A DNA stretch of 64,000 nucleotides from Meghimatium bilineatum (taxonomy: Eukaryota > Mollusca > Gastropoda > Stylommatophora > Philomycidae), in NCBI GenBank assembly GCA_034231615.1, contig CM067309.1:38347627-38411626 (forward strand), written 5' to 3'. The translations under genes and the position numbers were made by a program. The stretch's first letter is position 1, and the number at the start of each line of letters is the position of its first letter. A model generated the notes under the pieces. That model made no database searches. It was not told the DNA's origin and saw nothing but the letters and a program-made list of their open reading frames with translations. Positions 1 through 64,000 of this stretch are shown piece after piece.

Positions 1-266
1 TGTTTACACCAATTTCATGCAGTCTTGACAGCAACCACAATTCTTGCTTTTGAAAATCTTGTGATAATCGAGTGAGATGCCTTAGTGCATTAACTGTGTT
101 AGATCGATCCATTGATGTACACATTGACACTGGCCATGCACGACAGTTCAACCATTTACCTCAACACTTGCAAGTCCTCGTACGAATATAAAGGTAATAT
201 TGAGAGATTGCATCCATAACTTCACCTATTGACGGCGGACAACTCCAACTTTCCAACAAATTAATA

Positions 267-437
267 CAGTGGAATCCTGTTGTAGCAAATTGGTCCGCAC
301 CGACAAAATATGTATGTAATAACAGAAATTAGCTATATACAGTACACACATAGAAGAAATATAATTGGGGATTATGAAAAATGTTGTTATAAAGTTAAAT
401 GTGTTATAACAGAATACGCTATAGAGGGATTTTACTG
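267..437. mobile_element. pogo/Tigger-like MITE, full copy
   Basis: A 171-bp element with imperfect terminal inverted repeats beginning CAGTGGAATCC and a TA duplication on each side (265-266, 438-439). Hallmarks shared by all copies in this window are TGTTATTACATACATAT, CAAAATCCCCAATT and CCAAGTTGTTATAA. It has no coding capacity. Assignment to pogo/Tigger rests on the TA target and CAGT termini only. Confidence 0.75.
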
Positions 438-544
438 TAGCTGTAACAATTTTCCCCTCTATCATCTCATTGTAAATACTGTTTTATGTATCATATCTTA
501 AGATTTACTCAACAACATATCTATCTTCAACGATACATGCCGCA

Positions 545-735
545 AAAATCTTGACCAGTCCAGCCTTTCATATGTCTATCCATGCTCCCCCCCCCCCCCC
601 CGCTTCTTCATTGTTTCCTGTCGTACCATTTTTTTTTACAAGGGCTCTAGTCGGCATCTATGTCCAAACCATGCAAGTTTCTTCTGTCTGATTGATCATT
701 GCAATATTTCAGTGTACCAAAGTTTTAGCTGGTGG
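545..735 (-). mobile_element. LINE 3' fragment (RT C-terminal motif)
   Basis: The minus strand reads RQKKLAWFGHRCR, the motif after the RT domain in the same family as 22787-23278; stops and a C-homopolymer interrupt it. Confidence 0.5.
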
Positions 736-1650
736 CGTCAACTCCTCTCCTGTTATTAAAACCAGATGTTAAGTTCAGTTAAATTCTCCAAGTAGCTGAA
801 AACAACGGATTGATAAACTTCCACTAAATTAGCGTGTCTCACAATCATTACAAATCATACATAATCTAACGCACCACACACAACCTGTTTCTTTATTGTG
901 TAGAAAATCTCCACAGTTTTATTATTACTTAGATACAGTAATTTGTGTATTCATTTTCCATGCTACCGCAGCGACAAATATTTTTCATTTCTCCTGAACA
1001 GGCGTTCGTGTGTCGTTGATTAGAGATTATGATGATGAAGTTGGTATATGAAGTCATTGATTGGGTAAAATTGCTTCTAGCACTGTTACTAACTAGACTA
1101 TGTACATATTCATGTCCTTAGTGTAGACAATGCACATAACTTAAGCTTTCTGTTCATTTCTGCATGGCTTGATTCAATATTTCGTTAAGTGGTCGGGAGA
1201 GTGCAGTAAAACTGGTCACCGTATGGTCAGTAAATATTGAAAAAATATATAGAAAAGGTTTAAATAGCAACATTACATTGAACAATACACAGGATTGATG
1301 TTTTTACATAGAGATCTTCAAGTTGGGGCAGACAAATTGATTCCATTCGTTTGTTAGTCCCTTTCTTGATAAAGACTGGTTGAAACGTTGATCTGTGAAA
1401 TGTTCAACGTAACACTACTTAAACTTTTGTGTACATTATTTTGTCAATATTTACATTGTCCATGCTCTCCACTTTTATTTACACTATGTCTTTAGTAAAT
1501 TTTAAATAGATTGCTTCAACGTTTGTTTGCTCTCCCTCCCTTATATCTTTCATCAGAAATGTGTATTTTCAAGGATGTTATGTTGCTTCTGTCAGGACAT
1601 ACCATTTTATTATAGCGTTCCTCCTGTGTTTTTACTCTTTGTAAGTATCT
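736..1650. other. No feature seen
   Basis: AT-rich sequence without recognisable genes or repeats of more than a few units. Confidence 0.5.
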
Positions 1651-1654
1651 TCAA

Positions 1655-2036
1655 TTTTGTTTATATTTTCAATACTTGTGCACTAGAAATCAATAATACG
1701 TTCGATATTTTCAATACTTGTGTACTGGAAATCAATAAGTTAGATATTTACAATACTTGTGTACTGGAAATCAATAATAAGTTCGATATTTTCAATACTT
1801 GTGCTCTAGAAATCAATAATAAGTTCGATATTTTCAATACTTGTGTACTGGAAATCAATAATACGTTCGATATTTTCAATACTTGTGCACTAGAAATCAA
1901 TAATAAGTTCGATATTTTCAATACTTGTGCACTAGAAATCAATAATAAGTTCGATATTTTCAATACTTGTGCTCTAGAAATCAATAATAAGTTCGATATT
2001 TTCAATACTTGTGTACTGGAAATCAATAATAAGTTG
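1655..2036. repeat. 42-bp minisatellite, 9 copies
   Basis: Core TTCAATACTTGTGCACTAGA. Because 42 is a multiple of three, a false 179-codon ORF (1527-2066) and a mirror ORF run through it. Confidence 0.95.
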
Positions 2037-2220
2037 GAAGAAGACTACTGGCGTCTCACAAAATAGAAGGATGCCTTATACAGGAGTAGGTTCATGAAGT
2101 CTACAGAAGGTGATACATGCAGGTCAACTTGCTCAGAATCAAAATATTTTAGATATGTCAGCACGGAAGGTAACATTCTCCGCTGGATTTCTGCCACATG
2201 AACAAGCAATCATTTTTGCA

Positions 2221-2397
2221 CAGTGGAATCCCTTTATAACAACTTGGTCTGGACCAACGAAACAAAAAATATGTAAGAACAGAAATTAGCTATATACAGT
2301 ACAAGTAATATAGAATAAGTATAATTGGGGATTTTGAAAAGTGTTGTTATATTGGGAACTTTGTTAAAAAAGACTGCACTATAGGGAGATTCCACTG
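2221..2397. mobile_element. pogo-like MITE, full copy
   Basis: Both CAGTGGAATCCC-type ends and the internal AATTGGGGATTTTGAAAAG block are present. Confidence 0.7.
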
Positions 2398-2404
2398 TAT
2401 CTAC

Positions 2405-2600
2405 ATGGACATCTAGACACTGGGCCTCTAAGGGATTTTTCAGTTGTCTCTATCATTGGATATGTTCTAATCATCATTTAATGTGGTTCCCATTTCTATG
2501 AAATCTTTCATGATTTTTCTCAGTGTATTAGGTCTTCCCTGGTTCCTTTTTCTCTGTGGTTTCTGTGTCATTGTTCTTCTAGCTTTACCTTTTATTAGTT
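2405..2600 (-). mobile_element. Possible LINE 3' fragment
   Basis: The minus strand reads NQGRPNTLRKIMKDFIEMG, reminiscent of the GRP..TWRR.....M motif near the end of non-LTR ORF2. It is heavily mutated. Confidence 0.35.
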
Positions 2601-3047
2601 TTCTGAGAGTTTGCATTGTGTTTAGCAAGTCATCTTTTCCCCCTGGTTATTACCATTTATTAGTTGCTTAGCTTACTCTGTCAGAGTGTGAACTATATCG
2701 GTTTTCTATTAGAAGGTCAATTCTCTTCCTCGTTGTGTTTTACTTCCCCAACTATGCAAATTTATTACTTTCTTTTTTTGGTTTTGGAGGGTAATGTGGG
2801 CACCTGATTACTCCACCCCCACAAAAACTGGTGTCGCTCCTACATCAGTGGACTTTAGATGTTTCTCTGGTCTTTCTGCTCAGTTTGTGCTTTAGATGGT
2901 TCTCTGGTCTTTCTGCTCAGTTTGTGCAGTACATTATTTCTGTGCTTGTAGACATTGTGATCTTGTTTCTGAAGGTGAAACAAATTACCATATACTACAT
3001 CTGGCTTGATTAACAAAACTGGATTATTTTATCTGCCTAACTGATTC

Positions 3048-3215
3048 TGTGTTCATTCTCAAACTCCTGCAGGCTAGCAGGATATAGCATGAGATCTGGA
3101 TGTGTTATGGTTTACATGCGATGTGCACCTGTCAGCATGACACATCTGACTTCAGCAGGATTTCATGTCCCTTTGATGGTTGGACCACCAGACATGGCAG
3201 TTCAAGGTGTTGCTA
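3048..3215 (+). mobile_element. SINE-like family B, truncated
   Basis: Family B is about 250 bp. It shares its first ~20 bases (GTTCATTCTCAAACTCCTGC) and GGATGTAGTC with family A but continues with GTTTACAGC, CAGCATGxCTTCTGGGTCAC, and CCTCCTTAGTCGCCTTTTA. This copy covers the first two thirds. Confidence 0.58.
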
Positions 3216-3985
3216 TATTTCCTATCTGTTTGGACCCTGGTAACACCTCAATGAACTTTCTCTGCATTCTGTGCGGGCACCTTGTCTCAGAATCCTCCAT
3301 CTTCCAATTAAATTCATCAATATTTGGTAGTAAAATTCCATAAAGACTACAACTTTCCCCCACGACACTTAACAGTGGAAGTGACAATATATAGACTCAT
3401 ACAACAAGGACACTTTTTGACCTCATTACCTTGGAAATCATACAGACGTTCCCTCTAATCTGCGCAGAACTGAAAAGTGAGCGCACAGAATTCAACACTG
3501 TGCCTAAGATCCAAGACAAGTGTCTCTTAAAAAATAAAAGGAAAACTGCATTTTTAAGACATTGGCCTGCAGCTGACCACGCCATTGTATGAACTGTTCA
3601 CGCTCAATAAATTTCTTTCCCTGTCATGCATGTCATAAAAGACGACTAGGATTGTTGGGTGTGGGGGTTATGTTTCTCCACTCCATAAACTTGAGCTGTG
3701 ATGAAGTATGCTGAAGATCCAGACTTGGAATGTGGTAGATGGATCTTGGCATGCCTGGATATTGCAAGAAAGTCAAAGTTCCCTTTAGAGAAGATTGTCC
3801 AGCCTGTTACATTGCACTATATTGTGATAAAACTTGCATGGTTTGGATAATACATGTATTCCACTTTTAAGTTAACATTTGACTGACCTAATTTGAGCGA
3901 TGAATTTTCATTATATACTCTTGGTGGCCGACTTTGCCAATCATCAAAAGACAGTTATGATACTTCAGAAATGTGGCAGTCATCT
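3216..3985. other. Mostly unassigned
   Basis: A short family B-like tail on the minus strand near 3620-3660; otherwise nothing. Confidence 0.4.
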
Positions 3986-3988
3986 AGA

Positions 3989-4472
3989 TCGTGGAATCCC
4001 TCTATAGTGCATTCTGTTATAACAAATTTGCCTATATAAAAAGACTTTTCAAAATCCCCAATTGTATTTAATTCTATATTGTTTGTTATTGAAAGACAGG
4101 AAGTAAAATGGTTCAGTCACCTTATAAAAATGAACCCAAACCAAATACCAATAAGATCACATAACAAAAACGGTGAATAGAAAACATCAAGATAGCATTG
4201 AACAAACATGGACTAAATGCAACCACGTTGACACATCTGGCCTTGGAACGACAGCTTAAGCACCCTATGCTTAACGGCAAGTGTGAACACGATCAACCAT
4301 CATTCACCTGGGGATACTATTAACCATCATTCACTCATTCACCTGGGGATACTATCAACCATCATTCACCTGGGGACAGACACTATATTGTTTCTACTCT
4401 ATGTAGCAAATTTCTGTTATTACATACATATTTCGTCGGTCCGGGCCAAGTTGTTATAATGGGATTTCACTG
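3989..4472. mobile_element. pogo-like MITE split by a LINE fragment
   Basis: The two halves (3989-4088 and 4386-4472) join into one full copy; the roughly 300 bases between them carry a reverse-transcriptase fragment and a small array. Confidence 0.7.
4089..4385 (+). mobile_element. LINE reverse-transcriptase fragment inside a MITE
   Basis: The start reads RQEVKWFSHLIKMNPNQ, the (K/R)WFGHL.RM.P motif typical of the region after the RT domain of non-LTR elements. The second half (4307-4375) is three copies of a 27-30-bp unit with core CATTCACCTGGGGATACTAT. Confidence 0.55.
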
Positions 4473-4625
4473 TACTAAGAATAGCTGACCTATGATAGTC
4501 TATAATATAAAGATGGCCACATTCACATCATACAGTCTGTCTGTGGGTTATGAGTATTTTTAGTGAATAAATAAATGTTTGTTATAAATATATATTTTTT
4601 ATTTTAAAAATGATAAAAACAAATA

Positions 4626-4787
4626 CTGCGAAATCTCTCTATAGCATATTCTTTTACAAATTTCCCTAACACTTTTCAAAATCTCCAATTAATTATTCTA
4701 TATTATTTGTATTGTATATGGCAAATTTCTGTTATTACATATATATTGTGCTGGTCCGGACCAAGTTGTTATAACAGAGTTTCATTG
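4626..4787. mobile_element. pogo-like MITE, diverged copy
   Basis: The internal landmarks are present (GGTCCGGACCAAGTTGTTAT, TTCTGTTATTACATATAT); its ends are eroded. Confidence 0.65.
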
Positions 4788-5216
4788 AATATGGTTGACA
4801 TTTAAATCAAAGATCTGCTTTTGAATGAACATAGAGTAATAAGTAAAACAACGAATAGTAGAGAAAAAAATATTTATTAAAAAACTTTTTTTTAAATTAT
4901 TTCCGGAGTTATTCTTGAAAAATCAGATATTCTGGAAGATGAGTTTTGGAATTTTTATAAAGTTATGTCCCATGAATATCCATGTAATTCACAGCATTAT
5001 AATAATTACGATTTTGTTCCGGAAATAACTGGGTTTTTCAAATTCATTCAGAAAATGTAAACATTTGTTATGATACGTAAACAATTTGAGAGCTCTTATA
5101 TGGTACGGGACTGGTACCTCAATAAAGTTGCCAACACCATTGTTGATGGGAGATAACTGCTTTCTGGATTGATGTTTAGTAAACTGATATGGCTTAAAGT
5201 TAATTAAACTCTAGAT

Positions 5217-5292
5217 TATCGAGTTAATTGAACTCTAGATTATTGAATTAATTAAACTCTAGATTATCGAGTTAATTAAATTCTAGATTATC
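5217..5292. repeat. 24-bp minisatellite, about 4 copies
   Basis: Core TTAATTAAACTCTAGATTAT. Confidence 0.85.
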
Positions 5293-5593
5293 CATCTTCG
5301 CTCAATTTTTTTAAGTGTCAACAATTTAAATTTGAAGTCAATCTGACCATCTTGTGCTAATATTTCTTTGCAAATAATATATGCTTGACACTTAAAATGA
5401 AACCTATTTTGTGCTTGCTTGCTTTATGTTTTTACATGTATATATTTCATTTTGATTTTCATTGTCTCTAGCATATCTGTATGTTACTGCATGTGGTTGT
5501 GTGTGGTTGCTTTTATTTACAACACATATATTCATGAATCTTCTGCATTTGTTTTTAAATAAACTCCTGCAGGTTAGTAAGATATGTTTGTCC

Positions 5594-5735
5594 ATCACAT
5601 GATGATGATGATGACCATTTGTTATATCCGCTTTATGAAATTCAGTTAGTTATGTCCTTGACTATGAGTTCATAGTTGCCAATAACACTTATTATGGCCG
5701 CAAATATCCTTGGGCAGTTTTTTTCTACTATTTTC
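5594..5735 (-). mobile_element. LINE 3' end, zinc-finger-tailed family
   Basis: It matches the 3' ends at 29650-30130 and 49005-49475 (GATGATGACCATTTGTTA..., ATGAGTTC.TAG.TG), truncated at 5'. Confidence 0.5.
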
Positions 5736-6008
5736 GTGAATGTGAAAATGACTTGCACTGGGGATATGTACTTCAATGAGGAGGAGTTGTTCAAAGTGAC
5801 CTCATTCTCTCATCGGTACCCATCTGAAATTATTTGCAAGACAAATCCAGATGACTCAAGATATCTCAATTGTCATTTCCACTTGTCCCATTAGGTGCGC
5901 GAAAGGGTGTGGAGTTGTAGGTGTCAGTCTTTGACCATTTGAATAGCATTGGCCATGGTCAACCCATGTCTCTTTAAGGTTTCTTTGCTTGTCTCCATAC
6001 ATCTTCTT

Positions 6009-6160
6009 CTTCAGTGTTCACTCTCAAACTCCCGCTGGATCTCCCTTGTAGCAGGACCATGATCCTACTAGATTTCCAGCAGGATGTAGTCCAGAGAATG
6101 AAAATGTGTTGTGTCGCCGTTTTATTTGCGCCAATGGCCCGACACATCCATCTTCGACTG
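6009..6160 (+). mobile_element. SINE-like family A, full copy
   Basis: Family A is about 150 bp and runs from TTCAGCGTTCATTCTCAAAC to CCGACACATCCATCTTCG, with a hairpin core around TAGCAGGACAATGGTCCTA. This copy is near the inferred consensus. No tRNA boxes or coding capacity were seen. Confidence 0.7.
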
Positions 6161-6495
6161 GGTCTCCATACATCTAGTTCTTAGTATTGTTACGTCCCTT
6201 GTAGCACAATCTTCAGCTGCTGTCTCAAGATGTAGCCCACATATCAGCCTACACACTTTCACCATCTGCTGAAAGAGAAGGAGCTTATTTGATTACGCGT
6301 GTAGTGTACCACCATTAGTTGAGATATTACTAATCACTAGTCCTCAAAATGAAATCTATGTGCGAGGTGATTGGGTACGATCTAAGTCGACCTATTTTGA
6401 ATTCTCTTGCTGCGTGAATTTATTTTTATTAATAAATCCTCGATGCTTGTATGTCATATAATTCGGAAGGAAATGCGCTCTAGTTGTTTTGACAG

Positions 6496-6653
6496 TCTGC
6501 AATATCTGCGCCTTTCAGTCAAACTTTAGTATGACTTTTGAGTCATTTCAGCCCATGGGATGGGACGGCCAACTATACCCTAGAACCAATTAGTTGTCTA
6601 TTACGACATGCACAGTAGACATTGTTGCTATTCTTTGTTCCCTTTTCGGTTGC
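6496..6653 (+). mobile_element. SINE-like family B, 3' part
   Basis: Contains ATATCTGCGCCTTTCAGTC, GGGATGGGACGGCCAACT and the tail ATTGTTGCTATTCTTTG. Confidence 0.55.
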
Positions 6654-6744
6654 CGGAAATTTGCTGGCGTTATTCATACCTGTAAACTAGTACATAATTT
6701 CTGTATTTTGTACATAAATTGGTACAGATTCTGGTTTTATATAT

Positions 6745-6745
<1 letters not shown>

Positions 6746-6774
<29 letters not shown>
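6746..6774. repeat. (AAT)n microsatellite
   Basis: About ten units of ATA/AAT. Confidence 0.95.
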
Positions 6775-6775
<1 letters not shown>

Positions 6776-6779
6776 TAAC

Positions 6780-8235
6780 CCATTAGTAGGGGTGTCACAA
6801 TGAGACGTTTCACACAGAAAGCAGGCTTCCCTATCTTCTGCAATCTTTATGAGTTCAAAAACTCCACACCGTCCATTCCTTGTTATTATCCAACCATCTT
6901 CTTCAGCTCTCCATGTCTACTTCAACCGTACCTTAAAGAACAACATTTCACATCGAAGACTGTTTTATAGATTCATTAATAAGCTGTCAGTGTTGTCAGT
7001 TAGTGACATACTCATGCCGAAAACACGTGCTGGTGATCATATTTAAGCTCAGCAGTGTAAGTCACGCAGCAGTGTAAGTCACGCAGCAGTGTAAGTCACA
7101 CAGCAGTGCAAGTCACGAAAGAATAGTGTTCTTAATACAAAATTTAGTTACTATTTTTGGTCTGAGGTACAGAATAATCCTGAAAGTAGAACTGCTCATA
7201 GATTGCGTACATTTCAACGAGTACGTTTGCCTTATTTTTGTTTCAAAAATACTCAAAAGTTTAATTGAATATGCCCATATTTACTTTTAGTGATGTAATC
7301 TTTATACAGAATTTTGGAATAAAACCACAGAATTGTAAGGATAATTTTGACTGAAATAGTGTGGATATTTGTGGAAGTTGACATGTATGATATTGTCTGC
7401 TTTCTAACATGGTGGTTGGGAACTCTAGTTTTGGAGTTAGATTTAGATGACAAGGTATATTTTTCTTCCATAATGCAAAATATTGAACTTGTTGTACGCA
7501 CCCAAAAGTCAGGTTTGTACACGCTCATTTAAATGTTACTTCAATGAAATTAAATATTTTGTGCATTTTTCATTCAACTTATATATTATACATCAAAATG
7601 TCAAAAATGAAATTGAAAATATATGTTATAAAATAGTATATTGGTGAAATTAAATGTATAAGCCATGTCTTGATGTCGAGATTTGCCCTTGGCTGTCTAT
7701 TCACAATATTTGTGGTAAAAACATGATAGTTAATTTTCCTATTAGGCAGGCTTTTTGCATGCTAAGAGTTAATGGAACTGATGTATGGAAACAAATATTT
7801 TGTACTCCCAGTTATGTAGGCACTAGGATTTTTATTCTGAAGAAAAGAGGTTGCTTGCTCACACTGCTATCATAGTTGGCAGATTGTTTTTTTTTAAAAA
7901 CTCCTTCCCCTGAAAATGATTTTTAAAAAGTCCCTCCGTGCCAAGAATTGAAATCAAATTTTCTTGGTTATCACACTTGTGTTCATCTCTAGCTAACATT
8001 CTTGGGTGCACGTCTTTTTATGGTCACTTCCTAAACTTCTACTTCAGCACAGGCAGACGTTGTCAATTTACGCAGTTTATATATGGAGACTCAAAATGTC
8101 TCCTGTCACAGTTTGTGGCTTTCAGTTTCTTCATCGAAGGTGGACATGAAAAAAAACCACCATTTTGTATGTTTGAATTGTTATAATGTGTGTGTGTGAC
8201 ATTGATTTATACAAGACAGTACAAACTGTAGCCAT
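6780..8235. other. No gene recognised
   Basis: Apart from the 17-bp repeat, several 60-90-codon frames lie here (for example 7347-7532 and 7654-7875) with no family resemblance. It could be a long 3' UTR. Confidence 0.4.
7055..7120. repeat. 17-bp repeat, 4 copies
   Basis: Unit GCAGCAGTGTAAGTCAC. Confidence 0.9.
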
Positions 8236-8238
8236 CAT

Positions 8239-8425
8239 GAGAGATAAGCTAGTGTAATCCTGTCTGTCAACTTGTTGAGATAAGCTAGTGTAAGCCTGTC
8301 TGTCAACTTGTTGAGATAAGCTAGTGTAAGCCTGTCTGTCAACTTGTTGAGATGAGCTAGTGTAAGCCTGTCTGTCAACTTGTTGAGATAAGCTAGTGTA
8401 AGCCTGTCTGTCAACGTGTTGAGAT
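8239..8425. repeat. 36-bp minisatellite, 5 copies
   Basis: Core GAGATAAGCTAGTGTAAGCC; copies differ by one or two bases. Confidence 0.93.
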
Positions 8426-8535
8426 GAAAACTTTAATATAAAAGAGCCCGAAAACCATTTGAAAATCCTTACAGAGCAGATGAAAATATGTACATATAAT
8501 TCTTTGATATGGTAATCACAGTCAATGATTAAAAA

Positions 8536-8672
8536 TAGTCAAATTCCATTATAACAACATATGATGTATGTAATAACAGAAATTTGTTATGTACAATATA
8601 AACAATAAAGAATACAAATAATTAGGGATTTTAAAAAAGTGTCAAAAATTGAATATAGAGGGATTTGACTAT
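8536..8672. mobile_element. pogo-like MITE whose end runs into an array
   Basis: One end (8536 onward) and the interior are present; the other end, ATAGAGGGATTTGACTATTGG, is the first unit of the array that follows. Confidence 0.65.
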
Positions 8673-9018
8673 TGGTCCCATAGAGGGATTTGACTATTGG
8701 TCCCATAGAGGGATTTGACTATTGGTCCCATAGAGGGATTTGACTATTGGTCCCATAGAGGGATTTGACTATTGGTCACATAGAGGGATTTGACTATTGG
8801 TCCCATAGAGGGATTTGACTATTGGTCCCATAGAGGGATTTGACTATTGGACTAACCTGGGATTTGACTATTGGTCCCATAGAGGGATTTGACTATTGGA
8901 CTAACCTGGGATTTGACTATTGGTCCCATAGAGGGATTTGACTATTGGACTAACCTGGGATTTGGCTATTGGTCCTATAGAGGGATTTGACTATTGGACT
9001 AACCTGGGATTTGACTAA
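8655..9018. repeat. 25-bp array that becomes a 49-bp composite
   Basis: Core ATAGAGGGATTTGACTATTG, which is the end of the adjoining MITE. After 8820 the unit alternates with a variant carrying ACTAACCTGGGATTTG, making a higher-order repeat. Confidence 0.93.
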
Positions 9019-9029
9019 TTATATCAATC

Positions 9030-9185
9030 AATCAATAAACCCATAACACTTCAGGGTCGTAGGGGTACCACATTGGATGCTTCAGCACACAGAGTCCTCC
9101 AGCGAAAACTATCGTCAGCGATGCGGATGAGTGTGGAAATATCTAGCCCTGTCCATTCCTTGATGTTGTCTGTCCATGTACTAAT
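9030..9185 (-). mobile_element. RTE-like LINE 3' end
   Basis: It matches the last codons and the TTGATTGA-type tail of the element at 22787-23300, on the opposite strand (TCAATCAATAAACCCATAAC at the tail). Confidence 0.65.
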
Positions 9186-9256
9186 TATATAGAGAATTTC
9201 TGTTATTACATAAATATTTTGCCAGTCTGAACCAAGTTGTTATAATGAGTTTTGAC
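9180..9256. mobile_element. pogo-like MITE, one end only
   Basis: About 75 bases matching the TTCTGTTATTACATAAATAT to CCAAGTTGTTATAATGAG half of the family, just after the LINE tail at 9030-9185. Confidence 0.5.
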
Positions 9257-9522
9257 AATATCTTTATTGCAAAATGTAGAAAATGATACACTTGAATCTG
9301 GTTTATAATAAATTTACATTGCCAGGAATGGCTTTAATCTAGAAATCATTTTTTTTTAAATTTTACACAATGATGAAGGGTCACATTTCAAGTTATGGCT
9401 GAAAAGTTAGACTGTATGAGAAATCGCTACAAGTTGACAGGTTACAGTGACCTGACTTGTTTATAGAAAGTTAGAATCATAAACAGGCGGTAATTTCTTG
9501 TTGCATATATTAATATGTGGGA

Positions 9523-9982
9523 CCTTCCTACTCTGATCCGGTGTGTTCAAATGCGATGTCATTTTTGGGAAAACCCTATAATATAGGTCACAGAATATTA
9601 TTTAAATAAGGTATTCTGTAGTACTCAGACATGTCGATTTGTGCGTTTATTTCATTGATTTTGAAGTAAGTGTGCATGGTTGTTGGTGTTAAATCGCAGA
9701 TGTCAATTCTAGTAAGTATTTAGGTTAGTGGGCTTTCTTTAAGGATGAGATTAATTTTATAGTATGTGTTTGAGTGGATTTATTAAGGTTAGGATTAAGT
9801 ATAGAACCAGATATGCTTCAACTGGGGGGGGGGGGGTTATAATTAATTGTCACTGTGACAGCCATATTTCTTTCACAAATACCTTGCCCTTGAAAGCGCA
9901 CTGAAATTTCATATTGTTGGCATGCAGAATTATGCTATATTTAGAGATGGGAAAACACCCCTGGATGTCAGAGTAGGAGCAA
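9523..9982. mobile_element. TIR element of about 460 bp, class unknown
   Basis: The left end (9523-9547) contains CCTACTCTGATCC and the right end (9953-9982) contains its near-reverse complement GGATGTCAGAGTAGGA, with a further AACACxCC match inward. The interior is AT-rich and non-coding, with a G-homopolymer at about 9826. I could not define a target duplication. Confidence 0.5.
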
Positions 9983-9989
9983 CATTGTG

Positions 9990-11380
9990 TTTTTTTTTTG
10001 TTTGAAGATTGCGATAAAAAATATGTTTAATTTTTCTGTTCTTATGTTCTGGTGGCTGTTTGATAAATTTATTGAAGTGTACTTCTTTCTATTACATGTT
10101 CTCTGCATACCTTCATCCAATGAAATTTAAGAGGGGGCTTTCTATGTTAAACATTCTCAAGCACAGCACTCCAAAAAAAAAGAGAAAGAGAGAGTATTGT
10201 AGAAGTATAGTCATTTGACAATCTGATTAATACGTCCACAAATAATTTATCATGAATATTTCTCATCACGACTAATATTTTCTTCAAGACTGCCGAAATA
10301 AATCATCCACCATATTTTATTCACAAGGTTTTTTTAATTTCGTTTTTAAATTAATTATGATAATTTATAGAAATGTAGTGGAGAGGTCCATTTTTTAGAC
10401 ATAATATTTACAGCAATTTGTTGTAGAAATGTCTCTATTTTTTCTAGACTTTTACATGTGTACTCATATTCCTAGTCAGCAACATACAGTTGTCGTGAAA
10501 CTGTAAAATGCTGTTGTGTCATAGCTTACAGCTGTGATGTGATAACAGTGTTTTTCAGCCTGACATACTCAGCTTCAATACATTTCTATGACACAACAGA
10601 TTCTGTTCTCTGGATCATGTCCTGCTAAACAGCAGGAGTTTGAGAATAAATGCAGAACACATTTCTAAATGAAATATCTACAAGCGTGTGAAATATGTGC
10701 AACACGTCACGCACTTACACTTGCTTCTAGTTTAATGTTTACCATCCTCCAGTTACTTGTGATAAGAAGAATACTCTGGTAATCCATAGGTCATAATTGA
10801 ACCCACATTCTATATCTACTTTTGACATCACGGTTTCAAAGATGCCACATCCCCGTGAGAAATCATTTTGTAATAAATAACATTCATAATTTTGATTTAT
10901 TTGAAACTAAGAAATAAAATAATAAATAAATAAAGAGGTGAATTAACAAAAATATGACCTGTTATGTGAATTAATTTGGACCTGTGTGCATCTGAGAATG
11001 TTCTAGATTTGTTGCATGCTAGCCTGGTAAATACTTCTCAAGACGTGATGTGCGCGTTTTATCGCAGATTTTGCAAATAACAGAAACTGAAAGTCACAAG
11101 CCGTCTGCTATATTTTACATTGCAGTTAACTCCCCTATGTTAACAATATTTATTCTTCAGTGTTTACGTGATCTTAATACTAAAGATTGTCATTTTGGTG
11201 GTAGTGTGGTTAATGGTGCCTGCTCACAAACTAAATTTGACCATACTTGTGCTCTGAAAACTAAATGTCTACATTGCACATGCAGTACAATGGTACAATT
11301 CAGCTGTGTCTAAATATATAAGAATAGATCAAAAGTAATGTCTTAGACTGGGTATTGATTGTAATTAATATTAATTCTAA
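9990..11380. other. No gene recognised
   Basis: AT-rich, with family B fragments at 10518-10655 and an 87-codon frame at 11050-11313 of no recognisable type. Confidence 0.4.
10518..10655. mobile_element. Two family B fragments in opposite orientation
   Basis: A plus-strand middle piece (10518-10580) faces a minus-strand 5' end (10585-10655) with GCAGGAGTTTGAGAATAAATG. Confidence 0.45.
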
Positions 11381-11384
11381 AAGT

Positions 11385-11625
11385 TGTTTAATGTCTGGGT
11401 TCTTGATTTGGAGGTGGTTAATGTCTGGGTTCTTGATCCGGAGGTGGTTAATGTCTGGGTTCTTGATCCAGAGGTGGTTAATGTGTGGGTTCTTGATCCG
11501 GAGGTGGTTAATGTGTGGGTTTTGATCCTGATGTGGTTAATGTGTGGGTTCTTAATCCGTAGGTTGGTAATGTGTGGGTTCTTGAGCCAGAGATGGTTAA
11601 TGTGTGGGTTCTTTATCTGGAGGTG
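11385..11625. repeat. 30-bp minisatellite, 8 copies
   Basis: Core TTAATGTGTGGGTTCTTGAT. In-frame ORFs on both strands are artefacts. Confidence 0.93.
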
Positions 11626-11682
11626 CATCCTCAAGACTTGACAATACCCACATGACCTCATTTACCTGTCATATTTTCACTT

Positions 11683-11900
11683 CTTCTGCATTCGTTCAAA
11701 CTTCTGCAGATCAGCAGGATGTAGTCCGGAGAACAGGAAGCATAGTGTCATGGCGTAAAGCTCTGCTGTGATATCTGCACCTTTCTGCTTGACACATCCG
11801 ACTTCAGCATGACTTCTGGGTTACTTTGACCATATATCAGATGGGACATCCAACTCTTCCCCATAACCTCCTTAGTCTCCTCTTATAACATGCATGGAAG
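11683..11900 (+). mobile_element. SINE-like family B, full copy
   Basis: All landmarks are present in order, ending in ATAACATGCATGG just before a MITE. Confidence 0.62.
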
Positions 11901-11909
11901 TGTTATATA

Positions 11910-12079
11910 CAGTAGAATCCCTCTATAGAGCATTCTGTTATAACAAATTTCCCTATATAACACTTTTCAAAATCCCCAATTTTATTTATTCTATATTGTT
12001 TGTACTGCATATAGCGAATTCCTGTTATTACATACATATGGGTAGGTCTGGACCAAATTGTTGTAATGGAATTGCACAG
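11910..12079. mobile_element. pogo-like MITE, full copy
   Basis: A 170-bp copy beginning CAGTAGAATCCCTCTATA and preceded by TA. It is close to an inferred consensus; one base of the far end is mutated. Confidence 0.75.
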
Positions 12080-12164
12080 TATTAATCACACATTATTGTC
12101 TAATCCATTCTCTGATAATATGCAAGAGTTTGAGAACTAAGTAAAAACTGTCTAAATATTTCTG

Positions 12165-12330
12165 GAGAAGCTTGTGGCTGAATGGCTAGGACTGGGGCCT
12201 CAGATCCTTGACTTGTTGGGTAGTCAAACCATGGTTAAGAATGGATTTGTATCTTTCTGAGGTCAAATAATTCTTTCTTTATTGTGATGAATTTTATGGC
12301 AAGGCAGCGTTCAATTCCACTGCCTATAAA
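12165..12330 (+). mobile_element. Possible tRNA-related SINE, single copy here
   Basis: TGTGGCTGAATGGCTAGGAC resembles an A box of a Leu/Ser-type tRNA head; the B box is not clear. Confidence 0.3.
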
Positions 12331-12529
12331 ACTTCATTGCACCCCCTATCAGGAAAGCATGCAGTAAGAAAAAAACTTTCTGGATGGTTGTCAGTTCCCA
12401 TCAAATTGATTCTCTACTCTACCCAACTGAAAATATTGATACCGGTACTTATACTTTTCATGTTTTACCGGAAATCGGAAGGGGTAGTGAAGATTCATAA
12501 TTTACCTGCCATGCTCATCTTAAGAGACA

Positions 12530-12606
12530 GCTAAGAAGGTTTAGATGTGGGGTTGACATTCTATGTTCAGCTAAGAAGGTTTAGATGTGGGGTTGACATT
12601 CTATGC
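12530..12606. repeat. 38-bp direct duplication
   Basis: Two identical copies with core AGAAGGTTTAGATGTGGGGT. Confidence 0.9.
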
Positions 12607-12774
12607 TCCTTTAAAAAAAAATATTCCCGGATCAAATAGTAGTTTAGGCAGATGCGAAACCTCTAGTCATTTGTGAATCCTTTTTTCGATTCACAATTAT
12701 GAAATTTGTGCATGAAGTATTAATTAATGTGCAGCTTAGAAAATTGCCGACTAGCCCAACCAACAGTAAATCAT

Positions 12775-13015
12775 AACATGTGGTTAAGCTGTTCGCCTTG
12801 TGTTCAAGAGATCATGAGTTCGAATCCGACTCGTGTCATCTTGTGTACAATGTGGATTTTTCAGAGATCCCTGTGGATTATCGCTTGATGCTGTGGAGTT
12901 ACGTGCTATGAGTGGTACTCTCGGCAGACAGCATGCCGCTTCGATGAGAGTGACGGAGTACATATGGGGAAACCGAGTACAGTGAAGTCAATCCTCTGTC
13001 TTTTGAACACCCTTT
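12775..13015 (+). mobile_element. tRNA-derived SINE, family S
   Basis: An A-box-like GTGGTTAAGCTG and a B box GAGTTCGAATCCGAC lie about 40 bases apart, followed by a body shared with 23700 (GAGATCCCTGTGGATTATCG, ATATGGGGAAACCGAGTACA). It is a pol III-type SINE, not a tRNA gene. Confidence 0.72.
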
Positions 13016-13477
13016 TTTAAACATACAATCATTCTTCAAATGAAAACCTTAAAAGTGTAAATTTGAATAACTGTCATTGCCTTGAAATCTATCAATATTG
13101 TTATTAAGGATGCCATGAATGTTCTTCACGTGCCATTGCAGTGCAGATAGACAAGTGACATCATAATAATTTAATCGCAGTTTAAAGATGGCTGTTCCAC
13201 TATTGACATGCGTCAAATAGAAACTGTATTTCATTATCCATTTGTTTTAAGTGATGGTGTCAATCATATAGATAGGAATTCATTGGTGAATGAAGGTCCA
13301 GTACGACGATGCGTTCCTGTCAATCATGAGGTGTATGAGTAGTTTAGGAAGTTTTCAAACGGCATATGTTCTGTAGCAGACTGTTCATAATCAGGTCAGA
13401 CACACATAGTGGCGATCGCAGAATCGATTGCAGCCATTAAACACCCCATACAGAAAAACTATTGATTGACAGTGTAA

Positions 13478-13605
13478 CAGTGTCACACATCTTAGACATC
13501 AGTCAGTGTAACAGTGTCACACATCTAGACATCAGTCAGTGTAACAGTGTCACACATCTAGACATCAGTCAGTGTAACAGTGTCACACATCTAGACATCA
13601 GTCAA
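13478..13605. repeat. 33-bp minisatellite, 4 copies
   Basis: Core GTAACAGTGTCACACATCTA. Confidence 0.93.
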
Positions 13606-13721
13606 GGTTCTGTATATCACATCATCCATTGGGCCTTCACCGCTCAGTCTGTAGGGAAGACCATCAAAGAGAAGAGCGGCGCATGTGTTGTGATTACAAG
13701 CAACAGAAATTCAAAAGAAAA

Positions 13722-13952
13722 TTTGTTACAACAGAAATGACTTGCCTTTGTTACAACAGAAGTGACTTGCCTTTGTTGCAACAGAAATTACTTGCCTTTA
13801 TTGCAACAGAAATTACTTGCCTTTGTTGCAACAGAAATTACTTGCCTTTGTTGCAACAGAATTACTTGCCTTTGTTGCAACAGAAATTACTTGCCTTTGT
13901 TGCAACAGAAATTACTTGCATTTGTTGCAACAGAAATTACTTGCCTTTGTTG
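13722..13952. repeat. 25-bp minisatellite, 9 copies, LINE-derived
   Basis: Core GCAACAGAAATTACTTGCCT, corresponding to the TTEMTCL codons of the adjoining LINE fragment. Confidence 0.93.
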
Positions 13953-13959
13953 AATCCTC

Positions 13960-14280
13960 GGAGTAACAATAAAATACAGAAACAAGAACATCCGAATACT
14001 AACAAAAACAATGCTAATTCAGGATTACATCAAAAGATAATAGATTGATTTTTTTATGCTTCCAGACTACAATCAGACAGTGCCTCTCAAAAAGCATTAC
14101 TATACAGACACGATGGATACAAATCCATGGGGAGACCTTGCAAATGATGGATTACAGACATAAAAGTCAAAAATAAACATATATGAAGCACACAAAAAGG
14201 CCATCTCCAGAGAACATTCCTACCCCTGACGCTACAAGGCATAAAGGGGTATAAAGTGAAAAGAAAGAAAGAAAAGCAAG
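13960..14280 (+). mobile_element. LINE 3' fragment, 36-kb family
   Basis: It aligns by eye with 27365-27690 (AAAAAGCAT.ACTATACAG, CCATCTCCAGAGAA, CTACCCCTGAC). It is badly frameshifted. The array at 13720-13950 sits on its 5' side and derives from it. Confidence 0.6.
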
Positions 14281-14392
14281 CAACATGACAATGGAAGTGA
14301 CTTGAACTTGATGATTACACAGACGGCAGCTCATGTCTGCATTTATAGTAATTCAATTAGCATAATCAAAACACTGCAATGTGGGTTGCATT

Positions 14393-14612
14393 TGAGAACA
14401 ATAGCTTGAGACAATCAGGAGGTCGAAGTTGAGAACAATAGCTTGAGACAATCAGGAGGTCGAAGTTGAGAACAATAGCTTGAGACAATCAGGAGGTCGA
14501 AGTTGAGAACAATAGCTTGAGGCAATCAGGAGGTCGAATTGAGAACAATAGCTTGAGGCAATCAGGAGGTCGAAGTTGAGAACAATAGCTTGAGGCAATC
14601 AGGAGGTCGAAG
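14393..14612. repeat. 37-bp minisatellite, 6 copies
   Basis: Core GAACAATAGCTTGAGACAAT; immediately precedes the RNase H fragment. Confidence 0.93.
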
Positions 14613-14617
14613 TTGGA

Positions 14618-14866
14618 ATGTATCGCATTCATTTTCGTGCCCATCATGTGGATGTTCTAATCAATGAAAGAGCAGATTGGCTGGCTTGCACTCCTACTGT
14701 GTCTGATGGTAGAGCAATGAATCGTGCTGACATTTTGAACTCCTTCGTGAAACAACATAGGAAAAAGAAAATTAATGTGGGTGACGATTCCTTTTCCATC
14801 TCCAGAATAAAGGAACTGGCTTTAATTGCAGTGTTGCCTGAAATGGGCTTACTTATGGGGGCTTAG
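14618..14866 (+). mobile_element. LINE RNase H fragment
   Basis: An 82-codon frame reads INERADWLA and then VSDGRAMNRADILNSF. The NERADWLA block is the conserved end of the RNase H domain of I/Jockey-type non-LTR elements; nothing of the RT itself is left. Confidence 0.55.
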
Positions 14867-14909
14867 AAGAATGTTTGTCAACCAACAAATAACTTAAACT
14901 GTCAGTCAT

Positions 14910-15048
14910 ATTGTGGATACATTCAAGTAGAGATTAGATCATCTATGTATCCACTATTGTGGATACATTCAAGTAGAGATTGGATCATCTATGTATCCAC
15001 TATTGTGGATACATTCAAGTAGAGATTGGATCATCTATGTTGTATCAG
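14910..15048. repeat. 46-bp minisatellite, 3 copies
   Basis: Core GTGGATACATTCAAGTAGAG. Confidence 0.92.
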
Positions 15049-15094
15049 AACTGCAATGATAATGATGATCGGATGACTAACATCATACATGCTT

Positions 15095-15238
15095 CTGTAC
15101 CGTCTCAGGATGGTTTCTGCACCGTCTCAGGATGGTTTCTGTACCGTTTCAGGATGGTTTCTGCACCGTCTCAGGATGGTTTCTGCACCGTCTCAGGATG
15201 GTTTCTGCACCATCTCAGGATGGTTTCTGTACCGTCTC
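15095..15238. repeat. 22-bp minisatellite, about 6-7 copies
   Basis: Core TTTCTGCACCGTCTCAGGAT. Confidence 0.92.
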
Positions 15239-15546
15239 AATGTGACGACTCAGTGTTTGTGAAATCTCTAACGGGTTATGAGTTTTATTATTAGTATTAT
15301 TTGTTAATTACATTACAGTGTTAGTCACAGCAGTAATAAATAGAGCTTTCCTTAGACAAGAAAAGACGACGACAAAACAAAATCCATTTAGTAAGAATTC
15401 ATTGGTAGTTTAAAAATTTTTTACAAATCTCCATTTCCGTTCTAGCTGCCTACAGCATCATTATTTGCAGAAGAAATTTGTATTATCTCTTTATCATTTC
15501 TCACGCAAAAAACAAAGTCTTGTTTGAAGAGAAGCACATGTTTGTA

Positions 15547-15925
15547 CAGTCAAATCTCATTTAACAATTTTTTCCAGACCAACAAAATATATAATCTCAT
15601 AACAGCTTGGTCTGGTCAGAAAAAATATGTATGTTATAGCAGTAAATATATGTATGCTATAACAAAATCTATGTATGTTATAACAGAAATAAAGTATAAA
15701 CAATAAATATAATTGGGGATTTTGAAAGGGTTGTTTGAGAAATTTGTTATACAGTGTAATCCTGTTATCACAACTTGGTCCTGACTGACAAAATATGCAT
15801 GTAATAACAGAAATTTGCTCTATACAGTACAAACAGTATAGAAAATATATAATTGGGGATTTTAAAAAGTGTTGTTATATTGGGAAATTTGTTATAAAAG
15901 GATGCGTTATAGAGGGATTCTACTG
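15547..15925. mobile_element. Two adjacent pogo-like MITEs
   Basis: A copy at 15547-15750 (with a short internal duplication of TATGTATGCTATAACA type) runs directly into a second, complete copy at 15752-15925 in the same orientation. Confidence 0.7.
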
Positions 15926-16706
15926 TGCCTGCTTACAACTGTGTCGTGTTTGTTTAGCATGCGCCTGGAATGAACAAACACACAGCTTTTTGTGCTTGTT
16001 TTCATGTTTTTCTCTAGTCTTTGTACGCTTTGCATTTATGGAAACTATGAGAAAGCTCATTTGTTGTGGTGCCATAGTTATCAACTAGTATGTATTTTCC
16101 ATATTGATACAGATTTTAGGCCCAAAAATCTTTTGGGGAAATCTAGTCCAACAGTGTTAAATTTTCCCCAGGAACATTTTGGGGAAATTAGCCCAACAAA
16201 ATGTAGGAAGCAACTAAGTAAATGTGTTAGCTGTTAGATCACTATATGCTGAACACTTCCATAGTTGCTCCGATCTCCTATTCAGTATGTCTGTTCAGCA
16301 TGTGATAACTGTTCTAGTTCTGTTACGTGATAACTCTTTATCTTAATTTCTATATATATATACATTACCTCTCATTTCTAATATACATTACCTCTCATTT
16401 CTAATAACTCCACTCATTACACCCAGGTCATGCATTCTAACCAAAGACAGAAAATAAAACACAAACTCTGTGATTTATTCAAAATATCCGCACTGACCAT
16501 TGAACTACTGCTTGCCACTGTGACCACACTTAAAAGACTGCTCTTTCATATTTCCCCTGATACGAGCAAGTCCAGGCACAAAAATGGAAGATAATTTGTT
16601 AAATTATACAACAAAATATAGGAAATTTATGGAATTACAGAAACATTTCAATAAAATATGGGAAACTTGTTCAACAAATTGTGGGAAACTTGTACTGTAT
16701 TCTTCT

Positions 16707-16975
16707 GTGTTCATTCTCAAACTCCTGCAGATTAGCAGCATGTAGTCTGGAGAATATGTCGTGTTATAATTTATAGCTACGTTGTGATATCTACAGCTTT
16801 CAACCTGATACATACGACATCAGTATGGCTTCCATGTCACTGACCCTATATGGGATGGGACAGCCAACTGCATCCCATAACCTCCTTAGTCGCATCTTTT
16901 AACATGCATGGAAAGTAATGAGTGTTTTTTTTCATTCCCCTTTCATTCCTTGGCAACACACAGGCAGGAAACTTA
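16707..16975 (+). mobile_element. SINE-like family B, full copy
   Basis: Includes hairpin CCTGCAGATTAGCAG and the tail TTTCATTCCTTGGCAACAC. Confidence 0.65.
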
Positions 16976-17145
16976 TGTAGCAATATGTGAAAAACTTATG
17001 TAATAAAATGTGAAACACTTATGTAACAAAATGTGGCAAACTTGTATAACAAAATGCGAAAAACGTATGTAACACATTGTGGCAAATTTATGTAGCAATA
17101 TGTGGCAAACTTATGTAACACGATGTGGAAAACTGATTGAACAAT
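16975..17145. repeat. Degenerate ~22-24-bp repeats
   Basis: Variants of ACTTATGTAACAAAATGTG; related single units occur from 16610. Confidence 0.75.
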
Positions 17146-17502
17146 ATGTGTTAAGACTGCATGAAACTGTATATATAGTAAGTAATAAAAACTATTAAAA
17201 ATGGTTAAATAACAGTTTTATATAGATCAAATACTTCTTCTTTGGGATCGTCACTCAGTCAGGTTGGGATTTCGGATTCTATTATATAGGCTGCTGTCTG
17301 TTTTCGAGTTTCCACTGTGCCGTACAGTTTAGATCAAATACAAGATGGAACAAATCAATGTTTCGACCAAAAGGTGTTTATCAAGGTAGGGACAAACTAC
17401 AGAACACCCACCAGAAATATAGCAGTAGACGACATGGAAGTTCTTGTGTATGCCTACTATAAAATAACAGAAATAAAGATATAAGTTATGAACCAATGAC
17501 AT

Positions 17503-17757
17503 AGAACACTAGTTTCCCATAATTGAATCAATTACCTAGTCACGGTTTGGCATATAACACTAGTTTCCCATATTTGAATCAATTACCTAGTCAGTGTTTG
17601 GCATATAACACTAGTTTCCCATAATTGAATCAATTACCTAGTCAGTGTTTGGCATATAACACTAGTTTCCCATATTTGAATCAATTACCTAGTCAGTGGT
17701 TGGCATATAACACTAGTTTCCTATATTTGAATCAGTTGCCTAGTCAGTGGTTGACCA
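17503..17757. repeat. 51-bp minisatellite, 5 copies
   Basis: Core AACACTAGTTTCCCATATTT. Confidence 0.93.
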
Positions 17758-17989
17758 GAAACCACTGTATCACCTAGTATCACCTGACTAGTATCACCTA
17801 CCTCACTTGTTCAGCAGCAATGGCATCATCCCTTGACCTTTCCAGATAAAAATGAGACATGGTACCCTACTTTTTTGGGTGAGGGTTCGGGTTATACTGT
17901 TATACCATACTTTCTAGCGACTAGGTGAAGGTTCGGGTTATACTGTTATACCATACTTTCTAGTGATCGCAACTAAGCTGTAAACTATG

Positions 17990-18060
17990 ATGCAACACAT
18001 TCTGTTCTCTGGACTATATACTGCTAATTGCAGGAGTTTAAGAACGAACACAGAAGAAGA
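17990..18060 (-). mobile_element. SINE-like family B, 5' end
   Basis: The minus strand begins in TTCTTCTGTGTTCG and breaks off after about 70 bases. Confidence 0.5.
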
Positions 18061-18284
18061 AGAGCATACGACATGTGTCCTTTTTCTTGTGATTAATTTA
18101 AAATTTCAATTGATAACTTACAAATTTGAATTTGAGAAATAAAAGTTCTAAGAAAAACTAATTCTACAGTAAAATAATACAATGTGTAGAAAATTATAAA
18201 ATAGAAACTGAAAAAACTCAAATGTTGATTTGTTCAGGGCTTCCCGTAGGTGCTGAACCCCTTTCCACTAACAAGGAAATAATG

Positions 18285-18471
18285 CAGTCAAATCCCATTA
18301 TAACAACTTGGCCTGGACCAACAAATTATTTATGTAATAACAGAAATTCATTATATACAATACAAAACAATATAGAATAAATATAAGTGGGAATTCTGAA
18401 AAGTGTTAAATAGGGAAATTTGTTATAAAAGGATATGCTATAGGAGGATACACTATAAAGGGATTCCACTG
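18285..18471. mobile_element. pogo-like MITE, full copy
   Basis: Begins CAGTCAAATCCCATTATAAC and ends GGGATTCCACTG before TA. Confidence 0.72.
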
Positions 18472-18637
18472 TATTTCCTTTATAGCCTCAACAGCAATTC
18501 TACATTGACCTCATTTTTCTCTGGAGGTGGGAAAATCAATCAATTTCTCACAGTAATCAATTCTCGCAGTAATCAATTAGCTTCTCAGTAAAGCTTCCTT
18601 TTATTTTTGTTTTTATATATTTAACCATGTAATCTAA

Positions 18638-19150
18638 TTTTACTGGTATATAGGCCTACATTATTTTATATAATATAATTTTACTGGTATATAGGCCTAC
18701 ATTATTTTATATAATATAATTTTACTGGGATTTAGGCCTACATTATTTTATATAATATAATTTTACTGGGATTTAGGCCTACCGACATTATTTTATATAA
18801 TATAATTTTACTGGGATTTAGGCCTACATTATTTTATATAATCTAATTGTACTGGGATTTAGGCCTACATTATTTTATATAATATAATTTTACTGGGATT
18901 TAGGCCTACATTATTTTATATAATATAATTTTACTGGGATTTAGGCCTACATTATTTTATATAATATAATTTTACTGGGATTTAGGCCTACATTATTTTA
19001 TATAATATAATTTTACTGGGATTTAGGCCTACATTATTCTATATAATATAATTTTACTGGGATTTAGGCCTACATTATTTTATATAATATAATTTTACTG
19101 GGATTTAGGCCTACATTATTTTATATAATATAATTTTACTGGGATTTAGG
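18638..19150. repeat. 41-bp AT-rich minisatellite, 12 copies
   Basis: Core TTTTACTGGGATTTAGGCCT followed by an AT run; one copy has a 4-bp insert, one a GTA variant. Confidence 0.95.
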
Positions 19151-19315
19151 TCAACACTCGTGTTTGTGTAATCTAATTTTACTCCTCTTCCCTAATTATG
19201 GTTTTAGTTTAGTCTTTCACATTATAATAATGTAATATAAATTTACTATAGTCTTCCCTATTATAATACAAATATTACTAGTCTTCTTTATAAAAATGTT
19301 ACTGAAGTCTTCTCT

Positions 19316-19705
19316 ATTAGAATGTTACTGAAGTCTTCTCTATTAGAATGTTACTGAAGTCTTCTCTATTAGAATGTTACTGAAGTCTTCTCTATTAGAA
19401 TGTTACTGAAGTCTTCTCTATTAGAATGTTACTGAAGTCTTCTCTATTAGAATGTTACTGAAGTCTTCTCTATTAGAATGTTACTGAAGTCTTCTCTATT
19501 AGAATGTTACTGAAGTCTTCTCTATTAGAATGTTACTGAAGTCTTCTCTATTAGAATGTTACTGAAGTCTTCTCTATTAGAATGTTACTGAAGTCTTCTC
19601 TATTAGAATGTTACTGAAGTCTTCTCTATTAGAATGTTACTAAAGTCTTCTCTATTAGAATGTTACTAAAGTCTTCTCTATTAGAATGTTACTGAAGTCT
19701 TCCTT
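19316..19705. repeat. 26-bp minisatellite, 15 copies, highly uniform
   Basis: Core GAATGTTACTGAAGTCTTCT; most copies identical, two with A for G. Confidence 0.95.
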
Positions 19706-19942
19706 ATAAAAATATTAAAAATTCCTGCAGTCGTACCGATTTGAATTATGCTTCTGTGAAGTCGGATGAGTGAAGCCATTAGTGTAAATAAAACAACAAT
19801 TACCAGCAAATACAGTCTCAGAAGGTTCTGATACTTTCTTGTGGTGTTTGAATAGACAAATTACATATGGACCTCATGTTGTTGACCTTTCATTTTTCTG
19901 TGTGCCTGATTTTGTAAACACAAGATTGAAACTTATGAAATG

Positions 19943-20190
19943 TCTTCTGTGTTTAATCTCATACACCGGTTTGTTAGAAAAATATTGTTGAATAGCAGAA
20001 TGTGTTGTGTCATGGTTTACAGCTTGGATGCAATATGTGCACCTTTCAGTCTGATACATCTGACTTCAACATGAATTTTGGGTCACTTTGACCTATGGAA
20101 TAAATCTGCTAATTTCACCCCAAACTTCTTTATTCTCCTTTTACAACATGCATTCCAGGTTAAGGCATATTTATTCTTTTCTCTCCTTTT
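19943..20190 (+). mobile_element. SINE-like family B, diverged
   Basis: Landmarks GTCATGGTTTACAGCTTGG and CATCTGACTTCAACATG are present. Confidence 0.55.
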
Positions 20191-20224
20191 TGACCGTAAA
20201 GTAAAATAAAGTTAACCCATAGCA

Positions 20225-20470
20225 TTTGTTAATGATGGGAGTATGAGATGTCAGCTATCTCACATTTAAGTGACTGTGCTATATGAAGGCGGGAGCCATC
20301 TCTTCTCCCTCGCAGTCTTTACTTCCCAGATTAGTCTGGTATCCAATTAGGGCTTGGTCGATCCGGTAGCCTTTATGATCTGAAAAACATTTCCCTCTGA
20401 ACTGGGGAATGAACCCATGACCACTCATATGTGAAGCCAGTGTGCTAATCATTGCGCTACACTGCTTTTG
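20225..20470 (-). mobile_element. tRNA-derived SINE, family T
   Basis: On the minus strand, GTAGCGCAATGATTAGCAC is followed by GGGTTCATTCCCCAG (B box) and a body shared with 57262 (TCGATCCGGTAGCC region, AATTGG.TAC). Distinct from family S. Confidence 0.7.
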
Positions 20471-20604
20471 GGCCCTAGCTACACATGGATGCTGAAGTGT
20501 AAAATGAAACAAAGGGAGATTATAAATATTAAATGAAAAGGTCAAGCATGCTTGACTGTGGTGGTTAGTTATCGGTTTGGTATTCAGTAAGTACAGTATA
20601 GGAA

Positions 20605-20905
20605 CCAGTTGTCTCATACAGCTGGCCTACTAGCAATGTGGCTACAGCTATCACACAGCTGGCCTACTAGTGATGTGGCTACAGCTTTCACACAGCTGGC
20701 CTACTAGTGATGTGGCTACAGCTTTCATACAGCTGGCCTACTAGCAATGTGGCTACAGCTCTCTCATACAGCTGGCCTACTAGCGATGTGGCTACAGCTC
20801 TCTCACACAGCTGGCCTACTAGCGATGTGGCTACAGCTTTCACACAGCTGGCCTACTAGCGATGTGGCTACAGCTTTCACACAGCTAGCCTACTAACGAT
20901 GTGGC
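20605..20905. repeat. 37-bp minisatellite, 8 copies
   Basis: Core CAGCTGGCCTACTAGCGATG. Confidence 0.94.
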
Positions 20906-20989
20906 GATGATAGCTGCCATTCAAACCACTCGACCATCTACTCTACATTGTTCTGTGATATAGTTATATGCGGTAGATAATATTATGTG

Positions 20990-21180
20990 ATGTAAAGATT
21001 AATAGCTGAAGGCAGAGTTAAAGACAACAGGGGAAGAGGACGCCCAAGACGACGACGGTCCATTGATATATCAGATTGTTTAAACATGTCTCTAGCTGCT
21101 GCAGGTCTACTCACCGAGAACCACTGAGTGTTCAGAGAATCCATAAGGAAGACCACGTTCTGGAAAAAATATGTCACATG
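20990..21180 (+). mobile_element. LINE 3' end (GRGRPRRR family)
   Basis: It reads NRGRGRPRRRRSIDISD and ends FWKKYVT. The same closing sequence occurs on the minus strand at 25120-25520. Confidence 0.55.
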
Positions 21181-21225
21181 ATAATGATGTTGTAAAGTTA
21201 CCATATAGATAATATCTTATTTAAC

Positions 21226-21370
21226 TTCAGCGTTCATTCTCAAACTCCCGCTGGATCTCTCTTGTAGCAGGACAATAGACCCACTAGATTTCCAGCATGA
21301 TATAGTCCAAGGAATGAAAATGTGTTTTCACCATTTCATTTACGCCACTGGCCCAACACATCCATCTTTG
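21226..21370 (+). mobile_element. SINE-like family A
   Basis: Complete copy with the hairpin core TAGCAGGACAATAGACCCA, loop-side mutated. Confidence 0.68.
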
Positions 21371-21389
21371 GTGGTGTATAGATAATAGT

Positions 21390-21680
21390 ATCAGATAAAA
21401 ATTACCGTATAGATAATACTATCTGATGTAAAGTAGCCATACGGATAATATTATCTGATGTAAAGTAGCCATATGGATAATATTATCTGATGTAAAGTAG
21501 TCATATGGATAATATCTGATGTAAAGTAGCCATATGGATAATATCTGATGTAAAGTAGCCATATGGATAATATCTGATGTAAAGTAGCCATATGGATAAT
21601 ATCTGATGTAAAGTAGTCATATGGATAATATTATCTGATGTAAAGTAGCCATATATAGATAATATTATCTGATGTCAAGT
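21390..21680. repeat. 29/32-bp minisatellite, about 9 copies
   Basis: Core GATGTAAAGTAGCCATATGG; longer units have an extra TTA. Confidence 0.92.
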
Positions 21681-21711
21681 TGTCATTATAATCTTGTCTC
21701 TCTCAACAGAA

Positions 21712-21755
21712 GATGAACATAGCAACCACACTTCAACACAGAGATGGACATGAGA
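21712..21755 (+). CDS. Weak terminal-exon candidate
   Basis: A strong pyrimidine-rich acceptor (CTTGTCTCTCTCAACAG) is followed by a short open frame DEHSNHTSTQRWT and a stop; another frame from the same acceptor stays open for about 33 codons. About 1 kb of unrepeated AT-rich sequence follows, as in a 3' UTR. No partner exons were found upstream, and no homology was recognised. Confidence 0.15.
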
Positions 21756-22786
21756 CAGACACAGTTGGAATGATTCTCTTTTATTCTGGTCATTTCTTTG
21801 TTACCTTGTAGTTTTAGTGAATGTCTGGGACAAGATGTCTTTGCTGAGAGATTGCCGAATGTTGTCTGCTCATCATTTCTTCTGTCTGTATTATTCTATA
21901 AACAGACTTTAATTACATGTTTATTTTTTTCCGTTTATTTTGGAATTTTGATTTGACATGTTGTATGTAGCCAGTTGTGAGATGAATGTATTCTTTTTGT
22001 AAATGTGGTTCAGCAAATTACCACTTTTCAAATGTCAATTTATATTTTCTAATGTGGTTCACATTTACTTTTGGAATTATTTATTCAATATGATTCATCA
22101 AATTACCATTTATAACTGTAGCAGTTCAGATGTTTTGGTCCAACAAATTATGGGATTTCTATTAATATGCATAAACAATTAGGGGGAGGCCTGAACAAAA
22201 ATTGGTAGACTGGGGGGGGGGGGGGAATATGACATAAGCTGATGTCAACACTGTATTTATACATCAGTTAAAATTTTTGAATTTGAAACATTATTCAAAA
22301 AATTTGGAAACAGACACATTTTTTTTCTCATAATTATGCTGGGAGGGATGCTTGATTTCTTAACAGTTGTTGGACAGGTTAGGTGGAGTGAAAATTTGAC
22401 AAAATTATTGTTGATTTAATGTGTCTTTTACCTGTTTGTGATGACTAGATATTTTATAGTTTGGTTCACTTTGGACTTCCAGTCACACCAAGATGGTGGC
22501 GGAGATATCATTATTCTGCAGTTAAAACACATTTTACATTCTTCAAAAAATAACAAATCTGCATGAGGTCCCTAGAATAATAGGTCTAAGGCAAGTATCA
22601 AATACTAAAATATTGTTGAAGGAAAACACTGGCCAAAGTGGCATGGGACTAAAAACAGGGTATTTATGTAACGCAATGAAATCTATGCACCAAACTGTAA
22701 ACAACAATGACAATGCTGTTGTAAAGCATGGCTACAAATAAAATACTTCTGGTCAACAGATGAACAGCGGATAAACAAGGCTAACT

Positions 22787-23300
22787 GTGATTTGGAAAAG
22801 CGACATCAGTGTTGGAGTGAAAATCAAACTGTATACGTCGCTGGTGCTTTCTGTTGTGTTGTATGGTTGTGAGAGTTGGACACTCACTGCGGACATGGAG
22901 AGAAGATTACAGGCTTTCGAGTATAAATGCTACAGAAGAATTCTACGAATTTCCTATAGGCAACATAAGTCCAATGTGTACGTAAGAAATAAAGTAGAGA
23001 TGTGTGCAGGTGTCCAGGAGCCATTGCTTTCAATAGTGAAACGTCGAAAACTAGCATGGTTCGGACATGTATGCAGGCACGATTCCTTGTCAAAAACAAT
23101 ACTGCAGGGAACTGTCGAGGGTGGAAGAAGAAGAGGAGGACAAATAAAGACATGGACAGACAACATCAAGGAATGGACAGGGCAAGATATTTCCACACTC
23201 ATCCGCATCGCTGAGGATAGAATTCGCTGGAGGACTCTGTGTGCTGAAACATCCAATGTGGTACCCTTACGACCCTGAAGGGTTATGGGTTTATTGATTG
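22787..23300 (+). mobile_element. RTE-like LINE 3' end, best preserved copy
   Basis: A 163-codon open frame covers the end of the RT: YTSLVLSVVLYGCESWTL, then YRRILRISY, KLAWFGHVCRHD, and the closing R.RWR.L. These are in the order seen at the C-terminus of RTE-type ORF2. A TTGATTGATTGA tail follows at about 23292. It is 5'-truncated and lacks the catalytic YADD box. Confidence 0.75.
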
Positions 23301-23384
23301 ATTGAAACAACCAAGGTTATCTGGCCCACAGGAGCATCTGTACTTACCAAGTTGTAGAGAACTTATAATGACATACGGCAAACT

Positions 23385-23690
23385 GATCTTTAATGTGACC
23401 AATATCAGACAAGATGCTTATTAACTGATCTATAATGTAAGCAATATCAGACAAGATGCTTATTAACTGATCTATAATGTAAGCAATATCAGACAAGATG
23501 CTTATTAACTGATCTATAATGTAACCAATATCAGACAAGATGCTTATTAACTGATCTGTAAAGTAAGCAATATCAGACAAGATGCTTATTAACTGATCTA
23601 TAATGTAACCAATATCAGACAAGATGCTTATTAACTGATCTATAATGTAACCAATATCAGACAGGATGCTTATTAACTGATCTGTAATGC
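23385..23690. repeat. 42-bp minisatellite, 7 copies
   Basis: Core ACAAGATGCTTATTAACTGA; a further single unit at 23945. Confidence 0.94.
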
Positions 23691-23699
23691 AGGGATCTT

Positions 23700-23935
23700 C
23701 CTAGCATAGTGGTTAAACTGTTCACCTTCTAGTCATGGGTTCGAATCCGGCGTATGTCATCTTGTTCACAAGGTGGATTTTTTCTGAGATCCCTGTGGAT
23801 TATCGCTTGAAACTATGCAGTTACGTGCTCTGAGTGGTACTCTCTGCAGGCGGAGTGCTGCTTTGTTGAGAGGGGCAGGATACATATGGGAAACCGAGTA
23901 CAGTGAAGTCAATCCTCTAAGTCTTTTGTACTCTT
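23700..23935 (+). mobile_element. tRNA-derived SINE, family S
   Basis: A box TAGTGGTTAAACTG and B box GGGTTCGAATCCGG are intact; the body matches 12775-13015 throughout. Confidence 0.75.
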
Positions 23936-24044
23936 TTTGCTATGACCAATATCAGACAAGATGCTTATTCAATGAACATAGAATAAAGTTCGCTGTATTG
24001 CTGCTTTAGAGTTAAATTTCAGATCTGTTAGTTTAAATAATATA

Positions 24045-24342
24045 CAATGAAATCTCATTATAACAACTTGGTCAATGAAATATGTATGTAATAACAGAAA
24101 TGTGTATGTAATAAAAGAAATGTGTATGTAATAACAGCAATGTGTATGTAATAACAGAAATGTGTATGTAATAACAGAAATATTTATGTAATAACAGAAA
24201 TGTGTATGTAATAACAGAAATATGTATATAATAACACATTTTCTGTATACTGTATAAACAATAAAGAATAAATGTAATTGGGATTTTGAATAGTGTTTAA
24301 AGGGACATGTTATAAAATAAGGCGCTATAGAGGGATTGCACT
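24045..24342. mobile_element. pogo-like MITE with internal 18-bp expansion
   Basis: A standard MITE in which TGTATGTAATAACAGAAA is repeated about nine times (24077-24240), lengthening it by about 130 bases. Confidence 0.72.
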
Positions 24343-24464
24343 TTAAGAAATATTTTACATTTTGAGATTGGTAGCACTGATATGTGGCCCTGTGGACAAT
24401 CTGCAGAAACATACAAGAGAACTGTCCACTGTATCAGACCACAAGAAGAACATTCTCTGATATA

Positions 24465-24612
24465 CAATCACATCTCATTATAACAACTTAGTCCGGGTAT
24501 TTATTCTTTATACTGTATATAGCAAATTTCTGTTATTACATACATATTTCTGTTATTACATACATATTTCTGTTATTACATACACATTTTTGTTATTACA
24601 TACATATTTCAT
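24465..24612. mobile_element. pogo-like MITE, truncated, with internal expansion
   Basis: The left end is present; TTCTGTTATTACATACATAT is repeated four times and the element then breaks off. Confidence 0.65.
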
Positions 24613-24614
24613 AA

Positions 24615-25115
24615 ATTCACTGATATGTTCCCTTGTGGGCAATCTGCCGAAAATACACAAGAGAACTGCCCTCTGTATCACATCGTAAGAATAAAATTAC
24701 ATTCATCTGAGGCAGCTCTGATGGACTGGCTCTAAGGCCCTCTCAAAGGGCTGGTGACCACAGTCCAGTTCATTGAAGAAACCCATATCAGCATCTGACT
24801 CCGACTAGAGAGTGAGGAAAAACATGATTGAAGCTTATTCTCCTCTTGAAGGAGAATTATTGTTGAATTTTAGACATCATTTATATTTCTGTAATGTTGC
24901 CATTATTTTGTGAAATGGCATGACTTTCATAGTGCTTGAACCATGACCAAATTCGAGCGTGCTGGGACTATTTAACTGGGTTCTTTCCTAGGAGGCTGAC
25001 CTACAAGTTTAACAAAATATGCGAGACGAATTATACGAAAAAGGGAGAAAAAAAATTGTGTTCTTCTGTTTGTATGGATTATTTGCATTATGTCCCTGGA
25101 GTTAAACTGTAAACA
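24615..25115. other. No feature seen
   Basis: Unique-looking sequence, no frame worth naming. Confidence 0.4.
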
Positions 25116-25119
25116 TCAA

Positions 25120-25520
25120 CCCGGTGTGTCATGTGACATATTCCTTCCAGAACATTATCTTCCCAATGAACTCTCTGAACCCCTCTCTGTCTTGGGTGAT
25201 GTGGCTTGGTATTTCTAGCGATGTATTCATGTTATCTTTAATGTCGTCAGTCCAACGTCTTCTTGGTCTGCCCTTTCTCTTCTACCCAGGTACTCTTCTC
25301 TCCATTATTCGTCTTTCTAAACAGCTGTGTCTCTTTATATGACCAAACAGGCGTAGTTTTCTTTTTGCTATTGTGTTTAGTAACCAACACTCTGGAATCT
25401 TCAATGTGTTTATAATATCTGAGTTTCTGATTATTAATCCATAAGAAATTTCTAGGCACAATGTTCCCGTAGGTTGCCATTACTTTCGGGAAGGAACAAC
25501 CGTTAATCAAGCACCGTAAA
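25120..25520 (-). mobile_element. LINE 3' fragment (GRPRRRW family)
   Basis: The minus strand contains KLRLFGHIKRH, KGRPRRRWTDDIKDN and QDREGFREF in order across a frameshift. It is the same family as 20990-21180. Confidence 0.55.
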
Positions 25521-26059
25521 ATTTAACCCGGTATTCAAAACTTATCCCACCAGCTCAATCTGTTGATAGTGCTTTTTAACAGTGCAGTTCCAGGTAGTCC
25601 TTCCCACAACATAGCAGGTTAAGATCATAGCATGTGTATCTTTGAATCTGGAAACACTCCTTACAACTGTAAACATTACTTTATCCGTCAAACAAAAGTA
25701 CAATATTACGCAGCCATTTTGTAGTGCTAGGAAGCAGCGGCAGAGTGATGTCACAAAGTACTTAAAAGATCGAATCACTGCAGATTTCATATAAAGTGTG
25801 AAATGTAGACGCTTGTACTAGGAAAGAACCTTTAACTGTCTCACTAACGCATCCGTTATAGAAGCCATCATTTTGATTACTAAATAATTCCTCTTTTTGC
25901 TACATTTTGATATTCTGTAGTTTGGTTTACTAGGTTACTACTTTTTGAGAAGTCTATTCTGTAGTATAGTTTTTTTTATTCTGTAGTATGATTCACCAAA
26001 TTACTACTTTTTAAGAAGATTTATAATGTGTTCCAAGGTTTACTTTTTTTTTTAGAAGT

Positions 26060-26262
26060 TGGCATTCTGTAGTATGATTCATCAAATTACTACTTTTTGA
26101 GAAGTAGGTAGAATGTATGATTCATCAAATTACTACTTTTTGAGAAGTTGGTAGAATGTATGATTCATCAAATTACTACTTTTTGAGAAGTAGGTAGAAT
26201 GTATGATTCATCAAATTACCACTTTTTGAGAAGTAGGTAGAATGTATGATTCATCAAATTAC
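26060..26262. repeat. 43-bp minisatellite, 5 copies
   Basis: Core TGATTCATCAAATTACTACT. Diverged single units are scattered from 21990 to 26760, so the array arose within an older repeat. Confidence 0.92.
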
Positions 26263-26460
26263 TACTTCTTCCTCTTCCACATTCTCTCTCAAATAATCAG
26301 TTTGAGGTGGAGAGTGTGAATATTACTGTTTTGCTGCCAGTTTTAAAGAAAAGTTGAATTATTTGCGACTTTTGGCCCAGCACATTTGACTTCAGCATAA
26401 TCAAATTACTACTTTTTTAGAACTTAACATTTTGTAGAATCATTCACTGAATATGCCAAA

Positions 26461-26592
26461 TGCGGATGGGCTGGGCCATTAGCAGAAATAACAAAACTCT
26501 TTTCCATTCTCTGGACTGCGTCCTACTGGAAAGCTAGTAGAAATATCCTGCTGCAAGCGAGATCCAATAGGAGTTTGTGAGAATGAACACAG
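26461..26592 (-). mobile_element. SINE-like family A, diverged
   Basis: The minus strand shows the head, the CAGGA core and the GCCCAATGG-type end with many changes. Confidence 0.55.
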
Positions 26593-27079
26593 TGCCCCCC
26601 TCCCCCAAAAAATTCATTCACTTTATTACCATTTTGAATTATTTTGTAGTATTAATCACGACATTACTACTTTTTAAAAATCATTATGTTGTACGATTCA
26701 CCAAATTACCACTTATTTAGAACTATTTTGTAGTATGGTTCACCAAATTTACCAATTTTAAGATAAGTGCACACAATTTTGTCCTACTACGCATCAGATT
26801 GCAACTGTCACTGTTCGACTACCAAATGTAATTAGGGCCGAGAGCTTGCGCTTGTATGTATGTAAATTTGTTGTTGCTAATATCTGTCAAAGTTTTTTTT
26901 ATGTATAACTACTTAAGAGGGAAAGGTAATCTATTTACACAATTATTTCAAATTGAGACATTAATACTTGTCATGTACCAAGTACATGAAAGTAAGCAGA
27001 GTGGACAAAGAATACGCATTCAGTGAACCCTGTGGAAATATTTGGATGGCAGTTTTCTGCCACTGTTTGCCTAAAAGAA

Positions 27080-27690
27080 AGTAATGTTCAGTGTTTCAGT
27101 GATTTCTAGATGGAATATGTGATTTCTTTTCTGAATGTGATAGATTAGAACACGGGTTAACGATTTTGAGACTCTGAAACGATATTGTGACTCGTATAGC
27201 AAACCGACATTGTAGAGCTAAAATGCATGTAGGAAACATGGAGAGTTCTCCGAAGACGAACACCAAAACTGCACTATATAAAATGATCATCACTACGCTA
27301 CCAGTGTCAGTGTGGACACAAACAACAAATAACACAAGAAAACCTGTTACAACAAAATTGACTTGTCTACATAGAAATTCTCGGAGTAACAAGAGATAAA
27401 ATCAAAAACAAAAGGATCAGAAGACACAAACACAATGCCAGTCCTGGATTACATCAGAAGACAACAAATTAGCATCAGACAGTGTTCTTCAAAAAGCATC
27501 ACTATACAGGCACGATGGTTACAAAGCCAGGGGCAGACCTTGCAAACAATGGAGTACTGAAATTAAAAAAACTCAACGAAAACAAACATATGAAGCACAC
27601 ACAAAATCCATCTCCAGAGAATTATTCTACCCCTGACTCTGCAAGGCACATAGGGACATAAATAAAGCGAATAGAAAGAAAGAAGAATAT
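27080..27690 (+). mobile_element. LINE 3' fragment, 36-kb family
   Basis: A diverged plus-strand copy of the element at 36000-36400, including TTACAACAAAATTGACTTGT and the ending ATTCTACCCCTGAC. The reading frame is broken several times. Confidence 0.6.
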
Positions 27691-27930
27691 AGGGAAGATA
27701 TGGGAATAACACCCACAGAAGGGGAAGATATGGGAATAATACCCAAAGATGGGGAAGATATGGGAATAACACCCACAGAAGGGGAAGATATGGGAATAAC
27801 ACCCAAAGATGGGAAAGATATGGGAATAATACCCAAAGATGGGAAAGATATGGGAATAATACCCAAAGATGGGCAAGATATGGGAATAATACCCAAAGAT
27901 GGGCAAGATATGGGAATAATACCCAAATAT
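27688..27930. repeat. 30-bp minisatellite, 8 copies
   Basis: Core GAAGATATGGGAATAACACC; open frames on both strands are artefacts. Confidence 0.94.
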
Positions 27931-28009
27931 TGAGAAGAGTGAAGAATACTATCCCCCAAGACAATACATCCAAGAATATTCAAAGTAAGCAAGAGCATTT
28001 ATTGATTAT

Positions 28010-28425
28010 AGATGGTGGACTCTGCAGCAGGGAACTTCATGAGATGGTGGACTCTGCAGCAGGGAACTTCATGAGATGGTGGACTCTGCAGCAGGGAGAT
28101 TCATGAAATGGTGGACTCTGCAGCAGGGAACTTCATGAGATGGTGGACTCTGCAGCAGGGAACTTCATGAGATGGTGGACTCTGCAGCAGGGAGATTCAT
28201 GAGATGGTGGACTCTGCAGCAGGGAACTTCATGAGATGGTGGACTCTGCAGCAGGGAACTTCATGAGATGGTGGACTCTGCAGCAGGGAGATTCATGAGA
28301 TGGTGAACTCTAACAGGGTGATATAGGAAACTTAACGAGATGGTGGACCTCATAACAGGGTGACATAGGGAACTATGAGATGGTGGACCCTGCAACAGGG
28401 TGACATAGGGAACTAAATGAGATGG
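28010..28425. repeat. 32-bp minisatellite, 9 copies plus diverged tail
   Basis: Core ATGGTGGACTCTGCAGCAGG; the last three units (28310-28425) are altered. Confidence 0.94.
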
Positions 28426-28917
28426 TACAAAACAAAGATTAAGGCACATTACATCAGTGTGACATGACCTCCCAGATTAAATAAGAAATTATACCTATCA
28501 TTTTTTTTTACCTACGCACAGGACACAATGCAACACAATCTGTGTCATGGATATAAAATTAGCATATAGCTTTACTGGTAAAGTTCGACAACCATCATAT
28601 TTCCATTATGTGCCCAACTTTCAACCATCATCAACTCGTTATGATACTTCAATAATACAACCATTGTAATGATAGTGTTACAAAATGTAGCTCATGTGGG
28701 ATATCATGTCAAATATAGCCGCGCCCACAAAATAGTCTTGTGGTTTACTGATCCAACGATCCATAGGCTCACTCCCTTTGACCTAAATGTAGTTTGCGGG
28801 TGAACCCTTTAATAATTCTGAATTTATTTTTCAGATGAACGTCTTCAACTTATTCAAAATATTGTTAAATTATGCCCAGTATTATAATGAATACAATTTT
28901 GCTTCCTAAATAATTGA

Positions 28918-29072
28918 CCACTGCCAAAGATATTTCGGACCATTGGCGCAAATAAAACAACGACAACGCATTTCCAATCTATGGACTACATCCAACTGGA
29001 AATCTTGTAAAGAACATTGTCCTGCAACAAGAGAGATCCAGGGGGAGTTTATGCATGAATTATGAAGAAGAA
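28918..29072 (-). mobile_element. SINE-like family A
   Basis: The minus strand copy carries CCATTGGCGCAAATAAAAC-type sequence and the head near 29050. Confidence 0.65.
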
Positions 29073-29199
29073 ATAACTGAGACTTCAAAATTCATTGAAA
29101 TAAAATTACAGAAGGTAACCTCGAGAAAGCAGATGATGAGACAGGAAATAAAAGTTCTTCCAGTCTTTTGTGGAAACTTGACAGAGGAATAAAGAATAG

Positions 29200-29440
29200 C
29201 AAAACTGTTACCTGCATGCATGTTGTATGAGATGACTACGGAGGTTTAGGGGTGGAGTTATCTGTTGCAATCTGATAGTGTCAGAGTGACTCTGAACCCG
29301 TGCTTAAATCAGATGTGTTAGGCCAAAAAGCACAGATATTGCATCTAGGATGTTCACCATGATATTAACTTAGTTAATATCTGTACACCAAACTAAATCT
29401 GGCTAACTTGCAGGAGTTTGAGAATGAATGCCAGAGAGCA
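29200..29440 (-). mobile_element. SINE-like family B
   Basis: A minus-strand copy from GAGAATGAATG back to ATGCATGTTGTATGAG. Confidence 0.58.
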
Positions 29441-29649
29441 CAATATTTGACATCAACATGAAACTGGGAATTGGTGGCATAAAACAGGAGCAGGTAGTGA
29501 TATCAGTAGTCAGACATCAAATATCAGATGACAGCACACAGCCAAAGCATGCCGTTTTGAAACTACAGCCAACTGTCAAATACTGCATGTTTCCCCCGTT
29601 AAGAAGTTGCAGGGTGGAATTTTGTAGCTGTGTGATAAAAGCCGCAACT

Positions 29650-30130
29650 ATAGTAAACAAATGTTCGTCCATCACATGATGATGATGACCATTTGTTACA
29701 TCCACTTTTGAAAATTCAATTTTAGTTATGTCCTTGATTATGAGTTCGTAGATGGCTAATAAGCCCTATTCGAGCTGTAAATGTCCTTGGACAGCTTGGA
29801 CATGGAATGACGACTGTAGACGGATCTTGGTCTATCTGTGACTTTCTAGCTGCTCTCCGCTGTTGAGCTGCTGCATTTCTCTTCTGTTCACAAGATGATG
29901 CGCTCTTTTTTATTTTAGAACGCCATGTAGATCTATTTTGTGCAAGTTCTTCCCATGTATCGTGGTCTATTTCAAAGGCTTTCAGTGAGTCCTTTAACGA
30001 GTCCTTGTAGCGCTTCCTTTGGCCACCTTGAGATTGTATACCCTTCTCTAGCTCACCATAGAGAAGTATCTTTGGCAGACGATGGTCTGGCATACGCACC
30101 AAATGACCTGCCCAACGAATCTTGTGTCTG
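29650..30130 (-). mobile_element. LINE 3' end with C2H2-like finger
   Basis: A 126-codon open frame (30102-29725) begins MVRMPDHRLPKILLYGEL and closes with PCPSCPRTF..RIGLISHLRTH, a C2H2-type finger at the C-terminus of this LINE family. The tail is a short GATGATGAT run. RT catalytic residues are absent, so it is 5'-truncated. Confidence 0.72.
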
Positions 30131-30495
30131 CATCAGGATCGTGTCAATGCTTGGGATAGTAAACAAATAATAGAAGGGACACACACCTTTCACAGATGAT
30201 TCCTGCAGATCTGGCATGAAACGTGTATACAAATTATGTGAGTGCTGATATTATAAGATGTACTAGACCCATCTGAAATATGATACTGTGAGATTCGCTG
30301 TCCGTGTATTGATTTCAAAACAAATAAAAAAGAACAGAGCATGACAAAATATTCTTGGATTGTTTTAATAATTACTTGCATATATAATACATTCAGTAGT
30401 ATGAGGTGAAGTCAACAAGAAAGTTACAAATGGCTGGGGCAGAAAATATACACATGAGAATTAGTCTATAACTTTAAACAGACTTTTTTTCTCCC

Positions 30496-30628
30496 CGTGT
30501 TAGTTCTCATTCTCCCATCAGATTTCTCTTATCATGGCAATGGTCCTACTAGATTTCCAGCAGAACGTAGTCGAAAGAACAGATATGCATTATGCCACTG
30601 TTTTATTTGCACCAATGATCCGACTTCG
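30496..30628 (+). mobile_element. SINE-like family A
   Basis: Head slightly changed (GTTAGTTCTCATTCTC), core and GATCCGACTTCG end present. Confidence 0.6.
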
Positions 30629-30659
30629 CACTACACAGCAAGTCTGATTTTCTTAATAA

Positions 30660-30930
30660 ATGTTGTTGTATTTGAAAGCTCACCAAGGCTCCCATACAGT
30701 TTTCTATGGATGTCTTGTCTGTGAGGGCCAGTGCTCCTTCCTCAACTGGTTTAGTGTAATGCTATCTTGCAGGATATGTTTTGAAGTCTGTTCTGTCTGC
30801 CCCCATGGACACAGAGCAACCAGTCTTAGTCTATTTAAGTGGCTGTTGTGTCCTGTTCTAATGCAGAAGATGATAATCTGCTCAACTCCGTCAAGATAGT
30901 GATGTCCTGATGCGGAAGATGATGACATTG
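30660..30930 (-). mobile_element. LINE C-terminal fragment (HILQD motif)
   Basis: It reads CPWGQTEQTSKHILQD then LNQLRKEHWP. Elements with an RNase H domain usually show CPCG....T..HIL..CP there; two cysteines are lost. Confidence 0.55.
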
Positions 30931-31066
30931 CTCTTGATGAAGACCCATATCTGCCTTCTCATTTTATGGGATGGCTTTCACTGTATTACTACCATTCTCA
31001 GGATGCTCATTTGGCTTCCTTCAGGAAGGTGGGAGGTTGGGAACAAATACAAAAGTTTAGTTTGGT

Positions 31067-31220
31067 CTTCTTCAGCGTTCATTCTCAAACTCCTGCTGGA
31101 TCTCTCTTGCAGCAGGACAATGGTCCTATTAGATTTCCAACAGGATGTAGTCCAGAGAATGGAAATATGATGTGTTGCCATTTTATTTACGTCAATGGCC
31201 AACAGATCAGTCTTCGATGC
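31067..31220 (+). mobile_element. SINE-like family A, full copy
   Basis: Close to consensus, including CAGGACAATGGTCCTATTAG and the end ATCAGTCTTCG. Confidence 0.68.
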
Positions 31221-31329
31221 GGTCGTGATATACAAACTTCCATATCTGAAAAAATGAACTTGGTCAAACAAAATGTATTGTACTGTTTTTCCCCCCCCCC
31301 GTATGTTGTTGATACCCAAAAGGGAAGTA

Positions 31330-31555
31330 AAGTATAGAAACACTTGTTTACCTTCCATGCATGTCGTAAGAAACAACTGAGCAGGTTATAGGATGGAGTT
31401 GGTTGTCCCATCTCATATACGAAGCTATTCTGAAGTCAGATGTGTCAGGCCAAAAGGTACAGAATCACAGCACAGCTGTAAACCATGACTTAACTCGTTC
31501 CATTCTCTGGACTACATCCTGCTAATCTGTAGGAATTTGAGAATGAATGCTGAAG
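31330..31555 (-). mobile_element. SINE-like family B
   Basis: A complete minus-strand copy, next to a family A copy in the opposite orientation. Confidence 0.6.
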
Positions 31556-31600
31556 AGGATACTGTTAATCTATCAATGTCTATTTTTATATATGACACAC

Positions 31601-31606
31601 TTTATT
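31601..31606 (-). terminator. Candidate polyadenylation signal for INO80B
   Basis: AATAAA on the minus strand about 510 bases past the INO80B stop, the nearest canonical hexamer I noticed. The intervening stretch contains only a little SINE-like sequence near 31555. A cDNA end would settle it. Confidence 0.35.
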
Positions 31607-32119
31607 TACAGGACAAGTCTTCTGGTGATTACTTAATGCTGCGATTCATTAAATTATACATTAGTATAATCTCTTAGATTGAGTATAATCTCTTACATTA
31701 AGTTGCTTCGGCACTACAATTCATTGAACCTCAAGCTGCTCAGAGTGGCTTGTTGTAGTGGATGTATTTAGTGCAGTAGGGAATGTCGGGGTCCAGGAAG
31801 AATTGCCCAGAAAAAAAAGAAGACTTACTCAGGTATTTGTTTGTCACTATACCTAGGAATTGCGAGTGATTTTTTTCTTACTTCCTATGTGCAGTTGGGT
31901 GGTTTCTCAGACTTTCACATCCAAGAGACTTTGGCTTAATGCAATACCTATTGAAGAAACCTACTCGGAGGGGGTCAAATAATCCTCAGGTGTCCATGGC
32001 ACATAATGATACGTGTCATCAGAATCATAATGACATTGATATTTGTGATGACAAGATGATATCTGCCATAATGACATCTCATAGTGACACAACAGTTGTA
32101 ATAATGAATGAATGTCCTG

Positions 32120-32276
32120 TTATATAACGAGTGTTGTATCAACATTGTTGTTCCACGCTGCCAGGTTTCTTTGATAACACTGTAGGCTACAAACTGGCAC
32201 TGATGTTTTTGAGCAGACGGAAGTTTTCTTGTTGGTACATCCATCAACACCACACAACTGTGTCTCTGGGTATGGC
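32120..32276 (-). CDS. INO80B: INO80B terminal exon with HIT-type zinc finger
   Basis: 157 nt ending in TAA at 32122-32120. It reads PYPETQLCGVDGC, then KKTSVCSKTSVPVCSLQCY and a short tail ending LVI. The cysteine pattern CxxxxC, CSxTxxxxCSLxCY is the zf-HIT finger that closes INO80B; the histidine found in many members after the first pair (HPRRYACS in vertebrates) is replaced by KKTSVCS here. The acceptor is an excellent pyrimidine tract, TTCTTTCTCCCTAG. Confidence 0.92.
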
Positions 32277-35200
32277 CTAGGGAGAAAGAACAATACCAGT
32301 AATATAATAATGTAACATGTAGGAAAATCAAACCCCAGGAATTACTCTGTACCATGGAAATAAACTAATAATTCCCTACAAATAAACACAACAGTCTCAA
32401 AGAAAAAGAAACCAATGATCTTCAAAAGCCGTGAGTTGGCCTCGATGGGGGTCAAGTGATAAACATACAGATAACATACTGTTGTTACTATTAAATTTTA
32501 AAAAATACAAAATGAATAGGATGTGGTCACGCCTGAAAGAGAATTAACATTGAAGAAAGTCTTGCTATGCTTAGAGAATTAACAGAAGAAAGTCTTGCTA
32601 TGCTTAGAGAATTAACACTGAAGAAAGTCTTGCTATGCATAGAGAATTAACAGAAGAAAGTCTTGCTATGCTTAGAGAATTAACACTGAAGAAAGTCTTG
32701 CTATGCATAGAGAATTAACAGAAGAAAGTTTTGCTATGCTTAGAGAATTAACAGAAGAAAGTCTTGCTATGCATAGAGAATTAACAGAAGAAAGTCTTGC
32801 TATGCATAGAGAATTAATAATCCAGGAATATTAAGGAGCTATCAATTATTGTTGCCTGTATGGTGCAGGGGCCCAAAAGGTGAGTAAAGAGCAGAAGCAC
32901 TGTGGCCTTCCATGCATGTCACAGGAGGTGATTAAGGAAGTGTGGTGTTGGCTTTTCTGTCCCAGAGAAGATAAAAGTGATTCAAAAACCATGTTGGTGT
33001 TGAAAATATCAGACTGAAAGACACATAATTGCAGCCAAGCTGTAAACCATGACAATGTATTCTGTTCGTTGTACTACACCTGCTAAGCAATATATTTGTG
33101 AGAAGGAATGTACAAGAAATGTAAATGAGGATGATAATCTCCTCAGCAATTCTCTTCCTTCTTAGATCAGATTAGAAGCCTTTACTTTGTCAAAGATGAC
33201 GGATGTGTCTGGCAATTGGCACAAATAAAACAATGACACAGCGCATTTCCATTTCTGGACTACATCCTGCTGGAAATCTAGTAGGACCATTGTCCTGTAA
33301 CATGAGAGATCCAGCGGGAGTTTGAGAATGCAAGCAGGAGAAGCCTTTATAATGAATTGCAGGACGTTTGTGATCTAGTTCACTGTCATTGAATAACTCA
33401 GTGACAAGTTCAATATGAAATGTTGTGTCGACATCAGTGACAGTGTAACGAAGAGTTCAGAGATAGCACATCTATGTAATCATGGTATAAGGATAACTGG
33501 AGAGGAGATGGGCGCCACCAGGTAAACCTTTTGTTCACTAAAATATTCTTCTGCTTCAGCGTTCGCTCTCAAATAACCACAACGAATATTTCGTGTGATT
33601 TCTGCCAGAAAGCGTGAAGTATGTTGTGCTGCAAGTTCCACAGTAGAACTGTGAATATTTGCACCCCGGTTGGCCACTTGTGGTCAGGACGTCCGAGGTC
33701 CAGCACATCCGTTTTCGTCATTCCTTTATTTTGGGTCTGGTCCCTAGTCCGTGACAGCCTGTGTAACTGTCGCCGGAAACGCTGGTGTGTAGTGCCTCTT
33801 TGCCAAGACGCTTGTCGAGCACGTCTATCTGGTACGAGGTGTTCCACCGTCTATGAACCCATCTTGTGAAATTGGACGTACTCTGCCTGTATCCATCGGG
33901 TACTGAACCATTTCTCATCCATGAGCCTGGTTCCGTATGAGGAAGAACTCGCCAGAAGAGTTGGATCCTGGCTCTTTGACTCTCCTACCCGAGGCGTCGT
34001 TCACAGACATCGTGAACCCCTCGCCCAGGTTAGAGTCTCACACCACGTATTTGAGAGCAAGGCGTTCTTGAGCTGAGCGACCGTGTCCCAATAGCGCCTG
34101 GGCCCATCAGGTACTGAACCCTTTCTCTCTGCAAGTGTATTTCCGGTATAGGAAATCTTGACAGTAGAGTTGGACCAGGACTATCATCGTTGTCCCTTTT
34201 TTGCCTAAGCCCATCGGGTACGGAACCCTTTCTCTTCGCGAGCATATATCCGGTTTAGGAAAACTCGACATTAGAGTTGGGTTAGGTCTTCTTGCTTTCC
34301 AGAATGCCCATGATTGGGTCTGGGTCTCTGCCTATAAGGAGAACAGGTAACTAGAAACTCGTCTCGAGCTAACAGAGCTTGTAGTCCCCTTTCCTAGGAA
34401 CTTTTCACTTTCTATTTGCAGTTTGCGCTGCCCTCTGGCGCTGTTCTGCCCTTTCATTGTGTCATTGTACTCAGTATGGAATCTATTTGTCTCTTGCCAT
34501 GCATCTACCTTTACGTGCATTTTACATTGGCCGCCCCTCCAATGTTCTGACTTAACTAACTGGCATCACTGTGTGTCGCTGTATGTGGTGGTGGAGATAT
34601 TGTCTGTCTCTTTTGCAGTGAAATCTCTTTCCATCTGCTTCCTCCACATTCTCGGACATGATCCCCAAATGATTTGGCCAGAATCAGCTCGAGCTGCTGT
34701 ATTTCTGTTTCCAGGGTGCACCTCGAGGAGGTACATTTGGGATCTTGGTTATCTGTTAACCCTGGGTCCACCTAGAGCAATGCGTTCCCTTTGCACCCCA
34801 CTAAAATATTGATCATCAGAAATCGCTTAATGACTGTTGAAATGTCCAATATGGTAACCCTACGACCCTAACGGGTTATGGGATTACAGATATAGCTAGA
34901 TAAGGTCAGGGTTCTTCTTCAGCATTCATTCTCAAACTCCCACTAGATCTCTCTTATAGCAGGACAATGGTCCAACTAGATTTCCAGCAGGATGTCCAGA
35001 AAATGGAAATGCGTTGTCGCCGTTTTATTTGCGCTAATGTCATGACACATCCGCCTCTGGCAGAAGGTCAGGGTTCAAACACTGGCATTAGTCTTCTGTA
35101 GATTCATCTCATGATAATTATATATAAACATGGCTATATGCTACATAGGTGAATAAACATGGCTATATGCTATATAGGTGAACATTGTCAATAACAATCT

Positions 35201-38200
35201 AAGGTCTGAGTTCGAACTTCACAGAAACTTACGTAGCAGTTTGATGAGTCAGTGGAAAGGCCACATCTGGGGGCAAGTTAATTGTGATTCTGTCTAGCCC
35301 GTTCCTGTACGTAATTTTAGGAGTGTTGCTGCGTTTCCCGCCTCGAGCCTATAGATATCCAGATACAAACATGCGTTACTTCAAGTACTCTTCATTCACT
35401 GAAGGATTTTGTAAACTCTTATCATATCAACAGATCTAGCATCTTCATTCACTGAAGGATTTTGTAAACTCTATCATATGAACAGATCTAGCAACTTATC
35501 ATGTGAATCCATCCCCATCGAGGCCAGCACTGTGATGGGGCTTAGTTCAGCCATCAGGGACTGGAAACTAAGACTGGTCGGGCAGTCCCACTCGAGCAGG
35601 ACAATAGTCCTGCCCAAGTAAGCAGAGAGCTGAAGATAGAGGCAACCAGCCAAAAGGCGCACACATAATCAGGATAGCATTTAATAAAACAATGGGAACA
35701 TATCTATTTATTACAGATATAAACATGTTTCAAGTGAACGAAAGAAGAAGAAGAATTGTGAATACATCTAGCAAACTCACAATCATGTGAATAAATCTAA
35801 CCAAACTCCATCTTGTGAATAAATCTAACCAAACTCCATCTTGTGAATAAATCTAACCAAACTCCATCTTGTGAATAAATCTAACCAAACTCCATCTTGT
35901 GAATAAATCTAACCAAACTCCATCTTGTGAATAAATCTAACCAAACTCCATCTTGTGAATAAATCTAACCAAATTCCATCTATCTATACGCTGTGTCCCT
36001 TGTTTGCCTTGCAGCGTCAGGGGTGGAAGAGTTCTCTGGAGATGGCCTTCTTGTGCGCTGTTTGTAAGCTTGTTCCTGTGGCTTCTTTGATTTCTGTGAT
36101 CCATCTTTTACATGGTCTGCCTCTGGCTTTATAACCGTTATGTCTATGTGTCATAGCCATCTGTGGCATGCTATATGTCGGTAGTCTGGAAGCGTGTGAA
36201 AACCACTTGATCTGCTGTCTTTTGATGTGTTCCAATACTGGTATTGTTTTGGTTATCTGTCTGATGTTATCATTTCTAATTCTATCTCTTAATGACACTC
36301 TGAGTATTCTTCGTAGACATGTCATTTCTGTTGTCACTATTTTTCTTTTGTCTTGAACTGTCATTGTCCAGGTTTGGCACTGGTAGCATAGTGATGGAAT
36401 AATAATAGTCTAGATATCCAACGTGCCCGCCATCTTGACCGGAACAATCTTGAAACTCCATCTTGTGAATCTGTAAACTATGACACAACACATTCCATTC
36501 TCTGGACAACATCCCACTAATCAGCAGGAGTTTGAGAAAGATCATGGAAGAAAAAAAGCACAAATCTCTGTATCAGTTCTTACCTTGGCAGCCCTTTTAT
36601 TCTTGCTGTCTTGTTTCTTGAGAAGTTTGTGAACTGTCTGGTTCTGTGGGACAAATTTGTCTTCTTATAGTATATGCACAGGGAGAAAACGCTAACAAGA
36701 CAAAATGTCTTGCTGTCACTCACAGCAGTAATTCACACTGCATGTTACATTCACAAATCATCCATCTCACATTCACAAATCATCCTTCTCACCTTCCAGC
36801 CTCACATTCACAAATCATCCTTCTCACCTTCCAGCCTCACATTCACAAATCATCCTTCTCACCTTCCAGCCTCACATTCACAAATCATCCATCTTACCTA
36901 CATAATATGACAGCCAAGTGTTAGAAAATACACATCTCCCCTCCCCAAAATTACCTCATTACTCCCATAATCTACAACACCCTCCCCCCCCACAACATAC
37001 AACAAAAATATCCCAAATGACTCCAAATTTTGAATTAAATTGTTTCACACAGTTTTCCCACAACCAACAATGTTTCACACAGTTTTCCCACAACCAACAA
37101 TGTTTCACACAGTTTTCCCACAACCAACAAATGTTTATATAATTTGTATCCAGCTCATTGAGCATTTCTTTCTGTCTTTTAATCCTCAATAATTATGACC
37201 AATAGCACATATTTATTGCGTGGTATGTATAAAATAAATCAGACACAAAATAAATCACATCAAATACACACATACAAAATAAATATAACCACAGATACTA
37301 AATAAATCACATCAAAAACACATACAAAATAAATCTGGTCACAGATACTAAATAAATCACATCAAAAACACACATAGAAAATAAATCTGACCACAGACAT
37401 GAAATAAATCACATCAAACACATACAAAATAAATCTGACCACAGACACGAAATAAATCGCATCAAACACATACAAAATAAATCTGACCACAGACATGAAA
37501 TAAATCACATCAAACACATACAAAACAAATCTGACCACAGACATGAAATAAATCACATCAAACACACATACAAAATAAATCTGACCACAGACATGAAATA
37601 AATCACATCAAACACACATACAAAATAAATCTGACCACAGACATGAAATAAATCACATCAAACACACATACAAAACAAATCAAAACACAGATTCAATATC
37701 AAATCACACACAAGACAGATAATTATTCCAATAATTGTGACTACAGACACAAGAAAAAAACCAGACACAAGAAACCTTACTTTATCATTCTCGATCTTCT
37801 CACTTGCTTGTTGTCGTCTCCGCTTTGCTTTCTCCTGGCGTCGTTTCTTTTGTTCATCCGTTAGCTCTACAGTCTTGTAACCTGACGGTGATCACATATA
37901 ACAGTTCTAGATCACATGCAACTCTTCTGTGTTTCTTCTCAAACTCCTGCAGATTAGCAGGATGTACTCCAGAGAGCAGAATGTGTTGTGTTGTGGTTTA
38001 CAGAGCGACTGTGATAGTTACACCTTTCAGACTGACAGATCTTACTTCAGTGTCAACTTGATACTCTATAGCAGGGCTATTCAATTATATTTACTCGGGG
38101 GCCAAAATGGGGATAATCACGGGCCAGAGGTCCGAATATAGTTACATACATTTAGTTGTTTTATAACTATTTCACTGTTTTAAGTAATGATCCGCGGGCC

Positions 38201-41200
38201 ACTTACTAGGCCTCCGCGGGCCGCCATTTGAATACCCCTGCTCTATATGATAGGACAGCAAATTCCACCCCCCCCAACCTCCTTAGTCATCTTATATGAT
38301 ATGCATGGCAGGTAACAGTTGCTATTTTTTGCCACCCTTTTAGAACACAACAACAAACACACACACATGGACATCATGTCAGTCAAAGGTTTGATTAGCA
38401 TTCTGCATGAACTAACACTCCACCAATCATCATAGTGACCATGCGGTCATCTTCTGACTTCTGCGTTCATTCTAAAACTCCTACAGATTAGCAGGATACA
38501 GCCAGAAGAATAGGATGCATTGTCTTGGTTTACAGTTTAGCTGCGCCTTTCTGCATGACTTGTCCAACTTCAGCATGGCTTGTGGGTCACTCTGAACTTA
38601 TATGGGATGTGTTAGCCAACTCCACCCCAAACCTCCTTAATCACCTTTTATGACACGCACGGAAGGTAAACGGTGTTGTTATTCTTTGCTCCCCTTTACA
38701 TTTTTACGGGCCTAGGCACAACAGTCATTCTGACTTCTATATGAAGTATGATGGTGGTAAACAATCCTAATGGAGTATGCGTCTGCCAATCTTGTTTCAT
38801 GTGCCAGGAGATGGTGGAGTTTCACTTCCAGACTGGTGTATCTTTGAACAGTCTTTTTCTTTCATTCTCAAACTCCCACCAGAATTCTCTTGTAGCAGAA
38901 CAATGAATGGTCATTCTATTTCCAGCAAGATGTAGTCCAGAGAACAGAAATGTGCAGAGTAGCTGTTTAATTTGTGCCAATGGTCCAATATATCAGACTT
39001 CGGTAGCAATCTAATAATATACCTCAAATATCGCCCGTAATATGGTTTGTATACAAGCAAGGGTTATATGCAACTTCAAGGGTTACAGAGTGGATGTTAG
39101 GACAACCAGGGCCATAGATACGTCTCATCTTTGGGGGAGGGGGGGTGTGTAACCAAACTTGTGGCTAAATTACTAGTACTAAATGTTATGTTCTGATTTC
39201 ATGTGAGGGACATACCACTTCCCCCATGTTCTGATTTCATGGTAGGCACATAACACTTCCCCCATCTGCGAGCGTGAGAACAACATTTTTCCAAGGACAT
39301 GCCACAAAGTAGATTTAACTGCAATCTCATCTATCTATAATTAATATGAATGGAATATCATATAAGGAATGGAACATCATATAAGGAATGGAACATCATA
39401 TAAGGAATGGAACATGAATGGAATATCATATAAGGAATGGAACATGAATGGAATATCATATAAGGAATGGAACATGAATGGAATATCATATAAGGAATTT
39501 TTTTAACAGCTCACACAAACATGCATATATCGCAAAATGGCATTGGATCAAAGGGTATAAGCTCACAGACTGTAGAATAAGCAATCAACCAACCATCTAG
39601 ATCCAATCGGCACCGTGTTCATGCCTTTCACAATCACACTCTCCCCCTGCCTTCACACAATGATTCTTGATTAGGAACAAGTGTCACAGCACTGGGGGCA
39701 TTCCCATATATGCTCTGCTTGCCGTTCCGTCAGCCATCTAAAAGTGTATAAGCACAGTCCCAGTCAGTTGCTGATTACGTGTTCTTCTGATCTCTCCGGA
39801 GAGGGAGCACCCTCTCCCATCACCTCCAGTCACTCCCATCCCTACCATTCTCTGAATATGTACACTGTCATGCCTGACTTTCTCCCCGTCCACTCACAGG
39901 GCATCCATGAAGGATGGAAGAAAAAAAATAAGAAGAAATAAAGAAAAACTAATTACTGCCCTATTATTCTGGACACAATGAGATCTCTAGTAAGTAACAA
40001 ATCCATATAATGTAATGCCGACATTGCCCTTACCTGAAGGTAACTGCATTAACTCATCCTGTTGGCTGCCATGTAATAGAGCTTTCTGTCAGTGAAGATA
40101 AAATATTTCACAATCATAATAATGATAAAAAAAAGAACATGTTTCAAGAAAAAAAAATACATTACTGCCACACTCAAATATGAAAATTAATTACTGCCAA
40201 ACTCATATGTAGAAAATATAATTACTGCCAAACTCAAATGTAGAAAATATAATTACTGCCAAACTCAAATGTAGAAAATATAATTACTGCCAAACTCAAA
40301 TGTAGAAAATATAATTACTGCCAAACTCAAATGTAGAAAATATAATTACTGCCAAACTCAAATGTAGAAAATATAATTACTGCCAAACTCAAATGTAGAA
40401 AATATAATTACTGCCAAACTCAAATGTAGAATAAAACATTACTGTCAAACTCAAATATAGAATAAAACATTACTGCCAAACTCAAATATAGAATAAAACA
40501 TTACTGTCAAACTCAAATATAGAATAAAACATTACTGTCAAACTAAAATATATTAAAAAATATTACTGTCCAAAAATGGAGTCTATCTGTCTATACGCTG
40601 CGACCATTTGTGCCTAACGGCATAAGGGGTAGAAGAGTTTGTGCTGTTTGTAGGCTTCTTCCCGTAGCCTCTTTGTTTTGTGGTCCAACTTTTACATGGT
40701 CTTCCTCTGATTTTATAGCTGTGGTGTCTATATGTCATGGCTATCTGTTGGTAGTCTGGACGTTTGTCAAAACCACTTAATCTGTTGTCTTATGATGTGT
40801 TCTAGTACTGGTATTGTTTTGGTTATCTGTTTTGGCCTGAGCACTCTTCATTTTCAATGAGAAATGGATTTTGTCACTGTCGATTTGCTAAATCTGTCAT
40901 AGCTTTGTTTCAGAGTTTCTAAATGATTACACTGTGTTCTAATCTATCACATTCAGATGTAGAAATCACATATTCCATCAGAAATACACTAAAACATCAG
41001 AAATACACTAAAACACCGAAACTATTCCCTGGTTTGGAGCAAGTTCATAAACTTATATTATTCTTGACCAAATTTCAACATCGAAATGAAAGATATTCCT
41101 ACCTGTCGAGCTGTTAGCAATGCAGGATCTTTCTTTCCAATTTCCCCATAGCTATTCAGGTTGCCTTTCTCTAAGGCATCCAACCATCGTTCTTCATCAG

Positions 41201-44200
41201 AAGTATCGTCATTCTCACTTCCAGCCTTTTTCACAGCCTTACCTGAAACAAAAAATATATTTGATCTAGCAGGCAATAACAGGTGTGTTATGTCTAGCAG
41301 GCAATAACAGGTAGAATATTTGTTATGTCTAGCAGGCAATAACAGGTAGAATATTTGTTATGTCTAGCAGGAAATAACAGGTAGAAGATTTGTTGTCTGA
41401 CAGGCAATAACAGGTAGAAGATTTGTTATGTCTAGCAGGAAATAACAGGTAGAAGATTTGTTATTTCTAGCAGGCAATAACAGGTAGAAGATTTGTTATG
41501 TCCAGCAGGAAATAACAGGTAGAAGATTTGTTATGTCTGACAGGCAATAACAGAAAAAAATAACAAATGTGTTTGGTCTGGTAAATAATAGTCAACAATA
41601 CATGAGTATTGCAAATAATTAAATATATTTTAAATTTCAGATAGGCTCAAAGGGCGTAGAGGACTGACGTTCACTGTACTTAGGTTTCCCCATATGCACT
41701 CTGTCCACGAATAGTACAACTTAGTCACATAGACATGTAGTGTCAAGTCATAATACAGAAAACTGAAAACAGAACTTGTAAGCAGAACAACAAAGAATTG
41801 TGTCAGCAATCTCATAAACATAAGGTGGAAAGTTTACCCAGTGGTTTACTCATGGCATAAAATGAGAATTGGGACAAAGATGGTTGTCTCCTGGCATAAA
41901 ATGAAAGTTGGGACAAAGATCTTTGTTTTACTGGCATGAAAATATAAGTTGGTGCATAGATCTTTGTTTACTACAAATTACTACATCTAGATTTATGTTT
42001 ACTACATACAACTAGAGACAGTATAGAGCTATTTGCCTACCTTCTGGAGTTCCAGAACCAGATGCTTCCCTTATAATGGACATAACACTGTTGATAGAAC
42101 ATTATTAATTATTTAATTTCAATAATTTAATTACTGAACGATCTAAAGCACTGTACATATAAATAGACATCTAAAATACAAATATATATCTGTATGATTT
42201 CAAAGGGGTAAAGGACTGACTTTAATGTGTTCGGGTTACCCCACATGTACTCCGTCCATCTCAACAAAGTGACATGCTGCCTGTCGAGAGTAACTATCCA
42301 TAGCACATACTTCCACATCTTCAAGAGATAATCTCAACGGATCTCCGAAAAAAATCCACTTTATAAACAAGATATCATGACCAGGATTTGAATGCACGAC
42401 CTCTTAAGCACACAGTAATGCCTTAACCACTATTCCAGGGAATTCCCCCATCCTATCTATTTGAAAAAATAACTATAAAAAATGAAATTTAATTCCTGCA
42501 ACGCTGCATTCAATACTTCAATCAGCAGGATACTACAACATTATGTGCAAGTAGCAGTTATGGTTTTATAGAAGAATGATGAGAATACCATGATAAAGTG
42601 TAATGAGAATAACTAGAAATAAATGAACTCGTATAAGAGTGAAAGATGATAGTCCACAATCTGTGCACACAACATGAGGTAAAGTGTATTAGCGTGACAA
42701 TGCAAATATTGAACAGCAAGAGGGAAGATGATGTACAGCTTGGCAACATTGTATAGAAAATATGTTTGACAGCTTGGCAACATTGTATAGAAAATATGTT
42801 TGACAGCTTGGCAACATTGTATAGAAAATATGTTTGACAGCTTGGCAACATTGTATAGAAAATATGTTTGACAGCTTGGCAACATTGTATAGAGAAATGT
42901 ATAGAAAATATGTTTGACAGCTTGGCAACATTGTATAGAGAAACGTCAGAATAGGAAATAATTGGTGTTAATTCTTTATTAGAAACCAGTATCATGGCAT
43001 ATTCCCATAAGTGCTCCGCTCTCCATTCTAGCAGCCATCCAAGATTATGCAGAAACAATGTCCTAGTCAGATGTTAATTATTTGATTTTCGTAACTTTCC
43101 AGAAAGGATACACTTTCTCCCCTCACCGTTATCCCCATCATATCTGTCATTATTTGCATGTGCATGTTATCACCTCTAGCATCAGCTTCTTCACTCCGTA
43201 GTAAATAAATAACCACACTTATTAGGTCTGCCCCATCTCTCTTGAATACTCTGCCATTAATCATGACACTGCTCACCAATGAGTCAGCTCTTCCATTGCC
43301 TATGACTCCCACATTCTTCTGCGTTCGTTCTCAAACTCCTGCAGATTAGCAGGATGAAGTCTGGAGAACGGAATGCATTGTGTCATGGTTTACAGCATTG
43401 CTGCGATATCTGTGCCTTTTGGCCTGACACATCCAACTTCAGCATGGCTCTGGGTCACTGACCCTATATGGGATGGGACAACCAACTCCATCCCATGACC
43501 TCCTTAGTCGCCTTTTACGACATGCGTGAAAGGTAAACAGTGTTGCTATTTTTGCTGGCAACACAAGGGCGTGACTCCCACATGACCAGAGCACTATATC
43601 CATGTACTACTTTGGACAACCGAGCTGTTCAGTAACGTGGCCTATTCCCTTCTTAACCTGCAACTTTCTATCTTCCACAACAAGCTCTGGGAGTTAGAGA
43701 CTATCACTGGGTTGAGCTGATATTTCAGTCACCAACTGAGTACTACAGTCACTGCCTCTATTGTAATTTTCATGGTTTGATAGTTGCAGTGGAGTAGGCA
43801 GACGATTTCTCAGGCACCTTTTTCCCCAATGATAAACAATAACACATGGCAGGGACTAGACAAAATTATTGACAGTATACAAGACATGATAAACAATAAC
43901 ATAAAGCATCGAGTATAATAAATGAAATATGAAGGGACAACAAGTGTCAGGTTCTGTAACTCTCTCTCTCATTTACATTTTGTAACACTCCTTCACACAA
44001 AATACAAATCTCAACTCACAAGCCATCACGTTTTAAAATATCATTTCTCTGACTACCACTTCTCTCAAACACTGCAGCACACTGACCCAAGCTATTGGGG
44101 AAACCACGCTCTTCCAAAACTGACCCAAGCGATTGGGGAAACCACGCTCTTCCAAAACTGACCCAAGCTATTGGGACACCACTCTTCCAGCCAGATCGGT

Positions 44201-46439
44201 GCTGATATTAAAAACTTTGAACAGAGTAGAACTCTGCAGTTCATTGTCTTTATGTAGATTCATAACAAAACAAAACATAACATTGCTGGGGAAATAAATA
44301 AAACATGTAAAAGTAACTTACCTTGCCGAAAAAATTGTTTCAGAACCTTACTTAGACCTAGACTTGTATGTAATCAACTTAGTTTAGTCTATAATTGTCT
44401 GGTGTTATTTCATAACGAAGCAAACATGTTACCATATCTAATTTGAAAGCAAATGTAATTTCCAAGAATTCCTTATCAGAATCATGAACATAATGATTTT
44501 TACATCACATAGGCTATACATATTGATGCCATTGTAACCCACCGCTTGATTTCAAAATGGACAAATGTCTCCCGATATTTACAATTTTTTTGGTTCAACA
44601 TTAGTCATAGACTATAACCAGGATCGGAAGTTAAATACTTCTGCTAGCTATGACAAGCAGATTCCGGTCACATGACATTAATTTTCATGTTGCTGAATAG
44701 GTTGGCATAGCAATGGTCGCAATTCTGTGACAACAGGTGTAAACACAATTTTTTTTAATGTCGCAGTCTTGCGACTGTAGGCTGCTTAAGGTTAATTCAC
44801 CATTAGGTTAGTTCATCATTCTGAACTAATAATCAACTTACTTTTGACACCCATTACAGAACTAATAATAACTTTAGTTCCTATCATTTCAAAACTAACA
44901 ATCAACTTACTATTTTAGTTCCCATCATTCCAGAACTAACAATCAACTAACTTTAGTTCCCATCATTCTAAAAAACAAATAATCAACTTACTTTTTAGTT
45001 CCCATCGTTTCAGCACCAATTTTTAGTTTCAACTTGATGGATGTTTTCGGAGACATGAGGACGCTTGCTTGTTCCTGTTTGTCTTCTCTCTTATGCTTAT
45101 GTTTTTTATGTTTCTTGTGCCTCTTGGAGGATGGCTCTGCCAACAGATATGATTATACAACATCTAGTAGCCAACTGTACATAAAAAGAATCAAAACAGA
45201 TTGCATAAACAAGCACTAAAATGGGTACCAGATGGCCAAAAAAATAGGAAGAACAAGAGAGCAACTTAACTTTGCAACTGTGATGACAGAACAACCCTCA
45301 AAGCAGGTAAGACTATGGATCTCCTGCTTGCAAGAGAGTACATGCAAGAATTACACACAGTAGTATCATTATCGCTCAAGCTGGAAGGCAGTGGTTTCTG
45401 CCCTATGCACCGTGATGAGAGCTGAAGGAACATAGATAGATAGACAGTAGCCAGTATTAGTACATGTCCATAGGTGCTCAGATCTCTGCTTCAGTAAATC
45501 TCTCAGGGTATAACGGCTGATGGTTCTAAATCTATGTTGGTTCACTGCTCTTTTTGAAATCTTGGTCAGGTGTTCTCTACGGGCCACGTCCATCTTCACT
45601 CCCAATTCACACATTCTCGATACTGACTCGTGCTCTTCATCTCAAAATTCTCTGATCGAGCTTGCTTACTATCACAGGGCTGCGTCATGCCAAGTTCAAA
45701 ACCACACACACACACAAAATTTAAGAAATGATTTCTCACCTATCATGACTTCCCCTCCTGTCGATAATGCTGTAAATGGAAACTTGACGCATGAGTTAGG
45801 GTAAGTAAAGACAGCACGAAAAGGAAGTACCTAATAGTTGCTGTGGCATAATAGATGAAATCTTACCCTCATCCTCGATGGCATGAAACCTACTTTTACC
45901 TTTATTATTGGTCACAGTCAAACACAGATTTTCTTCTTCTTCTTCAGCGTTCATTCTCAAACTCCCGCTGGATCTCCCTTGTAGCAGGACTATGATGCTA
46001 CTAGATTTCCAACATGATGTAGTCCAGAGAATGGAAATGCGTTGTGTCGCCGTTTTATTTGCGCCAATGGCCCGACACATCCATCTTCAGAGGAAACACA
46101 TCTAATACTGTATTTCTGACACACATCATGGTATGCAAATGGACATATGCAAAAATTATAAATTATCCCAAAGACTGCCACTGTTTGTAGGACATAGCAA
46201 TCAGACATACTGTTTGCCTCTAGCAATTTTCTAGGCAATATGTATGTTCAATATGTTTTCACTAATTTCTTAACAGTACAGGTACCCAATTTCTTTGGTG
46301 TTTTGACCATCCATGACATATTCTCTACATCTCAGCCAAAGAACCAGATAAATGAGACTAATAATTCACAAAATCTGTGGTGCCTAAAACCTATGATTAA
46401 TTTGTGCTAACCTCCAGGGCTCTCCTCAGTCAACTCCAT
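32120..46439 (-). CDS. INO80B: INO80 complex subunit B gene (11 exons joined)
   Basis: Subunit B of the nuclear INO80 ATP-dependent chromatin remodeller. Exons, 5' to 3' on the minus strand: 46439-46412 (tentative), 45899-45867 (tentative), 45769-45740 (tentative), 45136-44992, 42069-42041, 41242-41103, 40085-40034, 37881-37781, 36643-36584, 35348-35233, 32276-32120. Every junction is GT-AG and phases agree throughout; the total is 891 nt, 296 residues plus stop. Order of regions: acidic N-terminus, a Lys/His-rich stretch (KRHKKHKKHKHK), a KLKLKIG motif, the conserved RWLDALEKG and LLTARQ block, a basic helix (KKRRQEKAKRRRQQASEK), then a C-terminal HIT zinc finger with paired cysteines. This order matches vertebrate INO80B, which is somewhat longer (about 356 residues, from memory). 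The introns are rich in minisatellites, SINEs and LINE fragments. The gene identity is secure; the first three exons and the start codon are inference. Confidence 0.9.
32540..32820. repeat. 33/36-bp minisatellite, about 8 copies
   Basis: Core AGAGAATTAACAGAAGAAAG, some copies with an extra ACTG. Confidence 0.93.
32855..33110 (-). mobile_element. SINE-like family B
   Basis: A minus-strand copy; the GTCACAGGAGGTGATTAAGG end is clear and the head is diverged. Confidence 0.55.
33184..33345 (-). mobile_element. SINE-like family A, full copy
   Basis: All landmarks are present on the minus strand, ending in GAGTTTGAGAATG. Confidence 0.68.
33520..34830. other. GC-richer block of unknown origin, with ~115-bp repeats
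   Basis: GC is clearly above its surroundings. Three diverged copies of a ~115-bp unit containing CCCATCGGGTACTGAACCCT (33885, 34100, 34205) lie in it. No convincing protein was read in any frame. It lies within an INO80B intron and is bounded on the left by a family A head fragment and on the right by an RTE tail. Confidence 0.6.
34835..34890 (+). mobile_element. RTE-like LINE extreme 3' end
   Basis: GAAATGTCCAATATGGTAAC through CGGGTTATGGG matches the closing codons of the element at 22787-23300. Confidence 0.55.
34914..35062 (+). mobile_element. SINE-like family A, full copy
   Basis: Inserted just past the RTE tail at 34890; hairpin core TAGCAGGACAATGGTCCAA. Confidence 0.68.
35233..35348 (-). 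CDS. INO80B: INO80B exon before the HIT finger
   Basis: 116 nt, reading ARGGKRSNTPKITYRNGL then INLPPDVAFPLT. It is equivalent to the basic Arg/Gly stretch, the (V/I)xY strand and the xLxxPxxVxxP motif that precede the HIT zinc finger in INO80B. Acceptor CTATAG, donor GTAAGTTT, phase 0 in and two bases out, which makes the threonine codon shared with the last exon. Confidence 0.88.
35765..35985. repeat. 28-bp minisatellite, 8 copies
   Basis: Core AATCTAACCAAACTCCATCT; in an INO80B intron. Confidence 0.94.
36000..36400 (-). mobile_element. LINE 3' end, 36-kb family, open frame
   Basis: A 115-codon open frame reads CLRRILRVSLRDRIRND, QQIKWFSHASRLP and ARGRPCKRWITEI, the standard order of motifs after RT. 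It is the best copy of a family also found at 13960, 27080 and 40575. It lies inside an INO80B intron. Confidence 0.7.
36470..36550 (-). mobile_element. SINE-like family B, 5' end
   Basis: The minus-strand head up to CTGTAAACTATGACAC. It stops at the start of an INO80B intron's 5' side, 35 bases from the exon at 36584. Confidence 0.55.
36584..36643 (-). CDS. INO80B: INO80B 60-nt exon
   Basis: Twenty codons, NQTVHKLLKKQ then DSKNKRAAK, phase 0 on both sides, acceptor TCCCACAG and donor GTAAGAA. The NQT..(K/R)L motif directly after the basic helix is conserved in the family (NQTIERL in vertebrates). Confidence 0.85.
36748..36895. repeat. 35-bp minisatellite, 4 copies
   Basis: Core CACATTCACAAATCATCCTT; begins about 105 bases upstream of the 36584-36643 exon's acceptor. 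Confidence 0.93.
37050..37132. repeat. 30-bp repeat, 3 copies
   Basis: Core TGTTTCACACAGTTTTCCCA. Confidence 0.9.
37230..37685. repeat. 48/50-bp minisatellite, about 9 copies
   Basis: Core CTGACCACAGACATGAAATA; unit length toggles with a CA step. Confidence 0.94.
37781..37881 (-). CDS. INO80B: INO80B exon with basic helix
   Basis: 101 nt, reading YKTVELTDEQ and KKRRQEKAKRRRQQASEK, ending IENDK. It corresponds to the LTEEM..KREERARKRRLQA helix of vertebrate INO80B and is probably coiled coil or nucleic-acid contacting. Acceptor CACCGTCAG, donor GTAAGG, exit in phase 0. The 48/50-bp array at 37230-37680 begins about 100 bases downstream of its donor. Confidence 0.88.
37925..38330 (+). mobile_element. 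SINE-like family B split by a hAT-like MITE
   Basis: The two halves (37925-38071 and 38249-38330) join at GACCCTATATG-like sequence of the family; the interruption is the MITE at 38072-38240. Confidence 0.65.
38072..38240. mobile_element. hAT-like MITE with 8-bp target duplication
   Basis: The ends CAGGGCTATTCAA and TTGAATACCCCTG are inverted repeats (12 of 13 bases). The flanks CTCTATAG (38064-38071) and CTCTATAT (38241-38248) form an 8-bp duplication with one mismatch, as hAT elements make. The internal GGGGGCC and CGCGGGCC blocks near each end are typical of hAT-derived MITEs. It interrupts a SINE-like copy. Confidence 0.8.
38455..38720 (+). mobile_element. SINE-like family B, full copy
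   Basis: Landmarks in order, tail TGTTGTTATTCTTTGCTCCC and CTAGGCACAAC. Confidence 0.62.
38858..39003 (+). mobile_element. SINE-like family A, diverged
   Basis: Head TTCATTCTCAAACTCCCACC, degraded core, end CAGACTTCGG. Confidence 0.6.
39352..39500. repeat. ~30-bp minisatellite with nested 18-bp step
   Basis: Core ATCATATAAGGAATGGAACA. Confidence 0.92.
39590..39920 (-). mobile_element. LINE C-terminal fragment (EHIWECPQC motif)
   Basis: The minus strand reads RWLTERQAEHIWECPQCCD. Related EHLW motifs occur at 42955-43312 and 45395-45650, so three copies of one family lie in the INO80B introns. Confidence 0.45.
40034..40085 (-). CDS. INO80B: INO80B 52-nt exon
   Basis: It reads KALLHGSQQDELMQLPS between CACTGACAG and GTAAGG. 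Vertebrate INO80B has a similar short stretch after LLTARQ (ALL, then M.LP). Phase 0 in, one base out, which supplies the G of the next glycine codon. A 31-bp array (40150-40570) sits close upstream of its acceptor. Confidence 0.85.
40165..40570. repeat. 31-bp minisatellite, 13 copies
   Basis: Core ATTACTGCCAAACTCAAATG; the right part is a sub-family (TATAGAATAAAACATT). Confidence 0.94.
40575..40960 (-). mobile_element. LINE 3' fragment, 36-kb family
   Basis: A degenerate copy of 36000-36400 with shared landmarks near 40690-40830; frameshifted. Confidence 0.55.
41103..41242 (-). CDS. INO80B: INO80B exon with RWLDALEKG and LLTARQ block
   Basis: 140 nt, reading KAVKKAGSENDDTSDE and then ERWLDALEKGNLNSYGE, ending DPALLTARQ. 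This is the most conserved central block of INO80B (PAPA-1-like region) and is the single best piece of homology for the gene. The acceptor is a strong TTTTTGTTTCAG and the donor GTAGGAA. It leaves in phase 0. An array of 35-bp units starts about 20 bases upstream of the acceptor. Confidence 0.93.
41265..41555. repeat. 35-bp minisatellite, 8 copies
   Basis: Core TCTAGCAGGCAATAACAGGT; starts about 20 bases from the acceptor of the INO80B core exon. Confidence 0.94.
41640..41705 (-). mobile_element. tRNA-derived SINE family S, 3' part
   Basis: Only the last 65 bases of the family (AGAGGACTGACGTTCACTG and so on). Confidence 0.5.
41835..41960. repeat. ~48-bp degenerate repeat, 3 copies
   Basis: Core GGCATAAAATGAGAATTGGG. 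Confidence 0.75.
42041..42069 (-). CDS. INO80B: INO80B 29-nt micro-exon
   Basis: It reads EASGSGTPE between AG and GTAGGC. Entering phase completes the AAG left by the upstream exon, and leaving phase supplies the G of the glycine codon that opens the downstream exon, so that GTKK-EASGSGTPE-GKAVKK is continuous. A Ser/Gly-rich linker at this position, between the LKLKI motif and the RWLDALEKG block, is as expected for the family. A competing 29-nt candidate near 44.3 kb was rejected because its exit gives no better join. Confidence 0.7.
42185..42450 (-). mobile_element. tRNA-derived SINE, family S
   Basis: Full-length on the minus strand with A box TAGTGGTTAAGGC and a decayed B box. Confidence 0.68.
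42732..42945. repeat. 34-bp minisatellite, 6 copies
   Basis: Core GACAGCTTGGCAACATTGTA; the ORFs through it are artefacts. Confidence 0.94.
42955..43312 (-). mobile_element. LINE RNase H/C-terminal fragment
   Basis: It reads GVIGNGRADSLVSSVMI (RNase H GNERAD.L motif with E changed to G) and further on WRAEHLWEYAMIL. Open for 81 codons, then a stop. Confidence 0.5.
43315..43570 (+). mobile_element. SINE-like family B, full copy
   Basis: The best copy by eye, with ATGACCTCCTTAGTCGCC and ACGACATGCGTG. Confidence 0.66.
43570..44820. other. INO80B intron, mostly unassigned
   Basis: Contains one 38-bp array (44085-44180) and nothing else recognised. Confidence 0.4.
44085..44180. repeat. 38-bp minisatellite, 3 copies
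   Basis: Core ACTGACCCAAGCTATTGGGG. Confidence 0.9.
44820..45010. repeat. ~45-bp degenerate array spanning an INO80B donor
   Basis: Four to five copies of AATCAACTTACTTTTTAGTT followed by CCCATCATT.CAG. The rightmost copy is the real exon end and donor. Confidence 0.85.
44992..45136 (-). CDS. INO80B: INO80B exon with Lys/His-rich tract and KLKLKIG motif
   Basis: 145 nt, reading PSSKRHKKHKKHKHKRED and then SIKLKLKIGAETMGTK. Both the KKHKKHK-type tract and the following LKLKI...GTK motif are characteristic of INO80B from vertebrates to invertebrates. The acceptor is GTTGGCAG and the donor is GTAAGT. The exon enters needing two bases to finish a codon and leaves after two bases of the next. 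The donor is part of a short tandem repeat that continues to about 44820 (see findings). Confidence 0.88.
45395..45650 (-). mobile_element. LINE C-terminal fragment (SEHLWTC motif)
   Basis: It reads LLKQRSEHLWTCTNTGYC near 45500, with the upstream part reading ISKRAVNQHRFRTIS. Same family as 39590 and 42955. Confidence 0.4.
45740..45769 (-). CDS. INO80B: INO80B candidate 30-nt micro-exon
   Basis: It reads LSTGGEVMI, flanked by TTTACAG and GTGAGA, and is 30 nt long with the same phase in and out as the 33-nt candidate to its right. It joins cleanly to the Lys/His-rich exon, restoring a GAG codon. It is supported by splice sites and phase only. Confidence 0.4.
45867..45899 (-). CDS. INO80B: INO80B candidate 33-nt micro-exon
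   Basis: It reads KSRFHAIEDE between an AG acceptor and a strong GTAAG donor, is 33 nt long (phase 1 in, phase 1 out) and so can be included or skipped without shifting the frame. The acceptor has only a moderate pyrimidine tract, and a SINE lies immediately upstream. No homology independently confirms it. Confidence 0.35.
45938..46091 (+). mobile_element. SINE-like family A, full copy
   Basis: A near-consensus copy preceded by a (TTC)n run, beside the candidate INO80B micro-exon at 45867. Confidence 0.7.
46412..46439 (-). CDS. INO80B: INO80B exon 1, candidate start exon
   Basis: The ATG at 46439 opens MELTEESPG, then a GT donor follows at 46411-46410 with one base of the next codon. Only one of the three frames is open, and that frame gives the phase needed by the next accepted exon. 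The frame is also open further upstream (to about 46500), including QDSLDLSEHPT; an AG at 46474-46473 could be an acceptor, in which case the true start lies further right. The acidic composition suits an INO80B N-terminus, but there is no strong homology here. Confidence 0.4.
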
Positions 46440-46707
46440 AGTTGGATGCTCAGAGAGGTCCAAACTGTCTTGCTGTCTCCAACAATATGAGAATGCGCTT
46501 GTTAATTGCTGTTCTTTTGTCAAGGTTGACTAAGAGCTGTTAAAATCAAATAACTGTTGAAAGTGCAGTTACTTTTACAAGTAAAAATATCAAATTGTTA
46601 AAATCAAATAACTGTTAAAAGTGCAATTACTTTCACATGTACAAACATCAAATTTGGACCGTGCTAGCAGTTTAATTAATGTGGTATTTTTATGTGTGGC
46701 CTATTTT

Positions 46708-46855
46708 GTTTGTTCTCAAACTCCCACTGGATTTCTCTTGCAACAGGACAATGTTTCCACTAGATTTTCAGCAGATTGTAGTCCAGGGAACAGAAAAGCA
46801 TTGTTATCATTTCCTTTACACCAAATCTCCGACACATCTGACTTCAGCATGATAA
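46708..46855 (+). mobile_element. SINE-like family A, diverged
   Basis: The head is intact (GTTCTCAAACTCCCACTGGA), the second half diverged. Confidence 0.58.
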
Positions 46856-46881
46856 CTACTGTAATATGTTTAGTGCTTTAC

Positions 46882-46984
46882 CACTTCCACTGGTGGACGT
46901 CTGTAGCCAAGCGCTAGTAGACCAGCCGTGTTACCACTTCCACTGGTGAACGTCTGTAGCCAAGCGCTAGTAGACCAGCCGTGC
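46882..46984. repeat. 53-bp direct duplication
   Basis: Core CGTCTGTAGCCAAGCGCTAG, one mismatch between copies. Confidence 0.9.
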
Positions 46985-47215
46985 GTGAGAATATTGTACA
47001 TATTGTACAAGGTTTCCATATTGTACACTGGACACCAACCTGAAAGTTCACAATCAAGCATGCTTGCCCTTGTCACTGCTGTAGGTGTCGCTGCTGACAT
47101 AGCCACAGGCGCCCATGGTATTAAAAGTGGGTTTATGCATGTTACATCATACATCCCTTTGTGGGCAAAAAAACCTTACATGTGTTAATAATTATCTACA
47201 TTATACATTCCTTTG

Positions 47216-47235
47216 TGGGGGGGGGGGGGGGGGGG
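47216..47235. repeat. Poly(G) tract
   Basis: Some 19-20 G in a row; similar tracts at about 9826, 22204 and 56789, and poly(C) at 588 and 31290. Confidence 0.95.
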
Positions 47236-47289
47236 AAGAAAACATTACATATGTTAATAATTATCTACATTCTGATCTTTTATTGATAT

Positions 47290-47420
47290 TTTCCACAATA
47301 GAACTCCATATTTTCCACAATAGATCTCCACATTTTCCACAATAGATTGCACTTTCCACAATAGATCTCCACATTTTCCACAAAAGATCTCCACATTTTC
47401 CACAATAGATCAGATATTCC
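47290..47420. repeat. 22-bp minisatellite, about 6 copies
   Basis: Core TTTTCCACAATAGATCTCCA. Confidence 0.9.
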
Positions 47421-47554
47421 AAAATTGTATACTAAGCATCTGCAAGTAATCTAACACTAATGATGATACCTTTTTGTGTCTTTTCAGATGATATCTTTTC
47501 AGACGATCGGTCACTTAGTATAAGTAAAGTAAAACAATAGTATATATTAAAATG

Positions 47555-47760
47555 CTGTAGGTGTGTGAGATATTAGCAATCTCGCGTTTCAGTGGCTATG
47601 CTATATGAGGGTGGTAGCCATCTCTTCTCCATCACAGTCTTTACCTCCAAGATTAATCAGGTATCCAATTAAGGCTGGGTCAACCTGGGAGGCATTGTGA
47701 TCTGAAAAATATTTCTGCCTCACCTGGGGAATTAACTCAGTATTTCCTCAGTATATCAGC
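47555..47760 (-). mobile_element. tRNA-derived SINE, family T, body
   Basis: Matches the body of 20225-20470; the tRNA head is decayed. Confidence 0.62.
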
Positions 47761-48825
47761 CATTACAAAACAAAATGGCTTCCCAATGTTGGCATTACAT
47801 TCTGTCAAAAGCTACCGATATCGATTTTTAAGATTTTTTTCGTTCGGTATCGGGTTTTCCATATTGGGCGATTGAAGACGCCTTCCGAAATCATGGCATG
47901 ACACAATTCTGGCGGAATGCACCGCCCAGTTTGTACACAAAGCGTGCCTAAGATTAATACACATTTGATTTATTTTCATTATAATTATGTAAACTAGCCG
48001 CCATTTTAAATATCAACTAGCTCTGTGTCTATCTGAAAATTCCAGAAATGTGATCAACATAAGTCATTAACATAAGCATCTTGTCTTCATGAACACAAAA
48101 ATGTATAGATTGTGATTGTGTGCTGTATTATTGAAAACAACTAAGTTAATTCAGAAATTATCAGCTATGCTACATTTTGTGATCACAAGTTTAATTTATA
48201 AATTAGTTTAATATGTTTTCATGTAGGCCCTAGCCCGAAAACTAAATTATTCCGATGTTTTGTTAAATTCGAAAAAAAACTGCTAACTTTTTTCAGGAAT
48301 GGCGTGCAGGCTTGGTTGAAGTATCGTTGCATTGCAATTTTCAAGGACTATCTTAACTGTCTATAGTCATAGTATAGTATTTTTAATGATGAAGCACTAT
48401 TTTGAAAATTGTGTTCCACTTTCAGAACCGACCTGACTAGACTAGTCATGTACTTGTCGACTACTTAGCCAAAGTTTAAACAAACGAGCTATCCAGGCAG
48501 GAGTATTAATCGCAAATCATTTTCATATTAAAATATGCTTCCCATAAAGTTAATTAATAAATAAAACCTATACCTATTTTCACTTAATCGCTAAATGTTC
48601 ATTTCTTATCTAATAATAATTAATTGTGTTTTGCGCATTTATGAGATTCGCAAATCTTACCTTGATTCAGTGTTGTTTCCAAATCTGTTAAATAACATGC
48701 ATGAGCAATGAGATTAATCTCCCTTGGTTTAAAGATAAGTAAAAAGTTTATTCATTTTTTCTGTATCTGAAACAATTCAAATATCTGATACAATTTACGA
48801 AATAAAATGGCTTAAATATCTTACA
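47760..48825. other. Unassigned, repeat-poor
   Basis: No gene seen. A 24-nt minus-strand segment at about 48659-48682 has good AG and GTAAGA ends (DLETTLNQ) and may be a 5' exon of INO80B, but no phase evidence ties it in. Confidence 0.3.
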
Positions 48826-48975
48826 GGATTGCCTTTAGTGTACTAGGGTTTTCCATATGTACTCAGTCCCACTTAACGAAGCGATATACCGTCAGCCTAG
48901 ATTGCCATTCATAGCATGTAACTGAGTAACTTCAATCGATAATTTTCATGGGATCTCAAGAAAAAATATTTTGTA
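48825..48975 (-). mobile_element. tRNA-derived SINE family S, 3' part
   Basis: The body, without the tRNA head, on the minus strand. Confidence 0.58.
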
Positions 48976-49004
48976 GTTGTGTTTGTTGTTGTGTTGATCG
49001 TCCA

Positions 49005-49475
49005 TCACAAGTGATGGTGCCAATTTGTTATATCCACTTTTGAAAATTCAATTTTAGTTGTGTCCTTGATTATGAGTTCGTAGATGGCTAATGAGCCCTA
49101 TTCGAGCTGTAAATGTCCTTGGACAGTTTGGACACGGAATGACGACTGTAGACGGATCTTGGTCTATCCGTGACTTCCTAGCTGCTCTCCGCTGTTGAGC
49201 TGCTGCTTTTCTTTTCACAAGATGATGCTTTTTTATATTTTAAAACGCCATGTAGATCTATTTTGTGCAAGTTCTTCCCATGTATCGTGGTCTATTTCAA
49301 AGGCTTTCATTGAGTTCTTTAACGAGTCCTTGTAGCGCTTCCTTTGGCCACCTTGAGATCGTATACCCTTCTCTAGCTCACCATAGAGAATTATCTTTGG
49401 CAGAGGATGGTCTGGCATACGCACCAAATGACCTGCCCAACGAATCTGTGTATTTTGTAGTAAATAATACGTCAT
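49005..49475 (-). mobile_element. LINE 3' end, zinc-finger-tailed family, second copy
   Basis: It reads IRWAGHLVRMPDHPLPKI then GGQRKRYKDSLKNSMKAF, nearly the same as 29650-30130, with frame loss before the finger. Confidence 0.7.
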
Positions 49476-49797
49476 TAGCCAAGCCCTAATATTCCAAACT
49501 GCGACCTCTCAAACTTAAGGCAAAGTGCGCGCCACATTATATTGATAGCTATTTTATAATACATGGAGATGAACAGTGAAGAAAAGGATTACAGTGTAAA
49601 ATGTAATAAGGAGTAGTCTAATAAATAAGATAATGCGCACTATGAGTAAGTGTGAATGCTCTACCAGGCCGTACATACGACTCTGACAGGAGGGAGTTGA
49701 GAAGAAGGGAGGAGGTAAAGTGTGTGGAGAGGGGGCTGGGAATAGTATGTGTGGGTTGAGCAAGAAGGAGACTGTCCATGTTCGCATATCAGAGCTA

Positions 49798-49990
49798 TAG
49801 CACGTTTCACTAGCATTGTCCAACTTCATAATGTGCTATAACACGTTTCACTAGCATTGTCCAACTTCACAATGTGCTACAACACGTTTCACTAGCATTG
49901 TCCAACTTCACAATGTGCTACAGCACGTTTCACTAGCATTGCCGAACTTCACAATGTGCTATAGCACGTTTCACTAGCTTTTCCCAACTT
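49798..49990. repeat. 41-bp minisatellite, 5 copies
   Basis: Core ACGTTTCACTAGCATTGTCC. Confidence 0.93.
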
Positions 49991-50711
49991 CAAAATGATT
50001 TATCTCAGCAAAAATATAACGCATAGTGGCCTATAATTACTATTTGGTGTGTTTATTTTAAATTGAATAGACCCTATGAATTAAATTTTTAATTAAAATG
50101 CAGTCATTGGTTTTAATGTTCGTTTATATGCAACATAGATAAAAAGTCTACTTGTTAACATTCGTCTCACACACACATTTTGAGATGTTTCACCATCAAC
50201 TATGAGACTTCATTTACACAGGGTTGGTGTATCATACAATTCACATGATTTAAGTGTGAATTTGCTATATTGAACACAAGACAGACGATGTTTAAGGTTG
50301 TTTCCGGTGTCACGCTCAAATTCTCAGTCAGAAGTTTTTCAAAAAAAGTGTGTAGTTGGTAGGAAAAATGACTGACACATCCGATTCCGGCATCAGTAAT
50401 TAATACATTCATTGTTTTTAACCATTTCCACTCAATGGTAGACACATGTAACCATGTTGGAAGTATAGTCTGCCGGCCGAGAACTGGTTCTTGTAACTAC
50501 CCGCTGGTCACCACGCTTAAAGCTAATCGCAGTCATGGAAGCTTGACCTTTTTGCCGCTGTACAGACGTCCACGTTAGAGTAATCTGTGACCAGACATTA
50601 TCTTAATATTTGTGCTTGGACTTGCGGATGTTAGGGGTAATGAGCAATCTAACAAGCTGGACTGCAGTATTCAAAGATACTTCACTGGGATATCCATAGA
50701 ACATCTAACCG

Positions 50712-50860
50712 CCGAAGACAGATGTGTCTGGCGATTGGCGCAAATAAAACGGTGACACAATGCATTCCAGTCTCAGGACTACATCCTGCTGGAGATCTAG
50801 TAGTCCTGCTACAAGAGAATCAAGCGGGAGTTTGAGAATGAACGCTGAAGAAGAAGAACA
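50712..50860 (-). mobile_element. SINE-like family A, full copy
   Basis: Complete on the minus strand, followed by the 50.99-kb array. Confidence 0.66.
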
Positions 50861-50989
50861 TCTGACAGATCATCCTACAGAATAACAGAACATCCACAAG
50901 AGTATCCAAAAGAACAACCTACAGTACATCCAACAAAACATGTGATAGAAAAATAGTACAAACAACAAAATCTGACAGAACAAGCTATA

Positions 50990-51665
50990 TTGCATCCAAC
51001 AGACAACAAGCATTACATCTGACAGAACAACCAGCAACAGAACCAACAGACAACCAGCATTACATCTGACAGAACAACTAATATTGCATCCAACAGACAA
51101 CCAGCATTACATCTGACAGAACAACCAATAGACAACCAGCATTACATCTGGCAGAACAACCAATAGACAACCAGCATTACATCTGGCAGAACAACCAGCA
51201 ACACAACCAACAGACAACCAGCATTACATCTGACAGAACAACCAATAGACAACCAGCATTACATCTGGCAGAACAACCAGCAACACAACCAACAGACAAC
51301 CAGCATTACATCTGACAGAACAACTAATATTGCATCCAACAGACAACCAGCATTACATCTGACAGAACAACCAATAGACAACCAGCATTACATCTGGCAG
51401 AACAACCAGCAACACAGACAACCAGCATTACATCTGACAGAACAACTAATATTGCATCCAACAGACAACCAGCATTACATCTGACAGAACAACCAATAGA
51501 CAACCAGCATTACATCTGACAGAACAACCAATAGACAACCAGCATTACATCTGACAGAACAACCAATAGACAACCAGAATTACATCTGACAGAAAAATTA
51601 ATATAGCATCCAACAGTTGCATCTGACAGAACAATGAACATTACATCTGACAGAACAACAGATAT
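50990..51665. repeat. Complex array of 35-bp and related units
   Basis: Core CAACCAGCATTACATCTGAC, combined with AGAACAACCAATAG, AACTAATATTGCATCC and CAACACAACCAA modules in a higher-order order. Confidence 0.93.
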
Positions 51666-51944
51666 TACATTTGACAGAACATGCAACAGAAAATCTGACA
51701 CAAATTTGCTGAAAAAGAAGAAAAAACACATTTCTATTATCATATTAAACATATTTATTTACAAACACAATCGGTATAAACAATTAAGCAAAATATATCA
51801 TGAATTCATCAGTATTGACAATCACTGAACAATAATCTCTTTCTCTTCACTTTAACCCTTGAACTATTCAATACAATTGATCTGTCATTTAGGCAATTTG
51901 AAACATTTTGACTAGCCTAACTTCCCTTTCTTCAGCATTCATTC

Positions 51945-52541
51945 TTAACCTTCACCGAGCCGATATGATATCCAGCAGCCGAAAAACAAAATGGCCGTGC
52001 GCGATGATGGTGGGCCGTCCCACCCAGCGAGATTATCGTGAGATTTACACGTACCACAGTCCGTACACATAGCTGGGGACATGCGCAATCGAAGCCGGTA
52101 CATCCCCCACTTCCGACATGATCGTTTTTGAGAATGGCTGGCTATTCGTAAAAGTTTAAGAGCAATTAATCTGACCACATCTGTACACCGGTACGATGCC
52201 ATGATGATGGATCGGTTTTACAGACCTTTATTTCATCGTATTTCGAATAAAATAACATTGAATCGTGGATTGAATCATGGATTATTAGGTTATTTAGTTT
52301 CACAGCAGTGAATATACAGAATGCCGTGCTGGTTTGGGGACTTGTACGTTTGATATCGAATATTTTGAAGTGGCAGAAAAAATAACTCTAGGCCTAAGCT
52401 CAAAGAACGATTTTACTGCAAATCTACATGTTTTATACAGTTCCCCCGGCTATATTTTGATAATTTCGCAGTGAAAGAACATAAATACAACAGATTTACG
52501 TGATTTAGTTGACAGTGTTGCCAAGGAATTCGATATGTAAG
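51945..52541. promoter_or_regulatory. CpG-richer promoter-like patch, possibly divergent
   Basis: This 0.6-kb patch has more CpG and GC than its surroundings and no repeats that I recognise. On the plus strand it ends in a good donor (GTAAGTTA at about 52541), suggesting a transcribed first exon; on the minus strand a GTACGTGT donor lies near 52046. An ORF on the minus strand (52202-51945) and a 35-codon ORF on the plus strand (52201-52308) are present but resemble nothing known to me. It could be the distal 5' end of INO80B or an unrelated transcript. Confidence 0.3.
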
Positions 52542-52841
52542 GTAAGTTATTTTTTTCCCTTATTTTTTCCCTCTTTATTTGTTATAAAATATATGTTTTT
52601 TGTGAAAAACGTCTTTACCACTTTCTCATACGTCTGGTATCACACACACACGTACATAAATTACACCAATATATGCATAATTCAATTCTTTATTTATATG
52701 TGCAAATATTATTTAAATATCTCTAACAACCAAAAAATTATCACATTTTCAAAACAGTCACCATCAATAATGAAAATTTTCAAAAAAGAATCCGGTGGCA
52801 GGGAGACGTTTCGTATTTTTTAATCTGGCTTGCTAAAGGTT

Positions 52842-52972
52842 AAACTCCCGCTGGATCTCTCTTACAGAGACCATAGTCCTACTAGATTTCCAGCAGGATG
52901 TAGTTCACAGACTAGAAATGCTTTGTGTAGCCATTTTATTTGCACCAATGGTCCAACACACCGATCTTCGTC
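52842..52972 (+). mobile_element. SINE-like family A
   Basis: Lacks the first bases; core and CACCGATCTTCG end present. Confidence 0.63.
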
Positions 52973-53272
52973 AGGACTACCCTAACTAAAATGTCAGGAA
53001 CATATTGAAAGTGAGCTCAGTAGACCAGATAACTCCCCAAGTATATATTTTCTGAATGTGCTTTGGACAAGGTATCATATGGTAATTATATTGAATAAGT
53101 CTGACAAATACCCACCATTGCTAAAAAGAATGAGTGAAACAATTATAACAAAATGAATAAAGACAAAAACGGTTGACGTTTCGATAAATGATGTGTGTCT
53201 GAACAAACACATAATAATATGAAAGCAATGAATAATAAAAAAAGAAATATTACTTGAAAAAATATCAAAAGT

Positions 53273-53415
53273 CGGATGTGTCAACAAAAGTCGGATGTGT
53301 CAGACCAAAAGTTGGAGATATCACAGCCAAACTGTAAACCATGACACACCACATTCCGTTCTCTGGACCACACCCTGCTAGTCTGAAGAGTTTGAGAATG
53401 AACGAAGAAGAATAG
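53273..53415 (-). mobile_element. SINE-like family B, 5' half
   Basis: The minus strand carries the head and the GTTTACAG and CTGACACATCCGAC landmarks. Confidence 0.55.
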
Positions 53416-53877
53416 GCTGTGTAGTGGCCTGACAAATTCATTTTATTCGAATTGTTTTTATCGTCTTTTTATTAGTAGTGGTAGGTACATATTACAGTAT
53501 ACCACATATTATACTTTATTCATTATTATTACTTTTGTAATTGTGTTACCACGGCCCACATCTGAATGTTGGATCTTCTCTGATTTTTTGGTAATTATAT
53601 ATATCATATGGTTGAAATTTTGGGAATTTTTGATATTTTTCTTAACTCGTTATCTTTAAGGATTTTTTGTGATGTAATAGTCATGCATGCTTAATAGGAC
53701 TACGATTCCAACGTTTAATAAATTTGCACTGATATGAATTTTACGGACACCACTGACTGCCTGCTCAGTTCTTGATACAAAATGGCTACTGTAAGTTTGT
53801 TACAATTGTCTGTTACAGTCGTGAAGACTACTGCTGGATGAAAAGATTTACGAGATGAGAACTGAGAGTCCCATCCA

Positions 53878-54063
53878 TGTGCACATCACCCACTGAGAGT
53901 CCCACCCATGTGCACATCACCCACTGAGAGCCCCACCCATGTACACATCACCCACTGAGAGTCCCACCCATGTGCACATCACCCACTGAGAGTCCCACCC
54001 ATGTGCACATCACCCACTGAGAGCCCCACCCATGTGCACATCACCCACTGAGAGCCCCACCCA
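53878..54063. repeat. 31-bp minisatellite, 6 copies
   Basis: Core GAGAGTCCCACCCATGTGCA. Confidence 0.94.
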
Positions 54064-54667
54064 TACAACCCTCCTAAATTAAATATCTCAACCTCCAACC
54101 ACTGCTGGGTAATTATAGCAACGGGAAATAATCAATGAAAAAATGAATAACACAGATTTGCCCGTCCCTTGTAATTTATTTCAATTTGCTTTCCGCAAAC
54201 AAACAAAATGAATCCCGCTGAGCAAACATGAACCGCATAATGTATCCAAAACATACTATAAAATCTGTGATTTTAGCATCTTGCAAGCATAAAGAACTTA
54301 CCTAAATTTCTTTTTCAGTAGCTTAGCAGAGATAAAAAGTTCAAGCAAATAACAATATGATCTATCAACCTATCCTTAAAATGTTCTGTCTAGTTATATT
54401 TTATCAGGTACTACAAATGATTCCTTACAAGAAAATGTACGATTTTATGGAATTTTCAACATAAAATGTAATTTTGTGATTTTCACCCAAGATTTTATTT
54501 TGACCAAAGATAGGCTCATTTCAAATTACAAAATGAGAACAATGTAAGATATGAAAATTTTTAAGTTGATTGTTTTATTTATTATTTCACCCATGGTGTA
54601 GCCTATACACATATTTATTCATTACTTTCTATTTATTCTCTTTTTTACCCGATGCATTTTGGGGGTG

Positions 54668-54750
54668 TATGTTCTCATACTCCCACAGGATCTCTCTTGT
54701 AGCAGGGCATTGGTCCTACTAGTTTTCCAGCAGGACGTAGTTCCACGACT
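54668..54750 (+). mobile_element. SINE-like family A, 5' half only
   Basis: Breaks off after CCAGCAGGACGTAGTTCCA. Confidence 0.55.
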
Positions 54751-54834
54751 TCATTACTGCTTAGACCTTTCACAGGTCTCATCCACGACTTCATTAATGC
54801 TAAGAGCTATAGCCGTTATCATATTAGAATCTAA

Positions 54835-54992
54835 GAAAAAAGTATCATCCCTAAATGTCAGAAAAAAGTATCATCCCTAAATGTCAGAAAAAAGTATCAT
54901 CCCTAAATGTCAGAAAAAAGTACCATCCCTAAATGTCAGAAAAAAGTATCATCCCTAAATGTCAGAAAAAAGTATCATCCCTAAATGCAAAA
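54835..54992. repeat. 26-bp minisatellite, 6 copies
   Basis: Core CAGAAAAAAGTATCATCCCT. Confidence 0.94.
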
Positions 54993-55398
54993 AAAAAAAT
55001 GAATCATTTTAAACAGTATATGTCCACAATGCAACATTATATTTCTAGAAGATGATTAGACTGTATAGTGAAGCTCTATTTTTTTGTGAAAATCCCACTA
55101 GCATTCTGTTTTTACAGTTACATGTTTTGATGTCGTAATGTCCTGTTGTTGATAATCTTCTTTGAAGAAGAGGGCCCTTCAACTTGTAGCATATCACCCT
55201 GTCATATGACCTTGATCTTGTGACACGACCAGCAAGATCTCTTTTCATTGGATGCTGTATTTAAAACTAAAACCCAAAAACCAACTGGAGGAAGGGGAAA
55301 CCTGAGATCACTTCAGGACACCTACATGTCTTTCCAAATTAGGCAGACATTACACACATTTTGTGTGCCGGCAGATTGTAGGTGGCTGTGAATGAAGA

Positions 55399-55668
55399 AT
55401 GATACAGCACTCCTCAGATCCACTACCGATGAAGTCTGGAAAGAGCCAAATCAAGCAACATTGCACCAGTTGGAAAATGGTGTTCCTAGACCCATGCCAT
55501 ACTTTTTTAGAGCAGCCCTCTGGGTTTGAAAGCAAGCTCCAGAAAATTAACCCCAACATGAAAGTGCCTAAACAAAGACAGTGTAGGTCTACATTTACAT
55601 CCTTGTTTGAAGAACATTCTCCAGGGCTAGACAGACAGGCTGAATCAGAATATAATCATGAGTTTTAA
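55399..55668 (+). CDS. Hypothetical 89-codon ORF with downstream AATAAA
   Basis: An open frame of 89 codons ending NHEF, hydrophilic and lacking repeats, transmembrane segments or a motif I recognise. AATAAA follows about 45 bases after the stop. An AG at the end of GAATGAAG could be an acceptor, so it could be the last exon of a plus-strand transcript that begins near the donor at 52541. It could equally be chance or part of a dead element. Confidence 0.25.
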   Translation: MIQHSSDPLPMKSGKSQIKQHCTSWKMVFLDPCHTFLEQPSGFESKLQKINPNMKVPKQRQCRSTFTSLFEEHSPGLDRQAESEYNHEF

Positions 55669-55805
55669 CCAACTTTCAATATGAAAAGTATATGATCAAA
55701 GGACAATTTACAATAAATATCAGCATTGAAACAATCACAAATCAATTCTAATGGTTTTCTCCCATTTGAGCATGGAGATATTCAAATTTGTTTGCAATAC
55801 AACTT

Positions 55806-55985
55806 CATACAACTGATAATGCAATCATACAACTGATAATGCAATCATACAACTGATAATGCAATCATACAACTGATAATACATTCATACAACTGATAAT
55901 ACATTCATACAACTGATAATACAATCGTACAACTGGTGATACATTCATACAACTGATAATGCAATCATACAACTGATGATACAAT
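55806..55985. repeat. 20-bp minisatellite, 9 copies
   Basis: Unit CATACAACTGATAATGCAAT. Confidence 0.94.
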
Positions 55986-56089
55986 GATATAACCCTATGA
56001 TACAAACAAACAACTAATGATACATTCATTCAAATGATTGTATAACCATTGGCACTAGTTTTAAAAAAATAAAAACACAACTATTACAA

Positions 56090-56309
56090 CGATGGAATCC
56101 CTCTATAGAGCATCCATATTTAACAAATTTCTATATTTAACAAATTTCTATATTTAACAAATTTCTATATTTAACAAATTTCCATATTTAACGGAACTTC
56201 AAAATTCCAATTATATTTAATGATTTTTTTGGTACTGTATATAGCGAATTTCTGTTATTACATAAATATTGTTAGGTCCGAAACAAGTGGTTATAATAAG
56301 ATTTGACTG
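56090..56309. mobile_element. pogo-like MITE with internal 17-18-bp expansion
   Basis: Both ends are present; ATTTAACAAATTTCTAT is repeated about four times (56120-56190). Confidence 0.68.
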
Positions 56310-56344
56310 TACATATACAAATGTTTATATCGCCTGCACGTAGC

Positions 56345-56605
56345 CAGGGTATGAAAGGGGAGCACAGAATAACAACACTATTTACCGTCAATGCATGGCG
56401 TAAGAGGCGACTAAGGAGGTTATGGAGTAGGGTTGGCTGACCAATTCCATATAGCGTCAAAGTACCCAGAAGCCATGCTGAAGTCAGATGTGTCAGGACA
56501 AAATGTGCAGATGTCGCAGCAAAACTGTAAACCATGACACACTATCCGTTCTCCGGACTACATCCTGCTAATCTGCAGGAGCTTAAGAACGAGCGAAGTA
56601 GAAGA
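56345..56605 (-). mobile_element. SINE-like family B, full copy
   Basis: The minus strand has all landmarks; it lies between ANAPC7's stop and a MITE. Confidence 0.62.
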
Positions 56606-56966
56606 AATACTTATATTCTGCAAGATATTTTCAACAGTTTTCATTAACAAATGTGACCTCCCCCTATTTCCTGTGCTGCTCTCTCTTACATAATTTCCAT
56701 ACACTGATAAGATTTGCATATTATCAATGAGCCACAAGAACTATCAGCATGCCTGTTCTTTTACTACCTACCAATAATAATGGGTCTCCTTGGGGGGGGG
56801 GGGGGGAGAAGAAGGTGCTATGACACCAATTCTGTACATTAACGTTACTACACTTTCACAACTGAGCAGTTTCCTTTCCAACATGTTTCCTTGGAAAAAA
56901 AGATTCATTTCTCATTTGTTCCTCTTCTCTCCAGAAGCACATGTGTCACACCCACAGCAAGCAGGA

Positions 56967-57023
56967 TCACGGTTGACTGAACTCAGTCTCAGACCATGTA
57001 CTTTCCATATCACTGTAGTCAGG
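56967..57023 (-). CDS. ANAPC7: ANAPC7 terminal coding exon
   Basis: 57 nt from a strong TTTTTTTCCAG acceptor to TGA at 56969-56967, reading PDYSDMESTWSETEFSQP. The spaced acidic residues with a tryptophan and a final aromatic resemble the vertebrate tail (DSEAAQWAD.EQWF). Phase 0 agrees with the upstream exon. Confidence 0.82.
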   Translation of the reverse strand, partial: PDYSDMESTWSETEFSQP

Positions 57024-60000
57024 CTGGAAAAAAATACAAACAAGAATTAACATATGACATGACTGTCAGTAACCATCTACTCGGTTTTATTAATGAAAAA
57101 AAAAATAAGGCAGAAAACGGGATTTGAACCAGTTCCATTCAGATGGCACATGTTTGCCACACAACTTGAGTCAAAATGTTTTCTGTACTCAGTCAATCTG
57201 CAACACTAAAAAATTGTGATTAGTCAGGACTTCCAAAGTGTTTTTTTTAAGCTACTATAAATAGGGGAGCTATGCAGCGCATTGGCTTCGCATATGAGTG
57301 ATCCTGGGTTCATTTCCCAGTTGAGGTGGAAATGTTTCTCAGATCGCAACGGCTACCGGGTCAACCCAGCGTTAATTGGGTACTGGATCTGTCCGGGAAG
57401 TAAAGATTACGAGGGAGAGGAATATGGCTACCACCTTAACATAGCAGAGCCACTGAAAAGTGAGATTGGCAATATCTCACTGAGACTGGTAACATATTAC
57501 ACCCCTACAACAGTTAAATGGCTGGGTTAACTTTACTTATGAATAGAGACCGGTTGATTGACACAGATAACAACACGCACACTGCAAAGGTATGTAAATT
57601 CTTTGAAAACCACCAACATTTAACATTAGTACAAGCCAGCAGGCTTCAGCACTACTTGCAAATATAAATAAAACATAAACATAAACTATTTTTATTTAAT
57701 TTAAAAAAATAGTTTTTGCTTCGGATATCTATCTATCTACCTATATTTATCTACTTACCTATACCTACCTACTCTACCCTACCCACCTAGTAACATTAAG
57801 ATTGGAGTGCTGACCTAGCATCTGTCAGAAATACCACAAACTCTAGACCAAGATTGGAGTTCAATAGTTTTTCAGTTGCAACCTTGATCTCCCGAATTGT
57901 TGCATCATATTTATTACATAATTTCCTGTTGGTACTCTGATCGTAGCGTTGTGTGGGTATACTCTATATATACCTGCTCTACTATTCTGTACTGCATTTG
58001 GTGCTGACTCATTTGTGTATGCTCTGACCCATATGTCCTTATAGAGTGAACAATTTTGTTATAGAAAAGTACCACACTTGGCTTATATACAGATCAGATT
58101 ATATACACTATATGTCCATGATACCAATCCATTCATTTTCCTTCTGCGCTGAAGTTAACGTTTGGGGCAGATGTCAGATCTCTTTTATTCTTTCTGTTCA
58201 GCTATTCTGTGCAGTTCTTGAATAGTATGAATATTGTTTGTTTTACTTTCTCAAAGTATTGTTCTTCTGAGTGTTTCTTTTGTTATATCCCTGGCTCTTT
58301 TGCCTGTAGGTATCCATTCAAGAGATTGTTCTGTTGATGTCTGAGCGTAGGACATGCCCGATGTAGGACCAACGGCATTTTCTAATAAAATCTGTGATGT
58401 AATTTTGATGTGTCTCTTCATGATACTAATACAACGTACTAAATCATACTCCTGTAAAAGCACATATACAACGTACTAAATCATACTCCTGTAAAAGCAC
58501 ATATACAACGTACTAAATCATACTCCTGTAAAAGCACATATACAACGTACTAAATCATACTCCTGTAAAAGCACATATACAACGTACTAAATCATACTCC
58601 TGTAAAAGCACATATACAACGTACTAAATCATACTCCTGTAAAAGCACATATACAACGTACTAAATCATACTCCTGTAAAAGCACATATACAACGTACTA
58701 AATCATACTCCTGTAAAAGCACATATACAACGTACTAAATCATACTCCTGTAAAAGCACATATACAACGTACTAAATCATACTCCTGTAAAAGCACATAT
58801 ACAACGTACTAAATCATACTCCTGTAAAAGCACATATACAACGTACTAAATCATACTCCTGTAAAAGCACATATACAACGTACTAAATCATACTCCTGTA
58901 AAAGCACATATACAACGTACTAAATCATACTCCTGTAAAAGCACATATACAACGTACTAAATCATACTCCTGTAAAAGCACATATACAACGTACTAAATC
59001 ATACTCCTGTAAAAGCACATATACAACGTACTAAATCATACTCCTGTAAAAGCACATATACAACGTACTAAATCATACTCCTGTAAAAGCACATATACAA
59101 CGTACTAAATCATACTCCTGTAAAAGCACATATACAACGTACTAAATCATACTCCTGTAAAAGCACATATACAACGTACTAAATCATACTCCTGTAAAAG
59201 CACATATACAACGTACTAAATCATACTCCTGTAAAAGCACATATACAACGTACTAAATCATACTCCTGTAAAAGCACATATACAACGTACTAAATCATAC
59301 TCCTGTAAAAGCACATATACAACGTACTAAATCATACTCCTGTAAAAGCACATATACAACGTACTAAATCATACTCCTGTAAAAGCACATATACAACGTA
59401 CTAAATCATACTCCTGTAAAAGCACATATACAACGTACTAAATCATACTCCTGTAAAAGCACATATACAACGTACTAAATCATACTCCGGTAAAAGCACA
59501 TATTGTGTGTACGTACCTCTCCATTGCTAGCATTCATCATCTCCTCAGCCTCAACATCGTACCCTGCATCCAGTCCCATCTCATTGTGCTTCTCTACCCG
59601 ATCACTTGCCTCACGTGCTCGAACATTGTTCGGATCTAAACTGTAGACATCAAAATATGACAAAATATAGCCGCAGATATCAACATGTAACAAAATATAG
59701 CTGCAGATATCAATATATAATAAAATATAGCTGCAGATATCAATATATAATAAAATATAGCTGCAGACATTAACGTGTAACAAAATATAGCTGCAGACAT
59801 CAACGTGTAACAAAATATAGCTGCAGACAACATGTAACAAAATATAGCTGCTGACATCAACATGTAACAAAATATAGCTGCAGACATTAACATGTAACAA
59901 AATATAGCTGCAGACATCAACGTGTAACAAAATATAGCTGCAGACATTAACATGTAACAAAATATAGCTCCAGACATCAACATGTAACAAAATATAGCTG

Positions 60001-63000
60001 CAGACATCAACGTGTAACAAAATATAGCTGCAGACAACATGTAACAAAATATAGCTGCAGACATCAACATGTAACAAAATATAGCTGCAGACAACATGTA
60101 ACAAAATATAGCTGCTGACATCATGTAACAAAATATAGCTGATGACATCAACGTGTAACAAAATATAGCTGCAGACAACATGTAACAAAATATAGCTGCT
60201 GACATCAACATGTAACAAAATATAGCTGCAGACATCAACATGTAACAAAATATAGCTGCTGACATCAACATGTAACAAAATATAGCGGCAGACAACATGT
60301 AACAAAATATAACTGCAGACATCAACGTGTAACAAAATATAGCTGCAGACAACATGTAACAAAATATAGCTGCAGACAACATGTAACAAAATATAGCTGC
60401 AGACAACATGTAACAAAATATAGCTGCTGACAACATGTAACAAAATATAGCTGCTGACAACATGTAACAAAATATAGCTGCAGACAACATGTAACAAAAT
60501 ATAGCTGCAGACAACATGTAACAAAATATAGCTGCAGACAACATGTAACAAAATATAGCTGCTGACATCAACATGTAACAAAATATAGCTGCTGACATCA
60601 ACATGTAACAAAATATAGCTGCAGACAACATGTAACAAAATATAGCTGCTGACATCAACATGTAACAAAATATAGCTGCTGACATCAACATGTAACAAAA
60701 TATAGCTGCAGACAACATGTAACAAAATATAGCTGCTGACATCAACATGTAACAAAATATAGCTGCTGACATCAACATGTAACAAAATATAGCTGCTGAC
60801 ATCAACATGTAACAAAATATAGCTGCAGACAACATGTAACAAAATATAGCTGCTGAAAACATGTAACAAAATATAGCTGCTGACATCAACGTGTAACAAA
60901 ATATAGCTGCTGACATCAACATGTAACAAAATATAGCTGCAGACATCAACATGTAACAAAATATAGCTGCAGACATTAACGTGTAACAAAATATAGATGC
61001 AGACATTAACATGTAACAAAGCACAACTCTTACTCTTCCACATGACTCACACAGTATGACTCTCACATACAGCATTACTTTCTCCCACACAGAATGACCC
61101 CCCACAGCATTACTTTCTCTCACACAGCATGCCTCTCACATATAGCATTACTTTCTCCCACACAGCATGCATCTCTCCCACACAGTATGTATCTCTCCCA
61201 CACAGCATGCCTCTCAAATATAGCATTACTTTCTCCCACACAGCATGCATCTCTCCCACACAGCATGTATCTCTCCCACACAGCATGCCTCTCACATATT
61301 GCATTACTTTCTCCCACACAGCATGCATCTCTCCCACACAGCATGTATCTCTCCCACACAGCATGCCTCTCACATATAGCATTACTTTCTCCCACACAGC
61401 ATGCATCTCTCCCACACAGCATGTATCTCTCCCACACAGCATGCCTCTCACATATAGCATTACTTTCTCCCACACAGCATGCCTCTACACAAATATTTAC
61501 TTCTGTATTCTGCCACAGTCTGAATCATCATACCATTGTCACAAATACAAACGGCGATGCAATGTATTTCCATTCTCTAGACTACGTCTTGCTGGCTATC
61601 TAGTAGGACCATTGTCCTGCTACAAGATAGATCCGTATTTACCTTACATTCAAGTCTGTTGCATAAATGCTATCTGAATACTATTTCTACTACTATTTCT
61701 ACTGCTATTTCTAATACTTGATAAAGAGACAGACCTGAGTGAGATGTGATATTGATCTAATGCTTCTTGATGCTGGTTCATGCTGGCCAGGCAGTCTGCA
61801 AGTTGCTGGTGTAAGCGTGCAGTACTATGGCTTTCCTGCATCTTCCGCAGCCTGATAAAGAAAGTGTTAGTATGGTATGAGGTTTCACAGAATCAACATT
61901 ATGTACAAGTATACATATTAGTGAAAGGGAATTGAGATAAACAAATGGTTGCTAAGAAACCCTTAGGTGCATGCCCTTTGACCTCAATAAATGGCTACCA
62001 AGAGACCCGTGGGTGCATGTCGTTTAACCCCAATAATTCGCTGCCAATGGATCATTGAGTGCAAGCCCTATGACCCCCAATAAATGGCTGCAAAGAGACC
62101 CGTGGATGCATGCCCTTTGATTACCATAAATGGTTTCCAAGACTCATGGGTGCATGCACTTTGACCTCAATAATGGTTGAAAAGAGACCTGTGGGTGCCT
62201 ACCCTATGATAACAAAAAATGGCTACAAATCATGACGACCATGGGAGCACACTCTTTTAACCAAACAAACAAATGATTGTCAATCACGAATTCCATGGGT
62301 GCATGGCATTTGACAAAAATAAAAAAATAATCTGTTACAACTAACAAGTCATCCCCACTCCCTAAATAATAAAAGTCAATACAGCAATACAAACAATGCA
62401 GTGGAACAGTTATGCCTCTCTTTGAGATGAAGTATGCGCCAAGAAATTGTACCACATGATATCCCTCCTTGTCCTCGTGGGCAACATTTTGATATCAAAA
62501 TACAACATGGAAAATTTCATGCAAACCCGGGTAGGTAAGACTCGTTAGTCCAGAAATACAGCTTTCTTAGGATGGATCACTCTAACAACTGCTGCAGCCT
62601 TTCTGGACGTTCACAAATAAACTAAAGGCTAGGGATGATGTAGCATAGCTATTCAGGATGTAGTCATTAACCCAGCATTTTTAGCTGTATTTATTTTCTA
62701 GGCAATATAAATACATTCAGTAGTTTGCTATTGTGTTCTGAACTATTTTATTCATACTATTGTCCGTATGCACAATTGTCTGCAGTGGGATTCGAACCAG
62801 GTACCTTGGTCATCACAGACTCACTCTATACTTCACCGTCACAGAGTTGGACATGGGAAACAGCCTCAAATAAATAATTCAGATAGTCTTCCATACATAT
62901 ATCAGAATATGAGCATAAGCCTATGATGATGAATGTTGTCCTGACATCAAATTCATTCATTTTCCTTTTGCGCTGAAGTTAGCGCATAGGGCAGAGGTCA

Positions 63001-63979
63001 GATCTCTCCAATTCCGTCTGTTCAAAGCTATTCTGTGCAGTTCTTGGATAGTATGGATATTGATTGTTTTACTTTCTCTAAGTATTGTTCTTCTGAGTGT
63101 TTCTTTTGGTCTGTCCCTGGCTCTTTTGCCTGTAGGTATCCATTCAAGAGATTGGTGATGTATCCTGCTGATGTCTGCGCGTAGGACATGCCAGATGTAT
63201 GACCAACGGCGTTTCCTGATAACATCTGTGATGAAATTTTGATGTGTCTCTTCTCTGATTTTATCATTCAATTTGAATTCACTCCAATGACATCAAATTA
63301 CTCTGTGAAATTTTACTCAACATATAGTGACATTCTTTTTTATTCACAACACATGGAGAAAGTTAACAATCAGATCTGTTAGTTATGACATATTGAAATT
63401 TGTAATCTACCACCGAGTGTGAAGGCAAAACAATATAAATTCATCGCAAATGTGATAAAATTTGTTTCTTCTTCTTCTTGTTCATTCTCAAACGCCTGCT
63501 AGTTCTTCTCTTGTAGCAGGTCAATGTTCTCACTAAAATTTACAGCACAAGGTTGCAGTCCAGAAAATGGAAATTCATTGTAGCCTTTTTTTTTGCCAAT
63601 GGCCCAAATAAACCGCCGTCAGACATATACAATTAGTTTAAAACAATAATTTTATATTTAAAAGTTGGCAATATACTTGTACACAATTTCATTTATGTTT
63701 TAAAAAATAAATATTGTTAATGTAAAGTTTTGTCAACGCCCCCTCCCCCAAATCAACAACTATCATACTTTTTCAAACCACATTCCCTCCCGAGTTGTTG
63801 AATTTATGCACAGCTTCACAGGGATATTACAAGGGAACTAATTGATGGTTGCAACAAATAACTTACAGTTCTGCCCCCTTGGCAAAGTCTTGTTCTTGTA
63901 TCAGTAAATCAACCATCAGATAGACAGGTTCCAGAAGATTCAGGTCAAACGTCATTGCACGGTTCAGATATTGTTTAGC
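56967..63979 (-). CDS. ANAPC7: Anaphase-promoting complex subunit 7, 3' part (4 exons)
   Basis: TPR-repeat subunit of the APC/C ubiquitin ligase, which drives mitotic exit; the protein is nuclear or cytosolic and acts as a scaffold for co-activator binding. Coding exons: 63979-63867, 61851-61735, 59640-59517 and 57023-56967. All introns are GT-AG and phases agree, giving 136 residues plus stop. The stretch EALDQYHISLSLDPNN, which spans a junction, matches the last TPR of vertebrate APC7 (EAMDQYSIALSLDPND), and the acidic tail ending in an E..W/F motif matches its C-terminus. Vertebrate APC7 is about 565-600 residues, so roughly three quarters of the gene lies beyond the right edge. Introns carry three large arrays and one LINE fragment. 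Confidence 0.9.
57115..57170 (-). mobile_element. tRNA-like remnant
   Basis: The minus strand has a B-box-like GGTTCAAATCCCG (rev. of 57119-57131), and little else. Confidence 0.3.
57262..57540 (+). mobile_element. tRNA-derived SINE, family T
   Basis: Head GCAGCGCATTGGCTTCGCAT with B box GGGTTCATTTCCCAG, a body as in the other copies, end GCTGGGTTAACTTTACTT. Confidence 0.7.
57541..58134. other. ANAPC7 intron, unassigned
   Basis: Includes short CTAC/CTATC tracts near 57725-57790, otherwise nothing. Confidence 0.4.
58135..58430 (-). mobile_element. LINE 3' fragment in ANAPC7 intron
   Basis: It reads SLEWIPTGKRARDITKETLR, matching the element at 62935-63275. It abuts the 37-bp array. Confidence 0.6.
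58430..59495. repeat. 37-bp minisatellite, about 29 near-identical copies
   Basis: Core CATACTCCTGTAAAAGCACA. I saw only one internal substitution, in the last copy. Lies in the ANAPC7 intron, ending about 20 bases from a donor. Confidence 0.97.
59517..59640 (-). CDS. ANAPC7: ANAPC7 exon, end of last TPR and acidic region
   Basis: 124 nt, reading SLDPNNVRAREASDRVEK then an acidic stretch DVEAEEMMNASNGE. SLDPN.....A...VEK aligns with the SLDPNDQKSLEGMQKMEK of vertebrate APC7. Acceptor GATGTCTACAG, donor GTACGT. The exon is flanked within about 25 bases by arrays on both sides, and its acceptor is itself a diverged repeat unit (see findings). Confidence 0.92.
59642..61020. repeat. 27/30-bp minisatellite, about 48 copies
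   Basis: Core TGTAACAAAATATAGCTGCA; the longer unit has ACATCA, the shorter ACA, before ACATG. Both lengths are multiples of three, which keeps false 495- and 522-codon frames open on the minus strand. Confidence 0.97.
61094..61490. repeat. 78-bp higher-order minisatellite, about 5 copies
   Basis: Each 78-bp unit holds three or four CTCTCCCACACAGCATG-type subunits of about 20 bp. 78 is 26 codons, so false ORFs of up to 182 codons run on both strands. Confidence 0.95.
61551..61632 (-). mobile_element. SINE-like family A, partial
   Basis: The minus strand holds the core TAGCAGGACAATGGTCCTAC and the ATGGAAAT block. Confidence 0.58.
61735..61851 (-). CDS. ANAPC7: ANAPC7 exon, last TPR
   Basis: 117 nt, reading RKMQESHSTARLHQQLAD then NQHQEALDQYHISL. 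The helix pair with LGD/LAD, A..N....A..QY is the closing TPR of APC7. Acceptor CTTTATCAG, donor GTCTGT (weaker than average), two bases out. If the intron is retained, the frame runs on only 25 codons or so before a stop. Confidence 0.9.
61940..62310. repeat. Degenerate ~60-bp repeats
   Basis: Several diverged copies containing AGAGACCCGTGGGTGCATG. Confidence 0.75.
62775..62850 (-). mobile_element. tRNA-like remnant
   Basis: The minus strand reads CCTGGTTCGAATCCCACTG, a good B box, but no matching head or acceptor stem is visible. Confidence 0.4.
62935..63275 (-). mobile_element. LINE 3' end in ANAPC7 intron
   Basis: A 104-codon open frame reads HQNFITDVIRKRRWSYI, EWIPTGKRARDRPKETLRR and NRRNWRDLTSALCA, the usual closing motifs of RTE/CR1-type ORF2. 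Confidence 0.72.
63468..63625 (+). mobile_element. SINE-like family A, diverged
   Basis: Starts with a (TTC)n run and TTGTTCATTCTCAAACGCC; ends ACCGCCGTC. Confidence 0.58.
63867..63979 (-). CDS. ANAPC7: ANAPC7 exon, TPR helices
   Basis: 113 nt, reading AKQYLNRAMTFDLN then LEPVYLMVDLLIQEQD and FAKGAEL. It is a standard TPR helix pair. The acceptor is TTATTAG and the donor GTAAGTTA; it exits after two bases (CT), completed by G of the next exon to give leucine. Its entry phase is inferred from the only open frame. Confidence 0.85.
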
Positions 63980-64000
63980 CTAATAAGAGATCAATAAATA

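Follow-up and report, generated by a model that had tools for sequence, protein, structure and literature searches.

A splice-site-containing minisatellite at an acceptor of the APC7 gene in the mollusc Meghimatium bilineatum

According to the available part of its description, intron 18 of human ABCA7 contains a VNTR of 25-bp units, in which the first two bases of the unit are the donor GT and the array begins exactly at the exon (PMC5954066). In amphioxus, the arrays termed mirages (Adh3, the globins BflGb6 and BflGb9, troponin C, and PGBD5) are described in the available text of two papers as minisatellite-like tandem copies at exon-intron boundaries, on the 5' or 3' side, in which many units carry AG/GT signals, haplotypes differ in length, and edge units are outside homogenisation (PMC3087553, PMC3902484). 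In the land slug Deroceras laeve, tandem repeats contributed a further 28.39% of the genome to what had been masked, as given in the accessible portion of the source (PMC12506671).

In the window analyzed herein, a stretch of 64,000 nucleotides from M. bilineatum, an array abutting an exon of APC7 is built of units that repeat the splice-site sequence, which makes it a splice-site-containing minisatellite of the ABCA7 type on the acceptor side. The APC7 array mirrors the ABCA7 VNTR in that its units end in the acceptor AG and the array ends exactly at the exon, whereas the VNTR lies on the donor side, is C-rich, polymorphic, and linked to exon skipping, and the APC7 array is known here from one haplotype. 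The ABCA7 geometry itself was found, within 2 bases, in a 37-bp array following the APC7 donor at 59516 and at the donors of L170 and L093. The mirages duplicate the boundary together with some exon, whereas the 47 units of the APC7 array, which belongs to a mollusc and not to a cephalochordate, are without exonic bases; because the unit holds 0 exonic bases at 59640, the array was not filed as a strict mirage. Normal splicing has been reported for the mirages in the text available. The tandem-repeat background of D. laeve, as far as the source portion describes it, is similar in kind to that of the APC7 locus, where arrays occupy 34%. In NAGNAG and other tandem acceptors, several AGs compete for one exon; the APC7 array differs in its AG spacing of 27-30 nt and its tens of copies.

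The array and the exon it abuts

The array was detected by TRF at 59641-61020 on the minus strand (period 30, 47.8 copies, 91% matches, score 2039), and a unit parse resolved it into 47 whole units, comprising 29 of 30 bp (CTATATTTTGTTACATGTTGATGTCTGCAG) and 18 of 27 bp (3 bp less). It touches the 124-bp APC7 exon at 59517-59640 on the same strand with a gap of 0, and both this contact and the unit lengths in multiples of three were as originally noted. The claim that each unit ends in the acceptor sequence was overstated: in the unit census, 45 of the 47 units end in AG and 24 in GTCTGCAG, but only 7 in exactly TGATGTCTGCAG.

The terminal unit (59641..59670, minus strand) holds the true 3' splice site, TGATGTCTACAG/TTTAG (slashes mark exon boundaries), and ends in the acceptor TCTACAG, taken as the working splice site. 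Against the 30-bp consensus this unit has 4 mismatches, and the chance of at least 26/30 matches at p = 0.28 is about 3e-11. This identity bore out the view that the true acceptor is a diverged array unit, and supported the proposal that splice site and array share ancestry. On a simple hand-made acceptor matrix, the true acceptor (score 2.23) ranked 16 of 66 AG sites, and 14 upstream unit ends scored equal or higher. The four exon-nearest units are 4, 4, 2, and 4 bases off the consensus and the remaining 30-bp units 0-3, mostly 1, a mirage-like pattern of homogenised interior and diverged edge units. No continuation of the repeat into the exon was found, since the local score of the exon start against the unit (5.0) was equalled by 397 of 500 shuffles.

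The exon at 59517..59640, (S)LDPNNVRAREASDRVEKHNEMGLDAGYDVEAEEMMNASNGE, was identified by tblastn with human APC7 and its open frame, and the upstream exon (61735..61851, minus strand), LRKMQESHSTARLHQQLADCLASMNQHQEALDQYHISL + AG, by tblastn with human APC7 and splice signals, namely the acceptor ATCAG/G and the donor GTCTGT at 61734. The latter exon, ending in ...QYHISL + AG in phase 2, aligns with residues 465-502 of human APC7 (E 3e-4), and the former matches residues 503-540 at an E of 0.84, which is weak alone but adjoins the match of the upstream exon. The junction of the two exons is in phase 2, and the acceptor at 59641 fits the APC7 gene structure. The probable last coding exon, PDYSDMESTWSETEFSQP-stop (56967..57023, minus strand), was placed by frame, phase, and the acceptor TTTCCAG/CCTGAC (score 6.6), because human APC7 gives no match there; no array was found at this acceptor. 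Skipping of the 124-bp exon would shift the frame. A second copy of this exon was not found in the genome, all 13 of 13 own-genome matches lying at the APC7 locus; with no APC7 paralogue to serve as an array-free comparison, the kinesin pair L021/L022 was used instead.

The intron containing the array also holds an unrelated 78-bp minisatellite (61048..61486, minus strand, 5.7 copies by TRF). On the other side of the exon, directly after the donor GAG/GTACGT, the 37-bp unit first appears as a diverged copy of 41 bp (59476..59516, minus strand, from alignment and site scores), belonging to a minisatellite of 29.1 copies with 99% matches (58429..59503, minus strand, TRF; unit GTACGTTGTATATGTGCTTTTACAGGAGTATGATTTA). 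This unit consists of the acceptor-like CTTTTACAG, 12 nt, and the donor-like GTACGT; the acceptor-like element scores 5.1 in 28 copies, and the donor-like one -2.5 vs 5.07 for the true donor. The first copy has CCG where the other copies read the acceptor-like CAG.

In the 1.6-Gb genome, a search that skips very common words gave no close copy of the APC7 unit among the matches listed, which included 45 other places 63-77% identical to it (self and 4 short matches in the 78-bp array excluded). This lack weakens a dispersed or transposon-borne array as the source. Seven of these places were examined and hold arrays of other units, of 25-28 bp, which resemble the APC7 unit beyond 60 shuffles each (L004: 16 vs a maximum of 7), although these were the best matches picked from 1.6 Gb and so chosen for likeness to it. 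The APC7 unit and the 7 arrays may share a distant common origin. In the same genome, 50 matches to a haemocyanin domain of molluscan type point to a mollusc, whereas the first 3,000 bases of the 19,471-base contig C32 showed no recognisable mitochondrial gene and, by ARAGORN, no tRNA.

Arrays at other splice sites

Within APC7, 4 of 24 splice sites lie within arrays, counting that of exon 59517-59640, in a count that may have missed one small exon between L009:4448 and 63979. At the acceptor L009:7612, an array of 76 copies of a 25-bp unit reaches 5 nt inside the exon, and the 26+5-nt context of this acceptor occurs in 41 exact copies, its own counted. The acceptor L009:4549 lies in a 32-bp, 4.8-copy array reaching 9 nt inside the exon, and the donor L010:905 within a 41-bp, 2.1-copy array.

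Among kinesin and myosin genes, the unit at L041 (~8 copies) carries ~40 nt of a kinesin exon end plus GTAAGCA, and that at L070 (~5 copies) carries myosin SNYLLEK plus GTAATC. Like the arrays at L009:7612 and L009:4549, these two have boundary-spanning units, and the exon-to-array direction is visible at L041 and L070, whose units hold coding sequence. The kinesin paralogues L021 and L022 share 83% identity across the exon; L021 carries an array at its acceptor, and L022 shows the same acceptor with the 700 bases upstream free of arrays. L043 and L044, 97%-identical copies of one kinesin intron, differ by one whole 30-bp unit; only by analogy with this pair would the copy number of the APC7 array be labile.

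Arrays are depleted at kinesin and myosin splice sites, which were placed by the hand-made matrix and an open-frame filter. The 150 exon matches offered 300 sites, from which those below threshold (29 acceptors, 27 donors), 5 near an edge, and 2 duplicates were dropped, leaving 237; the sample does not extend to 40 of 160 exon matches that had been listed for retrieval as short segments. Sites within arrays numbered 7/237 (3.0%), vs 541/4320 flank points (12.5%; 27 kinesin loci, 40 points per flank and type), under a rule that misses arrays beginning 7 or more bases off, such as those at the donors of L022 and APC7 59516. The Fisher p of 6e-7 is too small, because the flank points are correlated and unchecked for other exons. 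Over 28 loci, array coverage was 4.3% at 0-10 nt from the splice site, 8.4% at 10-30, and 25-28% at 100-400. Within APC7 the depletion is not significant (4/24 sites vs 817/2400 points, 34%; p 0.08). Since arrays avoid splice sites, the APC7 array appears to be an accident that is tolerated against a repeat-rich genomic background.

Origin of the array and use of its acceptors

We consider it highly probable that the acceptor end was duplicated in place, that the last AG is used, and that the array is tolerated. The final ~30 bp of the intron, a T-rich stretch plus CAG, was most probably duplicated in tandem to give the 47 units, of which the interior ones would have been homogenised while those beside the exon stayed diverged. 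The direction of duplication at the 59641 site is our inference from the sequence; as the unit is without exonic bases, an array grown up to the exon and a duplicated acceptor would be indistinguishable here. The exon-proximal AG would normally be used to remove the intron, with the upstream AGs as decoys used seldom or never; the most probable reason is exon definition, in which the 124-bp exon and its GTACGT donor together specify the 3' splice site. Such arrays probably arise across the minisatellite-rich introns of this molluscan genome and are mostly weeded out near splice sites, the APC7 one being tolerated.

The array might instead affect splicing efficiency and not protein length, longer alleles weakening recognition of the 124-bp exon or raising its skipping. 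This is a tentative possibility, drawn by analogy, which would be compatible with the favored explanation of a tolerated array. In the available text on ABCA7, array length correlates with exon 19 skipping and the units contain the donor GT (PMC5954066), and the APC7 exon lies between an array of acceptor decoys and an array with acceptor- and donor-like elements; the amphioxus arrays, however, were reported without disturbance of splicing in the portions available (PMC3087553, PMC3902484).

Such an effect is likelier than the addition of residues, that is, the original proposal that upstream units serve as alternative acceptors, adding in-frame repeats of 9-10 residues of a YILLHV type, with array length altering APC7 between individuals, which we consider improbable. 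This extension is formally possible, since the array frame is open, all unit lengths are divisible by 3, 45/47 units end in AG, and 14 upstream unit ends equal or exceed the score of the true acceptor; in ABCA7, retention of one 25-bp unit from the donor-side array at ~2% is reported in the available text (PMC5954066). The exon frame is indeed open from 59517 back to 61043 (509 codons; stop to stop, 59475-61046), as had been stated, but two of the array's three minus-strand frames are open, and arrays of 3n period commonly contain an open frame. In 164 kb there are 52 arrays of 200 bp or more, and 16 of them have an open frame; among the 15 whose period is a multiple of three, 11 do. These counts gave no support to the meaning attached to the open frame. 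Counted singly, open frames amount to 23/90 in these 15 arrays, 31/312 in all arrays, and 151/10572 in non-array DNA, and therefore openness of any given frame is neither rare nor certain; with a random 30-mer of the surrounding DNA as the unit, a given frame is open 57% of the time.

No coding constraint was seen on the units: the 16 distinct substitutions comprise, in the exon frame, 3 synonymous, 13 non-synonymous, and 0 stop changes, as expected without constraint (24%, 71%, and 5%), and look neutral. A Pfam search of the array frame (E up to 0.1) matched no family, and this result and the neutral-looking substitutions speak against a coding role. The two further APC7 acceptor arrays have units of 25 and 32 bp, not 3n, so frame-keeping is not general, and the human APC7 alignment crosses the junction without an insert, its second half being weak. 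The open frame is thus weak evidence for a coding role of the array and probably a coincidence.

A preference of array formation for splice sites appears quite improbable. APC7 exceeds the sites elsewhere (4/24 vs 7/237; Fisher p 0.012, or 0.043 without exon 59517-59640), and three arrays begin at, or at most 2 bases from, a donor GT (APC7 59516, L093, and L170); against this, coverage drops toward splice sites over the 28 loci, and the APC7 sites do not exceed their own intron points. A mutation bias toward splice sites may be masked by strong selection. Chance likeness between the acceptor and an array of separate ancestry is practically negligible, since pyrimidine-rich sequence and AG are common to acceptors but the 26/30 identity extends across the whole unit, which abuts in register.

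Splice-site arrays in a mollusc

A broader reading, which we regard as doubtful, is that splice-site-copying minisatellites are common in this mollusc lineage, at about 3% of the sampled sites, that genes such as APC7 rely on exon definition alone for selecting the last site, and that array length would act as a heritable, fast-changing modifier of exon inclusion and would now and then add hydrophobic repeats in frame. The APC7 acceptor arrays concerned have units of 25, 30, and 32 bp, one with 41 exact copies of a true acceptor.

The kind of array described here is already known, and its mollusc setting appears to be new, extending splice-site arrays from amphioxus and one human gene to a mollusc. 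The 7/237 sites give a first rough frequency in a mollusc, together with evidence that arrays are kept off splice sites. Where a working acceptor is repeated exactly dozens of times, such arrays would offer ready natural tests of how the spliceosome decides between AG scanning and definition across the exon.

Repeat arrays on either side of the APC7 exon

The gene for anaphase-promoting complex subunit 7 (APC7) has its 3' end on the minus strand of the window. A human APC7 query, identical to a PDB chain at 565/565 residues, matched collinear exons between 59.5 kb of the window and a point 23.5 kb past its end, with no match to the putative last coding exon at 57023. The exon at 59517-59640, which encodes (S)LDPNN...NGE and was matched weakly on its own (E 0.84), is contiguous in the human protein (residues 502/503) with the preceding matched minus-strand exon at 61735, ending in ...QYHISL+AG. 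The search of the slug's own genome found no APC7 paralogue.

The intron separating these exons contains two arrays on the minus strand, a 78-bp array at 61048-61486 and a 30-bp array at 59641-61020 (47.8 copies). The 30-bp array divides into 47 complete units (29 with a length of 30 bp, 18 with one of 27 bp) and ends precisely at the exon border, the true acceptor TCTACAG/T being the terminus of its last unit. As this unit matches the consensus at 26/30 positions, the original prediction that the acceptor is a diverged array unit was borne out. The four differences in the last unit were equalled in the third- and fourth-last units, against 0-3 (mostly 1) in 30-bp units deeper in the array, a pattern of interior homogenisation and decayed edges. 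The further statement that every unit ends alike held for AG (45/47), but not for exactly TGATGTCTGCAG (7/47); GTCTGCAG terminated 24/47 units. The first 30 exonic bases resembled the unit no more than shuffles did.

Immediately downstream of this exon's donor lies a minus-strand array of 37-bp units at 58429-59503 (29 copies, 99% matches). The next intron opens with GTACGT, as does the 37-bp unit, and intron bases 1-41 after donor 59516 constitute a diverged copy of it. Within each unit, 12 nt (GAG TAT GAT TTA) separate a good acceptor-like CTTTTACAG from a weak donor-like GTACGT; the former scored 5.1 in 28 copies, and the latter -2.5 as opposed to 5.07 for the true donor. The exon-adjacent copy has CCG in place of the acceptor-like CAG. 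The exon is thus bordered on each side by an array copying its splice signals.

Elsewhere in the window, the unit CTGACATTTAGGGATGATACTTTTTT of a minus-strand 26-bp array at 54834-54996 resembles a branch point plus acceptor, with no exon recognized alongside. The stretches at 62957-63292, 36017-36409, 22775-23278 and ~58130-58410 look like the C-terminal portion of non-LTR reverse transcriptases; among three ORFs taken from such stretches, none had a Pfam hit at E up to 0.01. For a minus-strand ORF at 29722-30132, Pfam gave a weak hit to a C2H2 zinc finger that fell below its cut-off (E 0.001).

Splice sites within arrays in APC7, kinesin and myosin genes

By a single fixed TRF rule, 4 of 24 APC7 sites surveyed (12 acceptors and 12 donors) lay in arrays, namely acceptor 59640 and, in the stretches L009 and L010 holding the rest of the gene, acceptors L009:4549 and L009:7612 and donor L010:905. 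The rule missed two related cases: donor 59516, where the array call begins 13 bases in, and donor L009:5798, where a second copy of the exon end and donor matches at 24 of 26 columns (score 21; reached by 0/1000 shuffles, maximum 13). Over acceptor L009:7612, a minus-strand 25-bp array of 76 copies (L009:7608-9512) extends five bases into the exon, and the acceptor context of 26 intronic and five exonic bases recurs in 41 exact copies including the true one. This was the most extreme decoy series encountered.

For comparison, 150 of 190 exon matches to the kinesin and myosin-head families were used; a simple matrix served to place their splice sites, of which 237 distinct ones were retained. 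Seven of these lay in arrays by the same rule (acceptors in stretches L021 and L123; donors in L041, L070, L093, L167 and L170), as did 541/4320 flank points of 27 kinesin loci (12.5%) and 817/2400 APC7 intron points (34%); the corresponding figure for shuffled site windows was 2/711. Across 28 loci, arrays covered 4.3% of intron positions 1-10, 25-28% of those at 100-400 bases and 17-19% of those farther out than 400 bases. The scarcity of array-borne sites relative to flank points, together with the fall in coverage near the sites, indicated that arrays are kept off splice sites in this sample. The peak at 100-400 bases from exons, with lower coverage on either side (L019-L048), is a descriptive pattern from these 28 loci.

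The APC7 proportion exceeded that of kinesin/myosin sites (4/24 vs 7/237, Fisher p 0.012; 3/22, p 0.043, without exon 59517-59640), for a gene picked because of the finding and in an array-rich locus (34% of 57-88 kb). Its shortfall against its own intron points was not significant (p 0.08). Near kinesin exons, a 38-bp, 20-copy array (L150:1070-1835) ends 2 bases short of the L123 acceptor, its consensus unit lacking AG and thus offering no decoy acceptor, and a 39-bp array (L022:1396-1510), missed by the counting rule, begins ~11 bases past a donor.

Open frame and origin of the units

The exon frame was indeed found open back through the array, with no stop until 61046. The meaning attached to it, in-frame additions to the protein, was not sustained, since open frames are common in arrays with a period divisible by three and the unit changes are near the expectation without constraint. 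Two of the three minus-strand frames were open. Among 52 arrays of at least 200 bp in 164 kb, at least one open frame occurred in 16, and in 11 of the 15 with a period divisible by three; single frames were open in 31/312 cases for all arrays and 23/90 for the latter class, vs 151/10572 in non-array DNA. When random 30-mers of the same DNA served as repeat units, a given frame was open in 57%. Of the 16 distinct unit substitutions, read in the exon frame, 3 were synonymous, 13 were non-synonymous and none created a stop (24%, 71% and 5% expected without constraint). Unit lengths of always 30 or 27 bp favor a special frame, but weigh little because length variants spread by duplication. Moreover, with the 25- and 32-bp units at two of the three APC7 array acceptors, use of one upstream decoy would shift the frame, and frame-keeping is thus no general trait. 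The open frame is hardly special.

As for origin, the exon has plainly been copied into the intron in L041 (minus strand), where the unit comprises the last ~40 coding nt of a kinesin exon plus donor in about eight tandem copies, and in L070, where a myosin exon end plus donor recurs in about five. In the kinesin pair L021/L022 (exon 83% identical), both have the acceptor and only L021 the array, showing that the array is not needed for the acceptor. At APC7 59640, where the unit lacks exonic bases and the gene a paralogue, the direction of duplication can only be inferred. Among the matches listed for the 1.61-Gb assembly (32 contigs), the array had no close counterpart; these 50 comprised itself, 4 in the neighboring 78-bp array and 45 elsewhere at 63-77% identity. 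Seven of these 45 were examined and had other units of 25-28 bp, nearer the APC7 unit than shuffles are; such a likeness is expected of best matches drawn from 1.6 Gb, but may also reflect a distant relation.

On contig C21, kinesin stretches ~125 kb apart (L043/L044 and L047/L048) were 97-98% identical, representing either segmental duplication or unmerged haplotypes. In the near-identical introns of L043/L044, one array differs by one whole 30-bp unit. The genome gave 50 matches to a haemocyanin domain of molluscan type, which marks it as that of a mollusc; two clusters of such matches (C15:48.69-49.24 Mb; C22:44.15-44.27 Mb) would fit a duplicated genome. For a slug, Deroceras laeve, a genome of 31 chromosomes that was duplicated in the past and has 28% of additional tandem repeats is described (PMC12506671), a likeness that would suit a land snail or slug.

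Acceptor choice and known splice-site arrays

The true acceptor 59640 ranked 16th among 66 AGs with a simple acceptor matrix. This failure to single out the true site, along with the identical decoys at L009:7612, argues that the decision is not made by the local site alone, and we infer that a further factor decides. Most likely, the intron would be spliced to the exon-proximal AG by definition across the 124-bp exon.

In the literature on repeats, introns and splicing, the matches listed, judged by title and abstract start, described splice-site arrays in amphioxus and human ABCA7 and showed none in molluscs. Other papers associate alternative splicing in C. elegans with a minisatellite (PMC4039745) and the formation of introns in human duplicates with tandem repeats (PMC2812944). 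In its geometry, the APC7 59640 array corresponds on the acceptor side to the ABCA7 array, whose 25-bp units begin with the donor GT and for which one-unit retention of ~2% and more exon skipping with a longer array are reported (PMC5954066). In its workings it resembles the amphioxus mirages, for which normal splicing and variable copy number are reported (PMC3087553, PMC3902484); lacking exonic bases in its unit, it is not classed as a strict mirage, whereas the units at L009:7612 and L009:4549 do contain them. Given these precedents and the one-unit kinesin intron difference, length alleles of the APC7 array would be expected, and any effect of the array would more probably concern how often the exon is included than how long the protein is.
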